Shown: positions 1-64,000 of the stretch, piece by piece
Layout: every line of letters starts with the position of its first letter
Position numbering within the stretch: position 1 is the stretch's first letter
DNA from: Cytidiella melzeri
Lineage: Eukaryota > Basidiomycota > Agaricomycetes > Polyporales > Irpicaceae
Reading direction: 5' to 3'
DNA: 64,000 bases
Assembly (NCBI GenBank): GCA_022592445.1
Contig: JABYQR010000141.1
Span: 1 to 64,000 of the forward strand
Program-made: the position numbers and the translations under genes
The notes under the pieces: model-generated
Seen by the model: only the letters and a program-made list of their open reading frames with translations
Databases searched by the model: none
Told to the model about the DNA's origin: nothing

Positions 1-669
1 AACTTCCTGAACCTTCCGTGGTTTCCTCGATGTCTTCTTCGGCCTCCTCCGTATCCACCGGCAAGTACGGAAGCTGTTCCACAACTTTCCGTAATCCCGG
101 AGTTCTCTTCTTCTGTTTAGGCTCAGCTGTTCTCTTAGCTGCAGCCTCCCTCGCTTCATCAACCCGTTGCCTGGGTTTACATGCATCAGGACATCCATCC
201 ATCCTAATGATGCCTTCGTACCAATCAATGGTGGGGTTATGATACCGCAACCAATCGATTCCTATAATTACGTCTTCGGTCCAATATCAGTGACCGTGAA
301 GATGGTCCTCTCCTCGTGGTCCCCTATCCTCATATTGAGAATGGCAACTTCATCAATAGCCCCGTCTCGATTTGGGGTTCCGTCTATGTTGTATACCGGA
401 ATGGGTTGTTTCAACTTCCGGGTTCTGATACGATGCTCTCGAACAAACCGTTTATGAATGAATAGTGTCGAGGCTCCACTATCAATCATTGCTGCGACTT
501 CTTTAGATCTCCGCACTCCTGAAACTGTGATGGGTACGTGAAAATGTTCCGATTCAGATCCAGTCTCTAATACATCAGACGCGAGTACGGAAAATCTATT
601 GTTACATGGTATACGCGGGGCACGTGCTTGGCAGCTCGAATCACGGCCCGAATCAAAAACCCTCCTCAA
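1..669 (-). pseudogene. pol: Element A pol N-terminus: aspartic protease, frameshifted, partial
   Basis: This is the start of the Pol polyprotein of element A. The retroviral-type aspartic protease has its active site D-S-G-A-S at about 466-480, followed by the usual segment ending V-T-D-I-G-P. At about 283 a single-base change breaks the frame (stop at 268). One frame over, the conserved continuation D-V-I-I-G-I-D-W-L resumes and stays open to base 1. The -1 frame entered from the gag slippery site soon hits a stop, and the protease lies in the remaining frame, so a second indel probably sits between 560 and 650. Reverse transcriptase and integrase are outside the window. Family assignment is secure from DSGA and the following motif; the copy is probably inactive. 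Confidence 0.75.
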
Positions 670-1714
670 GTCTCTTCTTGAGGTCGGCGTTCTCCGCCCT
701 CAACTTCTCCAGTTCTCCTAGCACGGCCTTGAGTGTCACTTCTGACACTCCCGACGAGCTCGACGCTTCTTCCCTCTCAGGCTTCTTTTCTTCGGCCCGA
801 GAAGAAGATACCTCTCCAGTGGTAGAAGCCACACGAGACCCTCGAGGTGGTGGACGTGGAACTGCCGGCTTGGTGCACGTGCGTGCAATGTGACTAGGAT
901 CGGTGGTAATTTCTTGGCAGTTGTAACACCGCCGACCTTGCTGCATTTTGGAGGCATCGACCTCCATGGGAACCGGACCGTTAGAAGAACGGGGAACCGG
1001 AGTAAACCTGGGCTGAGACTGGGTGGGTCTCGACGTAGTTGACGGGGGAACAGACGGAGTTTTCTTTTCCGTTGTTTCCCTGATGCGGGCGTATGCAGCC
1101 GCCATTTTCAGGGACCTATCAATCCAGCCTTGGTAATTGGCCGGAGGTGCTTCGGCCGTTGCCAGCCGCCCATAGATGTATTCAGGGAGACCCTTGATGA
1201 ACCGGATCTCCTTGTCCTTGTCGCTTAAACCATTGATGCGTCCCACGTATGACTGGAAGTCAGTGACGTATGTACCGACATCCCGCGCGTTCTTTTCCTT
1301 CTTTTCAGCTCCACAGAGCTTCTCCAGTTCGCGAATGGCAGTATCCTCGGGCGTTGCATCGCCGAAGTACTTCTTGAGCTCAGTCTTAAACTTGGCCCAT
1401 GTATCGAGGTTGGCCGGCAAATCACCGTTGTGATCAGCCATATGGTCCGTGACTGGTGTTGCCCATTGGGCAGCCTTCTCTGACAACCGGTAAATTGCTG
1501 TCAGGACCTTGGTTTTTTCATCGGTGATACTGGCGGTCACCCAGTAAGCCTCGCATTGTGACAGGAACCGCTCTAAGTCGCGGCCATGTTCGCCCTTGTA
1601 TCTATCGGGCTTGGAGTCGTTATTGTTGACCGTGACTTGCGGTCTCGGCACTGCTTGTGCGACTGCAGCTACAATGGCTGCAATCAAGGCAGGATCGACC
1701 GCGGGTGTTGTCAT
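653..1714 (-). CDS. gag: Element A Gag from its first AUG
   Basis: Gag forms the virus-like particle of the element. The start given is the ATG at 1712-1714, the first ATG of the predicted transcript; the same frame is open upstream to 2084 without another Met. From that start there are 353 residues. An Ala/Pro-rich beginning is followed by a Retrotrans_gag-type capsid region (D-L-E-R-F-L-S-Q-C onward), then one zinc knuckle CYNC-x8-H-x4-C, in which the middle spacer is 8 residues instead of the usual 4. The C-terminus is a short charged coiled coil ending E-E-G-F. The stop TGA at 653-655 directly follows a GGGTTTT slippery heptamer, so Gag-Pol is expected by -1 frameshift. No internal stop is present. 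Confidence 0.85.
   Translation of the reverse strand: MTTPAVDPALIAAIVAAVAQAVPRPQVTVNNNDSKPDRYKGEHGRDLERFLSQCEAYWVTASITDEKTKVLTAIYRLSEKAAQWATPVTDHMADHNGDLPANLDTWAKFKTELKKYFGDATPEDTAIRELEKLCGAEKKEKNARDVGTYVTDFQSYVGRINGLSDKDKEIRFIKGLPEYIYGRLATAEAPPANYQGWIDRSLKMAAAYARIRETTEKKTPSVPPSTTSRPTQSQPRFTPVPRSSNGPVPMEVDASKMQQGRRCYNCQEITTDPSHIARTCTKPAVPRPPPRGSRVASTTGEVSSSRAEEKKPEREEASSSSGVSEVTLKAVLGELEKLRAENADLKKRLEEGF
656..662 (-). promoter_or_regulatory. Putative -1 frameshift heptamer GGGUUUU before the gag stop
   Basis: On the minus strand the zero-frame codons GGT TTT are preceded by G and followed at once by TGA, giving G GGU UUU UGA. This fits the X XXY YYZ rule. Element G has the same heptamer at the same place. 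In this copy the -1 frame closes soon, because of a probable later indel. Confidence 0.5.
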
Positions 1715-1957
1715 TGTGATGGGGGAAACGGTTTGAATGGGTAGAGTTTTGGGGGTGATGGGAGCAGTGATGGGGTCGGGAACAATGGGGGTGACGTCTG
1801 GTAAAACCGGTGGGATTTCCGGTACAACTAAACTGGTATCAACTTCGATTTCTTCAGGAACTCCGACAGTTAACGGAATTTGACTGTTATCACAGGGTAC
1901 GTAACCGGAGTATCGTTGTCCTTGTCTGAAATGACGAGATACCACAAACTTTTGCCT

Positions 1958-2068
1958 TCGATTTGGACACGGCTGCTGTTCGCAGACTTCGATATACGCG
2001 TGGTCCTCTTCGTTATCGTGACAATCCTGAAGATCGTCGGGATCGAAGACGTGGAAATGATTATCGCA
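1958..2068 (-). other. CHCC motif upstream of gag AUG (C-x4-H-x-F-x20-C-x4-CPNR)
   Basis: The region between the ORF0 stop and the gag AUG is open in the gag frame and encodes a Cys/His motif that ends C-E-Q-Q-P-C-P-N-R. C1, C2 and element G have the same spacing of C, H, F and the final C-x4-CPNR. In element A this stretch is in the same frame as both ORF0 and gag; ORF0 is separated from it by two adjacent TAG codons. A zinc-binding role is inference from the conserved Cys and His residues. Confidence 0.65.
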
Positions 2069-2086
2069 CTCAATGATTGCTATCTA

Positions 2087-2776
2087 CTACAAAGGGAGTT
2101 TCTCAAAATAACCTCCGTCTGCTACAAATGCAACTCGACTCGTGACCTCTGTCAACCTCTTGCGTAATTGCGTGAAGTTGATCTGTCCTACTGACTGCAA
2201 GCCCCAGTTCAGTGCTTTGAGCTGGGCAGGCGTGCGTGTGGAGAGTACTTCCTCCGTATGCTCTGTGAGGTACAGAAGCTTGTCGTTGAGTAGCAGGACT
2301 GACTTAACCTGTGAGTCGTTGCGGTCACGGGTAAGCTCGATCAGGATCTTGAGGCGTCTGGTGGTGGCCTCGATCTTCGGCTTGAGAATGCCGACTTGGT
2401 CCTTGATAGAGAACTTATGGAAGTCGAGTGTCGCTGGTTTCTGTGCGTCCAGTCGAGGTGGTGCGGGTGCCCGGGAGATGCGATCCTTGAGAGATGGTTT
2501 CTCAATACGGTCGGCGAGAGTTTGCGTACGTTCGGTGCGTGTGCGTTCCTTGATAGACTCGTTGTCACGAGCAAACTTTTCGTGGTCGAAGTGGGGGAGT
2601 CTAGTACCGAGAGGATGGTAGTGAGGACGGCGTGACTCTGTGTAGAGATGGGGACGACCTTGTTTGCGCAGTTCTTGTCGAGCCTCGAAGAAAGACTCGG
2701 GTACGTTACGACGGATGCGTACGTCTTTCGGCACTACAACCACGACGTGAGAATGAAGATCAAGGGTCCGGGCCAA
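2087..2776 (-). CDS. ORF0 of element A: conserved Met-free leader ORF
   Basis: This 229-codon open frame between the 5' LTR and gag has no ATG in it. The listed start is a TTG; conservation with family C begins at the GTG of V-P-K-D near 2732. Shared blocks with the C-family ORF0 (43104-43832) include T-L-A-x4-K-P-x-L, K-P-x3-D-F, a V-G-I-x-K-P-K block, L-x-W-G and F-x-Q-L-R-K, ending near Y-F-E. The protein is charged, with predicted helices, no membrane segment and no catalytic motif that I recognise. The ORF ends in TAG TAG and gag lies in the same frame beyond. Real coding is supported by conservation between two divergent element families; how translation starts is unknown, with non-AUG initiation the simplest idea. 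I do not recognise the family. Confidence 0.75.
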   Translation of the reverse strand: MARTLDLHSHVVVVVPKDVRIRRNVPESFFEARQELRKQGRPHLYTESRRPHYHPLGTRLPHFDHEKFARDNESIKERTRTERTQTLADRIEKPSLKDRISRAPAPPRLDAQKPATLDFHKFSIKDQVGILKPKIEATTRRLKILIELTRDRNDSQVKSVLLLNDKLLYLTEHTEEVLSTRTPAQLKALNWGLQSVGQINFTQLRKRLTEVTSRVAFVADGGYFEKLPL

Positions 2777-2880
2777 TACAACGTACTGGTAAACCGGGGG
2801 GACTAAACTTTTAAAAACTTTGGGGAAATGAAATGTGCGGTTGCACGACGTCCAGGCGAGCGTACGGAGATTCTACCTAA
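2777..2880 (-). other. Element A leader and primer-binding region
   Basis: Between LTR and ORF0 the minus strand begins TTAGGTAGAATCTCC, probably the primer-binding site, and contains GTTTTTAAAAGTTTA at 2806-2820. The same 15-mer is present in the C3 leader at 43003-43017. No ATG is present. Confidence 0.5.
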
Positions 2881-3374
2881 TGTCAAGAACACAACCAAAC
2901 TCTATGAAGAGCGAGGAAGTGACGACGGGGATGGAGGAACAACGAGCGGACTCGCGTGGACGATGACGACAAGGAAGATGATGATGATGATGGAGAGACA
3001 ACGACAAGGGAGCAGCTAACGATGAGCTAAAGACCAGGATATATTAGTACAGTGATAGACCTAGTACAAGGTGGACGTCACCTAAAGACCAGGAGGTAGA
3101 ATCTGAGGTCTTTAGGGAGCTACAAGGTGGGTTTATATACATCTCAGACAAGGACCCCTGGTACCGGGTCTGTACTCCTAACACTGCCGTGGGAACATAT
3201 GGTGTGCTATGGTGTGATGTTCTACAATGTTCCACAATGTTCCAGCACCTTCTATGATCATGTGACCAGTCTGTCACATGCACTTGATCAAAATGCAGTA
3301 GCTATGTACCATCGATAAGATAAGATAAGGAAATTAAAAGGAAAAGAAAGGAAAAAGTGTGCATGTTCGTGACA
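2881..3374 (-). repeat. 5' LTR of element A
   Basis: The minus strand begins TGTCACGAAC and ends TTCTTGACA, giving the usual TG...CA ends over 494 bp. A TATA box (GTATATAAAC on the minus strand, plus 3131-3140) lies in the middle. The sequence downstream of the TATA box contains no ATG, continuous with the ATG-free leader. Confidence 0.7.
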
Positions 3375-4617
3375 TCCTACTTGTGGAGAAACTGGTGGTT
3401 GTGAAACTGTATGGAAGAATCAAAGGCAGTGCTCTATGCTGATGCAACCACATCCTGTTCATGTTTGAACTGCCTCAGCCCCATCAGAACCACCACAGGA
3501 TATGTTCTGATTGCAACCACCCCTTAGAGAGCAATGAATGGTTGTGAAACTTTGTGGAACAATCCGATGCAGTGCTTGCTACTGATGCAACCACGTCCTG
3601 TTGATGTCTGAACTGCCTCACTCCTATTGGAACTGCCACAGACTGTGCTCTGATTGTAACTCCTGCTTGTAAAGCAACTGGTGGTTGTGAAACTGTATGG
3701 AAGACTCAAAGGCAGTGCTCTATGCTGATGAAACCACATCCTGTTGATGTCTCAACTGTATCAGCCCCACTAGAACTTCCACAAATTGTGTTTAGATTGG
3801 AACTCCTTCTTAGAGAGCAACTAATGGTTGTGAACATTTGTGCAACAATCCAATGCAGTGCTTGCTGCTGATGCAACCATGTCCTGTTGATGTCTGAACT
3901 GCCTCACACCCATTGGAACTGCCACAGGCTGTGTTCTGATTGTAACTCCTGCTTAGAGAGCAACTAACAGTTGTAAAACTTTGTGGAACAATCAGATACA
4001 GTACTCACTACTAATGCAGCCAAAAATTTACATTGTCCAAGAATGTAGGGGTTGTGAATTTGTAGTTAGCTTCCAAAGTACTGGTAATTCTTGCTCAGAG
4101 GCACTACTATGTGTGGCATGTCTTCTAATTGTATTCCTTGTTCAAAGAGCAAGCAATGTCTGTAGATTGCTGCACATGTACCTGATCAGAATCTGACATC
4201 ATTTGCCAGCAGGAGTGGAGTTTGAATCTGAGTCTGGAAGACCATTTTCAGTAGACTGGCCATAATGTGCTCAATCCCACTTCAATTGACAGGATGTTTG
4301 TACCAGGATGTTGCCACAAGATAGGGCTATCCAATGGTGTATTATATGTACAAATTTGTACCCATATGCAGTCTGTGAAAATCTAAAACTGCATTTTGAT
4401 TGCAAAAGTGATCTGATACAAAGTTATAAAGGGCTGATAACAAGGCCAATGTGATGCCATCAGCTGTATTCATTGTTTTGTTATTGACACTGTTACTGTC
4501 TGTATTCTGCCATCAAATTCCCACACTTTGGGGGACAAAAAGGTCACATCTGAAAAGGCATCAATGTGCTGGAGCACACTGGAACAATTCTTCTTCATTC
4601 TTCAGGAATTGTAATAA
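3375..4617. repeat. Satellite block S1: 143-bp tandem monomers plus unique tail
   Basis: The landmark GTTGATGTCTG-like core recurs at 3457, 3600, 3743 and 3886, exactly 143 bp apart. Monomers alternate between two sub-types, one reading CTGTATGGAAGAATC and the other TTTGTGGAACAATC after the shared GGTTGTGAAA. From about 4010 to 4617 there is a non-tandem tail. The same monomers and the same tail occur in the same orientation at 53560-55157. No convincing coding ORF is present. Element A ends against its left side, and a truncated B LTR against its right side at a short microhomology (AATAA). Confidence 0.8.
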
Positions 4618-6712
4618 GGCAGGGATGTCACGTGGGCCTGGTTAGGGTTAGGTCCGGTAATAGTCCTTACCGGAAAATAAGTGCTCTAGATAGGTGCCTA
4701 ATGCTGTAAACTGGTGACAATGTTGGAAAATCCGGTCTCTGTTGGACTATCCATGTCATTACTCCCCTCCTAAAATTCATTGCCTCGATGAACTAAGACC
4801 AGGGACTCTACCATCTGCCCACTCGAGGTCAGATGCAATAGCTTCTGTGATGTTCTCCAACGGTTTCCAAGGATGGAGTCGAAGAGTGCTTTGGGCAATT
4901 TAGGGGGTGCATTGGTATGTCTGGCGTGGAACTCTGCAATGCTCTCTTTTGCATTGGTCAGATTTACTGCAGGTTCCCACGTTACATCACCTTCTCCATA
5001 GCCTTTCCATCTGACTAAGTACTGCATTTGCTTCCGATAGATCTGACTGTCTAGGATCTTCTCGACTTTGTAGACTTGTTGATCATCTACTATGATTGGT
5101 GCTGGTTGTTCCGGTATGAAGCCGTTTACCTCGTTTCCTCGGTACGGAGATAGTCGTTCAACGTTGATGTTGTCATGAATACAATATCGAGATTTGAGTT
5201 CAATCCGATACGTATGTGCACTGGTTTTCTGAAGGACTGTGAAGGGACCAAGCTGTCTAGGCCCTAGCTTGTCAGACTGCTGATGTACTTTGACGTTCTT
5301 GGGAGACAACCACACAAGGTCTCCTTCCTTGAAGACTGGAGTAGCTCTGCGGGTGTGTCTGAAAGCTTTGGCCATCTTTTCCTTAGATAGATGCGAGGCA
5401 GCTTCTGCTTCTGCCCAAACCTGTCTGAGATTTTCTAGACGTGCATCTAGATTTGGCATTCGGCTGTGACGTCCAACTGGTATGGTGAAATCCGGTAGGT
5501 ACCCGTACATGACTTCAAACGGAGCATGCTGCGTAGATGAGCTGATATGAGAGTTGATGGTGAATTCAGCCACTTGGATGTATTCTGCCCAGTCATCTTG
5601 TCATTGATCAACAAAGAACAGTAGAATCTTTTTGACTTCTTGGTTGACTCTTTTTGTTTGACCGTTAGACTGGGGATGATAGGCTGTAGTCATTGCACCA
5701 GTGATGCCTAGCCTTCTGTACAACGCTTGCATTACGCAGGCCGCAAACTGAGGTCCTCTATCAGATATGAACTGTCGGGGAATACCATGGAGCCTAAACA
5801 CTTTTTTGATGTGAAGGTTGGCTATGCCGTCCACTGTGACAGTAGACTGGGTAGGGATTACATGACTCTGTTTGCTATACAAGTCTGTGTATACTGCAAT
5901 CATGTCAAATCTGTTGCTTAGCGGAAGGGGTCCGACTAAGTCTATGCCAACCACCTGCCAGGGTCCATCTGGTACTTCGATTGGCTGTATCAGAACAACA
6001 GGGTGCTGTGCCGGTTTGGCTCGTTGACATTTGTCACATCTGAGTACATACTGTTCTATGAATGACGCCATGCGAGGCCACCAATAATGCTGTGTGACTA
6101 GTTCTAGGGTTGCGTGTTTGCCGGGATGTCCTGCTAATAACACATCATGGCATCGTCGTACAATCTCCCTGCAGACTCTCAATCCTTTGGAATGTACAGC
6201 TTCCCTTTGTAGTACACCAGTCCATTTTTTTCCTCCCACTCAAGTCTGCCGTCAGTCAACTTTCGGGGTCCAGCATTCCTAAGTTTGGCTAGTCCCTGGA
6301 CTACCTCTGCTTCTCAAATATTGATGTCCTTAATTTGCGACTCTAACGGATCTGAGTCCAGAGTACTCGAGGTGGCTATTGTCTGGAGGTATTTGGTTTT
6401 CAGTACAACTTGTTTCTTTTTGTCTGATGCATCCAAAACTTCCAGGGTTCTGACTCAGGATAATGGGTCGCCTTGAGTAAGGGTCATTCCGGGTTTTTGA
6501 GTTAAAACAAAGTCAAACCAGCTCAGATAAAAAGACCACCGAGCTTGTCGTCTAGACAGGTCATAGGCAGTACACCAGTACTGCAGATTCTGATGATCTG
6601 TGATGATCTCAAAGGGGGCGGGTAATCCTTCCAGATAGTGATGCCAATCTTCGAGAGCTCTGATGATAGCGAGCATTTCTCACTCATAGATCTCATAGTT
6701 CCGTTCCGCTTT
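4617..6712 (-). mobile_element. Element B1 (Ty3/gypsy), 3' part, split by element G
   Basis: The minus strand carries RNase H, integrase and chromodomain coding, the polypurine tract (AGGAGGGGAGTAA, plus 4759-4772) and the first ~142 bp of the 3' LTR (4617-4758, starting TGACATGGATAGTCC). At 6713 element G interrupts it; B1 resumes at 17943 after a GCTTT target duplication. It is a sister of B2 (22796-28151) and is broken by several stops. Confidence 0.85.
4770..6712 (-). pseudogene. pol: B1 pol: RNase H, integrase and chromodomain, broken
   Basis: From the 5' side there is an RNase H end (6455-6676, T-D-H-Q-N-L block), an integrase zinc domain with C-D-K-C, the catalytic core with I-S-D-R-G-P-Q-F and Y-H-P-Q-S-N-G-Q-T, and a C-terminal chromodomain (E-K-I-L-D-S onward, W-K-G-Y-G, W-E-P). 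Breaks include TGA at 6455 (B2 has CGA), TGA at about 6317 that B2 shares, a frameshift near 6190 and TGA at 5601. The frame ends with TAG at 4770 inside the polypurine tract (GAATTTTAGGAGGGG). This is probably the ancestral pol end, since B2 has an extra base just before and stops earlier. Confidence 0.85.
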
Positions 6713-7394
6713 TGTTACGAACGGTCTTCACACCCTATTATTTCTCTTTACTTCTCCGACTCTTGATAACTAGCTATCTTCTTTACCATTGCCTTGACGA
6801 TCCGACTCGTCCTTCCTCCATCATCCCCTAACCCACCTCGCCTCCGTTCAACACGGACTATTATGTCATCAGTTGTGTCCTTATGTCCATTCAAACCTCG
6901 GACTTAACTCCGATTGGTTACCATTGCCTTGGTGCAACCCTCGGCCTTTCCATACCTCCGTTACCACTCCATCGGGTCCAACTCCGTCTATCCCCTGTTT
7001 CGGGTTCAACCCCTTCTCTATTGATCTCTGCCTCATGTTTCATCTTCCTATTGTTCCTTGTTTCCGCACCTTGACAGTCTTTTCTCTCATTGGCTTTCCA
7101 GAGCAGTGGCTGTTCTCTGTGTATTGTTCTTCTTTTCTGTTTCTCCGATTCGCTACCACTACCTCGGACTGGTCCAAAAGTAGTTAGGTCAACATGTATA
7201 AATAGCTGCTAGACATGGGGCTAGAACCTCAGTCTATCCACTTCGTATCAATATTCCTTCTATCAAACCATCATCTGTCTGCCACTGTGCTTGACAGCGA
7301 CCGCGCGGCCTAGACCATCATCAGACCTTGAGTGTAGCTACACCAAGGGGTTCTGACTTGACAACTTGTCCCTTGACGATAGTCGGTCTTAACA
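6713..7394 (+). repeat. 5' LTR of element G
   Basis: 682 bp, TG...CA ends, with a TATA-like ATGTATAAATAG at about 7194-7205. It matches the 3' LTR (16829-17942) apart from the foldback insertion and a ~30-bp internal duplication (TCCAACTCC...CTGTTTCG) present only in the 3' LTR. Confidence 0.9.
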
Positions 7395-7543
7395 TTTGGA
7401 TAGACTCTTCTGGGTCTACCCCGCGCACCAAGAAGATCAACTCGATTGGCAACAACTGCGGTCTTGCTGCAATCCCTTGTCATCCTCGCTAGCCTTACCC
7501 TGGATGGGAAGCAGCAACTAGACACATCAGACATCAGAAGCAT
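7395..7543 (+). other. Element G leader
   Basis: 149 nt between LTR and gag. It starts TTTGGATAGACTC, the likely primer-binding region. It has one upstream ATG (7502) opening a five-codon ORF that ends before the gag ATG. There is no room for an ORF0. Confidence 0.4.
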
Positions 7544-9463
7544 ATGACAGTAGGAGCTGAAACATCCCTCCCCTGCTACGGAAAGCCACACCTTTTCTAC
7601 AAGAAGAAACGAGACGTCTATCTTGACCAAGACAACGAGTGGGAGCATTGTACAGCTGACATTTGTCCCAATCGAGAACTAGCAAAACAAACAGTAACAC
7701 CGCCACACCCAGACTTTGAAGTCGTGGACATTGCCCAAGTTGAGCGACATTTGCGAGAAGCCAGAAGACGCGACAAGAGACGAGCAGAAGTACCATCTGC
7801 TAGTAACAAACCACCACTATTGTTAGAAGAACTTGCAGTAGCACCAAAGCCAACAATGAATACCCCTGAGGAAGCAATACAACCCGAAGGTACTGGGCAA
7901 ACAGCAGGTACCCAACCACCAAGAACCGAAAGAGAACAAAGGCCATTTACACCATTCACTACCCCTGATGACGACGACTCTTCAGCCCCAGATCCACATC
8001 GACCCCTCTTTCGACCCTATGATAGGGAAGGTCATGAGAAAAGGAAACAATCAGACCCTTTCGACCCCGAGTACCCCTTTGACAGATACTCCGACGCCCC
8101 AACCAACGACCGAGCACCACCTGAAAGCGAGTGGGAGAAGCTCAAACTCCGTGATCCCCAAGACTTTGATGGCAGGGCCGAGAAGTTTGACGAATGGTGG
8201 ACCAACATGTTGATGTACATCAAGATGCAGCCCAAGCGATTTGCTCTAGCCATACACAAGATTGTTTGCGTACTCAGCTACATGAATGGAGGAACGGCTG
8301 GACCGTGGGCTATGCTGAAGAAGAAACAATACCTGATGGAAGATTTCCCACACTGGAGAGAATTCTGCGATGAAGTGTTGATGTTCTTCCAGGACAAAGG
8401 ACTCAGAGAACGAGCATTGGCCAAGCTTGAAAGAGCAAATCAAGGCTCGAGAACAGTCCAAGAATACAACAATGATTTCTCCGTATTGCTGGGACAATAC
8501 GGCAAGAACCGAGACGAAACAGCGGTAATGGCTTGGTACAAGCGCGGACTCAAGTGGAGCCTCCTTAACGCCCTTCATAATCTACACCATCAACCGGAGA
8601 ACCTCAGAGAAATGATGATAGAAGCGCTCCAGCTAGAAACAAACCGACAACTCCTGACACTCGATCTGGCTGCTCATAATGGCCGTGGCAGGAGTGAGGG
8701 GGGAAGTCAGTCTACTCGAACCCCCTACTCCAACAACAACCAAGCCACCGCAAGAGTTATGAACGCAGCAGATCGTGAGCGTCACTTCAGAGACAACCTG
8801 TGCTTCAGGTGCCATCAGCCTGGTCACAAAGCTAACAATCTCTCCTTCCATCCCGACTATATGCCAAACCCACGCACGCGACCTCGAGCGCAAAACCCGC
8901 CGCCTGCACTCCGAGCTGCAACGATGGTTGAAGGAGAAAGATCAGGCGCCAGCACTTTGGAAGCGAGAGAGGAGGAGGTTGGTCAGGAGGACACCGCAGG
9001 AGTTATACGTCGCACGCGTGGCAGCGTGGCGGGCGATTCAGGCGAGACGGTTGGAGCTCTCGAAGAGTTACATCGTCGACACGATGGAGGGGGGACCCTG
9101 CAAGTTCTGGGGTCCGGCCGAGCACAGGAACGGGGTCTTTATGACCAATCAGGAGGCAGAATGCATGAGGGAATGGAGAACCATGGCCTTCGCAGGCCCG
9201 GATATGATAGATTGGGCCAACGACTCGTACTGGATAAGTTGGGCAGCGCACAAACGGGAGGATCTGGGGGTGACGCAGGAGGAAGTGGAGAGGTGGCTCA
9301 ACTTAGAGTGGGTAGGGCTGCCCCTCTTCCGGGTCCAAGAATGGCAGGACGGAAAACCGAAACTCGGCCGAATTTGGAAATGGTCTATAGGGCTGTAGCG
9401 GGGCTACCAGTTGAAGAGAGAGGCCTGTTTTTAGACGAACTTGAAGAAAGAGAGGGTTTTTAG
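7544..9463 (+). CDS. gag: Element G Gag
   Basis: 639 codons from ATG at 7544. Residues 11-44 form the CHCC motif (C-Y-G-K-P-H-L-F ... H-C-T-A-D-I-C-P-N-R) shared with the region upstream of gag in A and C. An acidic, Pro-rich linker follows, then a capsid region (about residues 200-380). The zinc knuckle CFRC-x4-H has lost its last Cys (Leu instead). From about 8890 to 9390 the reading frame looks unnatural (Gly-rich), whereas the +1 frame (8775-9398) encodes a Trp- and Arg-rich coiled-coil-like protein. Two compensating indels are the likely reason. The end E-R-E-G-F* resembles Gag of A. Pol follows by -1 frameshift at 9454-9460. Confidence 0.85.
   Translation: MTVGAETSLPCYGKPHLFYKKKRDVYLDQDNEWEHCTADICPNRELAKQTVTPPHPDFEVVDIAQVERHLREARRRDKRRAEVPSASNKPPLLLEELAVAPKPTMNTPEEAIQPEGTGQTAGTQPPRTEREQRPFTPFTTPDDDDSSAPDPHRPLFRPYDREGHEKRKQSDPFDPEYPFDRYSDAPTNDRAPPESEWEKLKLRDPQDFDGRAEKFDEWWTNMLMYIKMQPKRFALAIHKIVCVLSYMNGGTAGPWAMLKKKQYLMEDFPHWREFCDEVLMFFQDKGLRERALAKLERANQGSRTVQEYNNDFSVLLGQYGKNRDETAVMAWYKRGLKWSLLNALHNLHHQPENLREMMIEALQLETNRQLLTLDLAAHNGRGRSEGGSQSTRTPYSNNNQATARVMNAADRERHFRDNLCFRCHQPGHKANNLSFHPDYMPNPRTRPRAQNPPPALRAATMVEGERSGASTLEAREEEVGQEDTAGVIRRTRGSVAGDSGETVGALEELHRRHDGGGTLQVLGSGRAQERGLYDQSGGRMHEGMENHGLRRPGYDRLGQRLVLDKLGSAQTGGSGGDAGGSGEVAQLRVGRAAPLPGPRMAGRKTETRPNLEMVYRAVAGLPVEERGLFLDELEEREGF
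9454..9460 (+). promoter_or_regulatory. Putative -1 frameshift heptamer GGGUUUU in element G
   Basis: Zero-frame codons GGT TTT preceded by G and followed by TAG (9461-9463) give a canonical X XXY YYZ site. The -1 frame is open from here through the protease to 10230, and contains D-S-G-T-T. The sequence supports the frame relation directly; frameshifting itself is inference. Confidence 0.7.
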
Positions 9464-10230
9464 TTTATCCTACACCCTCGACGTGTGTCAGGATCAAGGC
9501 GAACCGTGTAACGGCTAGTGACCTTTCAATATCATTTGCTGGCAAAATCACACACAATCGCGAAATCGTCGAAGTTCAAGTCTTGGTTGATAGTGGTACG
9601 ACACATTGCTTCATCCATGAAAAAGTCCTCAATCGTAACAAGTGGGAGGCAAACCCGTTACCAAAGCCGTTTGGAGTCCAGAACGTTGACGGTACCATCA
9701 ACGTGGCAGGACGAATTACTCATGGCATATACTTGCCATTAGTGGTGGGACAAAGAGTCCACTATGAACTATTTTACGTAACCAACCTCGGTCGAGACGA
9801 CATCATCCTAGGAATGACTTGGTTGAAGAAACACAATCCCTCGATAGACTGGAAGACCAAATGCATACAATTCAAAGATGGCAATAAGGTCCATTGTGAA
9901 GATCCCCTCACAATCAAGATCATTCAAGCAATCAAGCGAATGCAGCCGCCGGATAAACAGTTCACAACAGCCGACAAACCCGCATCAAATTTATTGACAA
10001 AGAAACGTTCATTCATGGTAGAAGAAGTCGAGGAAGTTCCGAACTATGTCGGAGAAAAGCTTCCTTCAGACGCCGTCCACATCATGGAACCAATAGCCCA
10101 ACCCCAAGAAGGAATTGTGGGGGCCCATAGTCCTCCCACGATGCATAAGGAAGCGCATGCAGATACGACACCCACTGCAGACTATATTACACCTTCAAAG
10201 ATCACGGTGATACGCCCGGAAATCGGCTAG
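9459..10230 (+). CDS. pol: Element G Pol N-terminus: aspartic protease, interrupted by X1
   Basis: This is the -1 frame after gag. The protease active site V-D-S-G-T-T-H-C is at about 9586, followed by V-D-G-T-I-N and the G-R-D-D-I-I-L-G-M-T-W-L block near 9790. A linker rich in Lys, Pro and Glu leads toward the reverse transcriptase. Coding stops at TAG 10228-10230, where the sequence changes to GC-rich non-pol DNA. Pol resumes at about 12062 in another absolute frame, as expected after an insertion. The exact junction and any target duplication could not be resolved. Confidence 0.85.
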
Positions 10231-10717
10231 GTGCGGAGACCCGGCAGCAGCCCGCCATTTGCGCGGCCCGCGTCATCCTGAGCGGCAAGTCCCTCCACTT
10301 TCCCAGCGTCACGAGCACGAGGAGTTCGCCGAGGTCACGAGGAGTTCGCCGAGGATCCGAGGACTTGACAAGGAGCAATGCGCCGGAAACATCCAAGGCC
10401 GAGGAATCGCACCGAACTCTGACTCACAGACACGCCCCTTTTGCATCGGAGCATGGGCCGGCCAGCCACCAAGTGGTTCGGACACGGGTCGGACCAACGG
10501 TAGAAGAAACTTGACGCGCGAACCCCGTTTCAGGAAGACTCCTATCACGCCACGCTGTGCAACTCCTGGACGGCGCCTCATTACCTGCTCGCGACGGTTG
10601 GCGCCTCTGCAGCGCAAGGGCGCGCGCCGCTACTCCGCGTCGACCAGCGCTGTGTCCCGCCCGGCGTCGACTCGCTGGACATTTTGCCTCCGCAGACGGA
10701 AGTATTCTGCCACCCCG
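10231..10717. other. GC-rich segment between pol break and repeat X1 core
   Basis: About 490 bp of GC-rich sequence with no homology elsewhere in the window. It contains a tandem pair of a ~20-bp unit (CACGAGGAGTTCGCCGAGG) near 10312-10352. It could be the 5' part of repeat X, because the second X copy is cut at this point by the LTR of element H. It could also be an independent insertion. Open frames overlap on both strands with no sign that any one is real. Confidence 0.35.
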
Positions 10718-10780
10718 TTTCCTTGCTCTCGCGTTTGGGTTTAGGCCATAGAAGGAAAGGTTTAGGAGGGGGTCTCCAGG

Positions 10781-10790
10781 GTATATAAAA
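10781..10790 (+). promoter_or_regulatory. TATA box of repeat X1
   Basis: GTATATAAAA, about 150 nt upstream of the ATG of the X ORF. The second copy has the same box at 20201-20210 on the minus strand at the same distance. This indicates the ORF is driven by its own promoter. Confidence 0.6.
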
Positions 10791-10940
10791 AGGTGTTGCT
10801 TGTACTGCGTAGAAAATCAATCAATCCCCACCCCAGTTTCCAGCGTTCACTTTACGCTTTGCGTTCGCGTCGAGGGAGTCTCTTCGCGCCCATAGCTGTA
10901 GCTTCTTCTGCGTTGTCTCACTGCGACCTTTTCCACGTTT

Positions 10941-11468
10941 ATGTCCGCTGCGTCTACCAACGACAACCCGCCTCGAGTCTGCCGTTACTGTCCAACTGTT
11001 CCCCACCTACCCGACGGTCGCTGCCCTTACCGCCCGCGCCCGCGCGAGGTTCTACGCCGTTACCCCATCATCCCCGCGCCCACGCCGCCGCCAGAACCCG
11101 CAGCAGCGCCTACGGTCTCCCCTGCGAGATCAACTCCTAAATCACCCTTGCCAGCGTCGTCCGTCGCCTCCGTCGCGGACTCGCTTGAAAACTGCTCTTA
11201 CTGCGATACTCAGAGCGATCATCCAATTCCCCTGCGTTCAGGACCTTTCGTCCCGCTCGACTGCGATCGCCCGCGCGCGCCGCACCCAGATTGCTGGCTA
11301 TCTCCAGACTTTGAAGGCGAGGAGCACGAGTGCGAACTAGTACAGTTCAATCTTACCAGCTCAGCCAACGTCGTCGTTGGCCACGCATTTGCCTGTAATA
11401 CGCATCGCCGTTCGGGAGGTGTTGTTCTACACTACCGCCCCCGCGCGCAGTCTGTCGAGTCCACTTGA
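10941..11468 (+). CDS. Repeat X ORF, copy 1: unknown Cys-rich protein
   Basis: 175 residues from a proper ATG. The N-terminus has C-x2-C-x10-C (V-C-R-Y-C ... G-R-C-P-Y-R-P). A Pro-rich linker follows, then N-C-S-Y-C-D and a C-terminal globular-looking part with W-L-S-P-D-F-E-G and an ending G-G-V-V-L-H-Y-R-P-R. The second copy (19528-20052) is also uninterrupted and differs at roughly 27 positions, with a one-codon indel, so the frame has been kept while the sequence diverged. That suggests protein-level selection. The CxxC pairs could bind zinc (inference). I do not recognise the family; it is not gag, protease, RT, integrase or a known transposase. Confidence 0.65.
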   Translation: MSAASTNDNPPRVCRYCPTVPHLPDGRCPYRPRPREVLRRYPIIPAPTPPPEPAAAPTVSPARSTPKSPLPASSVASVADSLENCSYCDTQSDHPIPLRSGPFVPLDCDRPRAPHPDCWLSPDFEGEEHECELVQFNLTSSANVVVGHAFACNTHRRSGGVVLHYRPRAQSVEST

Positions 11469-12061
11469 CTGCGATCTCACATAGCCTTCCGCTGCGACTC
11501 GCGCGCCATTAGTTTATCTTTCTCTCACGTTTCCTTTCGGCTTTGTTATACTGCGTTTGCTTTTTAACTGCGTTATTTTACTGCGTTACTGCGTTGCGTT
11601 TCATCTTCACTGCGTCGAGCTTACTGCGTTCACTTTCACTGCGCCCGCGTTTTACAGCGACCACTTCATCTTCACCAGCGACCGCGTTTTGTGTTTGAGA
11701 TTCATATTGCGTCTACGTTTATCTTCTGCGTCCCTCCGCGCGCCGTTTTCCTACAAGCCGCGACCTTTCACGCGCGCTCTCTTGGAGCCGCGCTATAACT
11801 CTTTCGCTTTCACCGCGCCGACTTGCCCTTTTACCCGCGATACGCGTGGTAGTTGCCCGTCTAGCTCCCTTCATATAAACTTTATCACAAAAACCTTGTC
11901 GCTCTTTTAGCACAGGTAAAACTAGGACTCTTAGACCACCTCGCATTACTTTAACACTTCCGCGCTTCCACACCTTTACACTTCTATTGCCACTTCGTGG
12001 TTGGTGGTGTTGTCTTTAAGGTTGTTCTTAGTTTGAAGCGTGACTCAGTGTCTCAACGGTC

Positions 12062-13228
12062 ACTCCAGAATGGGTAGCCGAACAGGAAGAGTCGCTCTAT
12101 TGGGCCAAGGACTACCTATGGCACGCAGAGACCATTGATGAAGCAATAGCGGGAGGCGAAGATCTCATCTACATCCGGGTCAAACACAATGTGTCTCAAC
12201 AAGTGGCCGAAGCGCAGCACAAGGAGAAAACCGAACAAACTATTGAAGACATCGTACCAGCTGAGTTCTTGGGATTCCGATTTGTGTTTGAGAAGCACGC
12301 ATCAGAACGACTACCAGAACGAAAGAAATGGGATCACGCGATAGACCTTGTACCGGGAGCAGAAATGAAGAACTGTAAAGTTTACCCGCTGTCACAACCG
12401 GAACAGGTCGAACTCAACAACTTCATTACGGAACACCTGCGGAAAGGATACATACGACCCTCGAAATCCCCAATGGCTTCTCCATGTAACCCTGGCGCGG
12501 GTTAGCACAGTGCTCGGAACAGCATATATACTCCAATAAGACTGAGATAATAACATCTCAGTTAAACTGCCTTTTGGCGTAACGGTTATGACGTCGGAGT
12601 TCAGATCCCTTACACTCCATTCTTCTTCGTCAAAAAGAAGGATGGCTCATTACGACCAATACAAGACTACCGAATCCTGAACACCATGACAAAGAAGAAC
12701 ACATACCCACTACCGTTGATTCCGGAACTTATTGACAAACTCAAAGGAGCAAAGATATTCACCAAACTGGACGTGCGATGGGGATACAACAATGTACGCA
12801 TCAAAGAGGGCGACGAGTGGAAGGCAGCATTCAAGACCAACCTTGGCCTGTTCGAGCCGACAGTCATGTTCTTTGGACTTACCAACTCACCAGCAACGTT
12901 CCAATCCATGATGAACGAGATCTTTGCAGATCTTATTGACACGGGGCATGTAGTAGTTTACATGGACGACATCCTCATCTTTACCGAAGACCGGGCAACG
13001 CACGACATCCTCATCAAACAGGTATTACAACGGCTGAAAGACAACGACCTGTTCCTGAAACCGGAGAAATGCATGTTCCGACAATCACGCATCGAATACC
13101 TCGGGCTCATTGTGTCTTACAACAACCTAGAGATGGACCTGGGTAAAGTCTCCGCGGTGGCCAATTGGCCAATACCCCGTAAAGTCAAAGAAGTCCAATC
13201 ATTCCTTGGATTTGCCAACTTCTATTGA
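12062..13228 (+). pseudogene. pol: Element G Pol: reverse transcriptase, with insertion and one stop
   Basis: Pol resumes with P-E-W-V-A-E-Q and enters the RT. R-P-S-K-S-P-M-A-S-P is split by the insertion at 12486-12614 (6-bp duplication CTCCAT). Removing the insertion and one repeat restores F-F-F-V-K-K-K-D-G in frame. Then come [24 protein letters not shown] and the catalytic Y-M-D-D at about 12961-12972. TGA at 13226-13228 replaces the first Arg of the usual F-Y-R-R-F, consistent with CGA to TGA. The same frame continues beyond as the next entry. Confidence 0.85.
12486..12614. mobile_element. SINE-like 129-bp insertion in element G RT
   Basis: Flanked by CTCCAT (12480-12485 and 12615-12620). 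On the plus strand it has a pol-III A-box-like GGTTAGCACAGTGCTCGG near its start, a second TGGCGTAACGG, and a B-box-like GAGTTCAGATCCC near its end. An 8-bp perfect hairpin ACTGAGAT/ATCTCAGT lies between. It is either a tRNA-derived SINE or a decayed tRNA-like insert; the target duplication is firm, the class tentative. Confidence 0.55.
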
Positions 13229-15382
13229 CGATTTATCCCCAACTTTTCCGACATCGCGCAACCATTGTACCACCTGACCAAGAAAACAACTGTATGGGAC
13301 TGGACGGTGGCCTGTCAAACTGCCTTTGACGCATTAAAGAGAGTCTTCTGCAGTGCACCACTACTCAAGATGCCAGATGCAGGCAAACCATTCCGAGTGG
13401 AAACCGACGCATCTAGTTATGCAACAGGAGCGGTGCTATCCCAACAGGATGAAACAGGACATTGGCACCCCTGCGCGTATCTCTCTCAGTCGATGACGGT
13501 AACCGAACGGAATTACGACATCTACAATAAGGAACTTCTTGCTATCATGCGTGCATTGGAAGAGTGGCGCCACTATTTGGAAGGGGCAACTTACGATTTC
13601 GACATCTACACCGACCATCAGAACCTCGCATATTTCAAAGAAGCACACAAATTGAACCAAAGACAAGCACGTTGGGCATTGTATCTCTCAAGATTCCGAT
13701 TCCGATTATTCCACTGGCCTGGAACTACAATGACGGTTCCTGATGCCCTTTCTAGACGTGTTGATCATGATCTAGGGGGGGGGGGGGGTAATAATTCCGA
13801 GCAGATCCTGCTACCAGAGCATCTTTTTCATCTACGAGTCATAGATCAGGATCAACACGCAACAACCACCGATACTCCACTCCTTGACCGCATCAGACAG
13901 GTTGCTGAACTAGACGACCAAGTCAGCAATGCACTACAAACGCTACTAGCCTCCAAAGGCAACAAAGCAGTAAAACGTGACCTAGAGGACTGGAAGGCAG
14001 AAGATGGTCTAGTTTACTACAAGGACAAGATCTACGTACCAAAAGACCAACAACTTCGACGAGACTTAGTAAAGTCGTTCCATGACACCGTGGTCACAGG
14101 ACATCCTGGACGATTCAAGACAATAGAACTCATTCAACGAACCTTCTGGTGGCCAGGCATGACTGTATTCATCAAGAACTACGTCACAGGGTGTGCCTCG
14201 TGTCAAAGCGTTAAGATTCAGAACCAGCCCAAGAACATACCAATTCACCCAATTAGTTCTGAAAAGAGCTATCTACCGTTCCAAGTAGTTTCTGTTGATT
14301 TCATAGGAGAATTACCAGCAAGTGACAAGTACAACGCAATCATGGTGGTTGTGGACCAAGGATGCACCAAGTCAACGGTACTGGTTCCGTGCACCACCAA
14401 CACTTCGGCTGAAGTAACGGCTGAACTATACATGCACAACGTGTGGCGACACTTTGGCCTACCAGAGAAAGTCATATCTGACCGAGGACCCCAGTTTGCT
14501 GCCAAGTTCCAGAAAGAACTCTGCTCTAAGTTGGGCATCCAACAGAATATCAGCACAGCATATCACCCCGAGACAGACAGCGAAACGGAACGTGTCAATC
14601 AGGAATTAGAACAGTATCTTCGAGCCTTCTGCGATTACCGCCAAACTGATTGGGCTAGACTTCTTACTACTGCCGAGTTTGCACACAACATCCGATATCA
14701 CTCGGCAATTCGACATTCCCCATTCAAAGCACTACTAGGATACGAACCCAGAGTAGTGGATGTCATCAATCCACATTCCAACATTCCCTCTATCACCGAG
14801 CGCATCCATCAGATGGTCCAGATCCGGGATGAGCTACATGCCAGCAGCCGCATGGCAGCAGAAGCAGTACGCATGTCACGCAACAAACGAGGGTTTCAGC
14901 CATACACAGTGGGTCAGAAAGTCTGGCTGGAAGGAGAGAACATTACTACCACAAGGCCCTCGGCTAAACTTGCACCCAAACGTCATGGACCATTCGAAAT
15001 AACCGAAGTACTGGGACCAATCACCTACAAACTCCGGCTACCATCGGACTGGAAGATCCACCCTGTATTCCATGCCGGACTTCTCACCCCGTTTATAGAA
15101 ACACCGGAGTACGGACCAGCATACACCGAACCACCCCCAGAAATTATCAATGATGAAGAAGAATACGAAGTTGAGGCAATACTCCATAGTCGACATAACA
15201 GGCAAGGGAAACTCGAATACTTGGTAAAGTGGACTGGGTATGGAGACTCGGAGAACTCATGGACTCGACCTCAAGATATGGAGAACGCCACAGAAGCTAT
15301 AGCGGAGTTTCATAAGAAATACCCTAGTGCAGTATATAAGGACCGAGTTTCGCGGAAAACAAAGCGAAGAAATCAAGCATGA
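13229..15382 (+). CDS. pol: Element G Pol C-terminal part: RNase H, integrase, chromodomain
   Basis: In frame with the RT upstream but for the TGA at 13226. It encodes the RT connection, RNase H (E-T-D-A-S-S-Y-A-T-G near 13400, Y-T-D-H-Q-N-L near 13605), a linker with a G14 run (13775-13788), the integrase zinc domain (G-H-P-G-R-F ... C-A-S-C), the catalytic core (V-D-F-I-G, S-D-R-G-P-Q-F, then E in T-E-R-V-N-Q-E-L-E), a GPY/F-type region (H-G-P-F-E-I) and a C-terminal chromodomain (Y-E-V-E-A-I-L, V-K-W-T-G-Y-G, W-T-R). The stop TGA overlaps the ATG of the next ORF (ATGA at 15379-15382). Except for the upstream TGA this part is intact. Confidence 0.93.
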   Translation, partial: RFIPNFSDIAQPLYHLTKKTTVWDWTVACQTAFDALKRVFCSAPLLKMPDAGKPFRVETDASSYATGAVLSQQDETGHWHPCAYLSQSMTVTERNYDIYNKELLAIMRALEEWRHYLEGATYDFDIYTDHQNLAYFKEAHKLNQRQARWALYLSRFRFRLFHWPGTTMTVPDALSRRVDHDLGGGGGNNSEQILLPEHLFHLRVIDQDQHATTTDTPLLDRIRQVAELDDQVSNALQTLLASKGNKAVKRDLEDWKAEDGLVYYKDKIYVPKDQQLRRDLVKSFHDTVVTGHPGRFKTIELIQRTFWWPGMTVFIKNYVTGCASCQSVKIQNQPKNIPIHPISSEKSYLPFQVVSVDFIGELPASDKYNAIMVVVDQGCTKSTVLVPCTTNTSAEVTAELYMHNVWRHFGLPEKVISDRGPQFAAKFQKELCSKLGIQQNISTAYHPETDSETERVNQELEQYLRAFCDYRQTDWARLLTTAEFAHNIRYHSAIRHSPFKALLGYEPRVVDVINPHSNIPSITERIHQMVQIRDELHASSRMAAEAVRMSRNKRGFQPYTVGQKVWLEGENITTTRPSAKLAPKRHGPFEITEVLGPITYKLRLPSDWKIHPVFHAGLLTPFIETPEYGPAYTEPPPEIINDEEEYEVEAILHSRHNRQGKLEYLVKWTGYGDSENSWTRPQDMENATEAIAEFHKKYPSAVYKDRVSRKTKRRNQA

Positions 15383-15564
15383 GCACAGCCGCTGACATTA
15401 CTGCCCTTGCTATCGCTGCATCTGCTGCCCTCGTATTCTCCATCCTCATCATCTACTACCACGTCACCGTCGTTCTCCCCGACCAACAGAGAACACTCGA
15501 ACATAGTTCTCACTACATAAAGGATCGTTCCAACGCCGGCTCCCACATTCCAAGTTGGGACTAA
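15379..15564 (+). CDS. Element G ORF downstream of pol: 61-aa single-span membrane protein
   Basis: The ATG overlaps the pol stop as ATGA, which suggests translational coupling or a retained real start. Residues about 8-32 (L-A-I-A-A-S-A-A-L-V-F-S-I-L-I-I-Y-Y) form one strong hydrophobic span, followed by a hydrophilic tail with H-S-S-H-Y-I-K-D. Chromodomain-type Ty3/gypsy elements usually end with pol, so an ORF here is unusual. There is no second copy in the window for a conservation test. It could be an accessory or envelope-like protein, or chance; the overlap and the clean TM span favour a real gene. Confidence 0.5.
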   Translation: MSTAADITALAIAASAALVFSILIIYYHVTVVLPDQQRTLEHSSHYIKDRSNAGSHIPSWD

Positions 15565-15566
15565 AC

Positions 15567-15859
15567 ATGTTCTTTTACCTTGCCTTTTTCCTCACCCTGT
15601 TCTCCTTCCTTGTTCCTGCGTTCTTCCTTGGCTGACAGGGCATTCCGGCCCAGCTGCCAATCTATTTGCCTTCGCCATTGTTTTTTCTCTCCCCGTCTTA
15701 GCCTTCCAATACACCCGAGTCACAACCGAGTTTTCTCGTGACACCATAACGTTGTTTGTGGAAAACCGTGATCAGTTGGACCAGATCAATCGGGATCACG
15801 AGCAACATCATATAAACTCGTTCTGGGCCTCCCTTGACCCCACCAACAGGACACCCTAA
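15567..15859 (+). pseudogene. Element G small membrane ORF, probably one frameshift
   Basis: ATG at 15567 opens a very hydrophobic 22-residue stretch (F-Y-L-A-F-F-L-T-L-F-S-F-L) ending in TGA. One base shifted, the frame continues with another hydrophobic span (F-A-F-A-I-V-F-S-L-P-V-L-A) and a charged tail with V-E-N-R-D-Q-L-D-Q-I-N to a TAA at 15857-15859. Together they look like a ~95-residue protein with two membrane spans or a signal peptide plus one span, broken by a single indel near 15630. The function is unknown. Confidence 0.4.
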
Positions 15860-15943
15860 TCGAGTACCACTTCCAACGAACTGTCAATCGTTGGCCAAAA
15901 AACTACACCCTTCCTATACCATCTGATTGATCCATCCTTTCCT

Positions 15944-16729
15944 ATGTCTTTCCAAACCCCTTTTCTTTCATACCCCAACTTCTCTTTTGGCCACGGCAGT
16001 GCCTTCATTCATTTTCTTTACAACTATGCTCGCCTTTCCACTTTCAACAGTTCTCCTACCGCCGATGATGCACCTGGTAGTGCTGCACATTTCCCCAACC
16101 TTTTATTCTCGTCTATGGCAGTCATCATGGAGTTATTTCGACATGTCATGGAGGCGTATGAAGATGATGAGGTCTACACCATCCAGATCAACACAGGAGA
16201 CTTCACACGGAATCGTACGTATCGGAGTCCCAGATGCCGTAGGGCCTTCTGTCGAATGGCGCATTTGCAGCTTGTCTGGGAGCACCCCAACCACGATGGC
16301 TTTATCGACCAATGGTTCAACATTCCTGACCCCATCAACCACGCTCGCACGTTTACACCCTCGCCAATCGTTGAATACACCACCATGCCCGGAGATCGAC
16401 CTGACTGGGCCAATGCTACCATTCAGGGTAGCACCCAGACGTTCCTCATGGTCTTCCGTCGACAACTTCCTCCTGTCTTTGGCAACCGAGCAGATGAACT
16501 GGACTGTGAAGGGCCATGGCTACGGGCAGTACGAGATCGAGAATTTCTCCGTGCTAGGACTATCCCCACTGCACGTCTCCCTCTTGAGTTAGCTGCCACC
16601 GCAGGTCAAACGCCCTCGTCAACGACGTCGTATGACTCCCCCTACTCCCACACCACCTCCAAGACCACCAGCTCCCACGCCTGCCAATGCTCCATTGACC
16701 AGACTGAGGACAGTGCCTGCCCTCGTTGA
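15944..16729 (+). CDS. Element G third downstream ORF, 261 aa, unknown
   Basis: ATG at 15944, on the pol strand, between the small membrane ORFs and the 3' LTR. The protein has an aromatic N-terminus, an acidic stretch (E-A-Y-E-D-D-E), a Cys/Arg segment (R-C-R-R-A-F-C-R) and a Trp-containing central part. Near 16590-16610 the frame may shift: the +1 frame continues as a basic patch (V-K-R-P-R-Q-R-R-R) and a Pro/Thr-rich acidic tail to TAA at 16815-16817, compositionally more natural than the listed end. I recognise no family. Length and position just before the polypurine tract argue for a real element-borne gene. Confidence 0.5.
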   Translation: MSFQTPFLSYPNFSFGHGSAFIHFLYNYARLSTFNSSPTADDAPGSAAHFPNLLFSSMAVIMELFRHVMEAYEDDEVYTIQINTGDFTRNRTYRSPRCRRAFCRMAHLQLVWEHPNHDGFIDQWFNIPDPINHARTFTPSPIVEYTTMPGDRPDWANATIQGSTQTFLMVFRRQLPPVFGNRADELDCEGPWLRAVRDREFLRARTIPTARLPLELAATAGQTPSSTTSYDSPYSHTTSKTTSSHACQCSIDQTEDSACPR

Positions 16730-16828
16730 AGACAATGATACCACACCGGAGTCTCCTCCTTCACCTCTGACTCCACTCAGTGACGACGATGCAACACTCG
16801 CAAACAACGAGTCTTAAAGGGGAGGTAA

Positions 16829-17942
16829 TGTTACAAACGGTCTTCACACCCTATTATTTCTCTTTACTTCTTCGACTATCTTGATAACTAGCTATCTTCT
16901 TTACCATTGCCTTGACGATCCGACTCGTCCTTCCTCCATCATCCCCTAACCCACCTCGCCTCCGTTCAACACGGACTATTATGTCATCAGTTGTGTCCCT
17001 ATGTCCATTCAAACCTCGGACTTAACTCCGATTGGTTACCACACTGGGTAACCACGGCCCAATTTCCGGTGGAAAAACATGAGAAATACGTGAGAAAAAA
17101 TGGCGATTTTACGGTACCTTTTTGTAGCAGAAATAGCGCTGAAAAACACTGAATATTTCATCTTGTTTTTCTTGTGAGCGAATGGATGAAAAAGTGGCTT
17201 TTTTCTCAATGCGTTTTTCCGGCCTTTTGGTGACGCTCCGTTTAGGCGTCACCAAAAGGCCGGAAAAACGCATTGAGAAAAAAGCCACTTTTTCATCCAT
17301 TCGCTCACAAGAAAAACAAGATGAAATATTCAGTGTTTTTCAGCGCTATTTCTGCTACAAAAAGGTACCGTAAAATCGCCATTTTTTCTCACGTATTTCT
17401 CATGTTTTTCCACCGGAAATTGGGCCGTGGTTACCCAGTGCCATTGCCTTGGTGCAACCCTCGGCCTTTCCATACCTCCGTTACCACTCCATCGGGTCCA
17501 ACTCCACCTATCCCCTGTTTCGGATCCAACTCCGTCTATCCCCTGTTTCGGGTTCAACCCCTTCTCTATTGATCTCTGCCTCATGTTTCATCTTCCTATT
17601 GTTCCTTGTTTCCGCACCTTGACGGTCTTTTCTCTCATTGGCTTTCCAGAGCAGTGGCTGTTCTCTGTGTATTGTTCTTCTTTTCTGTTTCTCCGATTCG
17701 CTACCACTACCTCGGACTGGTCCAAAAGTAGTTAGGTCAACATGTATAAATAGCCGCTAGACATGGGGCTAGAACCTCAGTCTATCCACTTCGTATCAAT
17801 ATTCCTTCTATCAAACCATCATCTGTCTGCCACTGTGCTTGACAGCGACCGCGCGGCCTAGACCATCATCAGACCTTGAGTGTAGCTACACCAAGGGGTT
17901 CTGACTTGACAACTTGTCCCTTGACGATAGTCGGTCTTAACA
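16829..17942 (+). repeat. 3' LTR of element G, carrying a foldback insertion
   Basis: TGTTACAAACGG... to CTTAACA, 1114 bp. Removing the 399-bp foldback element with its 3-bp duplication and the ~30-bp internal duplication gives the 682-bp length of the 5' LTR. Confidence 0.92.
17042..17440. mobile_element. 399-bp foldback element (long perfect palindrome), CACTG termini
   Basis: Starts CACTGGGTAACC and ends with its reverse complement GGTTACCCAGTG. The two 195-nt arms pair almost perfectly around a 9-nt loop centred at 17241. It is flanked by the 3-bp duplication CCA (17039-17041, 17441-17443), and the 5' LTR shows the empty site (GGTTACCATTGCC). CACTG ends and a 3-bp duplication point to a non-autonomous CACTA-like element (inference). 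It encodes nothing; the symmetric ORFs over it are artefacts of the palindrome. Confidence 0.9.
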
Positions 17943-18253
17943 GCTTTGGCCATAGACTGAGACCAAAACACTACTGGGTGCCGTTGTCCATCCTCTAGTT
18001 TCTGCAGTAGAACTCCTTTTAGTTGCAAAGCCAGATGCATCAACTTCAATACGTGTGGGGCAATTGGGTTCCCATGTGACTAGAATAGGTTCCTGAGTGA
18101 ACGCATCTTTGAGCTTCTGAAAGGTGTTCTGCTGTGCTTCTCCCCACTTCCAAGGTTAGTCCTTCTTGGTGAGATTGTGGAGGGGACGAGTATGCCGTGA
18201 AAAGTGCTTGGTGAAGCGTTGGTAGAAGTTGGCAAATCCAATGAAGCCGCGTA
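17943..18253 (-). pseudogene. pol: B1 RT/RNase H fragment beyond element G
   Basis: Continues B1 after the GCTTT duplication. The minus strand encodes the RT end and RNase H start (I-G-F-A-N-F-Y-Q-R-F, then E-V-D-A-S-G-F-A-T-G-type sequence), matching B2 at about 25450-25770. It contains stops and is cut at 18254 by a plus-oriented B LTR. Confidence 0.85.
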
Positions 18254-18934
18254 TGACATGGATGGCCCAACAGAGACCGGATTTTTCCAACATTGTCACA
18301 AGTTTACAGCATTAGACGCCTATCTAGAGTGCTTATTTTCCGGCTAGCAGTGTTACCGGACCTAACCCTAACCCGGGTCACGTGACATCCTGCCTTATTC
18401 ATCAATAGTCCAGACCTAAACCCTAGACTCAATCTGGAGCGGTTCCAGATCAACCTAGGCTATTGTTCTATTGTTCCCCTTCCATTGTTAGGGATTCCCC
18501 AGGGATTTCCCCAGTCTTTATCATCCTATTTTCTTCCGTTTATTGTCTTTTGTCTATTGTTAGGGATTCCCCAGGGATTCCCCCAGTTTCTATTGTTCTA
18601 TTGTTCCTGATTCCATTGTTCTATTGTCTATTGTTCTAGTTCTATTGTTCTATGTACCCTGGTCTCTGATAGTTACTCTGGTCCCTGATATTTACCCTGG
18701 TCCGTTATTGTTGTATTGTTACCTCAGTCCCACAGTTACTCCAGTCCCTAGTGTGGGAACTGGTGCACAGACCACCCAGACACAGTATATATAGTACCCC
18801 TTACCCTTCCTGGTTCTGCATCTTGACCTCTTTGTCATTTGCACTGCCAGGTGAGTTACTCAATGTAACCTAGTATAAGGCTGATATTGACTTCGCCATT
18901 TGCACTGCCAGTATCCGGCCTCTGTGCCTGCTCG
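18254..18934 (+). repeat. B-type LTR, plus strand, truncated at its 3' end
   Basis: Begins TGACATGGATGGCCC inside B1 RT coding and matches the B2 LTR (22796-23504) in the opposite orientation. It carries many CTATTGTTC motifs and a TATATATAG box at about 18785. It stops at about 18934, where repeat X2 begins, before its expected ...CGACA end. No internal region of its own follows. Confidence 0.8.
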
Positions 18935-20270
18935 TTGAAACACTGTGGTACGCTCCGAAACTAATTACAACCCCAAAGACAACACTACCAACCACGAAGT
19001 GGCAATAGAAGTGTAAGGGCGTGGGAGTGCGGTAGTGTGAAAGTGTTCGAGGTGGTCTTTAGAGTCCTAGTTTACCTGTGCTGCCAAAGAGCGACAAGGT
19101 TTGTGATAAAGGTTTTGTTTAAATTGAGCTAGGAGGGTAAGATACCACGCGTATCACGGGCAAAGGGGATAGGCGGGGCAGTGAAAGTGAAAGAGGTTTA
19201 GCGCAGCGCAAAGAGAACACGTGCAAGATGCCGCGGCTTGTAGTAAAGACGACGCGCGGAAAGATGCGGAGGGTGAACGTGGACACAGTACAAATCTCAA
19301 ACACAAAACGCGGTCGCTAATGAAGATGAAAGTAGTCGCTGTAAAACGTGGGCGCAGTGAAAGTGAACGCAGTAAGCTCGATGCAGTGAAGGTAAAACGC
19401 AGATGCAATAACGCAGTAAAATAATGCAGGTAAGAAATAGACGCAGTGCAATGAAACCAGAAGAGTCACAAACAGAAGATGAACTATTGGGGCGCGAGAC
19501 GCAGCGTAAGGCTATATAGGATCGCAGTCAATTTGACTCGATAGACTGTTCGCGGGGGCGATAGTGCAGAACAACACCTCCCGAGCGGCGGTGCGTGTTG
19601 CAAGCAAATGTGTGGCCAACGACGACGTTTGTGGAGCTCGTGAGATTGAACTGTACAAGTTCGGACTTGTGGTTCTCGCCTTCAAAATCCGGCGAAAGCC
19701 AACGATCTGGGTGCAGCGTGTGCGGGCGATTGCAGTCGAGCGGAACGAAAGGTCCTGAGCGCAGGGGAATTGGGTGGTCGCTCTCAGTGTCGCAATAAGA
19801 GCAGTTGTCAAGCGAGTCCGCAACGGAGGTGATGGACGACGCTGGCAAGGGTGATTTAGGAGTGGATCTCTCAGGGGAGACCGTAGGCGCTACTGAGGGT
19901 TCAGGCGGCGGCGTAGGTGCGGGGATAATAGGGTAACGGCGAAGAACCTTGCGGCGCGGGCGGTATGGGCAGCGACCGTCTGGTAAGTGGGGAACTGTTG
20001 GACAGTAATGGCAAACACGAGGCGGTCTGTCAATGGTAGGTGCAGCGGACATAAACGTAGAGAAAGACGCAATGAAGCAACGCAGGAGATGCTACAGCTT
20101 TCGACATGAAGAGACTCCCTCAACGCGAGCACAAGGTGGGAAGGAACTCTGAGAACTGGGGCCGGGATTGATTGATTTCTACACAGTACAGGCAACACCT
20201 TTTATATACCTAAGCCCCTCTCCTAAACCTTTCCTTCTTTGTCCTAAACCCAAACGCGAGAGCAAGGAAA
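18935..20270 (-). repeat. Repeat X, copy 2 (X2)
   Basis: Inverted second copy of X. Its 3' end (CGTTGAAACACTG on plus) abuts the truncated B LTR. Its 5' end abuts CACTG and then the LTR end of element H at 20276, so H may have inserted into X. The TATA box is at 20201-20210 and the ORF at 19528-20052. It is diverged from X1 by both substitutions and indels outside the ORF. Confidence 0.75.
19528..20052 (-). CDS. Repeat X ORF, copy 2
   Basis: 174 residues from ATG (20050-20052), uninterrupted. It keeps C-H-Y-C ... G-R-C-P-Y-R-P, the Pro-rich linker, N-C-S-Y-C-D and the C-terminal block seen in copy 1. The only length change is a single codon in an Arg/Pro stretch. Both copies being open after about 15 percent protein divergence is the main evidence that the protein is functional. 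Function is unknown; see the X1 entry. Confidence 0.65.
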   Translation of the reverse strand: MSAAPTIDRPPRVCHYCPTVPHLPDGRCPYRPRRKVLRRYPIIPAPTPPPEPSVAPTVSPERSTPKSPLPASSITSVADSLDNCSYCDTESDHPIPLRSGPFVPLDCNRPHTLHPDRWLSPDFEGENHKSELVQFNLTSSTNVVVGHTFACNTHRRSGGVVLHYRPREQSIESN

Positions 20271-20275
20271 CACTG

Positions 20276-21000
20276 TGTAACAGTTAGGTTACTACTCACC
20301 AAGTAAGTTGATAAACTGGGGGGAGTTGATGGAGATAGAGAGTAAGAGATGTGGTGAGCGAAGTACTGTGAGGTACTGAGTAGTCCTAGTTTAACAGAGT
20401 GGATAAGACTGAGGGGATATGCCCTCAGGAGTGCCTCTATATATACATGAAGGGGAGGACCCCAGGTACTACCCTAAGACCCCTGATACCTACATGAGTA
20501 AGCGAAGTAATCTACCTTACTAAGCATGCCCTATGCCCTAGTGGTGCCGCTTCAATAATCAACCAATAGCAATTGTCCCCATGACCTGACCCCATGACCC
20601 AGTCCCAAGGCTAGACTTGTTCTAGATTGTTCTAAGACAAGGCTAGACTTTTCCAGAAGGTTCTAAGAACTATGACATCATCTAATGGAATGTTCTATAC
20701 TATGACATCATAGTTCCAGCATGTTCCACAAGGTTCCAGAGAGTTCTATCATGTGATACACAGATAAGGAAAGGAGCGCATCAGCGCATCAGAGACAAGG
20801 AGCGCATCAGCGCATCAATTGATAGGCACTGAGAATAAGCGCCGGAATAAGTGCCTGATAAGCGCCTGATAAGCGCCAGATAAGCGCCTAAATAGACGCA
20901 GGATAAGCACTGAATAAGCGCTTGACAAGCGCTTAAATATTCCCAATAATACCGTTGCCTCGTAAAGCAAGTCTTGTAGAAACATTGAAAATCTGTGACA
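20276..21000 (-). repeat. 3' LTR of element H
   Basis: Minus strand TGTCACAGATTTTC to CTGTTACA, 725 bp. A TATA box (TATATATAG, minus, about 20447-20456) is present. The U3 part at 20826-20935 is a degenerate array of ATAAGCGCC-type units, next to a tandem pair of AAGGAGCGCATCAGCGCATCA (20773-20817). Confidence 0.8.
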
Positions 21001-21058
21001 TTACCCCCCCCCTTCTTGCTTTGAACTCCGTGCAAAGAGTTTTGAACGAACACCTTGG

Positions 21059-22795
21059 TCATTGAGTCCACTTTTTCACCATTGTCAAGAGGGTGCCTAA
21101 GCAGTTCCGAGTGACTCTAGCGGCTTCTACCGACATCCCTGACAGGGTTATCACCTCATTGGCTGATGGTAGTCTAGTCCGTACCCTCCTCGGTTGCGTC
21201 ATTGGATCGTGAATGATCCTTGGTGTGTTGTTCGTAACTTTATACACAGTAGATTGTAGCTGAGCAAATAGCTCGGGGATGATTGTCATAGAATTTCTTG
21301 ATCGCTTCTTGAGCGTGCGTGATGTTTTCTACAGGTTCCCACGTGTTGTCTTTCGGTCCGTAGCCTTTCCAGCGTATGTAATACAGAAGCTTTTTGGCAC
21401 GACCTGTACGTCTTGACTTGAGAATCTTCTCGACTTTGTATTCTTCTTCTCCGTCGATGATATCTGGCGGAGGCATCTCCAGCTTTTGGCCTTCGAATTC
21501 AGGTTCGTTGTATGGTACCAACTTGCTTGCATGGAATACAGGATGTATCCTTGGTGAACGTTCTGGCCATTCCAGTCTGAATGTGACCGGCAAGAGCTTT
21601 TCAGCAATCTTGAATGGGCCATAGTACTTGGCTGACAGCTTATGTCCAGATTTTTGGTAGTCTCTCAGATCTAGCATGACCTGATCGCCTTCATTGAAGG
21701 GGACCTTCTGGACGTGCTTGTCGTAGTACCATTTCATGCGTTCAGCCGCAAGTTGTAATGCCGCTTTAGCATGCTCTTGAGCTTGCAAGCGGTTCCACAT
21801 GATGTCATTCATGTCAGACCTTTTCAGGTCCTTAGTGAGCGTCGGACCAGCTCTAGGGTGTCTGCTGTATTCGAGGTAGAAAGGCGAGTGCTTAGTTCCC
21901 TCGTGCGCTGCATTGTTGTATGCGAACTCAGCCGAGCTGAGCAATCTAGCCCAGTCGTCATGTAGTTGATCGACGTAACAACGCAGGTACTGTTCGAGCG
22001 TTTGATTAACTCGTTCAGTTTGACCATCAGTTTGCGGATGATATGCAGTAGTCATTGTAGATTCTATCCCTAGCATTTTACACCATTCCTGGAATAAATC
22101 TGCTGCAAATTGTGGACCTCGGTCGGAAATGATTTGCAAAGGTAACCCATGAAGGGTCCAGACTCTCTCATAGAGTAGAGCTGCAAGATCTTTTGCCGAG
22201 AACTCGTTTACAATAGGGAAGAAGTGCGCCCTTTTAGTAAGGCGGTCTACGACTACGCAGATAGCATTGAAGCCATCAGACTCCATTAACTGAGTAATCA
22301 AGTCGACAGTCATGATATCCCATGGTTTGGCCGGAAACGGATTAGGGATGAGTGGTCCGTAAGGCTGTTGCGGACAAGTCTTCATCCGCTGACATGTGTC
22401 ACAGCCTGTCACGTATTTCTTGACATCAGTGGTTAAACCTGGCCACCAGTAGTTTCTCGAGATCAGTTTGTACGTTTTCCATCTGCCAGGATGTCCGGCA
22501 GAAGGTAGATTGTGATGCATCTGGATGATTTGGCGTCTCAGATCAACTGATCTTTGGGGATGTAGACTTTTCCACGGTATAGAAGTAATCTGTTCTCAAA
22601 ATTCCATTCCTCTAGTGATTTCTTGAACTCCCTAGGACCAGAGTTAAGTAACTGCTGATAGTCCTTGGTAACTTCGTCGTTCATGAGTGCTTCCTTAACC
22701 CGTCTTAGGATTTCATCATTGTTGATAGGCGAGTCATAAGAGTTTTCAATAGCAGAGATGGCAAAAAACTCGGGTTTAAGGAGAATTTTGTCCTC
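21059..22795 (-). pseudogene. pol: Element H pol: integrase and chromodomain
   Basis: The longest piece (21240-22520) starts inside the integrase zinc domain (A-G-H-P-G-R-W, C-D-T-C). It has the full catalytic triad context (V-D-L-I-T-Q, I-S-D-R-G-P-Q-F, Q-T-E-R-V-N-Q-T-L-E), a GPY/F-type block (Y-G-P-F-K-I) and a chromodomain (Y-K-V-E-K-I-L, I-R-W-K-G-Y-G, W-E-P-V). Upstream, the RNase H-integrase linker (22541-22795) is one frame off because of an indel near 22540. At the C-terminus the frame listed stops at 21240, while another frame runs on to 21059, so a second indel may lie near 21285. It is clearly a different family from B, C and G. Confidence 0.85.
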
Positions 22796-23504
22796 TGTCG
22801 CGGAGCGACTGCTGCTAGACTGATAAACCCTAAACAAGGGTAGAGGGGATGTGGTGTGAAAGTAGAAGGGGATCTCCAACAATGAGAACGAGGTCAAAGT
22901 TGATGATAAGCAGGCAAGCAGGCACAAAGGCCGGATACTAGCAGTGCAAATGACAGAGTTAATAGGGTATGATACTTAAGTTACATGTAGTAACTCACCT
23001 AGCAGTGCAAATGACAGAGAGGTCAAGATGCAGAGCTAGGAAGGGTAAGGGCTACTATATATACTGTGGCTGGGTGGTCTGTGTGCAAGTTCCCACACTA
23101 GGGACTGGAGTAACTGTGGGGCTGGAGTAACAATAGAACAATAAGGGACCAGGGTAACTGTCAAGGACCGGGGTACATAGAACAATAGAGCTAGAACAAT
23201 AGAACAATAGAACAATAGGATAGGAACAATAGAACAATAGAAACTGGGGGAATCCCTGGGGAATCCCTATCAATGGAAGAGGAACAATAGAACAATAGCC
23301 TAGGTTGATCTGGAACCGCTCCAGATTGAGTCTAGGGTTTGGGTCTGGACTATTGATAAATAAGGCAGGATGTCACGTGACCCGGGTTAGGGTGAGGTCC
23401 GGTAACACTCCTAGCCGGAAAATAAGCACTCTAGCTAGGCGCCTAAGGCTGTAAACTTGTGACAATGTTGGAAAAATCCGGTCTCTGTTGGACTATCCAC
23501 GTCA
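22796..23504 (-). repeat. 3' LTR of B2
   Basis: 709 bp, minus strand TGACGTGGATAGTCC to TCCGCGACA. TATATATAG box at about 23055 (minus). Rich in GAACAATAG on the plus strand (23160-23300), the same octamer-like motif that recurs in C LTRs. Confidence 0.85.
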
Positions 23505-23600
23505 TTACCCCCCTCCTAAAATTCATCGCCTCAATGAACTAAGACCACGGACTCTACCATCTGCCCACTCGAGGTCAGATGCAATAGCTTCTGTGATGTT

Positions 23601-25061
23601 CTACAACGGTTTCCAAGGAATGGAGTCGAAGAGTGCTTTGGGCAATTTCTGAGGTGCGTTGGTATGTCTGGCGTGGAACTCTGCAACGCTCTCTTTCGCA
23701 TTGGTCAAATTTACTGCAGGTTCCCACGTTACATCGCCTTCTCCATAGCCTTTCCATTTGACTAGGTACTGCATTTGTTTCCGGTAGACCCGACTATCTA
23801 GGATCTTCTCGACTTCATAGACTTGTTGATCATCTACTATGATCGGTGCTGGTGATTCTGGTATGAGGCCGTTTACTTCGTTTCCTCGATACGGAGATAG
23901 CCATTCAACGGTGATGTTGTTCTGAATACAATATCCGGATTTGGGTTTGATCCGATACGTATGTTCACCAGTTTTCTGAAGAACTGTGAATGGACCAAGC
24001 TCTCTAGGCCCTAGCTTGTCAGACTGCTGATGTACTTTGACGTTCTTGGGAGACAACCACACAAGGTCTCCTTCCTTGAAGACTGGAGTAGCTCTGCAGG
24101 TGTGTCTGAAAGCTTTGGCCATCTTTTCCTTAGATAGATGCGAGGCAGCTTCTGCTTCTGCCCAAACCTGTCTGAGCTTTCCTAGACGTGCATCTAGATT
24201 TGGCATTCGGCTGTGACGTCCAACTGGTATGGTGAAATCCGGTAAGTACCCGTACATGACTTCAAACGGAGCATGCTGCGTAGATGAGCTGATATGAGAG
24301 TTGATGGTGAATTCAGCCACTGGCATGTATTCTGCCCAATCATCTTGTTGTTGGTCAACAAAGAGTCGTAGAATCTTTTTTACCTCTTGATTGGTTCTTT
24401 CTGTTTGACCATTGGCCTGAGGGTGGTAGGCGGTAGTCATAGCGCCAGTGATGCCTAGCCGTTTGTACAACGCTTGCATGACACGAGCTGCAAACTGGGG
24501 TCCTCTGTTGGATATAAACTGTTGGGGAATGCCGTGGAGCCTGAACACCTCTTTGATGTGAAGGTTGGCTATTCCGTCCGCTGTAACAGTAGACTGAATT
24601 GGGATTACATGTGTTTGCTTGCTGTACAAGTCTGTGTACACGGCAATCATGTCAAAACCGTTACTGCGTGGGAGTGGTCCTACTAAGTATACACCAACCA
24701 CCTGCCAAGGTCCGTCTGGTACTTCGATGGGCTGTATTGGGGCAACCGGGTGCTGTGCTGGCTTGGTTCGCTGACATTTGTCACATCCGAGGACATATTG
24801 TTCTACAAATGATGCCATGCGAGGCCACCAATAGTGTCGTGTAACTAGTTCTAGGGTTGCATGTTTGCCGGGATGTCCTGCTGGTAACGCATCATGGCAT
24901 CGTCGTACAATCTCCCTGCGGACTTCTTGATCCTTTGGAATGTACAGCTTCCCTTTGTAGTACACCAGCCCATTGTCTTCTTCCCACTCAAGTCCACCAT
25001 CAGTCAACTTTTGGGGTCCATCCTTCCTAAGTTTGGCTAGTCCCTGGACTACCTCTGCTTC
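23601..25061 (-). CDS. pol: B2 Pol C-terminal part: integrase and chromodomain
   Basis: Follows the TGA at 25062-25064 in the same frame. The zinc domain has A-G-H-P-G-K-H ... C-D-K-C. The core has V-G-V-Y-L-V-G-P-L (the usual first catalytic Asp in V-D-L-V is Tyr here), I-S-N-R-G-P-Q-F (second Asp changed to Asn) and Y-H-P-Q-A-N-G-Q-T-E. A GPF block and a chromodomain (E-K-I-L-D-S-R, V-K-W-K-G-Y-G, W-E-P-A) follow. Both substituted Asp positions mean the integrase would be inactive. The stop at 23601 is earlier than in B1 because of one inserted base. Confidence 0.88.
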   Translation of the reverse strand, partial: EAEVVQGLAKLRKDGPQKLTDGGLEWEEDNGLVYYKGKLYIPKDQEVRREIVRRCHDALPAGHPGKHATLELVTRHYWWPRMASFVEQYVLGCDKCQRTKPAQHPVAPIQPIEVPDGPWQVVGVYLVGPLPRSNGFDMIAVYTDLYSKQTHVIPIQSTVTADGIANLHIKEVFRLHGIPQQFISNRGPQFAARVMQALYKRLGITGAMTTAYHPQANGQTERTNQEVKKILRLFVDQQQDDWAEYMPVAEFTINSHISSSTQHAPFEVMYGYLPDFTIPVGRHSRMPNLDARLGKLRQVWAEAEAASHLSKEKMAKAFRHTCRATPVFKEGDLVWLSPKNVKVHQQSDKLGPRELGPFTVLQKTGEHTYRIKPKSGYCIQNNITVEWLSPYRGNEVNGLIPESPAPIIVDDQQVYEVEKILDSRVYRKQMQYLVKWKGYGEGDVTWEPAVNLTNAKESVAEFHARHTNAPQKLPKALFDSIPWKPL

Positions 25062-27023
25062 TCAAATACTGATGTCCTTAATTCGTGACTCTAGCGGGTC
25101 TAACTCAGGAGTACTTGAGGCGGCTATTGTCTGGAAGTATTTGGGTTTCAGTACAACTTGTTCCTTGTTGTCTGCATCTAGAACTTCTAAGGTTCTGACT
25201 CGGGATAATGGGTCCCCTTGAGTAAGGGTCTTTCCGGGTTTGTGTGTTAACACAAAGTCAAATCGGCTGAGGTACAAAGACCACCGAGCTTGTCGTCCAG
25301 ACAGGTCCTGGGCGGTTCTCCAGTACTGCAGATTCTGATGATCTGTGATGATCTCAAAGGGCGCGGGTAACCCTTCCAGATAGTGACGCCAATCTTCGAG
25401 AGCTCTGATGATAGCGAGCATTTCTTGATCATAGATCTCATAGTTCTGTTCCGCTTTGGCCATAGACTGAGACCGAAACGCTACTGGGTGCCATTGTCCA
25501 TCCTCTAGTTTTTGCAATAGAACCCCTCCAGTTGCAAAGCCAGACGCATCAACTTCAATACGTGTGGGGCAATTGGGTTCCCATGTGACTAGAATCGGTT
25601 CCTGAGTGAACGCATTTTTGAGCATTTGAAAGGTGTTCTGCTGTGCTTCTCCCCACTTCCAAGGTTGGTCTTTCTTGGTGAGATTGTGAAGAGGACGAGT
25701 ATGCCGCGCAAAGTCCTTAATGAAACGTTGGTAGAAGTTGGCAAATCCAATGAAGCTGCGTACATCATAGAGGTTCTGTGATACCGGCCAGTTGGTGATA
25801 GCCTCTATTTTACCCGAGTCCATACAGATCCCTCCGTTACCAATGATTAAGCCTAGGTACTCAACTTGTGACTGTTCAAATTCGCATTTTTCAGGGCGAA
25901 GATACAAGTCGTTGGCTTCAAGTCGAGATAGTACCTCATGAACAATTTTCCGGTGTTCCGTAACGTCTGAACTGAAGACGAGAGTGTCATCTAAGTACAC
26001 CAAGACCTTTCCTTCCGCAATGAGATCAGCAAAGATGGAATTCATCATTGCTTGAAACGTGGCCGGAGAGTTGGTCATGCCAAACAACATCACCTTAGGC
26101 TCAAACAGCCCTCGGTTTGTCACAAATGCACCCTTCCATTTGTCATTCTCCTTGATACAAATGTTATGGTAGCCCCATCGTACGTCAAACTTGGTAAAGA
26201 TTTTGGCTTGACGAAGCCGATTGGTAATGTCTGATACCAAGGGGAGTGGGTAGCAATTTTTGATTGTGATGTCATTTAACCGTCGATAGTCCTGAACAAG
26301 CCGGAGCTTGCCGTCCTTCTTCTTGACGAAGAATACTGGTGAGGCCATAGGCGACTTGGATGGGACAATATATCCTTTTGCCAGGTTTTCCTCAATAAAC
26401 TTGTCCAGCTCCACTTGTTCATTCGGAGACATGGGATAAACATTGGATCTGAACATCTTTGGGTTCTTTGTCAGATCAATTGTATGATCCCAGGGCTGAT
26501 GCTCGGGGAGACGCTGTGATGCTTCTTCTGAGAAGACTTTCTGGTATGTGCGGTATTCCTCTGGAACCATCTTTTCAAACGTCCGTTGTTCTTTAGATTG
26601 ATGGGCTTTAGCAGCGATGTCTGTGGAGTACGTAAAGCTAGCACAAGACCAAAGCTCTTCCTTGGTGTCCTGAATGATACCGGCTGTGAGCCAGGCTCGC
26701 CTCTGCTTCTGATTGGCTGTGATAGACTGGAAGGGTTCAAAGTCCTCTTTGGCTTCCAGTTCCATTTCTCTGGTAGCCCAATTGATCTTGGGGTTTGCTT
26801 TGCGAAGCCAGGGTAGGCCTAGAATGCAATCTTCTGGTCCGATGTCTGTGACCAAAAATGTTGCGTTTTCTTTGATAGCCCCAACTTGTAGTTTGAGCTC
26901 TGCTCTGTGTGTGATACGTCCTCCTTGATTTAGAGTCCCATCAATGTTGTGGAGTGGGATCTGTCTTTCTAAGGGGACTGTACGTACTCGGTGCCGGTTG
27001 ACAAAGTCTTGACTTAGGAACAA
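25062..27023 (-). CDS. pol: B2 Pol: protease remnant, reverse transcriptase, RNase H
   Basis: 653 codons. The first ~75 residues are the protease C-terminal half (V-T-D-I-G-P-E-D-C-I-L-G-L-P-W-L). RT spans about 190-380 with [37 protein letters not shown] and the catalytic Y-L-D-D at residues 343-346. RNase H has E-V-D-A-S-G-F-A-T-G and T-D-H-Q-N-L-Q-Y-W. The frame ends in TGA at 25062 between RNase H and integrase; B1 has a TGA at the same position. Upstream (27024-27060) the frame breaks and the protease D-S-G is missing. Confidence 0.9.
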   Translation of the reverse strand: MFLSQDFVNRHRVRTVPLERQIPLHNIDGTLNQGGRITHRAELKLQVGAIKENATFLVTDIGPEDCILGLPWLRKANPKINWATREMELEAKEDFEPFQSITANQKQRRAWLTAGIIQDTKEELWSCASFTYSTDIAAKAHQSKEQRTFEKMVPEEYRTYQKVFSEEASQRLPEHQPWDHTIDLTKNPKMFRSNVYPMSPNEQVELDKFIEENLAKGYIVPSKSPMASPVFFVKKKDGKLRLVQDYRRLNDITIKNCYPLPLVSDITNRLRQAKIFTKFDVRWGYHNICIKENDKWKGAFVTNRGLFEPKVMLFGMTNSPATFQAMMNSIFADLIAEGKVLVYLDDTLVFSSDVTEHRKIVHEVLSRLEANDLYLRPEKCEFEQSQVEYLGLIIGNGGICMDSGKIEAITNWPVSQNLYDVRSFIGFANFYQRFIKDFARHTRPLHNLTKKDQPWKWGEAQQNTFQMLKNAFTQEPILVTWEPNCPTRIEVDASGFATGGVLLQKLEDGQWHPVAFRSQSMAKAEQNYEIYDQEMLAIIRALEDWRHYLEGLPAPFEIITDHQNLQYWRTAQDLSGRQARWSLYLSRFDFVLTHKPGKTLTQGDPLSRVRTLEVLDADNKEQVVLKPKYFQTIAASSTPELDPLESRIKDISI

Positions 27024-27285
27024 TGCAGTGTGAGCATAATTGGAACTTGAAAGCGCATGCTAAGCGGGTCTATTTCAGGCACTATGCAAGAAGACAAGGT
27101 TTTGTAGTAGTTATACATGTTGTTAAATAAAGCTGAAGGCGGCAAATCAGGTTGCTGAGCGGGGCGGGTATTTACTACAGGCGTGCTAAAAACTGTGTCC
27201 ATGGGGGAGTCATCAACGTCCTCCACTTCTTCTATGTAGGTCTTTTTAGAGGGACTCGAGGGTGCGGTTTCACCAAGAGTCCTTT
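27024..27285 (-). pseudogene. pol: B2 Pol N-terminal linker with deleted protease active site
   Basis: In the -1 frame after gag, an acidic linker (E-E-V-E-D-V-D-D-S-P) reads to M-R-F-Q-V-P-I. At about 27040 it jumps, with a frame change, to A-L-F-L-S-Q-D-F. The expected M-I-D-S-G-A block that carries the catalytic Asp is missing, so the protease is dead by a small deletion. Confidence 0.7.
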
Positions 27286-28151
27286 CTAAAAATCCCTTTG
27301 ATTACCCAGCTGCTTGACTTGGTCTGTGAGCGATGACATCTGCTTCATGATGGCATCGTAGTTGAACGGACTTGGTGACGAGGAGCTGGCAACAAAGGCG
27401 GCAGGTGGATTAGGCAGGGGCCTTGCAGACGAGGACAACGAAGGAGCCGGAGTTGATGGATCAAACAAGGTATTAGCAGCCACTTTTTGTTGCCTCGGTG
27501 GGTACCCGAGGAACTGGCTTTGGCAAACTTGCGTCTGATGGTTGCCTCCACAATGTCCGCACAGTTTGCGATCATGTTTACCATCCTTCTTCTGGTGTTC
27601 CTTTGATCCGCATCCGTAACATCTACCATTCATGGCCTTCATGAAGTCGGCACGTGTCTTTCCATTTGGTCCAACTTTGGTTGCATCAATCTCCATAGCA
27701 TTGGAGTCACGAGATGGTTGGACAAAGGGAGCCGGGGACGAGGTAGAGACCGGGGTAGACTTGAACAGGTTGGGGACAGTTCGCCCTTGTTCTCGAGCTT
27801 TCTCTTGGGCTCAAACACAAAGACAATTGTCAATGTCTGTAGCCACATTGATGAGGTCGACGAGGGTGATATGAGGTCGCGCGGTGTGGACTAATTCATC
27901 TTTGATCGTTGTACTCAGATGTTCGTAGTAGCGATCACGGAGGTCTTGTGTTGAGTACCCTGTCCTGTCCATAATTTCCCGGAATCGGGCTGTGTATTTT
28001 GGAACCGTCTTTTTGCCTTGCCAGAGCTCCCAAAGCATGGCTTTAGCATCTACCATTTCATCCACTGGTTCAAATCGGGCCTTAAACACTGTCCTGAAGT
28101 CATCCCAGTCACCATTGAACGCCATCTGATGACTAGCAATCAGGTCCATAT
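27286..28151 (-). pseudogene. gag: B2 gag, 5' truncated, one TGA
   Basis: Two same-frame pieces separated by TGA at 27811. The upstream piece holds the capsid region (D-D-F-R-T-V-F-K-A-R-F). The downstream piece has M-E-I-D-A, then a noncanonical C-x2-C-x4-H-x6-H knuckle (C-Y-G-C ... H ... H), directly followed by C-G-H-C-x3-H-x4-C, a Ser/Pro linker and a C-terminal coiled coil ending Q-R-D-F. Gag stop TAG at 27286-27288 follows GGATTTT. The N-terminus is lost to C1. Confidence 0.8.
27289..27295 (-). promoter_or_regulatory. Putative -1 frameshift heptamer GGAUUUU in B2
   Basis: Zero-frame GAT TTT preceded by G and followed by TAG. The -1 frame is open through the acidic linker toward the protease. 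It lies at the same position relative to the gag stop as the sites in A and G. Confidence 0.6.
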
Positions 28152-28842
28152 TGACACGGAGACAGGGCTCGACGTGACAAACAGGGACACGATGTGGATG
28201 ACGACGAGGAGGTGGTGGCAGGCGTGAAGCACAATGCATTCACCAGCTATCAAACTTATTCAAAAAGCTAGCCCAGTAAAGACCAAGAGGTTGAGATCGG
28301 GGGGCTAGGAGCGTACATGTAGCAGTATATATAGACTTCAGGGACCTGCGCACAGACCATGTTGAGGGCAGGCTTTGCAAGAAGCTGTGTGAACGAAGAA
28401 CAAAAGAACTACCTAAAGGAGAACAATAGCTATTGTCTAGACCTTGCCAAGAACTCTACTGGTGAGAGAATCTATCTAAAAGGAGACCAACTATTGTATT
28501 CCATTCCCACACCTGTGAGAACATCCTTCCATAAAGAGAACAATAGGGAAAGAACAATAAGGAGCCCATGTGAACGGTATCTATGACGTCGAACCCTAGC
28601 TATGGGCTGAGCCATGTGCTTGTAGCCATGTGGTCTTACTTAAGCTAAGTCACATGCCAGTGTGACGTAGTAGCAAGTAATGTGACCTTGTGGAGCATCT
28701 AAGCCACGTGATACGGGCGCTTAATAGACGTGCAAAGGAGTTTATGCAGAGAAGGTTGCAACTGGGTTGCAGCCCGGAGTTTTACAGATAAAAACAAGAG
28801 GAAAATTGCGAAATTTAAGGGCTAGTTGGGCCATCCACGACA
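28152..28842 (-). repeat. 3' LTR of C1 (short form)
   Basis: 691 bp, TGTCGTGG...CACGGTGTCA-type ends on the minus strand (plus end TGACACGG). It lacks the 67-nt GTAAGC...CTAG segment of the long-form C LTRs. The TATA box TATATATAG is at 28323-28331 on plus. The polypurine tract GGAGGGGGG follows at 28845-28855. Confidence 0.88.
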
Positions 28843-29000
28843 TTACCCCCCTCCTAAAATTGAGCATCCTCGCGAAGCATCACTGTGCTGTGGTGATAGA
28901 GGTCTTCTACCCGTCTACAGGGATTCAGCAGAATTGCCCCAATTGTCTAGTCAGAAGGATGCTAGGAAGTTTCTCCCCTTCTGGTGTCGTTGACTCGACG

Positions 29001-32000
29001 TTACCCGTCAGTGTGATGTTCTTGAGTACCGATGTGTTTGCCTTCATCCCAGCTAAGATCGTATGTAGATGGATAGATTGTGCGAAGGAAAGCAGGGCCG
29101 GTCTGGGTATTGAATTCCCGAAAGTGCAAGCGGAGATCCGCGAAGAGTGAAGCTTTGATGACCCGGGGTGCTCCGGGGTTTGCTTTGTAGAAGTCCTCAA
29201 TCGCTTCTTGACTGGTCCCAAGGTTTTCGACTGGTTCCCAGCTATTGTGTCCGTCTGAATACCCTTCCCATTTGACTAGGAATTGCAGTGTCTTCCATCG
29301 TCCGTGTAGCCTGCTGTCTAGCACCTTTTTGACAACGTACTGTTCTTCTCCTTCTATGACGATAGCATCAGGAGGTGGAGGTACGTCTTTGCCGTTGTCG
29401 TGCCAGGGACTTAGACGGTTGATGTGGAACACGGGGTGGAGTCGGAGATAGCTGGGTAGATCGAGCTTGTAGTCAAGATTGCCAATGCGTTCAATGACTT
29501 TGTACGGGCCAAGTTGCCAAGGACCGAGTTTAGGCGTAGCCTGGTGGATCTGGACGTTCTTAGCGTTCAGCCAGACCATGTCGCCCACCTGGAAGACGCG
29601 TGGAGAACGTTTCTCAGACTCGTAGAGTTGCTTCATCTTTTCTTTGCTTAGACGAAGAGCTGCTTCGGTCTCTTTGCGTACTCAACCCATGTTGTCAAGG
29701 CGCTCATCGAGTGATGGAATGTTGCTTCGCTTGCCGACTGGTATGGTGAAGTCGGGGCGATATCCCTAGATGACTTCAAATGGTGTTTGAGAGTTACCCG
29801 CATGTACTCGCAAGTTGAGTGCAAACTCAGCCGCCGGCAGATGATCGACCCAGTCGTCTTGTTGTTGCTGACAGAATAGACGCAGATACTGTTCGATGTC
29901 CTGGTTTTTGCGTTCGACTTTGCCATTTCCTTGCGGATGATAGGCTGTCGTAAAACCAGTCTCTATGCCTAGGCGGTGATAGAGCGCACGCATGAAGCAC
30001 GCTGCAAACTGGGGTCCTCGGTCAGGGAACACCTTCTTGGGAATGCCGTGAAGTCGTAATACTTCTTTGTAGTGAAGATCGGCAATCCCCTCAGCGTTAA
30101 CCTTAGTGGTAGTAGGGATGATGTGCGTTTGATTGGAGTAATGGTCAACGTAGACCACAATTGAATCGAATCCCTTAGAGGGTGGCAGCTGAGTGATGAG
30201 ATCTACACCGACGTGTTCCCAAGGTCCGGCCGGAGTTTCTTGAGGCTGTAGTACTGCTTTAGGGTGTGGAGCTGACTTGTAGCGTTGACAGCGATCACAA
30301 CCTAGTACGTAAGTCTCAACGAAGGGATTCATCTTTGGCCACCAATAGTGTCGTGAGACTAGCTCTATGGTGCCGTGTTTGCCCGGATGACCAGCCACGG
30401 GAGTGTCGTGGCAAGATTTGACGATCTCGTAACGGAGCTCTTTGTTGTTAGGGATGTAGAGTTTTCCCTTGTAATAGATGAGTCCGTCACTCTCTGCCCA
30501 TTCAAGTAAACCGCCGACAAGTTTGCGAGGACCCTTCTTTCGAAGGGTAGCAAGAGCTTGTGCAACTTCTGCTTCTTGTGCTGTGCATTCTCGGATCTTT
30601 GATTCAAGCGGAGAAGCAGTAGCGAGTGCACTGGTAGCGAGGATGCGGAAATGTTCCGGTTTCAGTACCACCTGATCCTTGTTGTCTTCTTCGTCCGTGA
30701 CAGCGTGTGAGTGAAGACGAGAAAGAGGATCAGCGTGTATCATGGTACTACCGGGCTTGTGTACCAACACGAAGTCAAAGTCAGCCAAAAGTAATGACCA
30801 ACGTGCTTGATGTCAAGTGAGGTGTTGCGCAGTTTTCCAGTACTGCAGGTTTGCGTGATCTGTCCAGATCTCAAACGGTTCCTTGAGCCCCTCAAGGTAG
30901 TGGTGCCAATCTTTGAGAGCTTCGGTGATGGCTAACATCTCCCGATCAAAGATTTCGTAATTACGCTCTGCTTCAGTCATAGACGCGAATCGGTAGGCGA
31001 TAGGGTGGTAGAATCCATCTTCCTTCGATTTCTGGGAGATGATTCCCCCAGTCGCATAGCCCGAGGCATCGACTTCTAGACGTGTGGGGAGTTCAGGGTC
31101 CCAGACCGCCAAGATAGGCTTAGTGGTAAAGGCCTTCTTTAGCAACGTGAAGGCAGTCTGCTGTGCTGGACCCAAGACGAATGGTACGTCCTTCTTAGTG
31201 AGGTCGTGTAGAGGTCGTGCGTGCTTTGAGAAGTCCTGAATGAAGCGGCGGTAGAAGTTGGCAAACCCGATGAATCCTCTAACTTCTTTGAGGTTCTTGG
31301 GCGTGGGCCACATAGAAACTGCTTGGACTTTGACAGGGTCCATAGCTACTTTGCCGGCGCGAATGATCAACCCGAGGTACTCGATCTCAGATTTCTCAAA
31401 CTCGCACTTTTCCGGCCGAAGATACAGATCGTGCTGCTGAAGTCGGTCAAGGACTTCATGGACAACCTTGCGGTGCTCCATCAGGTTGTTGCTCCAGATT
31501 AAGATGTCATCTAGATAGACAGCCACCTTGCCCTCGCGACGAGGTCGGCGAAGATGTTGTCCATCAGAGCTTGGAAGGTAGCGGGTGAGTTTGTGAGACC
31601 GAAGAACATGACTTTGGGTTCGAAGAGTCCTCGGTTGGTAACGAAACCGCTTTGTACTCGTCTCCTTCTTTGATTCGGACATTATGATATCCCCAACAAA
31701 CATCGAACTTAGTGAAGATCTTTGCACCCTTGAGCTTGTTGATAATGTCGGTAGCAAGCGGTAGGGGTAGCAATTCTTTACCGTGATGTCGTTGAGTTTG
31801 CGGTAGTCCTGAATAAGTCGGAGTTTGTTGTCCTTCTTTTTGATGAAAAAGACTGGAGAAGCCATCGGAGACTTAGAAGGCGTGATGTAACCTTTGGTTA
31901 GGTTCTCCTGAATGAACTTGTCAAGCTCAGCTTGTTCGTTCAGGGGCATAGGATAAACTTTCGATTTGATGGTCTCAGGAGCGTCTGGTTTGAGATCAAT

Positions 32001-32795
32001 CGAATGGTCCCAGGGCTGATGCTGGGGTAGCCGATTAGACTCTTCCTCAGAGAAGACTTTAGCGTGTCTGTGGTACTCTGATGGAACATGTCTTCGAAGG
32101 AGCGCTGAGCTTTAGCTTGTTTGCTTCGGCAGCAAGCTTAGTAGAGTAGGTGAAGCCGGCCATACACCAGACTTTGTCAGTGGTGTCTTGGATAATACCG
32201 GCTTTGACCCACTGTCTACGTTCTTTGCGATTACCGTCAACCTTCTGGAAAGGTTGTCAGGAGATTCTTCCGAGCCGCTCGGAATTGTCATTTCTCCTTT
32301 TTCCCAGTTGACGGTAGGGTTTACGCGCTTGAGCCATGGTAGCCCAAGAATGACGTCTTCTGGACCTAAGTCCGTGACGAGAAACTCTGCCTTTTCCGTG
32401 TGATCTCCACTGTGAGTGTAAGGCGAACGAAGTGCGTTAATCCGCCAGCTTTATTCTTAGTTCCGTCAATGTTATGCAATGAGATAACCCTTTCGAGCGG
32501 GTGCTGAATAATCTTATGCTTCTTGACGAACTGGTGACTGATGATAAAGCCGTAGCTCCTGAATCGATCATAGCAGGACACGAATGCTTCTATTCAGACC
32601 TTTAACTAGTACATGTACACGGAAATGAGATGATAACCGATCTAGCAACAATATAGTACATGAGGAGATAGTAGACAAAGGGCATGGAGTAGACGTTGTA
32701 CACGAAGAAGATGAGGCAGAAGACGAGGAGACACGAAGGAGCAGGGACAGGGTATCGGGGGACTCGCAGCTGCGGCTGTGTCACGAGTCCGTTTC
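29001..32795 (-). pseudogene. pol: C1 pol: protease to chromodomain, many breaks
   Basis: Pieces in order: protease (32366-32581, frame broken beside the active site), RT (31564-31949, with frameshifts around the Y-L-D-D region near 31520), RNase H to TGA at 30813, integrase (29766-30788) and GPF plus chromodomain (29001-29636, with E-K/K-V-L-D-S-R, V-K-W-E-G-Y-S, W-E-P-V). Most breaks are single-base deletions. The TGA at 30813 is CGA in C3 and C4 but also TGA in C2. Not functional. Confidence 0.85.
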
Positions 32796-34022
32796 AAAAA
32801 ACCGCATTGATTTTGGCTGCCATCTCATCCATTTGCTTCTTTTGGATGTCAAGCATGTCCTTGAGTGCCGCAATCTTAGCATCCTTGTCATTGGATGCGT
32901 CTTGCTTCGCCGGGGTAGTGGTCGACGAGGTCGACAGGTAGCAGCAACTTTTTGTCCCTTAGGGACGCCTTGAAGCTTTTCAGGCAAACCGCCCCCCAGT
33001 GACCGGTACCACCGCAGTGGTTGCAAACCGGGTCATCAGGGTGCTTCGAGTCCCTCTTCTTGTGGTTCTCGGATCCACAAACCGAGCAGCGCTTGCTCAT
33101 CTCCTTCTTCCATTTCTGGAAGATCTCCTGCTTGCCCAGACCCGCAAAGAGCGAGTCAAACGAGGCAGAGAAGCGGACGCGTTGATCTCCATCGCATTGG
33201 GATCGCGGAACGCTTGCTGGTGGGACTTGCCGTGTCCCGAGGAACTGTCCACCATGACCTTGCCCGTGCTGTTTCGCAAATCGGCGAGCTGAGCGTCGAC
33301 TGCTTTGCACTGGTCCTTGAGAGCGTCGTAGGTAGCAGCCGGGTTTGAAAGTACGAGACACGTTGCAAGTACTCGGTGCTCAAGCTCAACTTGAGACGAT
33401 CGAAGAGGTCCTGCTGGCTCCAGCCAGTGCGAGGGGCCCAGGTCTCAAACTCGGAGAGTGGGCGGCAAAGGTTTATTGCCTTGCTTCATGTTGGCTATTT
33501 TGTCTTAGCCTCCATGACAGCATCTATAGGCTCAAATTTGGCTTTGAAAGCCTCAATAAACGTATGCAGCTGTTGCCAAAAGCTGGTTTACTACTGGCCA
33601 GCTCCTCAATATGAAGGCGAGCCCAGTCGGCAGCGTCGTCCTGCATGAACGATAGGGCGCTGGTGATGAGTTTGTGAGGATCAAAGATCCTCGCGCCATT
33701 GTTGTCTACCCGGACCTGGCCTTGTGCGTCCTGCTAAAGAACGCCTTGCCCTGGTTTTGGGCCCAGACAATGAAAGCATGCCGGAAAAGCCTTGCTTCCG
33801 ACGACGTCTTTCCCTTAAAAGAGACCGGCTTCTCAACAATACTCCGTTCTCGGGACGTGTGCGTTGCTGCGCGATGGCTGGTGCCTGAGCAGCTGTCAAG
33901 GCAGCCACCTGATTGGTGAGATCCACCATTCTTTGCGTCAGGATGCCGAACATGTTTAGTATATCCTGAGCGCTCAGGTTGGCAGCTGGGGCGGCCTCGG
34001 GAGCAGCGTTCTGTTGGTTCAT
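32794..34022 (-). pseudogene. gag: C1 gag, frameshifted
   Basis: ATG at 34020-34022 (M-N-Q-Q-N-A-A-P-E). Contains the S-I-V-E-K-P-V-S-F-K-G-K block, the capsid region and the double knuckle (C-S-V-C-x4-H-x6-H, then C-N-H-C-x4-H-x4-C), spread over at least three frames by single-base indels. Stop TGA at 32794-32796 follows six T residues, as in the other C copies. Confidence 0.85.
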
Positions 34023-34123
34023 GTCTTCCTTGGTGATAAGACAACAGTTTTCTTCGGAAGGCGGTTGGTAGGTCTCGGTGTAGACTCGTGTTCGATGGCT
34101 TCAGTGGGGTCTAACTGATTTAA

Positions 34124-34231
34124 TCGATTAGGGCACGGTTGGTTTTCACACTCGTAGAATGATCCTTTGTTGGCTCGAAAGTGGTTGTCTGTGACTGTTA
34201 TAGGATCGAAGAGATGGATACAATTATCGCA
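34124..34231 (-). other. CHCC motif upstream of C1 gag
   Basis: Reads C-D-N-C-I-H-L-F ... E-C-E-N-Q-P-C-P-N-R in an open frame (34019-34285) that starts overlapping the ORF0 stop. In C1 an indel puts it out of frame with gag; in C2 it is fused in frame. Confidence 0.6.
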
Positions 34232-34276
34232 AATCAATGTTCTGAAGACGTGGTGGGCAAAAACTGTGGACTTGTC

Positions 34277-35003
34277 TAGATCCACTCAAAGTAGCTATCA
34301 CTATTGACTACGGTAAGTTGCGCTAGAACTCTATCGTAATTTTTACGAAGCTGCTTGAAAAAAACTTTCCCAATTGCTTTGCAACCCCAGTCCAGGAGCT
34401 GCCACTCGTGGTCTGCTGTGACGGGTGCAAGATCGTCAACTCAGTTGAGGAAACGATTACCTTGTTCACAAGATGGAGCAAGGCACAACAATGGTCGGGG
34501 TTTGCGCGATTTAGGAGTTCTTCAAGCTCAGTGAGAGCTTGCAAGCAAGTGCGGACGGCGGTAAGTTTCGGCCTGAAGATGCCTACAAGATCAACCGGTG
34601 ACAACTGCTTGAAGTCGATCAACACCGGCTTTGGTGCAGCGGGGGCGGGAGTTGGTGCAGGGAGCTTTGCTAGTCACTCTGCAAAGGTGAGCTGGTGGGT
34701 CTGTTGCTCAGCTAAGGTGCGATCACGCTCCTCAGCAGCTCGTTCTCTTTATGCTTGTGCAGAGGCGCGGAGTTGGCGATTTTCCTCGTATGAGGGGATG
34801 GTGAGGGTGATGCCTTTGACAGGCGGCTTCTTGGACACGTACTTTGCAACAGTGAGCAGGTCTTTGTCAGACCAGCGATGAGGTTGACTGCTCTTCCGCT
34901 TGTCAGCGAGAGCGTCAAGGAAAGATGGTGGAAGACACCTCTTGAGCTGAGGCTCAGTGGTAGGGAGGGTCTTGGAGAAACGGGGGCGCGTGTCTTTAGG
35001 CAC
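34277..35003 (-). pseudogene. ORF0 of C1, frameshifted
   Basis: Starts at the conserved GTG of V-P-K-D (35003) and keeps the S-Q-P-H-R-W-S-D-K-D and K-P-P-V-K-G-I-T blocks. It is broken in the middle and near the end but keeps the end Y-F-E-W-I*. One ATG is present in the leader (35015-35017), opening a four-codon ORF; otherwise the leader is ATG-free as in C3. Confidence 0.7.
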
Positions 35004-35149
35004 TAAACAACGCGCATGGGGTAGAAACGGACGACGTAAGTGTAGCTCAACGGTATGAGGAGACTGGAGACGTACTTGTCAAACAGGAATAAACTTTTTT
35101 AAACGGTGGGAGTGGGGGACCCAGGGTTTACACAACGATCTCGACCTAA

Positions 35150-35906
35150 TGACACAGAGACAGGGCTCGACGTGACAAACAGGGACACAATGTGGATGAC
35201 CACAAGGAGGTGGTGGCAGGTGTGAAGCACAATGCGTTCACCAGCTATCAAACTTATTCAGAAAGCTAGCCCAGTAAAGACCAAGTTAGCAGTGATACTA
35301 CTCGCTATGTAGTACAAGAGGGGGGTTGCTTACCTAGCCCAGTAAAGACCAAGAGGTCGAGATGGGGGCTAGGAGCGTACATGCAACTGTATATATAGAC
35401 TTCAGGGACCTGCGCACAGACCATGTTGAGGGCAGGCTTTGCAAGAAGCCGTGTGAACAAAGAACAAAAGAACTACCTAAAGGAGAACAATAGCTATTGT
35501 CTAGACCTTGCCAAGAACTCTACTCGTGAGAGAATCTATCTAAAAGGAGACCAACTATTGTATTCCATTCCCACACCTGTGAGAACATCCTTCCATAAAG
35601 AGAACAATAGGGAAAGAACAAAAGGAGTCCATGTGAACGGTATCTATGACGTCAAACCCTAGCTATGGGCTGAGCCATGTGCTTGTAGCCATGTGGGCTT
35701 ACTTAAGCTAAGTCACATGCCAGTGTGACATAGTAGCAAGTAATGTGACCGTGTGGAGCATCTACGCCACGTGATACGGGCGCTTAATAGACGTGTAAAG
35801 GGAGTTTATGCAGAGAAGGTTGCAACTGGGTTGCAGCCCGGAGTTTTACAGATAAAAACAAGAGGTAAATTGCGAATATTAAGGGCTAGTCGGGCCATCC
35901 ACGACA
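35150..35906 (-). repeat. 5' LTR of C1 (long form)
   Basis: 757 bp, minus strand TGTCGTGG to CTGTGTCA, with the extra intron-like 67-nt segment. TATA box at about 35390. An antisense 79-codon ORF (35423-35662) is open here, as in all C LTRs. Confidence 0.88.
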
Positions 35907-36220
35907 GATTCTTCACAGTAATGTTGTTGAGTTTGTGATAGTCCTGAATCAGTTGGAGTTTGTTGTCCTTATTTTTGATGAAGAAGACTGGAGAAGCCAT
36001 TGGAGACTTAGAAGGTGTGATGTAACCTTTCGATAGGTTCTCCTGAATGAACTTGTCAAGCTCAGCTTGTTTGTTAAGGGGCATAGGATAAACTTTCAAT
36101 TTGATGGTCTCAGGAGTGTCTGGTTTGAGATCAATCGAATGGTTTTAGGGCTGATGCTGGCGTAGCCAATTAGACTCTTCCTCAGAGAAGACTTTAGCGT
36201 GTCTGTGATACACTGATGTA
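35907..36220 (-). pseudogene. pol: C-family RT fragment
   Basis: About 310 bp matching the N-terminal RT region of C pol (K-V-Y-P-M-P-L-N-K-Q-A-E-L-D-K-F to N-D-K-L-Q-L-I-Q-D-Y). It is bounded by the C1 LTR and by unrelated DNA. A remnant of the target of C1 or of a rearrangement. Confidence 0.75.
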
Positions 36221-36465
36221 AAGCATAGCACGGGTGCACCCGCGGATCAACCCGCACTCGTACCCGCAGTTATGTGGCGCACCAATCCTCCTACCCAAAA
36301 CCGCGCAGATAAGTTAGCGCCAGGTACCTGACCCGCAGGTACAGGTACCCACCACATACGGGTCACCCACAGGTGGAATTCTGCTTACTCATTTAGGATA
36401 TACATGTGGTAGCTAGGAGCCTATTAAACAGACAGTAATTCTTATACTATAGATAGCAATAACAC
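36221..36465. other. Unclassified 245-bp spacer between head-to-head C1 and C2
   Basis: Contains repeated ACCCGC/GCGGGT and GGTACC words (for example ACCCGCAGGTACAGGTACC near 36330) and no ORF. It is the centre of the large C1/C2 inverted arrangement. Confidence 0.4.
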
Positions 36466-37222
36466 TGTCATGGATGGCCTGACTAGCCCTTAATTTTCGG
36501 AATTTACCTCTTGTTTTTATCTATAAAACTCCGGGCTGCAGCTCAGTTGCAACCTTCTCTGCACAAACTCCTTTGCACGTCTGTTAAGCGCCCATATCAC
36601 GTGGCTTAGACGCTCCACACGGTCACGTTACTTGCTACTACGTCACACTGGCATGTGACTTAGCTTAAGTAAGACCACATGGCTACAACCACATGGCTCA
36701 GCCCATAGCTAGGGTTTGATGTCATAGATGACGTCCACATGGACTCTTTTTTGTTCTTTCCTTATTGTTCTCTTTATGGAAGGATGTTCTCACAGGTGTG
36801 GGAATGGAATACAATAGTTGGTCTCCTTTTAGATAGATTCTCTCACGAGTAGAGTTCTTGGCAAGGTCTAGACAATAGCTATTGTTCTCCTTTAGGTAGT
36901 TCTTTTGTTCTTCGTTCACACGGCTTCTTGCAAAGCCTGCCCTCAACATAATCTGTGCGCAGGTCCCTGAAGTCTATATAAGATGCTGCATGTACGCTCC
37001 TAGCCCCCATCTCGACCTCTTGGTCTTTACTGGGCTAGGTAAGCAACCCCCCTCTTGTACTACATAGCGAGTAGTATCACTGCTAACTTGGTCTTTACTG
37101 GGCTAGCTTTCTGAATAAGTTTGATAGCTGGTGAACGCGTTGTGCTTCACACCTGCCACCACCTCCTTGTTGTCATCCACATTGTGTCCCTGTTTGTCAC
37201 GTCGAGCCCTGTCTCTGTGTCA
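36466..37222 (+). repeat. 5' LTR of C2 (long form)
   Basis: 757 bp, TGTCATGG to CTGTGTCA. TATA box TCTATATAAG near 36974. Downstream of it is the 68-nt segment 37039-37106 that begins GTAAGC, contains CTAAC and ends TAG. Confidence 0.9.
37039..37106 (+). other. Intron-like segment in the transcribed part of the C LTR
   Basis: GTAAGC...GCTAAC...CTAG, absent from the C1 3' LTR and the C3 5' LTR. It is also flanked by a direct repeat CTTGGTCTTTACTGGGCTAG, so slippage or recombination could explain its presence or absence as well as splicing. Confidence 0.4.
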
Positions 37223-37368
37223 TTAGGTCGAGATCGTTGTGTAAACCCTGGGTCTCCCACTCCCACCGTTTAAAAAAGTTTTTTCCTGTTTGGCGAGTAC
37301 GTCTCCGGTCTTATAATACCGTTGAGCTACACTTATGTCGTCCGTTTCCACCCCCTGCGCGTTGTTTA

Positions 37369-38097
37369 GTGCCTAAAGACACGTGCCCCCGTTTTTCCAA
37401 GAACCTCTCTACCACTGAGCCTCAGCTCAAGAGGTCTCTTCCACCATCTTTCCTTGACGCTCTCGCTGACAAGCGGAAGAGCAGTCAACCTCATCGCTGG
37501 TCTGACAAAGACCTGCTCACTGTCGCGAAGTACGTGTCCAAGAAGCCGCCTGTCAAAGGCATCACCCTCACCATCCCCTCTTACGAGGAAAACCAACAAC
37601 TTCGCGCTTCTGCCAGAGCATACGGAGAACGTGCCGCTGAAGAACATGCTCGCACTCTAGCTGAGCAGCGAACCCACAGGCCAACTCTCTCTGAGCGGCT
37701 CGCTAGACTTCCCCCACCCACTCCTGCTTTTGCTGCACCTAAACCGGTGTTAATAGACTTCAAAAAGATATCACCGGTTGATCTTGTCGGCATCTTCAGG
37801 CCAAAACTCACCACGGTTCGCACCCGCCTACAAGCTCTCACAGAGCTCCAAGAACTTCTCAACTGCGCAGACCCCAACCACCGTCGTGCGCTACTCCATC
37901 TCGTCAACAAAGTTAATCGCTTCCTCAACCGACTTGACGAACTTGCACCGGTCACAGCAGACCGCGAGTGGCAACTCATAGACTGGGGTTGCAAAGCAAT
38001 TGGGAAGGTTTTGTTTAAGCAGCTTCGTAAGAACTATAGCAAAGTTCTTGCGCAACTTAACGTAGTTAACAACGATAGCTACTTCGAGTGGATTTAG
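37369..38097 (+). CDS. ORF0 of C2: conserved Met-free leader ORF
   Basis: 242 codons from the GTG of V-P-K-D-T to TAG, with no ATG in frame. The N-terminal half is Pro/Lys-rich (F-L-D-A-L-A-D-K-R, H-R-W-S-D-K-D-L). The middle is a charged helical region (E-H-A-R-T-L-A-E-Q). The C-terminal half has D-F-K-K, V-D-L-V-G-I-F-R-P-K-L, L-L-H-L-V-N-K-V-N, L-I-D-W-G-C-K-A-I-G-K-V and F-K-Q-L-R-K-N-Y. The end overlaps the next frame (CHCC-gag) by one codon at a -1 offset. Two out-of-frame ATGs (37334 and 37646) are point changes against C3. No known domain is recognised. Confidence 0.7.
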   Translation: MPKDTCPRFSKNLSTTEPQLKRSLPPSFLDALADKRKSSQPHRWSDKDLLTVAKYVSKKPPVKGITLTIPSYEENQQLRASARAYGERAAEEHARTLAEQRTHRPTLSERLARLPPPTPAFAAPKPVLIDFKKISPVDLVGIFRPKLTTVRTRLQALTELQELLNCADPNHRRALLHLVNKVNRFLNRLDELAPVTADREWQLIDWGCKAIGKVLFKQLRKNYSKVLAQLNVVNNDSYFEWI

Positions 38098-39574
38098 ACA
38101 GTCCACAGTTTTTGCCCACCACGTCTTGCGATAATTGTATACACTTCTTCGATTTGAGCACGGTCACAGACGACCATTTCTACGGAGGAATATTCTACGA
38201 GTGTGACGACCAACCGTGTCCAAATCGATACACTCAGGCAGACTCAACCGAAGCCGTCAACAGCGAGTATTACTCTGAACATCACCAGACGCCCACCGAA
38301 GAAAATTTACATCTTATCACGCAAAAAGACATGGATCAGAACCAGCAGAACGTTGCTCCCGACGCCGCCCCAGCTGCCGCTGCCAACCTGAGTGCTCAGG
38401 ACATCCTCAACATGTTTGGGGTCCTGACACAAAGAATGGTGGATCTCATCAATCAGGTAGCTGCCTTGGCAGCTGTTCAGGCACCAGCCATCGCCGCAGA
38501 CACGCACACGTCCCGAAAACGGAGTATCGTCGAGAAGCCGGTCTCGTTTAAGGGAAAAATGTCGTCAGAAGCAAGGATTTTTAGGCATGCTTTCATTGTC
38601 TGGGCCCAGAACCATGGCAAGGCGTTCTTCCAGCAAGACACTCAAGGCCAGGTCCGGGTGGACAACAATGGCGCGAGGATCTTTGATCCTCACAAACTCA
38701 TCACCAATGCCCTGTCGTTCATGCAAGACGACGCTGCCGACTGGGCTCGCCCTCATATTGAGGAGCTGGCCAGTAGCAAACCAGCTTTTGCCAATAGCTG
38801 GGATACATTTATTGAGGCTTTCAAAGCCGAACCTATAGACGCTGTCATGGAGGCCAAGACGAAAATAGCCAACATGAAGCAAGGCAATAAGACCTTTGCC
38901 GCCCACGTCTCCAAGTTTGAGACCTGGGCCCCTCGCACTGGCTGGAGCCAGCAGGACCTCTTCGATCGTCTCAAGTTGAGCTTGAGCACCGAGTACTTGC
39001 AATGTGTCTCGTACTTTCAAACCCGGCTGCTACCTACGACGCTCTCAAGGACCAGTGCAAAGCAGTCAACGCTCAGCTCGCTGATTTGCGAAACAGCACG
39101 GGCAAGGTCATGGTGGACAGTTCCTCGGGACACGGCAAGTCCCACCAGCAAGCGTTCTGCGATCCCAATGCGATGGAGATCAACGCGTCTCGCTTCTCTG
39201 CCTCGTTTGACTCGCTCTTTGCGGGTCTGGGCAAGCAGGAGATCTTCCAGAAATGGAAGAAGGAGATGAGCAAGCGCTGCTCGGTTTGTGGATCCAAGAA
39301 CCACAAGAAGAGGGACTTGAAGCACCCTGATGACCCGGTTTGCAACCACTGCGGTGGTACCGGTCACTGGGGGGCGGTTTGCCTGAAAAGGCTTCAAGGC
39401 ATCCCTAAGGGACAAAACGTTGCTGCTACCTTGTCGACCTCGTCGACCACTACCCCGGCGAAGCAAGACGCATCCAATGACAAGGATGCTAAGACTGCGG
39501 CACTCAAGAACATGCTTGACATCCAAAAGAAGCAAATGGATGAGATGGCAGCCAAAATCAATGCGGTTTTTTGA
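38089..39574 (+). pseudogene. gag: C2 gag with upstream CHCC motif, one frameshift
   Basis: The open frame begins without ATG at the ORF0 stop. It passes the CHCC motif (38127-38228) and reaches the first ATG at 38331 (M-D-Q-N-Q-Q). A coiled coil (M-V-D-L-I-N-Q-V-A-A-L-A) and the capsid region follow. Near 39030 a single-base deletion shifts the frame; the rest (39031-39574) contains the two knuckles C-S-V-C-x4-H-x6-H and C-N-H-C-x4-H-x4-C and a coiled-coil end. Six bases are also missing in frame near 38829 compared with C3. Stop TGA 39572-39574 follows T6. Confidence 0.88.
39565..39572 (+). promoter_or_regulatory. Putative -1 frameshift site GGUUUUUUGA in C2
   Basis: Zero frame GTT TTT TGA; the pol frame is -1 (TTG AAA CGG). 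Six U residues allow the Phe tRNA to re-pair one base back. The same run is kept at 45146-45151 (C3), 32796-32801 (C1) and 62922-62927 (C4). Confidence 0.6.
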
Positions 39575-42269
39575 AACGGACTCGTGACACAGCCGCAGCT
39601 GCGAGTCCCCCCGGTACCCTATCCCTGTCTCCTTCGTTGTCTTCCTCGTCTTCTGCCTCATCTTCTTCGTGTACAACGTCTACTCCATGCCCTTTGTCTA
39701 CTATCTCCTCATGTACTATATTGTTGCTAGATCGGTTATCATCTCATTTCCGTGTACATGTACTAGTTAAAGGTCTGAATAGAAGCATTCGTGTCCCTGC
39801 TATGATCGATTCAGGAGCTACGGCTTTACTCATCAGCCACCAGTTCGTCAAGAAGCATAAGATTATTCAGCACCCACTCGAAAGGGTTATCTCATTGCAT
39901 AACAGTGACAGAACTAAGAATAAAGCTGGCGGATTAACGCACTTCGTTCGCCTTACACTCACAGTTGGAGATCACACGGAAAAGGCAGAGTTTCTCGTCA
40001 CGGACTTAGGTCCAGAAGACGTCATTCTTGGGCTACCATGGCTCAAGCGCGTAAACCCTACTGTCAACTGGGAAAAAGGAGAAATGACAATTCCGAGCGG
40101 CTCAGAAGAATCTCCTGACACACCTTTCCAGAAGGTTGACGGTAATTGCAAAGAACGTAGACAGTGGGTCAAAGCCGGTATTATCCAAGACACCACTGAC
40201 AAAGTCTGGTGTATGGCCGGCTTCACCTACTCTACTAAGCTTGCTGCCGAAGCAAACGAAGCTAAAGCCCAGCACTCCTTCGAAGACATCGTTCCATAAG
40301 AGTACCACAGACACGCTAAAGTCTTCTCTGAGGAAGAGTCTAATCGGCTACCCCAGCATCAGCCCTGGGACCATTCAATTGATCTCAAACCAGACGCTCC
40401 TGAGACCATCAAATCGAAAGTTTATCCTATGCCCCTGAACGAACAAGCTGAGCTTGACACGTTCATTCAGGAGAACCTAACCAAAGGTTACATCACGCCT
40501 TCTAAGTCTCTGATGGCTTCTCCAGTCTTTTTCATCAAAAAGAAGGACAACAAACTCCGACTTATTCAGGACTACCGCAAACTCAACGACATCACGGTAA
40601 AGAATTGCTACCCCCTACCGCTTGCTACCGACATTATCAACAAGCTCAAGGGTGCAAAGATCTTCACTAAGTTCGATGTTCGTTGGGGATATCATAATGT
40701 CCGAATCAAAGAAGGAGACGAGTACAAAGCGGTGTTCGTTACCAACCGAGGACTCTTCGAACCCAAAGTCATGTTCTTTGGTCTCACAAACTCACCCGCT
40801 ACCTTCCAAGCTCTGATGGACAACATCTTCGCCGACCTCGTCGCTGAGGGCAAGGTGGCTGTCTATCTAGATGACATCTCAATCTGGAGCAACAACCTGA
40901 TGGAGCACCGCAAGGTTGTCCATGAAGTCCTTGACCGACTTCAGCAGCACGATCTGTATCTTCGGCCGGAAAAGTGCGAGTTTGAGAAATCTGAGATCGA
41001 GTACCTCGGGTTGATCATTCGCGCCGGCAAAGTAGCTATGGACCCTGTCAAAGTCCAAGCAGTTTCTATGTGGCCCACGCCCAAGAACCTCAAAGAAGTT
41101 AGAGGATTCATCGGGTTTGCCAACTTCTACCGCCGCTTCATTCAGGACTTCTCAAAGCACGCACGACCTCTACACGACCTCACTAAGAAGGACGTACCAT
41201 TCGTCTTGGGTCCAGCACAGCAGACTGCCTTCACGTTGCTAAAGAAGGCCTTTACCACTAAGCCTATCTTGGCGGTCTGGGACCCTGAACTCCCCACACG
41301 TCTAGAAGTCGATGCCTCGGGCTATGCGACTGGGGGAATCATCTCCCAGAAATCGAAGGAAGATGGATTCTACCACCCTATCGCCTACCGATTCGCGTCT
41401 ATGACTGAAGCAGAGCGTAATTACGAAATCTTTGATCGGGAGATGTTAGCCATCACCGAAGCTCTCAAAGATTGGCACCACTACCTTGAGGGGCTCAAGG
41501 AACCGTTTGAGATCTGGACAGATCACGCAAACCTGCAGTACTGGAAAACTGCGCAACACCTCACTTGACATCAAGCACGTTGGTCATTACTTTTGGCTGA
41601 CTTTGACTTCGTGTTGGTACACAAGCCCGGTAGTACCATGATACACGCTGATCCTCTTTCTCGTCTTCACTCACACGCTGTCACGGACGAAGAAGACAAC
41701 AAGGATCAGGTGGTACTGAAACCGGAACATTTCCGCATCCTCGCTACCAGTGCACTCGCTACTGCTTCTCCGCTTGAATCAAAGATCCGAGAATGCACAG
41801 CACAAGAAGCAGAAGTTGCACAAGCTCTTGCTACCCTTCGAAAGAAGGGTCCTCGCAAACTTGTCGGCGGTTTACTTGAATGGGCAGAGAGTGACGGACT
41901 CATCTATTACAAGGGAAAACTCTACATCCCTAACAACAAAGAGCTCCGTTACGAGATCGTCAAATCTTGCCACGACACTCCCGTGGCTGGTCATCCGGGC
42001 AAACACGGCACCATAGAGCTAGTCTCACGACACTATTGGTGGCCAAAGATGAATCCCTTCGTCAAGACTTACGTACTAGGTTGTGATCGCTGTCAACGCT
42101 ACAAGTCAGCTCCACACCCTAAAGCAGTACTACAGCCTCAAGAAACTCCGGCCGGACCTTGGGAACATGTCGATGTAGATCTCATCACTCAGCTGCCACC
42201 CTCTAAGGGATTCAATTCAATCGCGGTCTACGTTGACCATTACTCCAATCAAACGCACATCATCCCTAC
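39571..42269 (+). pseudogene. pol: C2 pol: protease, RT, RNase H, integrase start; two stops, truncated
   Basis: Protease with I-D-S-G-A-T near 39808 and G-P-E-D-V-I-L-G-L-P-W-L near 40013. TAA at 40297-40299 (TCA in C4). RT (40429 onward) with [22 protein letters not shown] at about 40864-40875. RNase H E-V-D-A-S-G-Y-A-T-G, T-D-H-A-N-L. TGA at 41566-41568 (CGA in C3 and C4). The integrase zinc domain (A-G-H-P-G-K-H ... C-D-R-C) and the first catalytic Asp region (V-D-V-D-L-I-T-Q) are followed by the C3 LTR at 42270. All pieces are in one frame. Confidence 0.9.
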
Positions 42270-42958
42270 TGTCATGGATGGCCTGACTAGCCCTTAATTT
42301 TCGCAATTTACCTCTTGTTTTTATCTGTAAAACTCCGGGCTACAACCTAGTTTCAATTCTCTTCGCATAAACTCCTTTGTACGTCTATTAAGCGCCCGTA
42401 TCACGTGGCTTAGACGCTCCACACGGTCACATTACTTGCTACTACGTCACACTGGCATGTGACTTAGCTTAAGTAAGACCACATGGCTACAAGCACATGG
42501 CTCAGCCCATAGCTAGGGTTTGACGTCATAGATACCGTCCACATGGACTCCTTATTGTTCTTTCCCTATTGTTCTCTTTATGGAAGGATGTTCTCACAGG
42601 TGTGGGAATGGAATACAATAGTTGGTCTCCTTTTAGATAGATTCTCTCACGGGTAGAGTTCTTGGCAAGGTCTAGACAATAGCTATTGTTCTCCTTTAGG
42701 TAGTTCTTTTGTTCCTCGTTCACACGGCTTCTTGCAAAGCCTGCCCTCAACATGGTCTGTGCGCAGGTCCCTGAAGTCTATATATACTGCTGCATGTACG
42801 CTCCTAGCCCCCATCTCGACCTCTTGGTCTTTACTGGGCTAGGTATCTGCATAAGGTTTATAGCTGGTGAGAGTATTGAGCTTCACGCCTACCACCACCA
42901 CTTCGTCGTCATCCACTTCGTGTCCCTGTTTGTCACGTCGAGCCTTGTCTCCGTGTCA
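42270..42958 (+). repeat. 5' LTR of C3 (short form)
   Basis: 689 bp, TGTCATGG to CCGTGTCA, TATA box TCTATATATAC near 42778. It lacks the intron-like segment. No ATG lies between 42797 and its end. Confidence 0.9.
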
Positions 42959-43103
42959 TTAGGTCGAGATCGTTGTGTAAACCCTGGGTCCCCACTCCCA
43001 CCGTTTTTAAAAGTTTATTCCTGTTTGACGAGTACGTCTCCGGTCTCTTCATACCGTTGAGCTACGCTTACGTCGTCCGTTTTCACCCCCTACGCGTTGT
43101 TTA
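42959..43103 (+). other. C3 leader and primer-binding region
   Basis: Starts TTAGGTCGAGATCG, identical in C1 and C2 and close to A. Contains GTTTTTAAAAGTTTA at 43003-43017, shared with element A. There is no ATG. The end TTGTTTAG just before ORF0 resembles a 3' splice site. Confidence 0.5.
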
Positions 43104-43832
43104 GTGCCTAAAGACACGCGTCCCCGTTTCACAAAGAACCTCCCCACAACTGAGCCTCAGCTCAAGAGGTGTCTTCCTCCATCCTTCCTCGACGCTCTCG
43201 CTGACAAGCGTAAGAGTGGTCAACCTCATCGCTGGTCTGACAAAGACCTAGTCAACGTCGCCAAGTACGTATCCAAAAAGCCGCCTGTCAAAGGCATTAC
43301 CATCACTGTCCCCTCTTACGAGGAAAATCAACAACTTCGCGCTTCTGCCCGAGCCTACGGAGAACGCGTAGCAGAAGAACGTGCTCGCACACTAGCCGAG
43401 CAACAAACCCACAAGCCAACTCTTGCTGAGAGGCTTGCCAAACTTCCCCCGCCCACTCCGGCTCCCGCTGCACCAAAGCCGGTGTTGATCGACTTCAAGA
43501 AGTTGTCACCGGTTGATCTTGTAGGCATCTTCAAGCCAAAACTTACCGCCGTCCGCACTCGCTTGCAAGCTCTCACAGAGCTTGAAGAACTCCTGAACCG
43601 CGCCAATCCCGACCACCGTCGCGCCCTGCTCCACCTCGTCAACAAGGTCAATCGTTTCCTTAACCGAGTCGACGATCTTGCACCCATCACAGCAGACCGC
43701 GAGTGGCAGCTCCTGGACTGGGGTTGCAAAGCAATTGGGAAGGTTTCTTTCAAGCAGCTTCGTAAAAACTACGATAGAGTTCTAGCACAACTTAACGTAG
43801 TCAATAACGATAGCTACTTCGAGTGGATCTAG
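43104..43832 (+). CDS. ORF0 of C3: intact Met-free leader ORF
   Basis: 242 codons, GTG of V-P-K-D-T-R-P-R to TAG. It is the cleanest C copy: no stop, no Met codon, and no ATG in any frame from about 42797 to the gag ATG at 43902. It shares conserved blocks with ORF0 of element A (V-G-I-x-K-P-K, L-x-W-G, F-x-Q-L-R-K, Y-F-E). It has no membrane span or signal peptide. The lack of ATG would let scanning ribosomes reach gag while ORF0 is made by rare non-AUG starts; this is inference. The alternative, a purely structural leader, does not explain protein-level conservation between A and C. Confidence 0.75.
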   Translation: MPKDTRPRFTKNLPTTEPQLKRCLPPSFLDALADKRKSGQPHRWSDKDLVNVAKYVSKKPPVKGITITVPSYEENQQLRASARAYGERVAEERARTLAEQQTHKPTLAERLAKLPPPTPAPAAPKPVLIDFKKLSPVDLVGIFKPKLTAVRTRLQALTELEELLNRANPDHRRALLHLVNKVNRFLNRVDDLAPITADREWQLLDWGCKAIGKVSFKQLRKNYDRVLAQLNVVNNDSYFEWI

Positions 43833-43901
43833 ACAGTCCACAGTTTTTACCACGTCTGTAAATAATTGTATACATTTCTACGCCTCATCACAGCACAAGA
43901 C

Positions 43902-45153
43902 ATGGACCAGAATCAACAGCCCGCTGCCCCTGCTGCTCCAGCTGCCCCAGTTGCCAATCTGAGCCAGCAAGACGTCCTAAATATATTGGGCGTTCTGTCA
44001 CAAAGGATGATTGACCTCACCAATCAAGTGGCTGCCTTGGCAGCTGTTCAGGCACCAGCCGTCGCCGCGGCCACGCACACGTCCCGAGAACGGAGTATTG
44101 TCGAGAAGCCCGTCTCTTTTAAAGGAAAAACGTCGTCGGAAGCAAGACTTTTCCGGCATGCTTTCATCGTCTGGGCTCAGAACCAGGGCAAGGCGTTTTT
44201 CCAACAGGACGCGCAAGGCCAGGTCCGAGTGGACAACAATGGCGCGAGGATCTTTGATCCTCACAAGCTCATCACCAGTGCTCTGTCGTTCATGCAAGAC
44301 GACGCCGCCGACTGGGCTCGCCCTCATATTGAGGAGCTAGCAAACAGCAAACCAGCTTTTGGCAACAGCTGGGACACCTTCATCGAGGCTTTCAAAGCCA
44401 AATTCGAACCCATTGACGCTGTCATGGAGGCAAAGACAAAGATTGCCAACATGAAGCAGGGTAATAAAACCTTCGCCGCTCATATCTCGGAGTTTGAGAC
44501 TTGGGCCCCTCGCACTGGCTGGAGCCAGCAGGACCTCTTCGATCGCCTCAAGTCAAGCTTGAGCACCGAGTACTTGCAACGTGTCTCGTACTTCCAAACT
44601 CGCGCAGCCACGTACGACGCACTCAAAGATCAGTGCAAGGCGGTCGATGCCCAGCTTGCCGACCTTCGCAATAGCACAGGCAAGGTTATGGTGGACAGTT
44701 CGTCAGGGACACGGCAAGTCCCACCAACAAGCGTTCCGCGATCCCAACGCTATGGAGATCGACGCCTCTCGCTTCTCCGCCTCGTTTGACGCCCTCTTTG
44801 CTGGACTAGGAAAGCAGGAGATCTTCCAGAAATGGAAGAAAGAGATGAGCAAGCGCTGCTCGGTTTGTGGTTCGGAGAATCACAAGAAGAGGGATTCAAA
44901 GCACCCAGACGACCCGGTCTGCAACCATTGTGGTGGTACCGGTCATTGGGGGGCGGTTTGCCTGAAGCGACTCCAAGGCGTCCCTAAGGGACAAAAAGTT
45001 GCTGCTACCTCGTCGACCTCGTCGACTACTACCCCGGCGAAGCAAGACGCGTCCAATGACAAGGATGCTAAGATTGCGGCACTCAAGGACATGCTTGACA
45101 TCCAAAAGAAGCAAATGGATGAGATGGCAGCCAAAATCAATGCGGTTTTTTGA
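43902..45153 (+). pseudogene. gag: C3 gag, one frameshift
   Basis: ATG at 43902 (M-D-Q-N-Q-Q-P-A-A-P). Coiled coil, S-I-V-E-K-P-V-S-F-K-G-K, and a capsid region complete with E-A-F-K-A-K-F-E-P-I-D. An extra base near 44700 shifts the frame; the remainder (to 45153) has both zinc knuckles and the D-M-L-D-I-Q-K-K-Q-M-D-E-M coiled coil. The CHCC segment present in C1 and C2 has been deleted here between ORF0 and the gag ATG (43833-43901). T6 plus TGA at 45146-45153 is the frameshift site. Confidence 0.88.
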
Positions 45154-48100
45154 AGCGGACTCGTGACACAGCCGCAGCTGCGAGTCCCCTAGATACCCTG
45201 TCCCTGCCTCCTTCGTCGTCCTCCTCGTCTTCTGCCTCGTCTTCCTCGTGTACAATGCCTACTCCATGCCCGTCGTCTACTATCTCCTCATGTACTATAT
45301 CGTCGCTAGATCGGTTATCATCTCATTTCCGTGTACATGTACTAGTTAAAGGTCTGAATAGAAGCATTCGCGTTCCTGCAATGATCGATTCGGGAGCTAC
45401 AGCTTTATTCATCAGTCACCAGTTCGTCAAGAAGCATAAGATTATTCAGCACCCGCTCGAAAGGGTTATCTCATTGCATAACATTGACGGAACTAAGAAT
45501 AAAGCTGGCGGATTAACGCACTTCGTTCGCCTTACACTCACAGTCGGAGATCACACGGAAAAGGCAGAGTTTCTCGTCACGGACTTAGGTCCAGAAGACG
45601 TCATTCTTGGGCTACCATGGCTCAAGCGCGTAAACCCTACTGTCAACTGGGAAAAAGGAGAAATGACAATTCCGAGCGGCTCGAAGAATCTCCTGACAAC
45701 CTTTCCAGAAGGTTGACGGTAATCGCAAAGAACGTAGACAGTGGGTCAAAGCCGGTATTATCCAAGACACCACTGACAAGTCTGGTGTATGGCCGGCTTC
45801 ACCTACTCTACTAAGCTTGCTGCCGAAGCAAACGAAGCTAAAGCCAGCCTCCTTCGAAGACATCGTTCCATAGAGTACCACAGACACGCTAAAGTCTTCT
45901 CTGAGGAAGAGTCTAATCGGCTACCCCAGCATCAGCCCTGGGACCATTCATTGATCTCAAACCAGACGCTCCTGAGACCATCAAATCGAAAGTTTATCCT
46001 ATGCCCCTGAACGAACAAGCCGAGCTTGACAGTTCATTCAGGAGAACCTACCAAAGGTTACATCACGCCTTCTAAGTCTCGATGGCTTCTCCAGTCTTTT
46101 TCATCAAAAAGAAGGACAACAAACTCCGACTTATTCAGGACTACCGCAAACTCAACGACATCACGGTAAAGAATGCTACCCCTACCGCTTGCTACCGACA
46201 TTATCAACAAGCTCAAGGGTGCAAAGATCTTCACTAAGTTCGATGTTCGTTGGGGATATCACAATGTCCGCATCAAAGAAGGAGATGATACAAAGCGGCT
46301 TTCGTTACCAACCGAGGACTCTTCGAACCTAAAGTCATGTTCTTCGGTCTCACGAACTCACCCGCTACCTTCCAAGCTCTGATGGACAACATCTTCGCCG
46401 ACCTCGTCGCCGAAGGCAAGGTGGCTGTCTATCTAGATGACATCTTGATCTGGAGCAACAACCTGACAGAGCATCGCAAGGTTGTACATGAAGTCCTCGA
46501 GCGACTTCAACAGCATGATCTCTACCTCCGGCCGGAAAAGTGCGAGTTTGAGAAATCTGAGATTGAATACCTCGGGTTGATCATTCGCGCCGGCGAAGTA
46601 GCTATGGACCCTGTCAAAGTCCAAGCAGTTTCTACGTGGCCCACACCCAAGAACCTCAAAGAAGTCAGAGGATTCATCGGGTTTGCCAACTTCTATCGCC
46701 GCTTCATTCAAGACTTCTCAAAGCACGCACGGCCTCTACACGACCTTACTAAGAAGGACGTACCGTTTGTCTGGGGTCCAGCACAAGAGACTGCCTTCAC
46801 GTTGCTAAAGAAGGCCTTTACCACTAAGCCTATCTTGGCAGTCTGGGACCCTGAACTCCCTACACGTCTAGAAGTCGATGCCTCGGGCTATGCGACCGGT
46901 GGAATCATCTCCCAGAAATCAAAGGAAGATGGATTCTACCACCCTATCGCCTACCGGTCCGCATCATGACTGAAGCGAACGTAACTACGAAATCTTTGAT
47001 CGGGAGATGTTAGCCATCACCGAGGCTCTCAAAGATTGGCGCCACTACCTTGAGGGGCTCAAGGAACCGTTTGAGATCTGGAAGATCATGCAAACCTGCA
47101 GTACTGGAAGACTGCGCAACACCTCACTCGACGTCAAGCACGTTGGTCATTACTCTTGGCTGACTTCGACTTCGTGTTGGTACACAAGCCCGGTAGTACC
47201 ATGATACATGCTGATCCTCTCTCTCGTCTTCACTCTCACGCTGTCACGGACGAAGAAGACAACAAGGATCAGGTGGTACTGAAACCGGAACACTTCCGGA
47301 TCCTCGCTACCAGTGCGCTCGCCACTGCTTCTCCACTTGAATCAAAGATCCGAGAATGCACGGAGCAAGAAGCAGAAGTCGCACAAGCTCTCGCTACCCT
47401 TCGCAAAAAGGGTCCTCGCAAACTTGTCGGCGTTTACTCGAATGGGAAGAGAGTGACGGGCTCATCTATTACAAGGGAAAACTCTACATCCCTAAAACAA
47501 AGAGCTCCGTCACAAATCGTCAAATCTTGCCATGACACACCCGCGGCTGGTCATCCGGGCAAACACGGCACCATAGAGCTAGTCTCACGACACTATTGGT
47601 GGCCGAAGATGAATGCCTTCATCGAGACTTACGTACTAGGTTGTGATCGCTGCCAACGCTACAAGTCAGCTCCACACCCTAAACAGTACTACAGCCTCAA
47701 GAAACTCCGGCCGGACCTTGGGAACACGTCGGAGTAGATCTCATCACTCAGCTGCCACCCTCTAAGGGATTTGATTCGATCGCGGTCTACGTCGACCATT
47801 ACTCCGATCAAACGCACATCATCCCTACTACCACTAAGGTTAACGCTGAGGGGATTGCCATCTACACTACAAGGAAGTATTCCGACTTCACGGCATTCCC
47901 AAGAAGGTGTTCTCTGACCGAGGACCCCAGTTTGCAGCGCGCTTCATGCGTGTGCTCTATCACCGCCTGGGCATAGAGACTGGTTTTACGACCGCCTATC
48001 ATCCGCAAGGAAATGGCAAAGTCGAACGCAAAAACCAGGATATGAACAGTATCTGCGTCTATTCTGTCAGCAACGACAAGACGACTGGGTCGATCATCTA

Positions 48101-48941
48101 CCGGCGGCTGAGTTTGCACTCAACTCGCGAGTACATGCGGGTAACTCCAAACACCGTTTGAAGTCATCTATGGATATCGCCCCGACTTCACCATACCAGT
48201 CGGCAAGCGAAGCAATATCCCATCACTCGATGAGCGCCTTGACAATATGGCTCGAGTACGCAAAGAGACCGAAGCAGCTCTTCGTCTAAGCAAAGAAAAG
48301 ATGAAGCAACTCTATGAGTCTGAGAAGCGCTCTCCACGCGTCTTCCAAGTAGGGGACATGGTCTGGCTGAACGCTAAGAACGTCCAGATCCACCAGGCTA
48401 CCCCTAAGCTCGGTCCTCGACAACTCGGCCCGTACAAGATCATCGAACGCATTGGCGATCTCGATTACAAACTTGATCTACCCAGCTATCTCCGAATCCA
48501 CCCCGTCTTCCATATCAACCGTCTAAGTCCCTGGCACGACAACGGCAAAGACGTACCTCCACCTCCTGATCCTATCGTCACAGAAGGAGAAGAACAGTAC
48601 GTCGTCAAAAAGTGCTAGACAGCAGGCTACACGGACGATGGAAGAAGTTGCAATTCCTTGTCAAATGGGAAGGGTATTCAGACGGACACAATAGCTGGGA
48701 ACCAGTAGAAAACCTCGAGAATAGTCAAGAAGCAATTGACGACTTCTACAAAGAAACCCCGGAGCGCCCCGGGTCATCAAAGCTTCACTCTTCGCGGATC
48801 TTCGCTCGCACTTTCGGGAATTCAATACCCAGACCGACCCCGCTTTCCTTCGCACGATCTATCCATCTACATACGATCTTAGCTGGGATGAAGGCAAACA
48901 CATCGGTCTGGATATCTCAAGAACATCACACTGACGGGTAA
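45150..48941 (+). pseudogene. pol: C3 pol, fragmented by many single-base deletions
   Basis: Protease 45150-45716 with I-D-S-G-A-T-A-L-F; RT pieces 46173-46382 and 46337-46969 with Y-L-D-D near 46432; RNase H around 47007; integrase from 47156, catalytic S-D-R-G-P-Q-F near 47910; GPY/F block 48247-48618; chromodomain 48612-48941. Compared with C2 and C4 the breaks are mostly loss of one base of a doublet or short run (for example CCCCC to CCCC near 46190), with few substitutions beside them. Confidence 0.88.
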
Positions 48942-49099
48942 CGTCGAGTCAACGACACCAGAAGGGGAGAAACTTCCTAGCATCCTTCTGACTAGACAAT
49001 CGGGGCAATTCTGCTGAATCCCTGTAGACGGGTAGAAGACCTCTATCACCACAGCACAGTGATGCTTCGCGAGGACGCTCGATTTTAGGAGGGGGGTAA

Positions 49100-49856
49100 T
49101 GTCATGGATGGCCTGACTAGCCCTTAATTTTCGCAATTTACCTCTTGTTTTTATCTATAAAACTCCGGGCTGCAGCTCAGTTGCAACCTTCTCTGCACAA
49201 ACTCCTTTGCACGTCTATTAAGCGCCCGTATCACGTGGCTTAGACGCTCCACACGGTCACATTACTTGCTACTACGTCACACTGGCATGTGACTTAGCTT
49301 AAGTAAGACCAGATGGCTACAGACACATGGCTCAGCCCATAGCTAGGGTTTGACGTCATAGATACCGTTCACATGGACTCCTTTTGTTCTTTCCTTATCG
49401 TTCTCTTTATGGAAGGATGTTCTCACAGGTGTGGGAATGGAATACAATAGTTGGTCTCCTTTTAGATAGATTCTCTCACGGGTAGAGTTCTTGGCAAGGT
49501 CTAGACAATAGCTATTGTTCTCCTTTAGGTAGTTCTTTTGTTCTTTGTTCACACGGCTTCTTGCAAAGCCTGCCCTCAACATGGTCTGTGTGCAGGTCCC
49601 TGAAGTCTATATAAGATGCTGCATGTACGCTCCTAGCCCCCCATCTCGACCTCTTGGTCTTTACTGGGCTAGGTAAGCAACCCCCTCTTGTACTACATAG
49701 CTGGTAGTAACAATACTAACTTGGTCTTTACTGGGCTAGCAACTTGAACAAAGTCTGATAGCTGGTGAAAGCATTGTGCTCTACGCCTGCCACCACCTCC
49801 TCGTCGTTTTCCACTCCGCGTCCCTTTTAGTTGCGTCGAGCTTCGTCTCCGTGACA
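49100..49856 (+). repeat. 3' LTR of C3 (long form)
   Basis: 757 bp, TGTCATGG to TCCGTGACA. Its last ~120 bp differ clearly from the 5' LTR of the same element, and it carries the intron-like segment, so the two LTRs did not arise in one reverse-transcription event or were converted later. Confidence 0.85.
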
Positions 49857-50185
49857 GCGTGCATCACTGTTGTTTCTTGTAGCACTTCTCTACATACGTG
49901 ATCCCCCCCCTCTTTCCCCTAGTTGTAGTGCGGCTCCCGCCTACCTCTTGCACTCCCACACGCCTTGTTGCTTCACACCGAATCTTGTTGTATCTCGTTG
50001 CATCTTGTTGCTTCTTGCTGCATTGAATCACCTCTTGTTTGTATTTATGTGCAGCCTAGAACTCTTGGACCCACACACATCACATATTCACTCCACCCCC
50101 TGTTACTACTTGCACATGTGATCACCTCTCTCGAGGTCTGGTGTGTTTGTGCCTGGTCAATCCACGTCCAGGGGTGTGTTAATGT
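49857..50185. other. Non-coding spacer, 329 bp
   Basis: T-rich sequence with repeated CTTGTTGC/ATCTTGTTG words (49968-50040) and a C8 run. No gene, LTR or homology to the rest of the window was seen. Confidence 0.4.
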
Positions 50186-50464
50186 CTCAGCAAAGTCCTT
50201 GATGAAGCGTTGGTAGAAGTTGGCAAATCCAATGAAGCTGCGTACATCACAGAGGTTCTGTGGTAACGGCCAGTTGGTGATAGCTTCTATTTTACCTGAG
50301 TCCATACAGATACTTCCGTTACCAATGATTAAACCTAAGTACTCAACTTGTGACTGTTCAAATTTGCATTTTTTGGGGCAAAGATACAAGTCATTGGCCT
50401 CAAGTTGGGATAGTACCTCATGAACAATGTTCTAATGTTCTGTGATGTCCGAACTAAAGATGAG
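50186..50464 (-). pseudogene. pol: B-family RT fragment
   Basis: Matches B2 25706-25985: E-Y-L-G-L-I-I-G-N-G, C-M-D-S-G-K-I-E-A-I-T-N-W-P and F-I-G-F-A-N-F-Y-Q-R-F. It ends exactly where the left arm of the inverted-repeat segment begins. Confidence 0.85.
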
Positions 50465-51010
50465 CAAATGCCCGTAACACAGTCAATATTCATGACCAGA
50501 TGGCTTGGCAAGGTCTCTACCAGGAACACAGTTGTTTACTGAGGTTGTTTTTGGTAACAAAGTCACAGGTGCAATTGACTATTTCACACTATATGACTTA
50601 TTCAATTTGCTATCAATGACATAATCCCTTGTAACCCTGCTCCTGCAGTTTACCAAATTTTATCTAGATTATCTAATATAGTTCAACACCATTGAGAAGA
50701 AGACGCATGTCAAACAATCTTTATCTCCATGCTCCACTCCACAAACTTGTTTTAATTCTTTACTCACACCCATTGTTGCACTTCAAACAATGCAGCACAG
50801 TCCTTCCTCTTTCATGAATAATTGTGTGTTCCAGTGAAGACAAACCACCAACTTACTATACATTAATCATTGAAGAAGCTATTCCCAACAAAATGACTTG
50901 TTCAGGCTGCTACCAGGACCAAGTCTACTTACAAATCTGGCTCAAGCAGTAATATTTCATTCAATCTTCAGGAATTGTACTTGCGGCTTGCTGGCCTTGC
51001 TAACACTAGT
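50465..51010 (+). repeat. Left inverted arm
   Basis: 546 bp; inverted match to 52829-53364 with scattered substitutions and small indels. Both arms contain a similar short ORF (L-L-T-N-L-A ... R-N-C-T-C), probably only because the DNA is similar. Confidence 0.8.
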
Positions 51011-51518
51011 GTGCTTTGGCATTTGGCAGTGTTTTTCTCAGACAGAATTCCCTCTTAAGTTCACGTGGCACTGTGCACAGGTCACCAACCAATATACAGA
51101 AGCTAGGCATGGAAGATTGTCTTATCTCCTGTTCTACCATAGATGAGTGTAGTGCGCCAAAGTTAGTCACTTGTATGCTAATATAGCCTAATATCCATGA
51201 TAGAAACAGCATAAAAAGTGGATCATTTGCATACTCAATGCCAGCTACACTTAGTACTGTGGACTCCTGTATTTTGTTTTTCATTATCTCCTTTTCATTC
51301 AAAAATCCCCTGTTTTTTGGTATCTATGCTTTTTTGCTAGCAACAAAAATATCGGACCTGCTGTTAAGCAGATTCCCTGTCCATGATCATGGTAGTCTCA
51401 AAAATTAACATAACATTGAAATAGCTAGGTCAACAGTCAATGAATTACCAACTAGCATAGTAAGTCTTAACTGCCATGAGTGATCATAACTTAATAATAA
51501 TAGGATGAAGACTCACCA

Positions 51519-52612
51519 TTATTTGTACTCATAGGGCGGAGGGGGGTGATCCTGACTAGATGCTCCAGCTTGGACCTCTGGTAAAACATGTCTATCTTTT
51601 GGTATGTTGGTTAGCTTAGCTTGCTTCTTCTTTAGCTTAGCTTGCTTCTTCTCTAGCTTAGCTTTCAGTTCATCTTTCTTTGTGGGGTCTATTGCTGTAG
51701 CCAGCCGATTTTGTAACTGTAGGATTTCTCTCTGCAAGTTTTTAACCTTTTCTGTTGCTTTGGCAGCTTTTTTCTCAGCTTTCAGCATTTTGTTGTGGCT
51801 TCTCTTACACTACTTGTGGTTAGCTTGCTCAGCTTTCTCAAGTGGCTTGCTATGCTGCTTACCTGCTTTGGCATCTGTGATGTTGTTATTGCCTTGCCAT
51901 CTAAATTACACAAGTTATCAAGTGGACCAGGCAGGCTTCCTAATAAGGAAGGGTCAAAGCGCCTTTGAGAAAGGGCCTTGCCTGTGCCTGTGGTCCATTC
52001 TGCCCAGCTCTTGGGGTTGTCAGAGGAGCCATAATTGGTACTGAAATATGGCCTGGCAGAAATGGCCACTGTATAGAATGGGCCAGTGACAATAGCAGTC
52101 AACAAAACAAGTGAGGTGGAGAACCACATGATGGTACAGGTGGTCAAAGAGCAATAGAAGGGTTTGGTTGGGCAACAAGAGCTGGCTGCAAGAATTATTT
52201 CAGTACTGTGACTCAACATGAGCAGCCTTGAACCTACTTACCAGTTATGAGGCAATGAGAAAACTTGGATCAACAGAGCCAAGTTGAAGAACAAGGTTGA
52301 GGGGTGGTTTGAAAATAGTTTGAAAAGAGAGTATGCTGCAAGAGCAATATCAGTACAATAACTCATGGCAACACAAGCAATCATGCCCTTACCAACCAGT
52401 GCTGAAGCAATGAAAAGTCCTAGAGGAACAGAGCGGTGCTGAGGTACACAGATGAGGGGTGGTATGGGAGGGCTCTGAAGAGTAAGACAGCTAGTAGCAC
52501 AAAAACTCTCAGTACAGTCAGCACTGAAGCAAGGGAAAGATGTGGTGTAAGAGAGGTGTGCTGAGGTACATGGAGGGGGGCAACAGGAGTTATATATCTG
52601 GTTGTCTACCAA
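51519..52612 (-). CDS. Spliced gene for a membrane protein with coiled-coil, PPPY-ending tail
   Basis: Four exons on the minus strand join in one frame: about 52612-52393, 52335-52242, 52181-51863, 51809-51519. Introns are 52392-52336 (GTAAGG...GCAG, 57 nt), 52241-52182 (GTAAGT...CCAG, 60 nt) and 51862-51810 (GTAAGC...CTAAC...GTAG, 53 nt); exon phases fit at every junction. The product has hydrophobic spans (L-G-L-F-I-A-S-A-L-V, F-F-N-L-A-L-L-I-Q-V-F, L-V-L-L-T-A-I-V-T-G), a Cys-rich first exon, and a Lys/Glu coiled coil with a tandem K-K-Q-A-K-L unit ending P-P-P-P-Y-E-Y-K. The 5' end lacks an in-frame ATG, so the first exon is incomplete or spliced further upstream. Function not recognised. 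Confidence 0.6.
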
Positions 52613-52828
52613 TGGGCAGTGCTTGCTGCTGATGCAACAAACAGTTTACTTGATTCAACAATATAGAGGTTGGAAATGTCTTGTTAGCATCAGCTACCAA
52701 AACATGTTACATGTGTCATGTTGATGGCAAAATTGTCTCAAACTGCCACAGGCTGTGTTCAGGGGTGATGGCTACTGGTTGCTGTGTGTATCTGTACTAC
52801 ATTTTTGAGGGTGTTGAATATGCATATT

Positions 52829-53364
52829 ACTAGTGTTAGCAAGGCCGGGAAGCGGCAAGTACAATTCCTGAGGATTGAATGAAATATTACTTTGTGAGCC
52901 AGATTTGTGAGTAAACCTGGTGCTGGTAGCAGCCTGGACAAGTAATTTTGCTGGGAATAGCTTCTTCAATGAGTAATGTATAGTAAGCTGGTGGTTTGTC
53001 TTCACTGGAGCTCACAATCATTCATGAAAGAAGAGGGACTGTGCTGTGTTGTTTGAAGTGCAACAATGGCTGTGAGCACAGAATTAAAACAAGTTTGTGG
53101 AGTGGAGCATGGAGATAAAGATTGTTTGACATGCGTCTTCTTCTTAATGGTGTTGAACTATATTAGATAATCTAGATAAAATTTGGTAAACTGCAGGAGC
53201 AGGGTTACAAGGGATTATGTTATTGAGAGCAAAATGAATAAATCATATAGCATGGAATAGTTGATTGCAGCTGTGACTTTGTAACCAAAAAAAACAACTG
53301 TGTTCCTGGTAAGGATCTTACCAAGCCATCTGGTCATGAATATTGACTGTGTTACGGGCATTTG
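52829..53364 (-). repeat. Right inverted arm
   Basis: 536 bp, the inverted partner of 50465-51010. Its outer end borders the unique DNA that leads into satellite block S2. Confidence 0.8.
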
Positions 53365-53559
53365 CTAATGGTGACACCTTTGATAGGCAACTTGATCTGG
53401 GACAAAGTGACTGTACTACAATTGATAAGTTTGATTCCAGGAAAAGGAGCCATACATTGATGAAGTTAGTCACCAATGGTAGTAAGGGGCTTCATCTATC
53501 TTGTCATTAATCTTGTGCAGTGTTCACTGCTGATTCTAAATGAAGGGCTGTAGGGTGTC
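53365..53559. other. Short unassigned spacer
   Basis: Nothing recognisable beyond AT-rich sequence leading into the satellite monomers. Confidence 0.4.
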
Positions 53560-55157
53560 TCATTAGATCAATTGGTAGAACATGTTACATGTGTCCTGTT
53601 GATGTCTGCACTGCCTCACCCCCATTGGAGCTGCCACAGGCTATGTTCTGATTGTAACTCCTGCTTATAGAGCAACTGGTGGTTGTGAAACTGTATGGAA
53701 GAATCAAAGGCAGTGCTTTATGCTGATGAAACCACATCTCGTTGATGTCTGAACTGCTTCAGCCCCATCAGAACTGCCACAGGCTATGTTCTGATTTTAA
53801 TTCCTCCTTAGAGAGCAACTCATGGCTGTGAAACTTTGTGCAACAATCCGACACAGTGGTTGCTGCTGATGCAACCATGTCCTGTTGATGTCTGAGCTGC
53901 ATCACCCCTATTGGAACTGCCATAGATTGTGTTCTGATTGTAACTTCTGCATAGAGAGTAGTGATTGTGAAACCTTGTGAACCAATTGAATGCAGTGCTT
54001 GCTGCCAATGCAGCCATGCACTGTTGATGTCCGAACTGCCTCACCCCCATTGAAACTGCCACAGCTGTAACTCCTCCTTGGAACTCAGTGGTTGTGAAAC
54101 TTTGTGGACCGATTGAATGCAGTGCTGGCTGCTGATGAAACCACATCCAGCTGATATCTGCGCTACCTCACCCCCATCAGAGCTGCCACAGGCTGTGCTC
54201 TGATTGTAACTCCTGCTTATAGAGCAACTGGTGGTTGTGAAACTGTATGGAAGAATCAAAGGCAGTGCTCTATGCTGATGCAACCACGTCCTGTTGGTGT
54301 CTGAACTGCCTCAGCCCCATTACAACTGCCACAGGCTATGTTCTGATTTTAACTCCTCCTTAGAGAGCAACTAATGGTTGTGAAACTTTGTGCAACAATC
54401 CAATGCAGTGCTTGCTGCTGATGCAGCCATGTCCTGTTGATGTCTGAACTGCCTCACCCCCATTGGAACTGCCACAGGCTGTGTTCTGGTTGTAACTCCT
54501 GCTTTGAGAGCAACTAACAGTTGTGAAACTTTGTGGAACAATCAGATACAGTACTCACTACTAATGCAGCCACAAATTTACATTGTCCAAGGATGTAGTG
54601 GTTGAGAATTTGTAGTTAGCTTCCAAAGTACTGGTAATCCTTGCTCAGAACCAATACTATGTGTGGCATGTCTTTTAATTGTATTCCTTGTTCAGAGAGC
54701 AAACAATGTCTGTAGATTGCTGCACATAAACCTGACCAGAATTTGACATCATTTGCCAGCAGGTGTGGAGTTTGAACATGAGTCTGGATGACTTTTTCAG
54801 TAGACTGGCCATAACTTGCTCAATTCCACTCCAATTGACAGGATGTTTGTACCAGGATGTTGCCACCAGATAGGGCTATCCAATGGTGTATTATATGTAC
54901 AGATTTGTACACATATGCAGTCTGTAAAAATCAAAAACTGAATTTTGATTGCAAAGGTGATCTGATACAAAGTTATAAAGGGCTGATAACAAGGCCAGGG
55001 TGATGCCATCAGCTATATTCATGGTTTTGTTATTGACACTGTTACTGTCTGTATTCTGCCATCAAATTCCCACACTTTGGGGACAAAAAGGTCACATCTG
55101 AAAAGGCATCAATGTGCTGGAGCACACTGGAGCAATTCTTTTTCATTCTTCAGGAAT
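53560..55157. repeat. Satellite block S2: 143-bp monomers plus the same unique tail as S1
   Basis: Core words recur at 53598, 53741, 53884, 54023, 54150, 54293 and 54435 (mostly 142-143 bp apart, two units shortened). From about 54560 the sequence follows the S1 tail (4010-4617) closely, to CAGGAATTGT. Same orientation as S1, so the unit is a dispersed repeat with an internal tandem part. The copia LTR starts at its right end. Confidence 0.82.
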
Positions 55158-55450
55158 TGTAATAACAGCTAGTTACTAGGATGATCAAAGAAGTAAAGAA
55201 AAATAATAGCATGTGAAGACCATTCATAACACTACTCAAGGAGGCAGTTGATATCATGGGGAGCATATTAGAAAGGTATTTAGAGTGGTGCACGACAATG
55301 AGCCTTAGGTAAAGGTGGTGGTCAGACGAAGAGATGGGGATCAAAAGCGGTAGTGCTGCATTGATCAGAGTAAGTCTTATATACAGTAACTACTGGCGCT
55401 AAGTGCATGATCAATGCAGAGTCTCAATTGAGTCTCAGTATATTCAAACA
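55158..55450 (-). repeat. 3' LTR of the copia element
   Basis: Minus strand TGTTTGAATATAC to GTTATTACA, about 293 bp, TATA box TGTATATAAG on the minus strand near 55380. The outer end overlaps an AATTGTAATAA word also present at the end of S1, so it is uncertain by a few bases. Confidence 0.65.
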
Positions 55451-55457
55451 CTCCCCT

Positions 55458-57915
55458 TCAAGCATGAACATGAAGTAGTTCATTGAAGTGCTTGAGTTTT
55501 TCAAGAGGCAGTGCTTTAGTAAGAGTATCAGCTTGTTAATCAGTAGAAGGTATGTGGTGTACAGTTATGTACCCTTTATTTACACGATCGCTGATGAAGT
55601 TCTTGCAAATGTTGGAGTGTTTAGTACGCTGAGAATGTTGTTCCTCAGGTGAACAAAAAATTGCATCAGTAGACGCACTGTCAGTGTACATCTTGACAGG
55701 TTCCATAGTACAGTTCAGTATTTCATCAATGAGGCTCTTCAAGTAGATGGCCTTGGTAGACGTATGAGCAAGTGCATACAATTCGGCTTGAGTGACCGAT
55801 AGAGTTACTAGTGAACCACGCTTACTTGACCAAGAGATAAGCGAGTTGTTGTATGTAAAGGTGTAGCCCATTATTGGTTTATTGCTGTACATAGTCATAC
55901 CATCAGAGTCGGCATAACCTACTAGTGAAGTAGAAGTAGTGTTGGCTTGGTTTCCTAGGACAAGCCAGTAGTTGCACGTTCCCTTAAGATAAAGGTAACA
56001 CTATTTAGCTGCAGCAAAGTGTTCCTTAGCAGGGTCAGATAGATAATGTGCAAGTTGACCAGTGCAGTAAGCAACATCTGGTTGAGTACAGTCGGCAACA
56101 TAGCGTAAGCCAACAACTACAGACATGTAATGTTTGATATCGTCAGCGTCCTGACACGGTTCTGTCGAGGCACGGGGGTCTAAGTTGTGCTCATGTATCA
56201 TGGGTGTACAGTGAGAGTGTGCATGGTCAAAGTTATATCGCCCAAGGATATTTTAAATATAATCCTTTTGACGAAGTTTGATAGTGCCTGAGGTTTTATT
56301 GTAGGATATTTCTATGCCAAGCATCCAGTAGATAGAACCACCGTTAGGCACTTCCACATGTTTCCTCAGAGCAATCTCAAATTGTTCAGCAACGACAGAA
56401 GTAATAGTACAAAGAGTGATGTCGTCAACATGAACAGCGAGGAGTAGTATGAGTTTGTTTCCTCGGGAGAGACAGAAGACAGTGTTATCATAGTCAGAAT
56501 GCTTTAGTCCAAGTTGGAAGAGTATTTCGCATAGTACCTTGTACCAACGACAACCGGCTTGTTTAAGGCCGTAGATAGTTTTCCTAAGTTTCAGTACCCA
56601 GCCATTAGGCAGGTTAGGCAGTAAGTCACCAGGTGGTGGACAAAGGTATAGATCTTCGTCTTCTTTAATGTTACCGTAGAGATATGCAGACTTTATATCC
56701 AGTTGAGTGATCTTGAAGCGTAGTGAAGCTGCAAGAGTAAGTATGAAGCGTATAGAACTCATGCGAGCAACTGGTGCAAACAAGTCGTTTGAGTAGTAGT
56801 CAATACCGTCGCGTTGGGAGTATCCTTGCACAACAAGTCTAGATTTCAGTTTAGTGACTTTGCCATGTTCATACTTGGTTTTATAAACAAAGCAAGAGCC
56901 AGTGATGTTTGTGTTAGCAGGTGGGATACAGTATTCCCAAGTTCCAAGTTGTTCAAGTGTATCAATCTCAGTCTTCATAGACTTGAGCCAGTCATCCTTG
57001 AGAGGATTTTTGAGTACGTCTTGATAAGTAACTGGATCACCAATGTCTTTGGCGTAGTAAGCATTAAACTCAGTTAAATATAAAACACAATATTAGTTTC
57101 AGTTTCATTGTAGTCTAAACCTCGAGCTTTGCAAGAAGGCTTAGCAATTCTAGTAGAACGCCTAGGACCAGTAGGGTCCGGTTTGTCCATGTCCATAGGC
57201 TCAATATGAGGATTTCCTCAAGTTCAAGTTGTTTTTCAATTGTGGGTTTCTCAATGTTTGGCTCTTTCTCCCCTTCAATTTGTATTGTAGAGTCAACAAA
57301 TTGCAAGTTCTGTTCAACATCTATGCGTGTCCCAAAGTAAACATAGTGGCCTTTAGAGTGCTCAGCAAAACCTATCCAAACAGCTCGTTTGCCCTTAGGC
57401 GCAAGTTTACTGGTACAGTATTTGTCATAGACAATACACGGCTGACCAAAAGTTTGCAGTCCATCAACGTCAGCATTAGTGCCATGACGTTTGAAGGAAG
57501 GTGTTTTAAACTGAAGTGGAGAGCGAGAAGTACGGTTAAAGAGATATACTGCATGAAGTGCAGCATACCACCACAATCTATTTGGTGAAGAAGTAGTATG
57601 CATGTTTACACGAACTAAGTTCATTATATTTTGGTGTGTTTGTTTAGCAACACCATTTTGTGCAGGAGTATCGTGCACAGTAAGTCGGGGTATTGTACCT
57701 TGAGTTTTCAAGTAGTTGGTCATTTTGGAACGGTGAAAACACCGTCGTTGTCAGATTGTAGGATCTTAACGCAAATGTTATACTGCGTCAGTAGTTCAGT
57801 AGAGAAGATAACCCATTGAGTAAAAGCGTCATCTTTAGTTCTTAATGGCGTGAGAGTGAGCCATCTAGTTGTGTCATTGACAATAGTCAACCAGTACATA
57901 TAATGACCAGTAATT
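55458..57915 (-). pseudogene. pol: Copia pol: integrase, RT, RNase H with several stops
   Basis: Integrase core piece (57724-57915; W-L-T-I-V-N-D, D-N-D-G-V-F) and its C-terminal part (57115-57723; H-D-T-P-A-Q-N-G-V-A, N-R-L-W-W-Y-A). RT 56253-56978 with L-D-I-K-S-A-Y-L-Y-G, G-L-K-Q-A-G-C-R-W-Y and V-D-D in A-V-H-V-D-D-I-T-L. RNase H 55536-55898 with L-V-T-L-S-V-T-Q-A-E-L-Y-A-L-A and Y-T-D-S-A-S. In-frame stops at 56253 (TAA), 56001 (TAG) and 55536 (TAA). The true end is TGA at 55458-55460, just before the polypurine tract. One frame change lies between 56979 and 57114. Confidence 0.88.
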
Positions 57916-58210
57916 TGTTGCAGAGCAACTGCTGCTATGCTGCTAAGCCCTAAACAAGGGTGGAATGGATGATGGTGGAAGAGGAAAGGGATCTCCAACA
58001 ACGACAACAAAGTCAGAGTCGATGATAAGCAGGCAAGCAGGCACAGAGGCCAGATACTAGCAGTGCAAATGACAGAGAGGTCAAGATGCATAGGGACTGG
58101 AGTAACTGTGGGGCTGGAGTAACAATAGAACAATAAGGGACCAGGGTAACTATCAAGGACCAGGGTACGCAGAACAATAGAGCTAAAACAATAGAACAAT
58201 AGAACAATAG
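57916..58210 (-). repeat. B-type LTR fragment
   Basis: Keeps the LTR end (AGCAGTTGCTCTGCAACA on the minus strand) and the GAACAATAG-rich part, but lacks the U3 start and a middle piece. It interrupts copia integrase at 57915 and is cut by the C4 LTR at 58211. Confidence 0.75.
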
Positions 58211-58966
58211 TGACACGGAGACAAGGCTCGACGTGACAAACAGGGACACGAAGTGGATGACGACAAAGTGGTGGTGGTAGGCGTGAAGCACAATACTCTC
58301 ACCAGCTATAAACCTTATGCAGATGTCTAGCCCAGTAAAGACCAAGTTAGTATTGTTACTACCAGCTATGTAGTACAAGAGGGGGTTGCTTACCTAGCCC
58401 AGTAAAGACCAAGAGGTCGAGATGGGGGGCTAGGAGTGTACATGCAGCATCTTATATAGACTTCAGGGACCTGCACACAGACCATGTTGAGGGCAGGCTT
58501 TGCAAGAAGCCGTGTGAACAAAGAACAAAAGAACTACCTAAAGGAGAACAATAGCTATTGTCTAGACCTTGCCAAGAACTCTACCCGTGAGAGAATCTAT
58601 CTAAAAGGAGACCAACTATTGTATTCCATTCCCACACCTGTGAGAACATCCTTCCATAAAGAGAACAATAAGGAAAGAACAAAAGGAGTCCATGTGAACG
58701 GTATCTATGACGTCAAACCCTAGCTATGGGCTGAGCCATGTGTCTGTAGCCATCTGGTCTTACTTAAGCTAAGTCACATGCCAGTGTGACGTAGTAGCAA
58801 GTAATGTGACCGTGTGGAGCGTCTAAGCCACGTGATACGGGCGCTTAATAGACGTGCAAAGGAGTTTGTGCAGAGAAGGTTGCAACTGAGCTGCAGCCCG
58901 GAGTTTTATAGATAAAAACAAGAGGTAAATTGCGAAAATTAAGGGCTAGTCAGGCCATCCATGACA
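58211..58966 (-). repeat. 3' LTR of C4 (long form)
   Basis: 756 bp, minus strand TGTCATGG to TCCGTGTCA, with the intron-like segment and TATA box near 58452. Polypurine tract TTTTAGGAGGGGGG follows. Confidence 0.9.
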
Positions 58967-59131
58967 TTACCCCCCTCCTAAAATCGAGCGTCCTCGCGAA
59001 GCATCACTGTGCTGTGGTGATAGAGGTCTTCTACCCGTCTACAGGGATTCAGCAGAATTGCCCCGATTGTCTAGTCAGAAGGATGCTAGGAAGTTTCTCC
59101 CCTTCTGGTGTCGTTGACTCGACGTTACCTG

Positions 59132-62100
59132 TCAGTGTGATGTTCTTGAGATATCCAGACCAATGTGTTTGCCTTCATCCCAGCTAAGATCGTATGTAGA
59201 TGGATAGATCGTGCAAAGGAAAGCGGGGTCGGTCTGGGTATTGAATTCCCGAAAGTACGAGCAGAGATCCGCGAAGAGTGAAGCTTTGATGACCCAGGGC
59301 ACTCCGGGGTTTGCTTTGTAGAAGTTGTCAATTGCTTCTTGACTATTCTCGAGGTTTTCTACTGGTTCCCAGCTATTGTGTCCGTCTGAATACCCTTCCC
59401 ATTTGACTAGGAATTGTAGCTTCTTCCATCGTCCGTGTAGCCTGCTGTCTAGCACCTTCTCAACGACGTACTGCTCTTCTCCTTCTATGACGATAGGATC
59501 AGGAGGTGGAGGTACGTCTTTGCCGTTGTTGTGCCAGGGACTTAGACGGTTGATATGAAAGACGGGGTGGATTTGGAGATAGCTGGGTAGATCAAGTTTG
59601 TAATCAAGATCGCCAATGCATTTGATGACCTTGTACGGGACGAGTTGTGGAGGACCAAGTTTAGGGGTAGCCTGGTGGATCTGGACGTTTTTAGCGTTTA
59701 GCCAGACCATGTCCCCTACTTGGAAGACGCATGGAGAGCGTTTCTCAGACTCGTAGAGTTGTTTTATCTTTTCTTTGCTTAGACGAAGAGCTGCTTTGGT
59801 CTCCTTGCGTACTCGAGCCATGTTGTCAAGGCGCTCATCGAGCGACGGGATATTGCTTCGCTTGCCGACTGGTATGGTAAAGTCGGGGCAATATCCGTAG
59901 ATGACCTCAAACGGTGTTTGTGAATTACCCGCATGTACTCGCAAGTTGAGTGCAAACTCAGCCGCCGGCAGATGATCAACCCAGTCGTCTTGTTGTTGCT
60001 GACAGCATAGACGCAGGTACTGTTTGATATCCTGGTTTTTGCGTTCAACTTTGCCATTTCCTCGCGGATGATAGGCGGTCGTAAAACCAGTCTCTATGCC
60101 TAAGCGGTGATAGAGCGCACGCATGAAGCACACTGCAAACTGGGGTCCTCGGTCAGAGAACACCTTCTTGGAAATGCCGTGAAGTTGGAATACTTCTTTG
60201 CAATGTAGATCGGCAATCCCCTCAGCGTTAACCTTAGTGGTGGTAGGGATAATGTGTGTTTGATCGGAGTAATGGTCGACGTAGACCGCGATCGAATCAA
60301 ATCCCTTAGAAGGTGGTAGCTGAGTGATGAGATCTACTCCGACGTGTTCCCAAGGTCCGGCCGGAGTTTCCTGAGGCTGTAGTACTGCTTTAGGGTGCGG
60401 AGCTGACTTATAGCGTTGACAGCGATTGCAGCCTAGTACGTAAGTCTCTACGAAGGCATTCATCTTCGGCCACCAATAGTGTCGTGAGACTAGCTCTATG
60501 GTGCAGTGTTTGCCCGGATGACCAGCCGCGGGTATGTCATGGCAAGATTTGACGATTTCGTGACGGAGCTCTTTGTTGTTAGGGATGTAGAGTTTTCCCT
60601 TGTAGTAGATGAGTCCGTCACTCTCTTCCCATTTGAGTAAACCGCCGACAAGTTTGCGAGGACCCTTCTTTCAAAGGGTAGCAAGAGCTTGTGCGACTTC
60701 TGCTTCTTGCTCCGTGCATTCTCGGATCTTTGATTCAAGTGGAGAAGCAGTGGCGAGTGCACTGGCAGCGAGGATCCGGAAGTGTTCCGGTTTCAGTACT
60801 ACCTGATCCTTGTTGTCTTCTTCATCCGTGACAGCGTGTGAGTGAAGACGAGAGAGAGGATCAGCGTGTATCATGGTACTACCAGGCTTGTGTACCAACA
60901 TGAAGTCAAAGTCAGCCAAGAGTAATGACCAATGTGCTTGACGTCGAGTGAGGTGTTGCACAGTTTTCCAGTACTGCAGGTTTGCGTGATCTGTCCAGAT
61001 CTCAAACGGTTCCTTGAGCCCCTCAAGGTAGGTGCGCCAATCTTTGAGAGCTTTGGTGATGGCTAACATCTCCCGATCAAATATTTCGTAGTTACGCTCG
61101 GCTTCAGTCATGGATGCGGACCGGTAGGCGATAGGGTGGTAGAATCCATCTTCCTTCGATTTCTGGGAGATGATTCCACCAGTCGCATAGCCTGAAGCAT
61201 TGACTTCTAGACGTGTAGGGAGTTCAGGGTCCCAGACTGCCAAGATAGGCTTAGTGGTAAAGGCCTTCTTTAGCAACATGAAGGCTGTCTGCTGTGCTGG
61301 ACCCCAGACGAACGGCACATCCTTCTTAGTAAGGTCGTGTAGAGGCCGTGCGTGCTTTGAGAAGTCTTGAATGAAGTGTTGGTAGAAATTGGCAAACCCT
61401 ATGAACCCTCTAACTTCTTTGAGGTTCTGGGGTGTGGGCCACGTAGAAACTGCTTGGACTTTGACAGGGTCCATAGCTACTTCGCCGGCGCGAATGATCA
61501 ACCCGAGGTACTCGGTCTCAGATTTCTCAAACTCGCACTTTTCCGGCCGAAGGTAGAGGTCGTGCTGTTGAAGTCGCTTGAGGACTTCATGTACAACCTT
61601 GCGGTGCTCTGTCAGGTTGTTGCTCCAGATCAAGATGTCATCTAGATAGACAGCCACCTTGCCCTCGGCGACAAGGTCGGCGAAGATGTTGTCCATCAGA
61701 GCTTGAAAGGTAGCGGGTGAGTTTGTGAGACCAAAGAACATGACTTTAGGTTCAAAGAGTCCTTGGTTGGTAACGAACGCCGCTTTGTACTCGTCTCCTT
61801 CTTTGATTTGAACATTGTGATATCCCCAACAAACATCGAATTTAGTGAAGATCTTTGCACCCTTGAGCTTGTTGATAATGTCGGTAGCAAGCGGTAGGGG
61901 GTAGCAATTCTTTACCGTGATGTCGTTGAGTTTGCGGTAGTCCTGAATAAGTCGGAGTTTGTTGTCCTTCTTTTTAATGAAGAAGACTGGAGAAGCCATC
62001 GGAGTCTTAGAAGGCGTGATGTAACCTTTTGACAGGTTCTCCTGAATGAACTTGTCAAGCTCGGCTTGTTTGTTCAGGGGCATAGGATAAACTTTCAATT

Positions 62101-62923
62101 TGATTGTCTCAGGAGCGTCTGGTTTGAGATCAATCGAATGGTCCCAGGGCTGATGCTGGGGTAGCCGATCAGACTCTTCCTCAGAGAAGACTTTAGCGTG
62201 TCTGTGATACTCTGATGGAACGATGTCTTCGAAGGAGCGCTGGGCTTTAGCTTTGTTTGCTTCGGCAGCTAGCTTGGTAGAGTAGGTGAAGCCGGCCATA
62301 CACCAGACTTTGTCAGTGGTGTCTTGGATAATCCCGGCTTTGACCCACCGCCTACGTTCTTTGCGATTACTGTCAACCTTTTGGAAAGGTTCGTCAGGAG
62401 ATTCTTCCTAGCCGCTCGGAATTGTCATTTCTCCTTTTTCCCAGTTAACAGTAGGGTTTACGCGTTTGAGCCATGGTAGCCCAAGAATGACATCCTCTGG
62501 ACCTAAGTCCGTGACAAGAAATTCTGCCTTTTCAGTGTGATCTCCGACTGTGAGTGTAAGGCGAACGAAGTGCGTTAATCCGCCAGCTTTATTCTTAGTT
62601 CCGTTAATGTTATGCAATGAGATAACCCTTTCGAGCGGGTGCTGAATAATCTTATGCTTCTTGACAAACTGGTGGCTGATGAATAAAGCTGTAGCTCCTG
62701 AATCGATCATTGCAGGAACGCGAATGCTTCTATTCAGACCTTTAACTAGTACATGTACACGGAAATGAGATGATAACCGATCTAGCAATGATATAGTACA
62801 CGAGGAGATAGTAGACGTTGTACATGAAGAAGACGAGGCAGAAGACGAGGAAGACGACGAAGGAGACAGGGACAGGGTATCAGGGGAACTCGCAGCTGCG
62901 GCTGTGTCATGAGTCCGCTTCAA
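59132..62923 (-). CDS. pol: C4 Pol polyprotein (protease-RT-RNase H-integrase-chromodomain), two nonsense codons
   Basis: One frame of 1264 codons entered by -1 shift from gag. Protease I-D-S-G-A-T near 62690, with G-P-E-D-V-I-L-G. TAG at 62408-62410 (TCG in C1). RT with [32 protein letters not shown] at about 61640. RNase H E-V-N-A-S-G-Y (first Asp changed to Asn) and T-D-H-A-N-L. TGA at 60671-60673 (CGA in C1 and C2). Integrase zinc domain with C-N-R-C, core V-D-L-I-T-Q, S-D-R-G-P-Q-F, K-V-E-R-K-N-Q-D. GPF-like block (G-P-P-Q-L-V-P-Y) and chromodomain E-K-V-L-D-S-R, V-K-W-E-G-Y-S, W-E-P-V. Apart from the two stops it is complete. Confidence 0.92.
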
Positions 62924-64000
62924 AAAACTGCATTGATTTTGGCTGCCATCTCATCCATTTGCTTCTTTTGGATGTCAAGCATGTCCTTGAGTGCCGCAAT
63001 CTTAGCGTCCTTGTCATTGGATGCGTCCTGCTTCGTCAGGGTAGTGGTCGACGAGGTTGACGAGGTAGCAGCGACTTTTGGTCCCTTAGGGACGCCTTGA
63101 AGTCGTTTCAGGCAAACCGCCCCCCAATGACCGGTACCACCGCAATGGTTGCACACCGGGTCATTGGGGTGCTTTGAGTCCCTCTTCTTGTGGTTCTCGG
63201 ACCCACAAACCGAGCAGCACTTGCTCATCTCCTTCTTCCATTTCTGGAAGATCTCCTGTTTGCCCAGACCCGCGAAGAGCGAGTCAAACGAGGCGGAGAA
63301 ACAGGAGGCGTCGATCTCCATAGCGTTGGGATCGCGGAACGCCTGCTGATGGGACTTGCCGTGCCCTGACGAGCTGTCCACCATGACTTTGCCGGTGCTG
63401 TTGCGGAGGTCGGCAAGCTGAGCGTCAACTGCCTTGCACTGGTCCTTGAGAGCGTCGTAGGTAGCAGCGCGGGTTTGAAAGTACGAGACACGTTGCAAGT
63501 ACTCGGTGCTCAAGCTCGACTTGAGACGATCGAAGAGGTCCTGCTGGCTCCAGTCAGTGCGAGGGGCCCATGTCTCAAACTCGGAGATGTGGGCGGCGAA
63601 GGTCTTATTGCCTTGCTTCATGTTGGCTATTTTCGTCTTAGCCTCCATGACAGCATCTATAGGCTCAAATTTGGCTTTGAAAGCCTCAATAAACGTATCC
63701 CAGCTGTTGCCAAAAGCTGGTTTACTACTGGCAAGCTCCTCAATATGAGGGCAAGCCCAGTCGGCAGCGTCGTCTTGCATGAACGACAGTTTGCTGGTGA
63801 TGAGTTTGTGAGGATCGAAGATCCTCGCGCCATTGTTATCCAGCCGGACTTGGCCTTGGGCGTCCTGCTGGAAGAATGCTTTGCCCTGATGCTGCGCCCA
63901 GACAATGAATGCGTGTCTGAAGAGCCTGGCTTCTGACGAGGTCTTCCCCTTAAAGGAGACCGGCTTCTCGACAATACTCCGTTCTCGGGACGTGTGCGTG
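62920..64000 (-). CDS. gag: C4 Gag, partial at window edge
   Basis: Open frame from the window edge to TGA 62920-62922. It contains S-I-V-E-K-P-V-S-F-K-G-K, the capsid region with E-A-F-K-A-K-F-E-P-I-D, M-E-I-D-A-S, then the two tandem zinc motifs (C-S-V-C-x4-H-x6-H and C-N-H-C-x4-H-x4-C), a Ser/Thr linker and the coiled coil M-L-D-I-Q-K-K-Q-M-D-E-M-A-A-K. This is the only C gag in the window without an internal frame break. The stop follows T6 (62922-62927), the -1 frameshift site to pol. Confidence 0.9.
   Translation of the reverse strand, partial: THTSRERSIVEKPVSFKGKTSSEARLFRHAFIVWAQHQGKAFFQQDAQGQVRLDNNGARIFDPHKLITSKLSFMQDDAADWACPHIEELASSKPAFGNSWDTFIEAFKAKFEPIDAVMEAKTKIANMKQGNKTFAAHISEFETWAPRTDWSQQDLFDRLKSSLSTEYLQRVSYFQTRAATYDALKDQCKAVDAQLADLRNSTGKVMVDSSSGHGKSHQQAFRDPNAMEIDASCFSASFDSLFAGLGKQEIFQKWKKEMSKCCSVCGSENHKKRDSKHPNDPVCNHCGGTGHWGAVCLKRLQGVPKGPKVAATSSTSSTTTLTKQDASNDKDAKIAALKDMLDIQKKQMDEMAAKINAVF

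What the first reader, a model, noticed from the sequence alone, without database searches (positions are those of the whole stretch)
42797..43901. ATG-free leader that nevertheless encodes a conserved 242-codon protein (ORF0)
In C3 I found no ATG in any frame from just after the TATA box to the gag ATG at 43902, about 1.1 kb where roughly 17 would be expected at equal base frequencies. Yet this stretch holds an uninterrupted 242-codon frame whose protein is conserved in C1, C2 and, more distantly, in element A. Removal of all ATGs together with protein conservation suggests two constraints: ORF0 translated from a non-AUG codon (the GTG of V-P-K-D is where conservation starts) and scanning ribosomes kept free to reach gag. 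It recalls upstream non-AUG gag extensions in some retroviruses, but here it is a separate frame or is ended by stops.
Basis: partly seen in the sequence, partly recalled or inferred. Interest (0 to 1): 0.9.

Follow-up and report, generated by a model that had tools for sequence, protein, structure and literature searches.

The report
Start codon made only by splicing
In a group of fungal jumping genes, the unspliced RNA carries no start codon before its capsid gene, and removing one short intron appears to stitch together the start codon of a conserved extra protein, so splicing would decide which of two proteins the same RNA makes.

Summary
In detail: C3 has no ATG from 42797 to 43901, and ORF0 there is a conserved protein. 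The non-AUG explanation is not the best one. A 73-nt GT-AG interval (43032-43104, branch-like CTTAC) lies in the leader; exon 1 ends in A and exon 2 begins TG. Joining them makes ACG-ATG-CCT-AAA-GAC, so ORF0 would start MPKD at the codon that unspliced DNA shows as GTG. I wrote this junction down, then searched the genome: of 240 places with both flanks, 7 lack the interval, all at exactly that junction. A second family, about one third identical in ORF0, has the same donor, acceptor and ACC-ATG-CC junction, but no spliced copy was found. Ten of 20 database relatives start MP(K/R/A). Leaders are purged of ATG (9 seen, 213 expected in 31 copies; 14 against 265 in 24), and ORF0 dN/dS is 0.07-0.08. 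Best reading: unspliced RNA is scanned to gag, spliced RNA makes ORF0. What ORF0 does is unknown; a Rev- or CERV-like role is a guess. No RNA was examined. The host is Cytidiella melzeri or something very close.

The parts
42270..42958 (+). 5' LTR of C3 (TGTCATGG...GTGTCA)
   Evidence: sequence read; repeats D6 and D9
42779..42786 (+). TATA box; the last ATG before gag (42794) lies just after it and is probably upstream of the transcription start (inferred)
   Evidence: in the second family the last ATG overlaps the TATA box itself
43020..43031 (+). end of exon 1, CCTGTTTGACGA; its last A (43031) is the A of the ORF0 start codon after splicing
   Evidence: spliced copies
43032..43104 (+). 73-nt intron GTACGT...CTTAC...TTGTTTAG, ATG-free in C3, retained in most genomic copies
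   Evidence: exactly absent in 7 of 240 places
43070..43070 (+). candidate branch-point A in CTTAC, 34 nt before the intron end
   Evidence: motif match only
43105..43832 (+). exon 2: TG of the start codon, the rest of ORF0 (242 codons with the A of exon 1), stop TAG 43830-43832
43833..43901 (+). ATG-free spacer between ORF0 stop and gag; in longer copies it holds a Cys-rich segment (CDNC...CPNR) in the gag frame, lost in C3
43902..44789 (+). gag, first AUG of the unspliced RNA, context GAC-ATG-G; Retrotrans_gag hit
49100..49856 (+). 3' LTR next to C3; holds a 67-nt intron-like unit (GTAAGC...TACTAAC...CTAG) that the 5' LTR lacks
2087..2733 (-). exon 2 of ORF0 in the second family (m1), stop included; this copy is 30 nt shorter than its best matches
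2734..2786 (-). 53-nt intron of m1, GTACGT...CTCAC...GTAG; A of the start codon at 2787
34990..35087 (-). exon 1 end, intron (with one ATG) and ORF0 start of a third, damaged C-family copy
37368..38097 (+). ORF0 of copy C2 (exon 1 end mutated; leader has ATGs at 37335 and 37646)

Best explanation
C3 and its relatives are chromodomain Ty3/Gypsy LTR retrotransposons that use one leader intron as a switch. Unspliced RNA has no AUG before gag, so a ribosome scanning from the cap passes about 1.1 kb (including the intron and the whole ORF0 coding region) and starts at gag; this RNA is also the genome. Removing the 73-nt intron joins exon-1 A to exon-2 TG, makes an AUG with A at -3 (ACG-AUG-C in C, ACC-AUG-C in m1), and that RNA makes the 242-aa ORF0 protein. 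Shown: the leader is ATG-purged, ORF0 is under purifying selection, splice signals are shared by two diverged families, and exactly spliced C-family copies exist in the genome. Inferred: the transcription start, that gag is reached by scanning unspliced RNA, that ORF0 is made only from spliced RNA, and that m1 splices too. Guess: ORF0 helps unspliced RNA to leave the nucleus or to be packaged.
For: The junction was written down from the sequence and searched (up to 2 mismatches): 8 hits, of which 7 are copies with the intron exactly gone and 1 (L068 = L024) is a different change. Any-gap control: all 7 places with 0-30 nt between the flanks are that junction, 1 place has 31-61 nt (an internal 19-nt deletion), 232 have 62-92 nt; reversed-pattern controls 0. 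The spliced copies lie in different subfamilies; L063, L064 and L065 are closer to a sampled unspliced copy (99.6, 97.2, 97.5%) than to each other (81-95%), so probably five or more separate events. In 6 of 7 LTR sequence and TATA are in place with no ATG between TATA+30 and the junction AUG. Donor GTACGT in 33 of 34 C and 26 of 27 m1 rows, acceptor YAG in 33 of 34 and 27 of 27 (rows were picked by a pattern that includes donor variants); in the donor-blind list, 91 of the 100 places shown have GTACGT and 98 have GT (by eye). C intron lengths vary in phase. ACG to ATG is nearly absent in ORF0 (4/443 and 9/526 cells) while other NCG to NTG is common (424/2012 and 169/1005; column tests p 0.0033 and 0.0069); in gag ACG to ATG is 40/276 and 110/440. 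No Met in 9,399 residues of 39 C ORF0s and 3 in 6,048 of 27 m1 ORF0s, against 1.85% and 1.34% in gag. Of 20 database relatives, 10 begin MPK, MPR or MPA, 9 of them with no further Met.
Against: No RNA was examined. No spliced m1 copy was found (0 hits; 105 places, the 100 listed all unspliced). In m1 the GTG has G at -3 in 27 of 27 and the intron is always 53 nt, so a non-AUG start is less excluded there. Whether the database relatives come from RNA or DNA is not known. Leaky scanning past the ORF0 AUG on spliced RNA would also select against ATGs. ATG avoidance inside the intron is weakly shown: 0 ATG in 34 C rows, but 8 of the 100 places shown have an ATG in the visible part of the intron (by eye), and in m1 3 of 45 ACG cells became ATG. 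In C-family gag the ACG column test is also low (OR 0.25, p 0.026), so part of the CpG signal is context. Two of the seven spliced copies (L061, L067) have ORF0 broken by other DNA. The copies studied are the best-scoring of 923 and 699 candidates, which favours intact frames.
Confidence: 0.85

Rival explanations
1. ORF0 is translated from a non-AUG codon (GTG of VPKD) on unspliced RNA, as the AUU-started ORF I of rice tungro bacilliform virus is.
For: The frame is open through the intron in C3 and in many other copies (267 codons); in m1 the GTG has G at -3 in 27 of 27; RTBV is a precedent (passages of PMC5902531).
Against: -3 is T or C in 34 of 34 C copies and C intron length is not kept in phase; it does not explain the exact GT-AG losses or relatives that start MPK.
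Confidence: 0.05
2. The intron is spliced in most RNA; gag is reached on spliced RNA by leaky scanning past the ORF0 AUG or by reinitiation.
For: An AUG-free ORF0 would help this too; the junction AUG has C at +4, gag AUG has R at -3 in 38 of 38 C and 24 of 24 m1 copies; 8 of 100 places shown carry an ATG in the intron.
Against: 233 of 240 C places and the 100 listed m1 places keep the intron, so the RNA that becomes genome is mostly unspliced; the intron is ATG-free in 34 of 34 C rows; ORF0 is long for reinitiation (recalled).
Confidence: 0.12
3. ORF0 is also, or mainly, joined to Gag by frameshift, readthrough or a second splice, giving a Gag with an N-terminal extension. This could coexist with the switch.
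For: In m1, 22 of 24 copies have at least 80 open codons before the gag ATG in the gag frame, dN/dS 0.25, and gag is in the ORF0 frame in 19 of 24; the Irpex protein P0015, and in part P0016, run from ORF0 into a similar Cys-containing segment.
Against: The gag frame is random relative to ORF0 in C (16/11/11); 26 of 27 m1 ORF0s end in a double stop; most C copies have lost the segment.
Confidence: 0.08
4. The seven intron-less copies arose by ordinary DNA deletion, and the match to GT-AG is chance.
For: Other deletions do occur in these elements.
Against: All 7 short-gap places share one junction without direct repeats at its ends, with no near miss in the same search, and they lie in different subfamilies.
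Confidence: 0.01

Closest known systems
Cer1 CERV (C. elegans Ty3/Gypsy element; PMC10309623, passages seen, among them parts of the abstract)
   Same: LTR retrotransposon whose extra, lineage-restricted protein comes from a spliced mRNA while unspliced RNA makes Gag and is the genome
   Different: CERV is made of five exons and shares peptides with Gag; the passages seen mention no start codon assembled at a junction and no AUG-free ORF; its export role is tested, ORF0's is not
Rice tungro bacilliform virus and badnaviruses (PMC5902531, passages seen)
   Same: Long upstream ORFs devoid of internal AUG so that ribosomes scan about 900 nt to the main ORF; a spliced RNA makes another protein
   Different: RTBV ORF I starts at AUU by leaky initiation; here the AUG appears only after splicing
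BARE (barley retrotransposon; PMC3735527, abstract seen)
   Same: Separate RNA pools, one spliced, for translation and replication
   Different: There splicing favours Gag from a single ORF; here splicing would turn Gag off and ORF0 on
SpIREs of human L1 (PMC5860796, abstract seen)
   Same: Genomic copies made by reverse transcription of spliced element RNA, mostly dead ends
   Different: L1 is a non-LTR element (recalled), and the abstract describes no splice that makes a start codon
Fungal chromoviruses (Ty3/Gypsy with chromodomain)
   Same: gag, protease, RT-RNaseH, integrase, chromodomain
   Different: ORF0 and the leader switch; I recall no described member with them, and the listings showed none (titles and abstract starts only; 20 of 219 papers listed)

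Membership tests
Ty3/Gypsy chromovirus | gag, aspartic protease, RT-RNaseH | tested here: met
   Pfam hits in C3 and in a related copy
Ty3/Gypsy chromovirus | integrase after RT, with chromodomain | tested here: met
   tested on a related copy, not C3: window 59132-60670 minus, downstream of RT 60671-62407: Integrase_H2C2, SH3_Tf2-1, Chromo; rve 25.1 bits is below its cut-off of 32.6
Ty3/Gypsy chromovirus | RT phylogeny within the clade | not tested
   no tree built
Retroelement with accessory protein from spliced RNA (CERV/Rev kind) | protein made from a spliced RNA | tested here: inconclusive
   strong but indirect: exact spliced retrocopies in the C family; no RNA or protein seen
Retroelement with accessory protein from spliced RNA (CERV/Rev kind) | protein needed for export of unspliced RNA | not testable with these tools
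   needs localisation and knock-down
Retroelement with accessory protein from spliced RNA (CERV/Rev kind) | sequence or fold related to Rev or CERV | tested here: inconclusive
   no Pfam hit for C3 ORF0 and only marginal ones among relatives; no fold match at E<=0.001 in PDB or viral models, but the model is weak (pLDDT 71.5, pTM 0.43) and CERV itself was not compared
RTBV-type leaky scanning | upstream long ORF free of internal AUG | tested here: met
RTBV-type leaky scanning | that ORF starts at a non-AUG codon | tested here: not met
   splice-made AUG in the C family; poor GTG context in C, not in m1
SpIRE-like spliced retrocopies | exact loss of a GT-AG interval in copies with element ends | tested here: met
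   6 of 7 with LTR sequence and TATA in place; 3' ends not examined

The most novel reading that the evidence does not exclude
The element has a two-state timer built from one start codon: early RNA is spliced, which creates the AUG of ORF0; ORF0 is a new kind of regulator that blocks splicing of, or exports, element RNA, so that later RNA keeps the intron, has no AUG before gag, and makes capsids and genomes. The coding sequence of ORF0 itself has been rid of AUG in all three frames so that it can double as a 5' leader.
Probability: 0.3. Interest if true: 0.9.

Novelty: new variant of a known kind. Interest (0 to 1): 0.78.

Why it matters
If true, splicing does not choose between exons here but makes or unmakes a start codon, which turns one RNA into either an accessory-protein mRNA or a gag mRNA and genome. 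It makes an old question (how retroelements sort RNA between translation of different proteins and replication) directly testable with a 73-nt intron in a fungus, and it points to a conserved protein family with no convincing Pfam match, found in two families of one genome, in four Irpex rosettiformis protein records, and in other sequence sets. Gene finders may miss or misbuild such proteins, as the Irpex and Cytidiella records with other N-termini suggest.

Tried and rejected
Non-AUG start: see rivals. Upstream ATG exon: rejected, since the last ATG lies at or just after the TATA box. Antisense: only its ATG counts were taken, not depleted. Frameshift or readthrough from ORF0 to gag: rejected for C (frame random), unlikely for m1 (double stop). 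Deletions of the Cys-rich spacer as further introns: alignment of 18 C copies shows no shared GT-AG ends. The 67-nt intron-like unit in the LTR (GTAAGC...TACTAAC...CTAG) is missing from 5 of 38 C leaders and, in its m1 form, from L054 of five m1 leaders printed, but it is flanked by a tandem repeat, so recombination gives the same product; I do not count it as evidence. Structure of ORF0: helical, low confidence, no match. PDB sequence search: nothing significant. Viral-contig scan: no relative. Paper searches for split or splice-made start codons and for ORFs before gag: searches found no paper, searches listed one unrelated paper each.

Rows dropped: L068 (same place as L024), L071 and L072 (no donor match: L071 has a changed donor, L072 another exon 1), L039 and L049 (exon-1 end differs; donors GTACGT and GTACAT), L045 (exon-2 start differs) from the feature set and all counts built on it; L007, L008, L069 (C) and L047, L048, L055 (m1) from the ATG count because TATA or gag start was not found; L061 and L067 from the ORF0 alignments because other DNA interrupts ORF0.

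Full report
The stretch 42797-43901 has no ATG on the + strand; 6.2 would be expected from dinucleotide content and 13.0 from base content. Of the six longest ATG-free runs named in my notes for the window, four lie in ORF0 leaders and two in another element-like family. The 242-codon frame is real and ends at TAG 43830-43832.

What the element is. C3 lies among many LTR elements. Its gag, protease and RT match Pfam; a related copy at the right end of the window has RT-RNaseH followed by integrase and a chromodomain, so these are Ty3/Gypsy elements of the chromovirus kind. The genome has 49.7 Mb in 731 contigs. A protein of Cytidiella melzeri (Polyporales, Irpicaceae) matches one place in it at 99% over residues 7-188, so the host is that species or one very near it.

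ORF0 is a conserved protein. The first look found 923 candidate places for C3 ORF0 and 699 for the diverged ORF0 at 2090-2764 on the minus strand; only the 150 best of each were scored, which favours good copies. Within the C family dN/dS is 0.08 (39 copies, 741 pairs), within the second family, here called m1, 0.07 (27 copies, 351 pairs); in the wrong frames 1.7-3.7. The two families are 32-35% identical in ORF0. Searches with alignments reached further relatives, among them four Irpex rosettiformis records. C3 ORF0 has no Pfam hit, its relatives only marginal ones.

The leader is under selection against ATG. Of 31 C copies, 23 have none between TATA+30 and gag, 9 ATG in all against 212.8 expected; of 24 m1 copies 19 have none, 14 against 265.3. 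The antisense strand and gag are not depleted. A test that controls for composition: C-to-T change at CpG is common in these copies, but where it would create ATG it is nearly absent in ORF0: 4 of 443 cells in C and 9 of 526 in m1, against 424 of 2012 and 169 of 1005 at other CpGs. In gag the same change is found in 40 of 276 and 110 of 440 cells; the C-family gag columns show a shortage too (OR 0.25, p 0.026), so part of the effect in C is context. ORF0 has no Met after its first codon in 9,399 residues of C and 3 in 6,048 of m1, against 1.85% and 1.34% in gag.

The start codon. In both families the conserved protein begins at V(GTG)-P-K-D. Looking at the DNA before it, both have A|GTACGT 53-73 nt upstream and YAG|TGCC at the GTG, that is a GT-AG interval of the size of fungal introns (recalled) with branch-like CTTAC or CTCAC inside. 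Joining exon-1 A to exon-2 TG gives ACG-ATG-CCT-AAA-GAC in C and ACC-ATG-CCG-AAA-GAC in m1: an AUG with A at -3, in frame with ORF0. I wrote this down and searched the genome for the junction. It was there: six copies with TTGACGATGCCTAARGACAC and one with TTGACAATG; an eighth hit with two mismatches is another change. As a control I searched for any spacing between the two flanks: 0-30 nt gave 7 places, all that exact junction; 31-61 nt gave 1, a copy with a 19-nt deletion inside the intron; 62-92 nt gave 232; the reversed patterns gave none. So 7 of 240 places have lost exactly this interval. The spliced copies belong to several subfamilies, and L063, L064 and L065 each have an unspliced relative 97-99.6% alike; in 6 of 7 LTR sequence and TATA are in place and no ATG precedes the junction AUG. 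Two of the seven have ORF0 broken by other DNA. This is what reverse transcription of spliced RNA leaves behind, as described for L1 SpIREs (abstract of PMC5860796). In m1 no spliced copy was found (one search lists 100 of 105 places, all unspliced).

Other facts. C-family intron length is 73, 72, 74, 70 or 54 nt, so the frame upstream is not kept; in m1 it is always 53. The donor is GTACGT in 33 of 34 C and 26 of 27 m1 rows and the acceptor YAG in 33 of 34 and 27 of 27; these rows were chosen with a pattern that includes donor variants, so the donor-blind list is the better guide: 91 of the 100 places shown have GTACGT, 98 have GT (counted by eye). In that list 8 of 100 have an ATG in the visible part of the intron. 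One copy, L024, has lost the G of the acceptor, which by itself makes ATG in the DNA. Of 20 relatives in the protein database, 10 begin MPK, MPR or MPA, and 9 of those have no other Met; the rest begin elsewhere, being shorter or having other N-termini. Whether those records come from RNA or DNA I could not learn.

How it would work. Unspliced RNA has no AUG before gag, so scanning ribosomes would reach gag, whose AUG has a purine at -3 in 38 of 38 C and 24 of 24 m1 copies. Spliced RNA starts with the ORF0 AUG. The RNA that becomes genome must mostly be unspliced, since the intron survives in 233 of 240 places. The switch between capsid and ORF0 is therefore splicing. The alternatives, non-AUG initiation, leaky scanning on spliced RNA, and an ORF0-Gag fusion, are weighed in their sections. 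What ORF0 does is not shown. The nearest functional precedent I read is CERV of Cer1, a protein from spliced RNA that is needed for export of unspliced genomic RNA (PMC10309623, passages); an element with a retained intron faces the same problem. The ORF0 model is helical with low confidence and matches nothing.

Novelty. AUG-free upstream ORFs are known from rice tungro bacilliform virus (passages of PMC5902531), separate spliced and unspliced pools from BARE (abstract of PMC3735527). A start codon assembled at a splice junction as the switch in an LTR retrotransposon did not turn up in my searches; these cover open-licence papers only, I saw titles and abstract starts, and three of them listed 20 of 413, 319 and 219 papers. 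I call it a new variant of a known kind.

Limits. No RNA, ribosome or peptide data; transcription start inferred from the TATA box; copies are related and the best-scoring ones, so counts are not independent; initiation-context rules, fungal intron sizes and branch motifs are recalled, not taken from a call.

Noticed in passing
window 10941-11465 (+) and about 19531-20052 (-); L075-L078: Another element-like family has a 175-aa Cys-containing ORF with an ATG in poor context (TTTATGT), followed by at least 1,129 nt without any ATG in 4 of 4 loci (L075 is the window copy); 479 first-look candidates in the genome, no Pfam hit.
   Followed up: partly
window 1714-2083 (-); m1 loci: Between ORF0 and gag m1 keeps an ATG-free segment in the gag frame (CDNH...QPCPNR...), dN/dS 0.25 over 22 copies with no wrong-frame control; a related CDNC segment is present in long C copies, and a similar one in an Irpex protein. 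How it could be translated is unexplained.
   Followed up: partly
49673-49739 in the 3' LTR; same place in most C leaders, a similar unit in m1: Intron-like unit in the LTR with a TACTAAC or TACTAAT branch motif, flanked by a tandem repeat of its 3' end in both families; absent from some 5' LTRs, C3 included.
   Followed up: partly
42270-42958 and 49100-49856: The two LTRs of C3 differ clearly in the part after the TATA box and have no matching target-site duplication by eye, so C3 may be a recombinant or have a replaced flank.
   Followed up: no
42958-42967: Directly after the 5' LTR both families share ATTAGGT(C/A)GA instead of the usual TGG-starting tRNA primer site (recalled); the primer is unknown.
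   Followed up: no
L024 (C65:92699-92795): A copy whose acceptor G is deleted, so that the unspliced DNA reads ATG-CCT at the ORF0 start; its ORF0 is open to the usual stop.
   Followed up: partly
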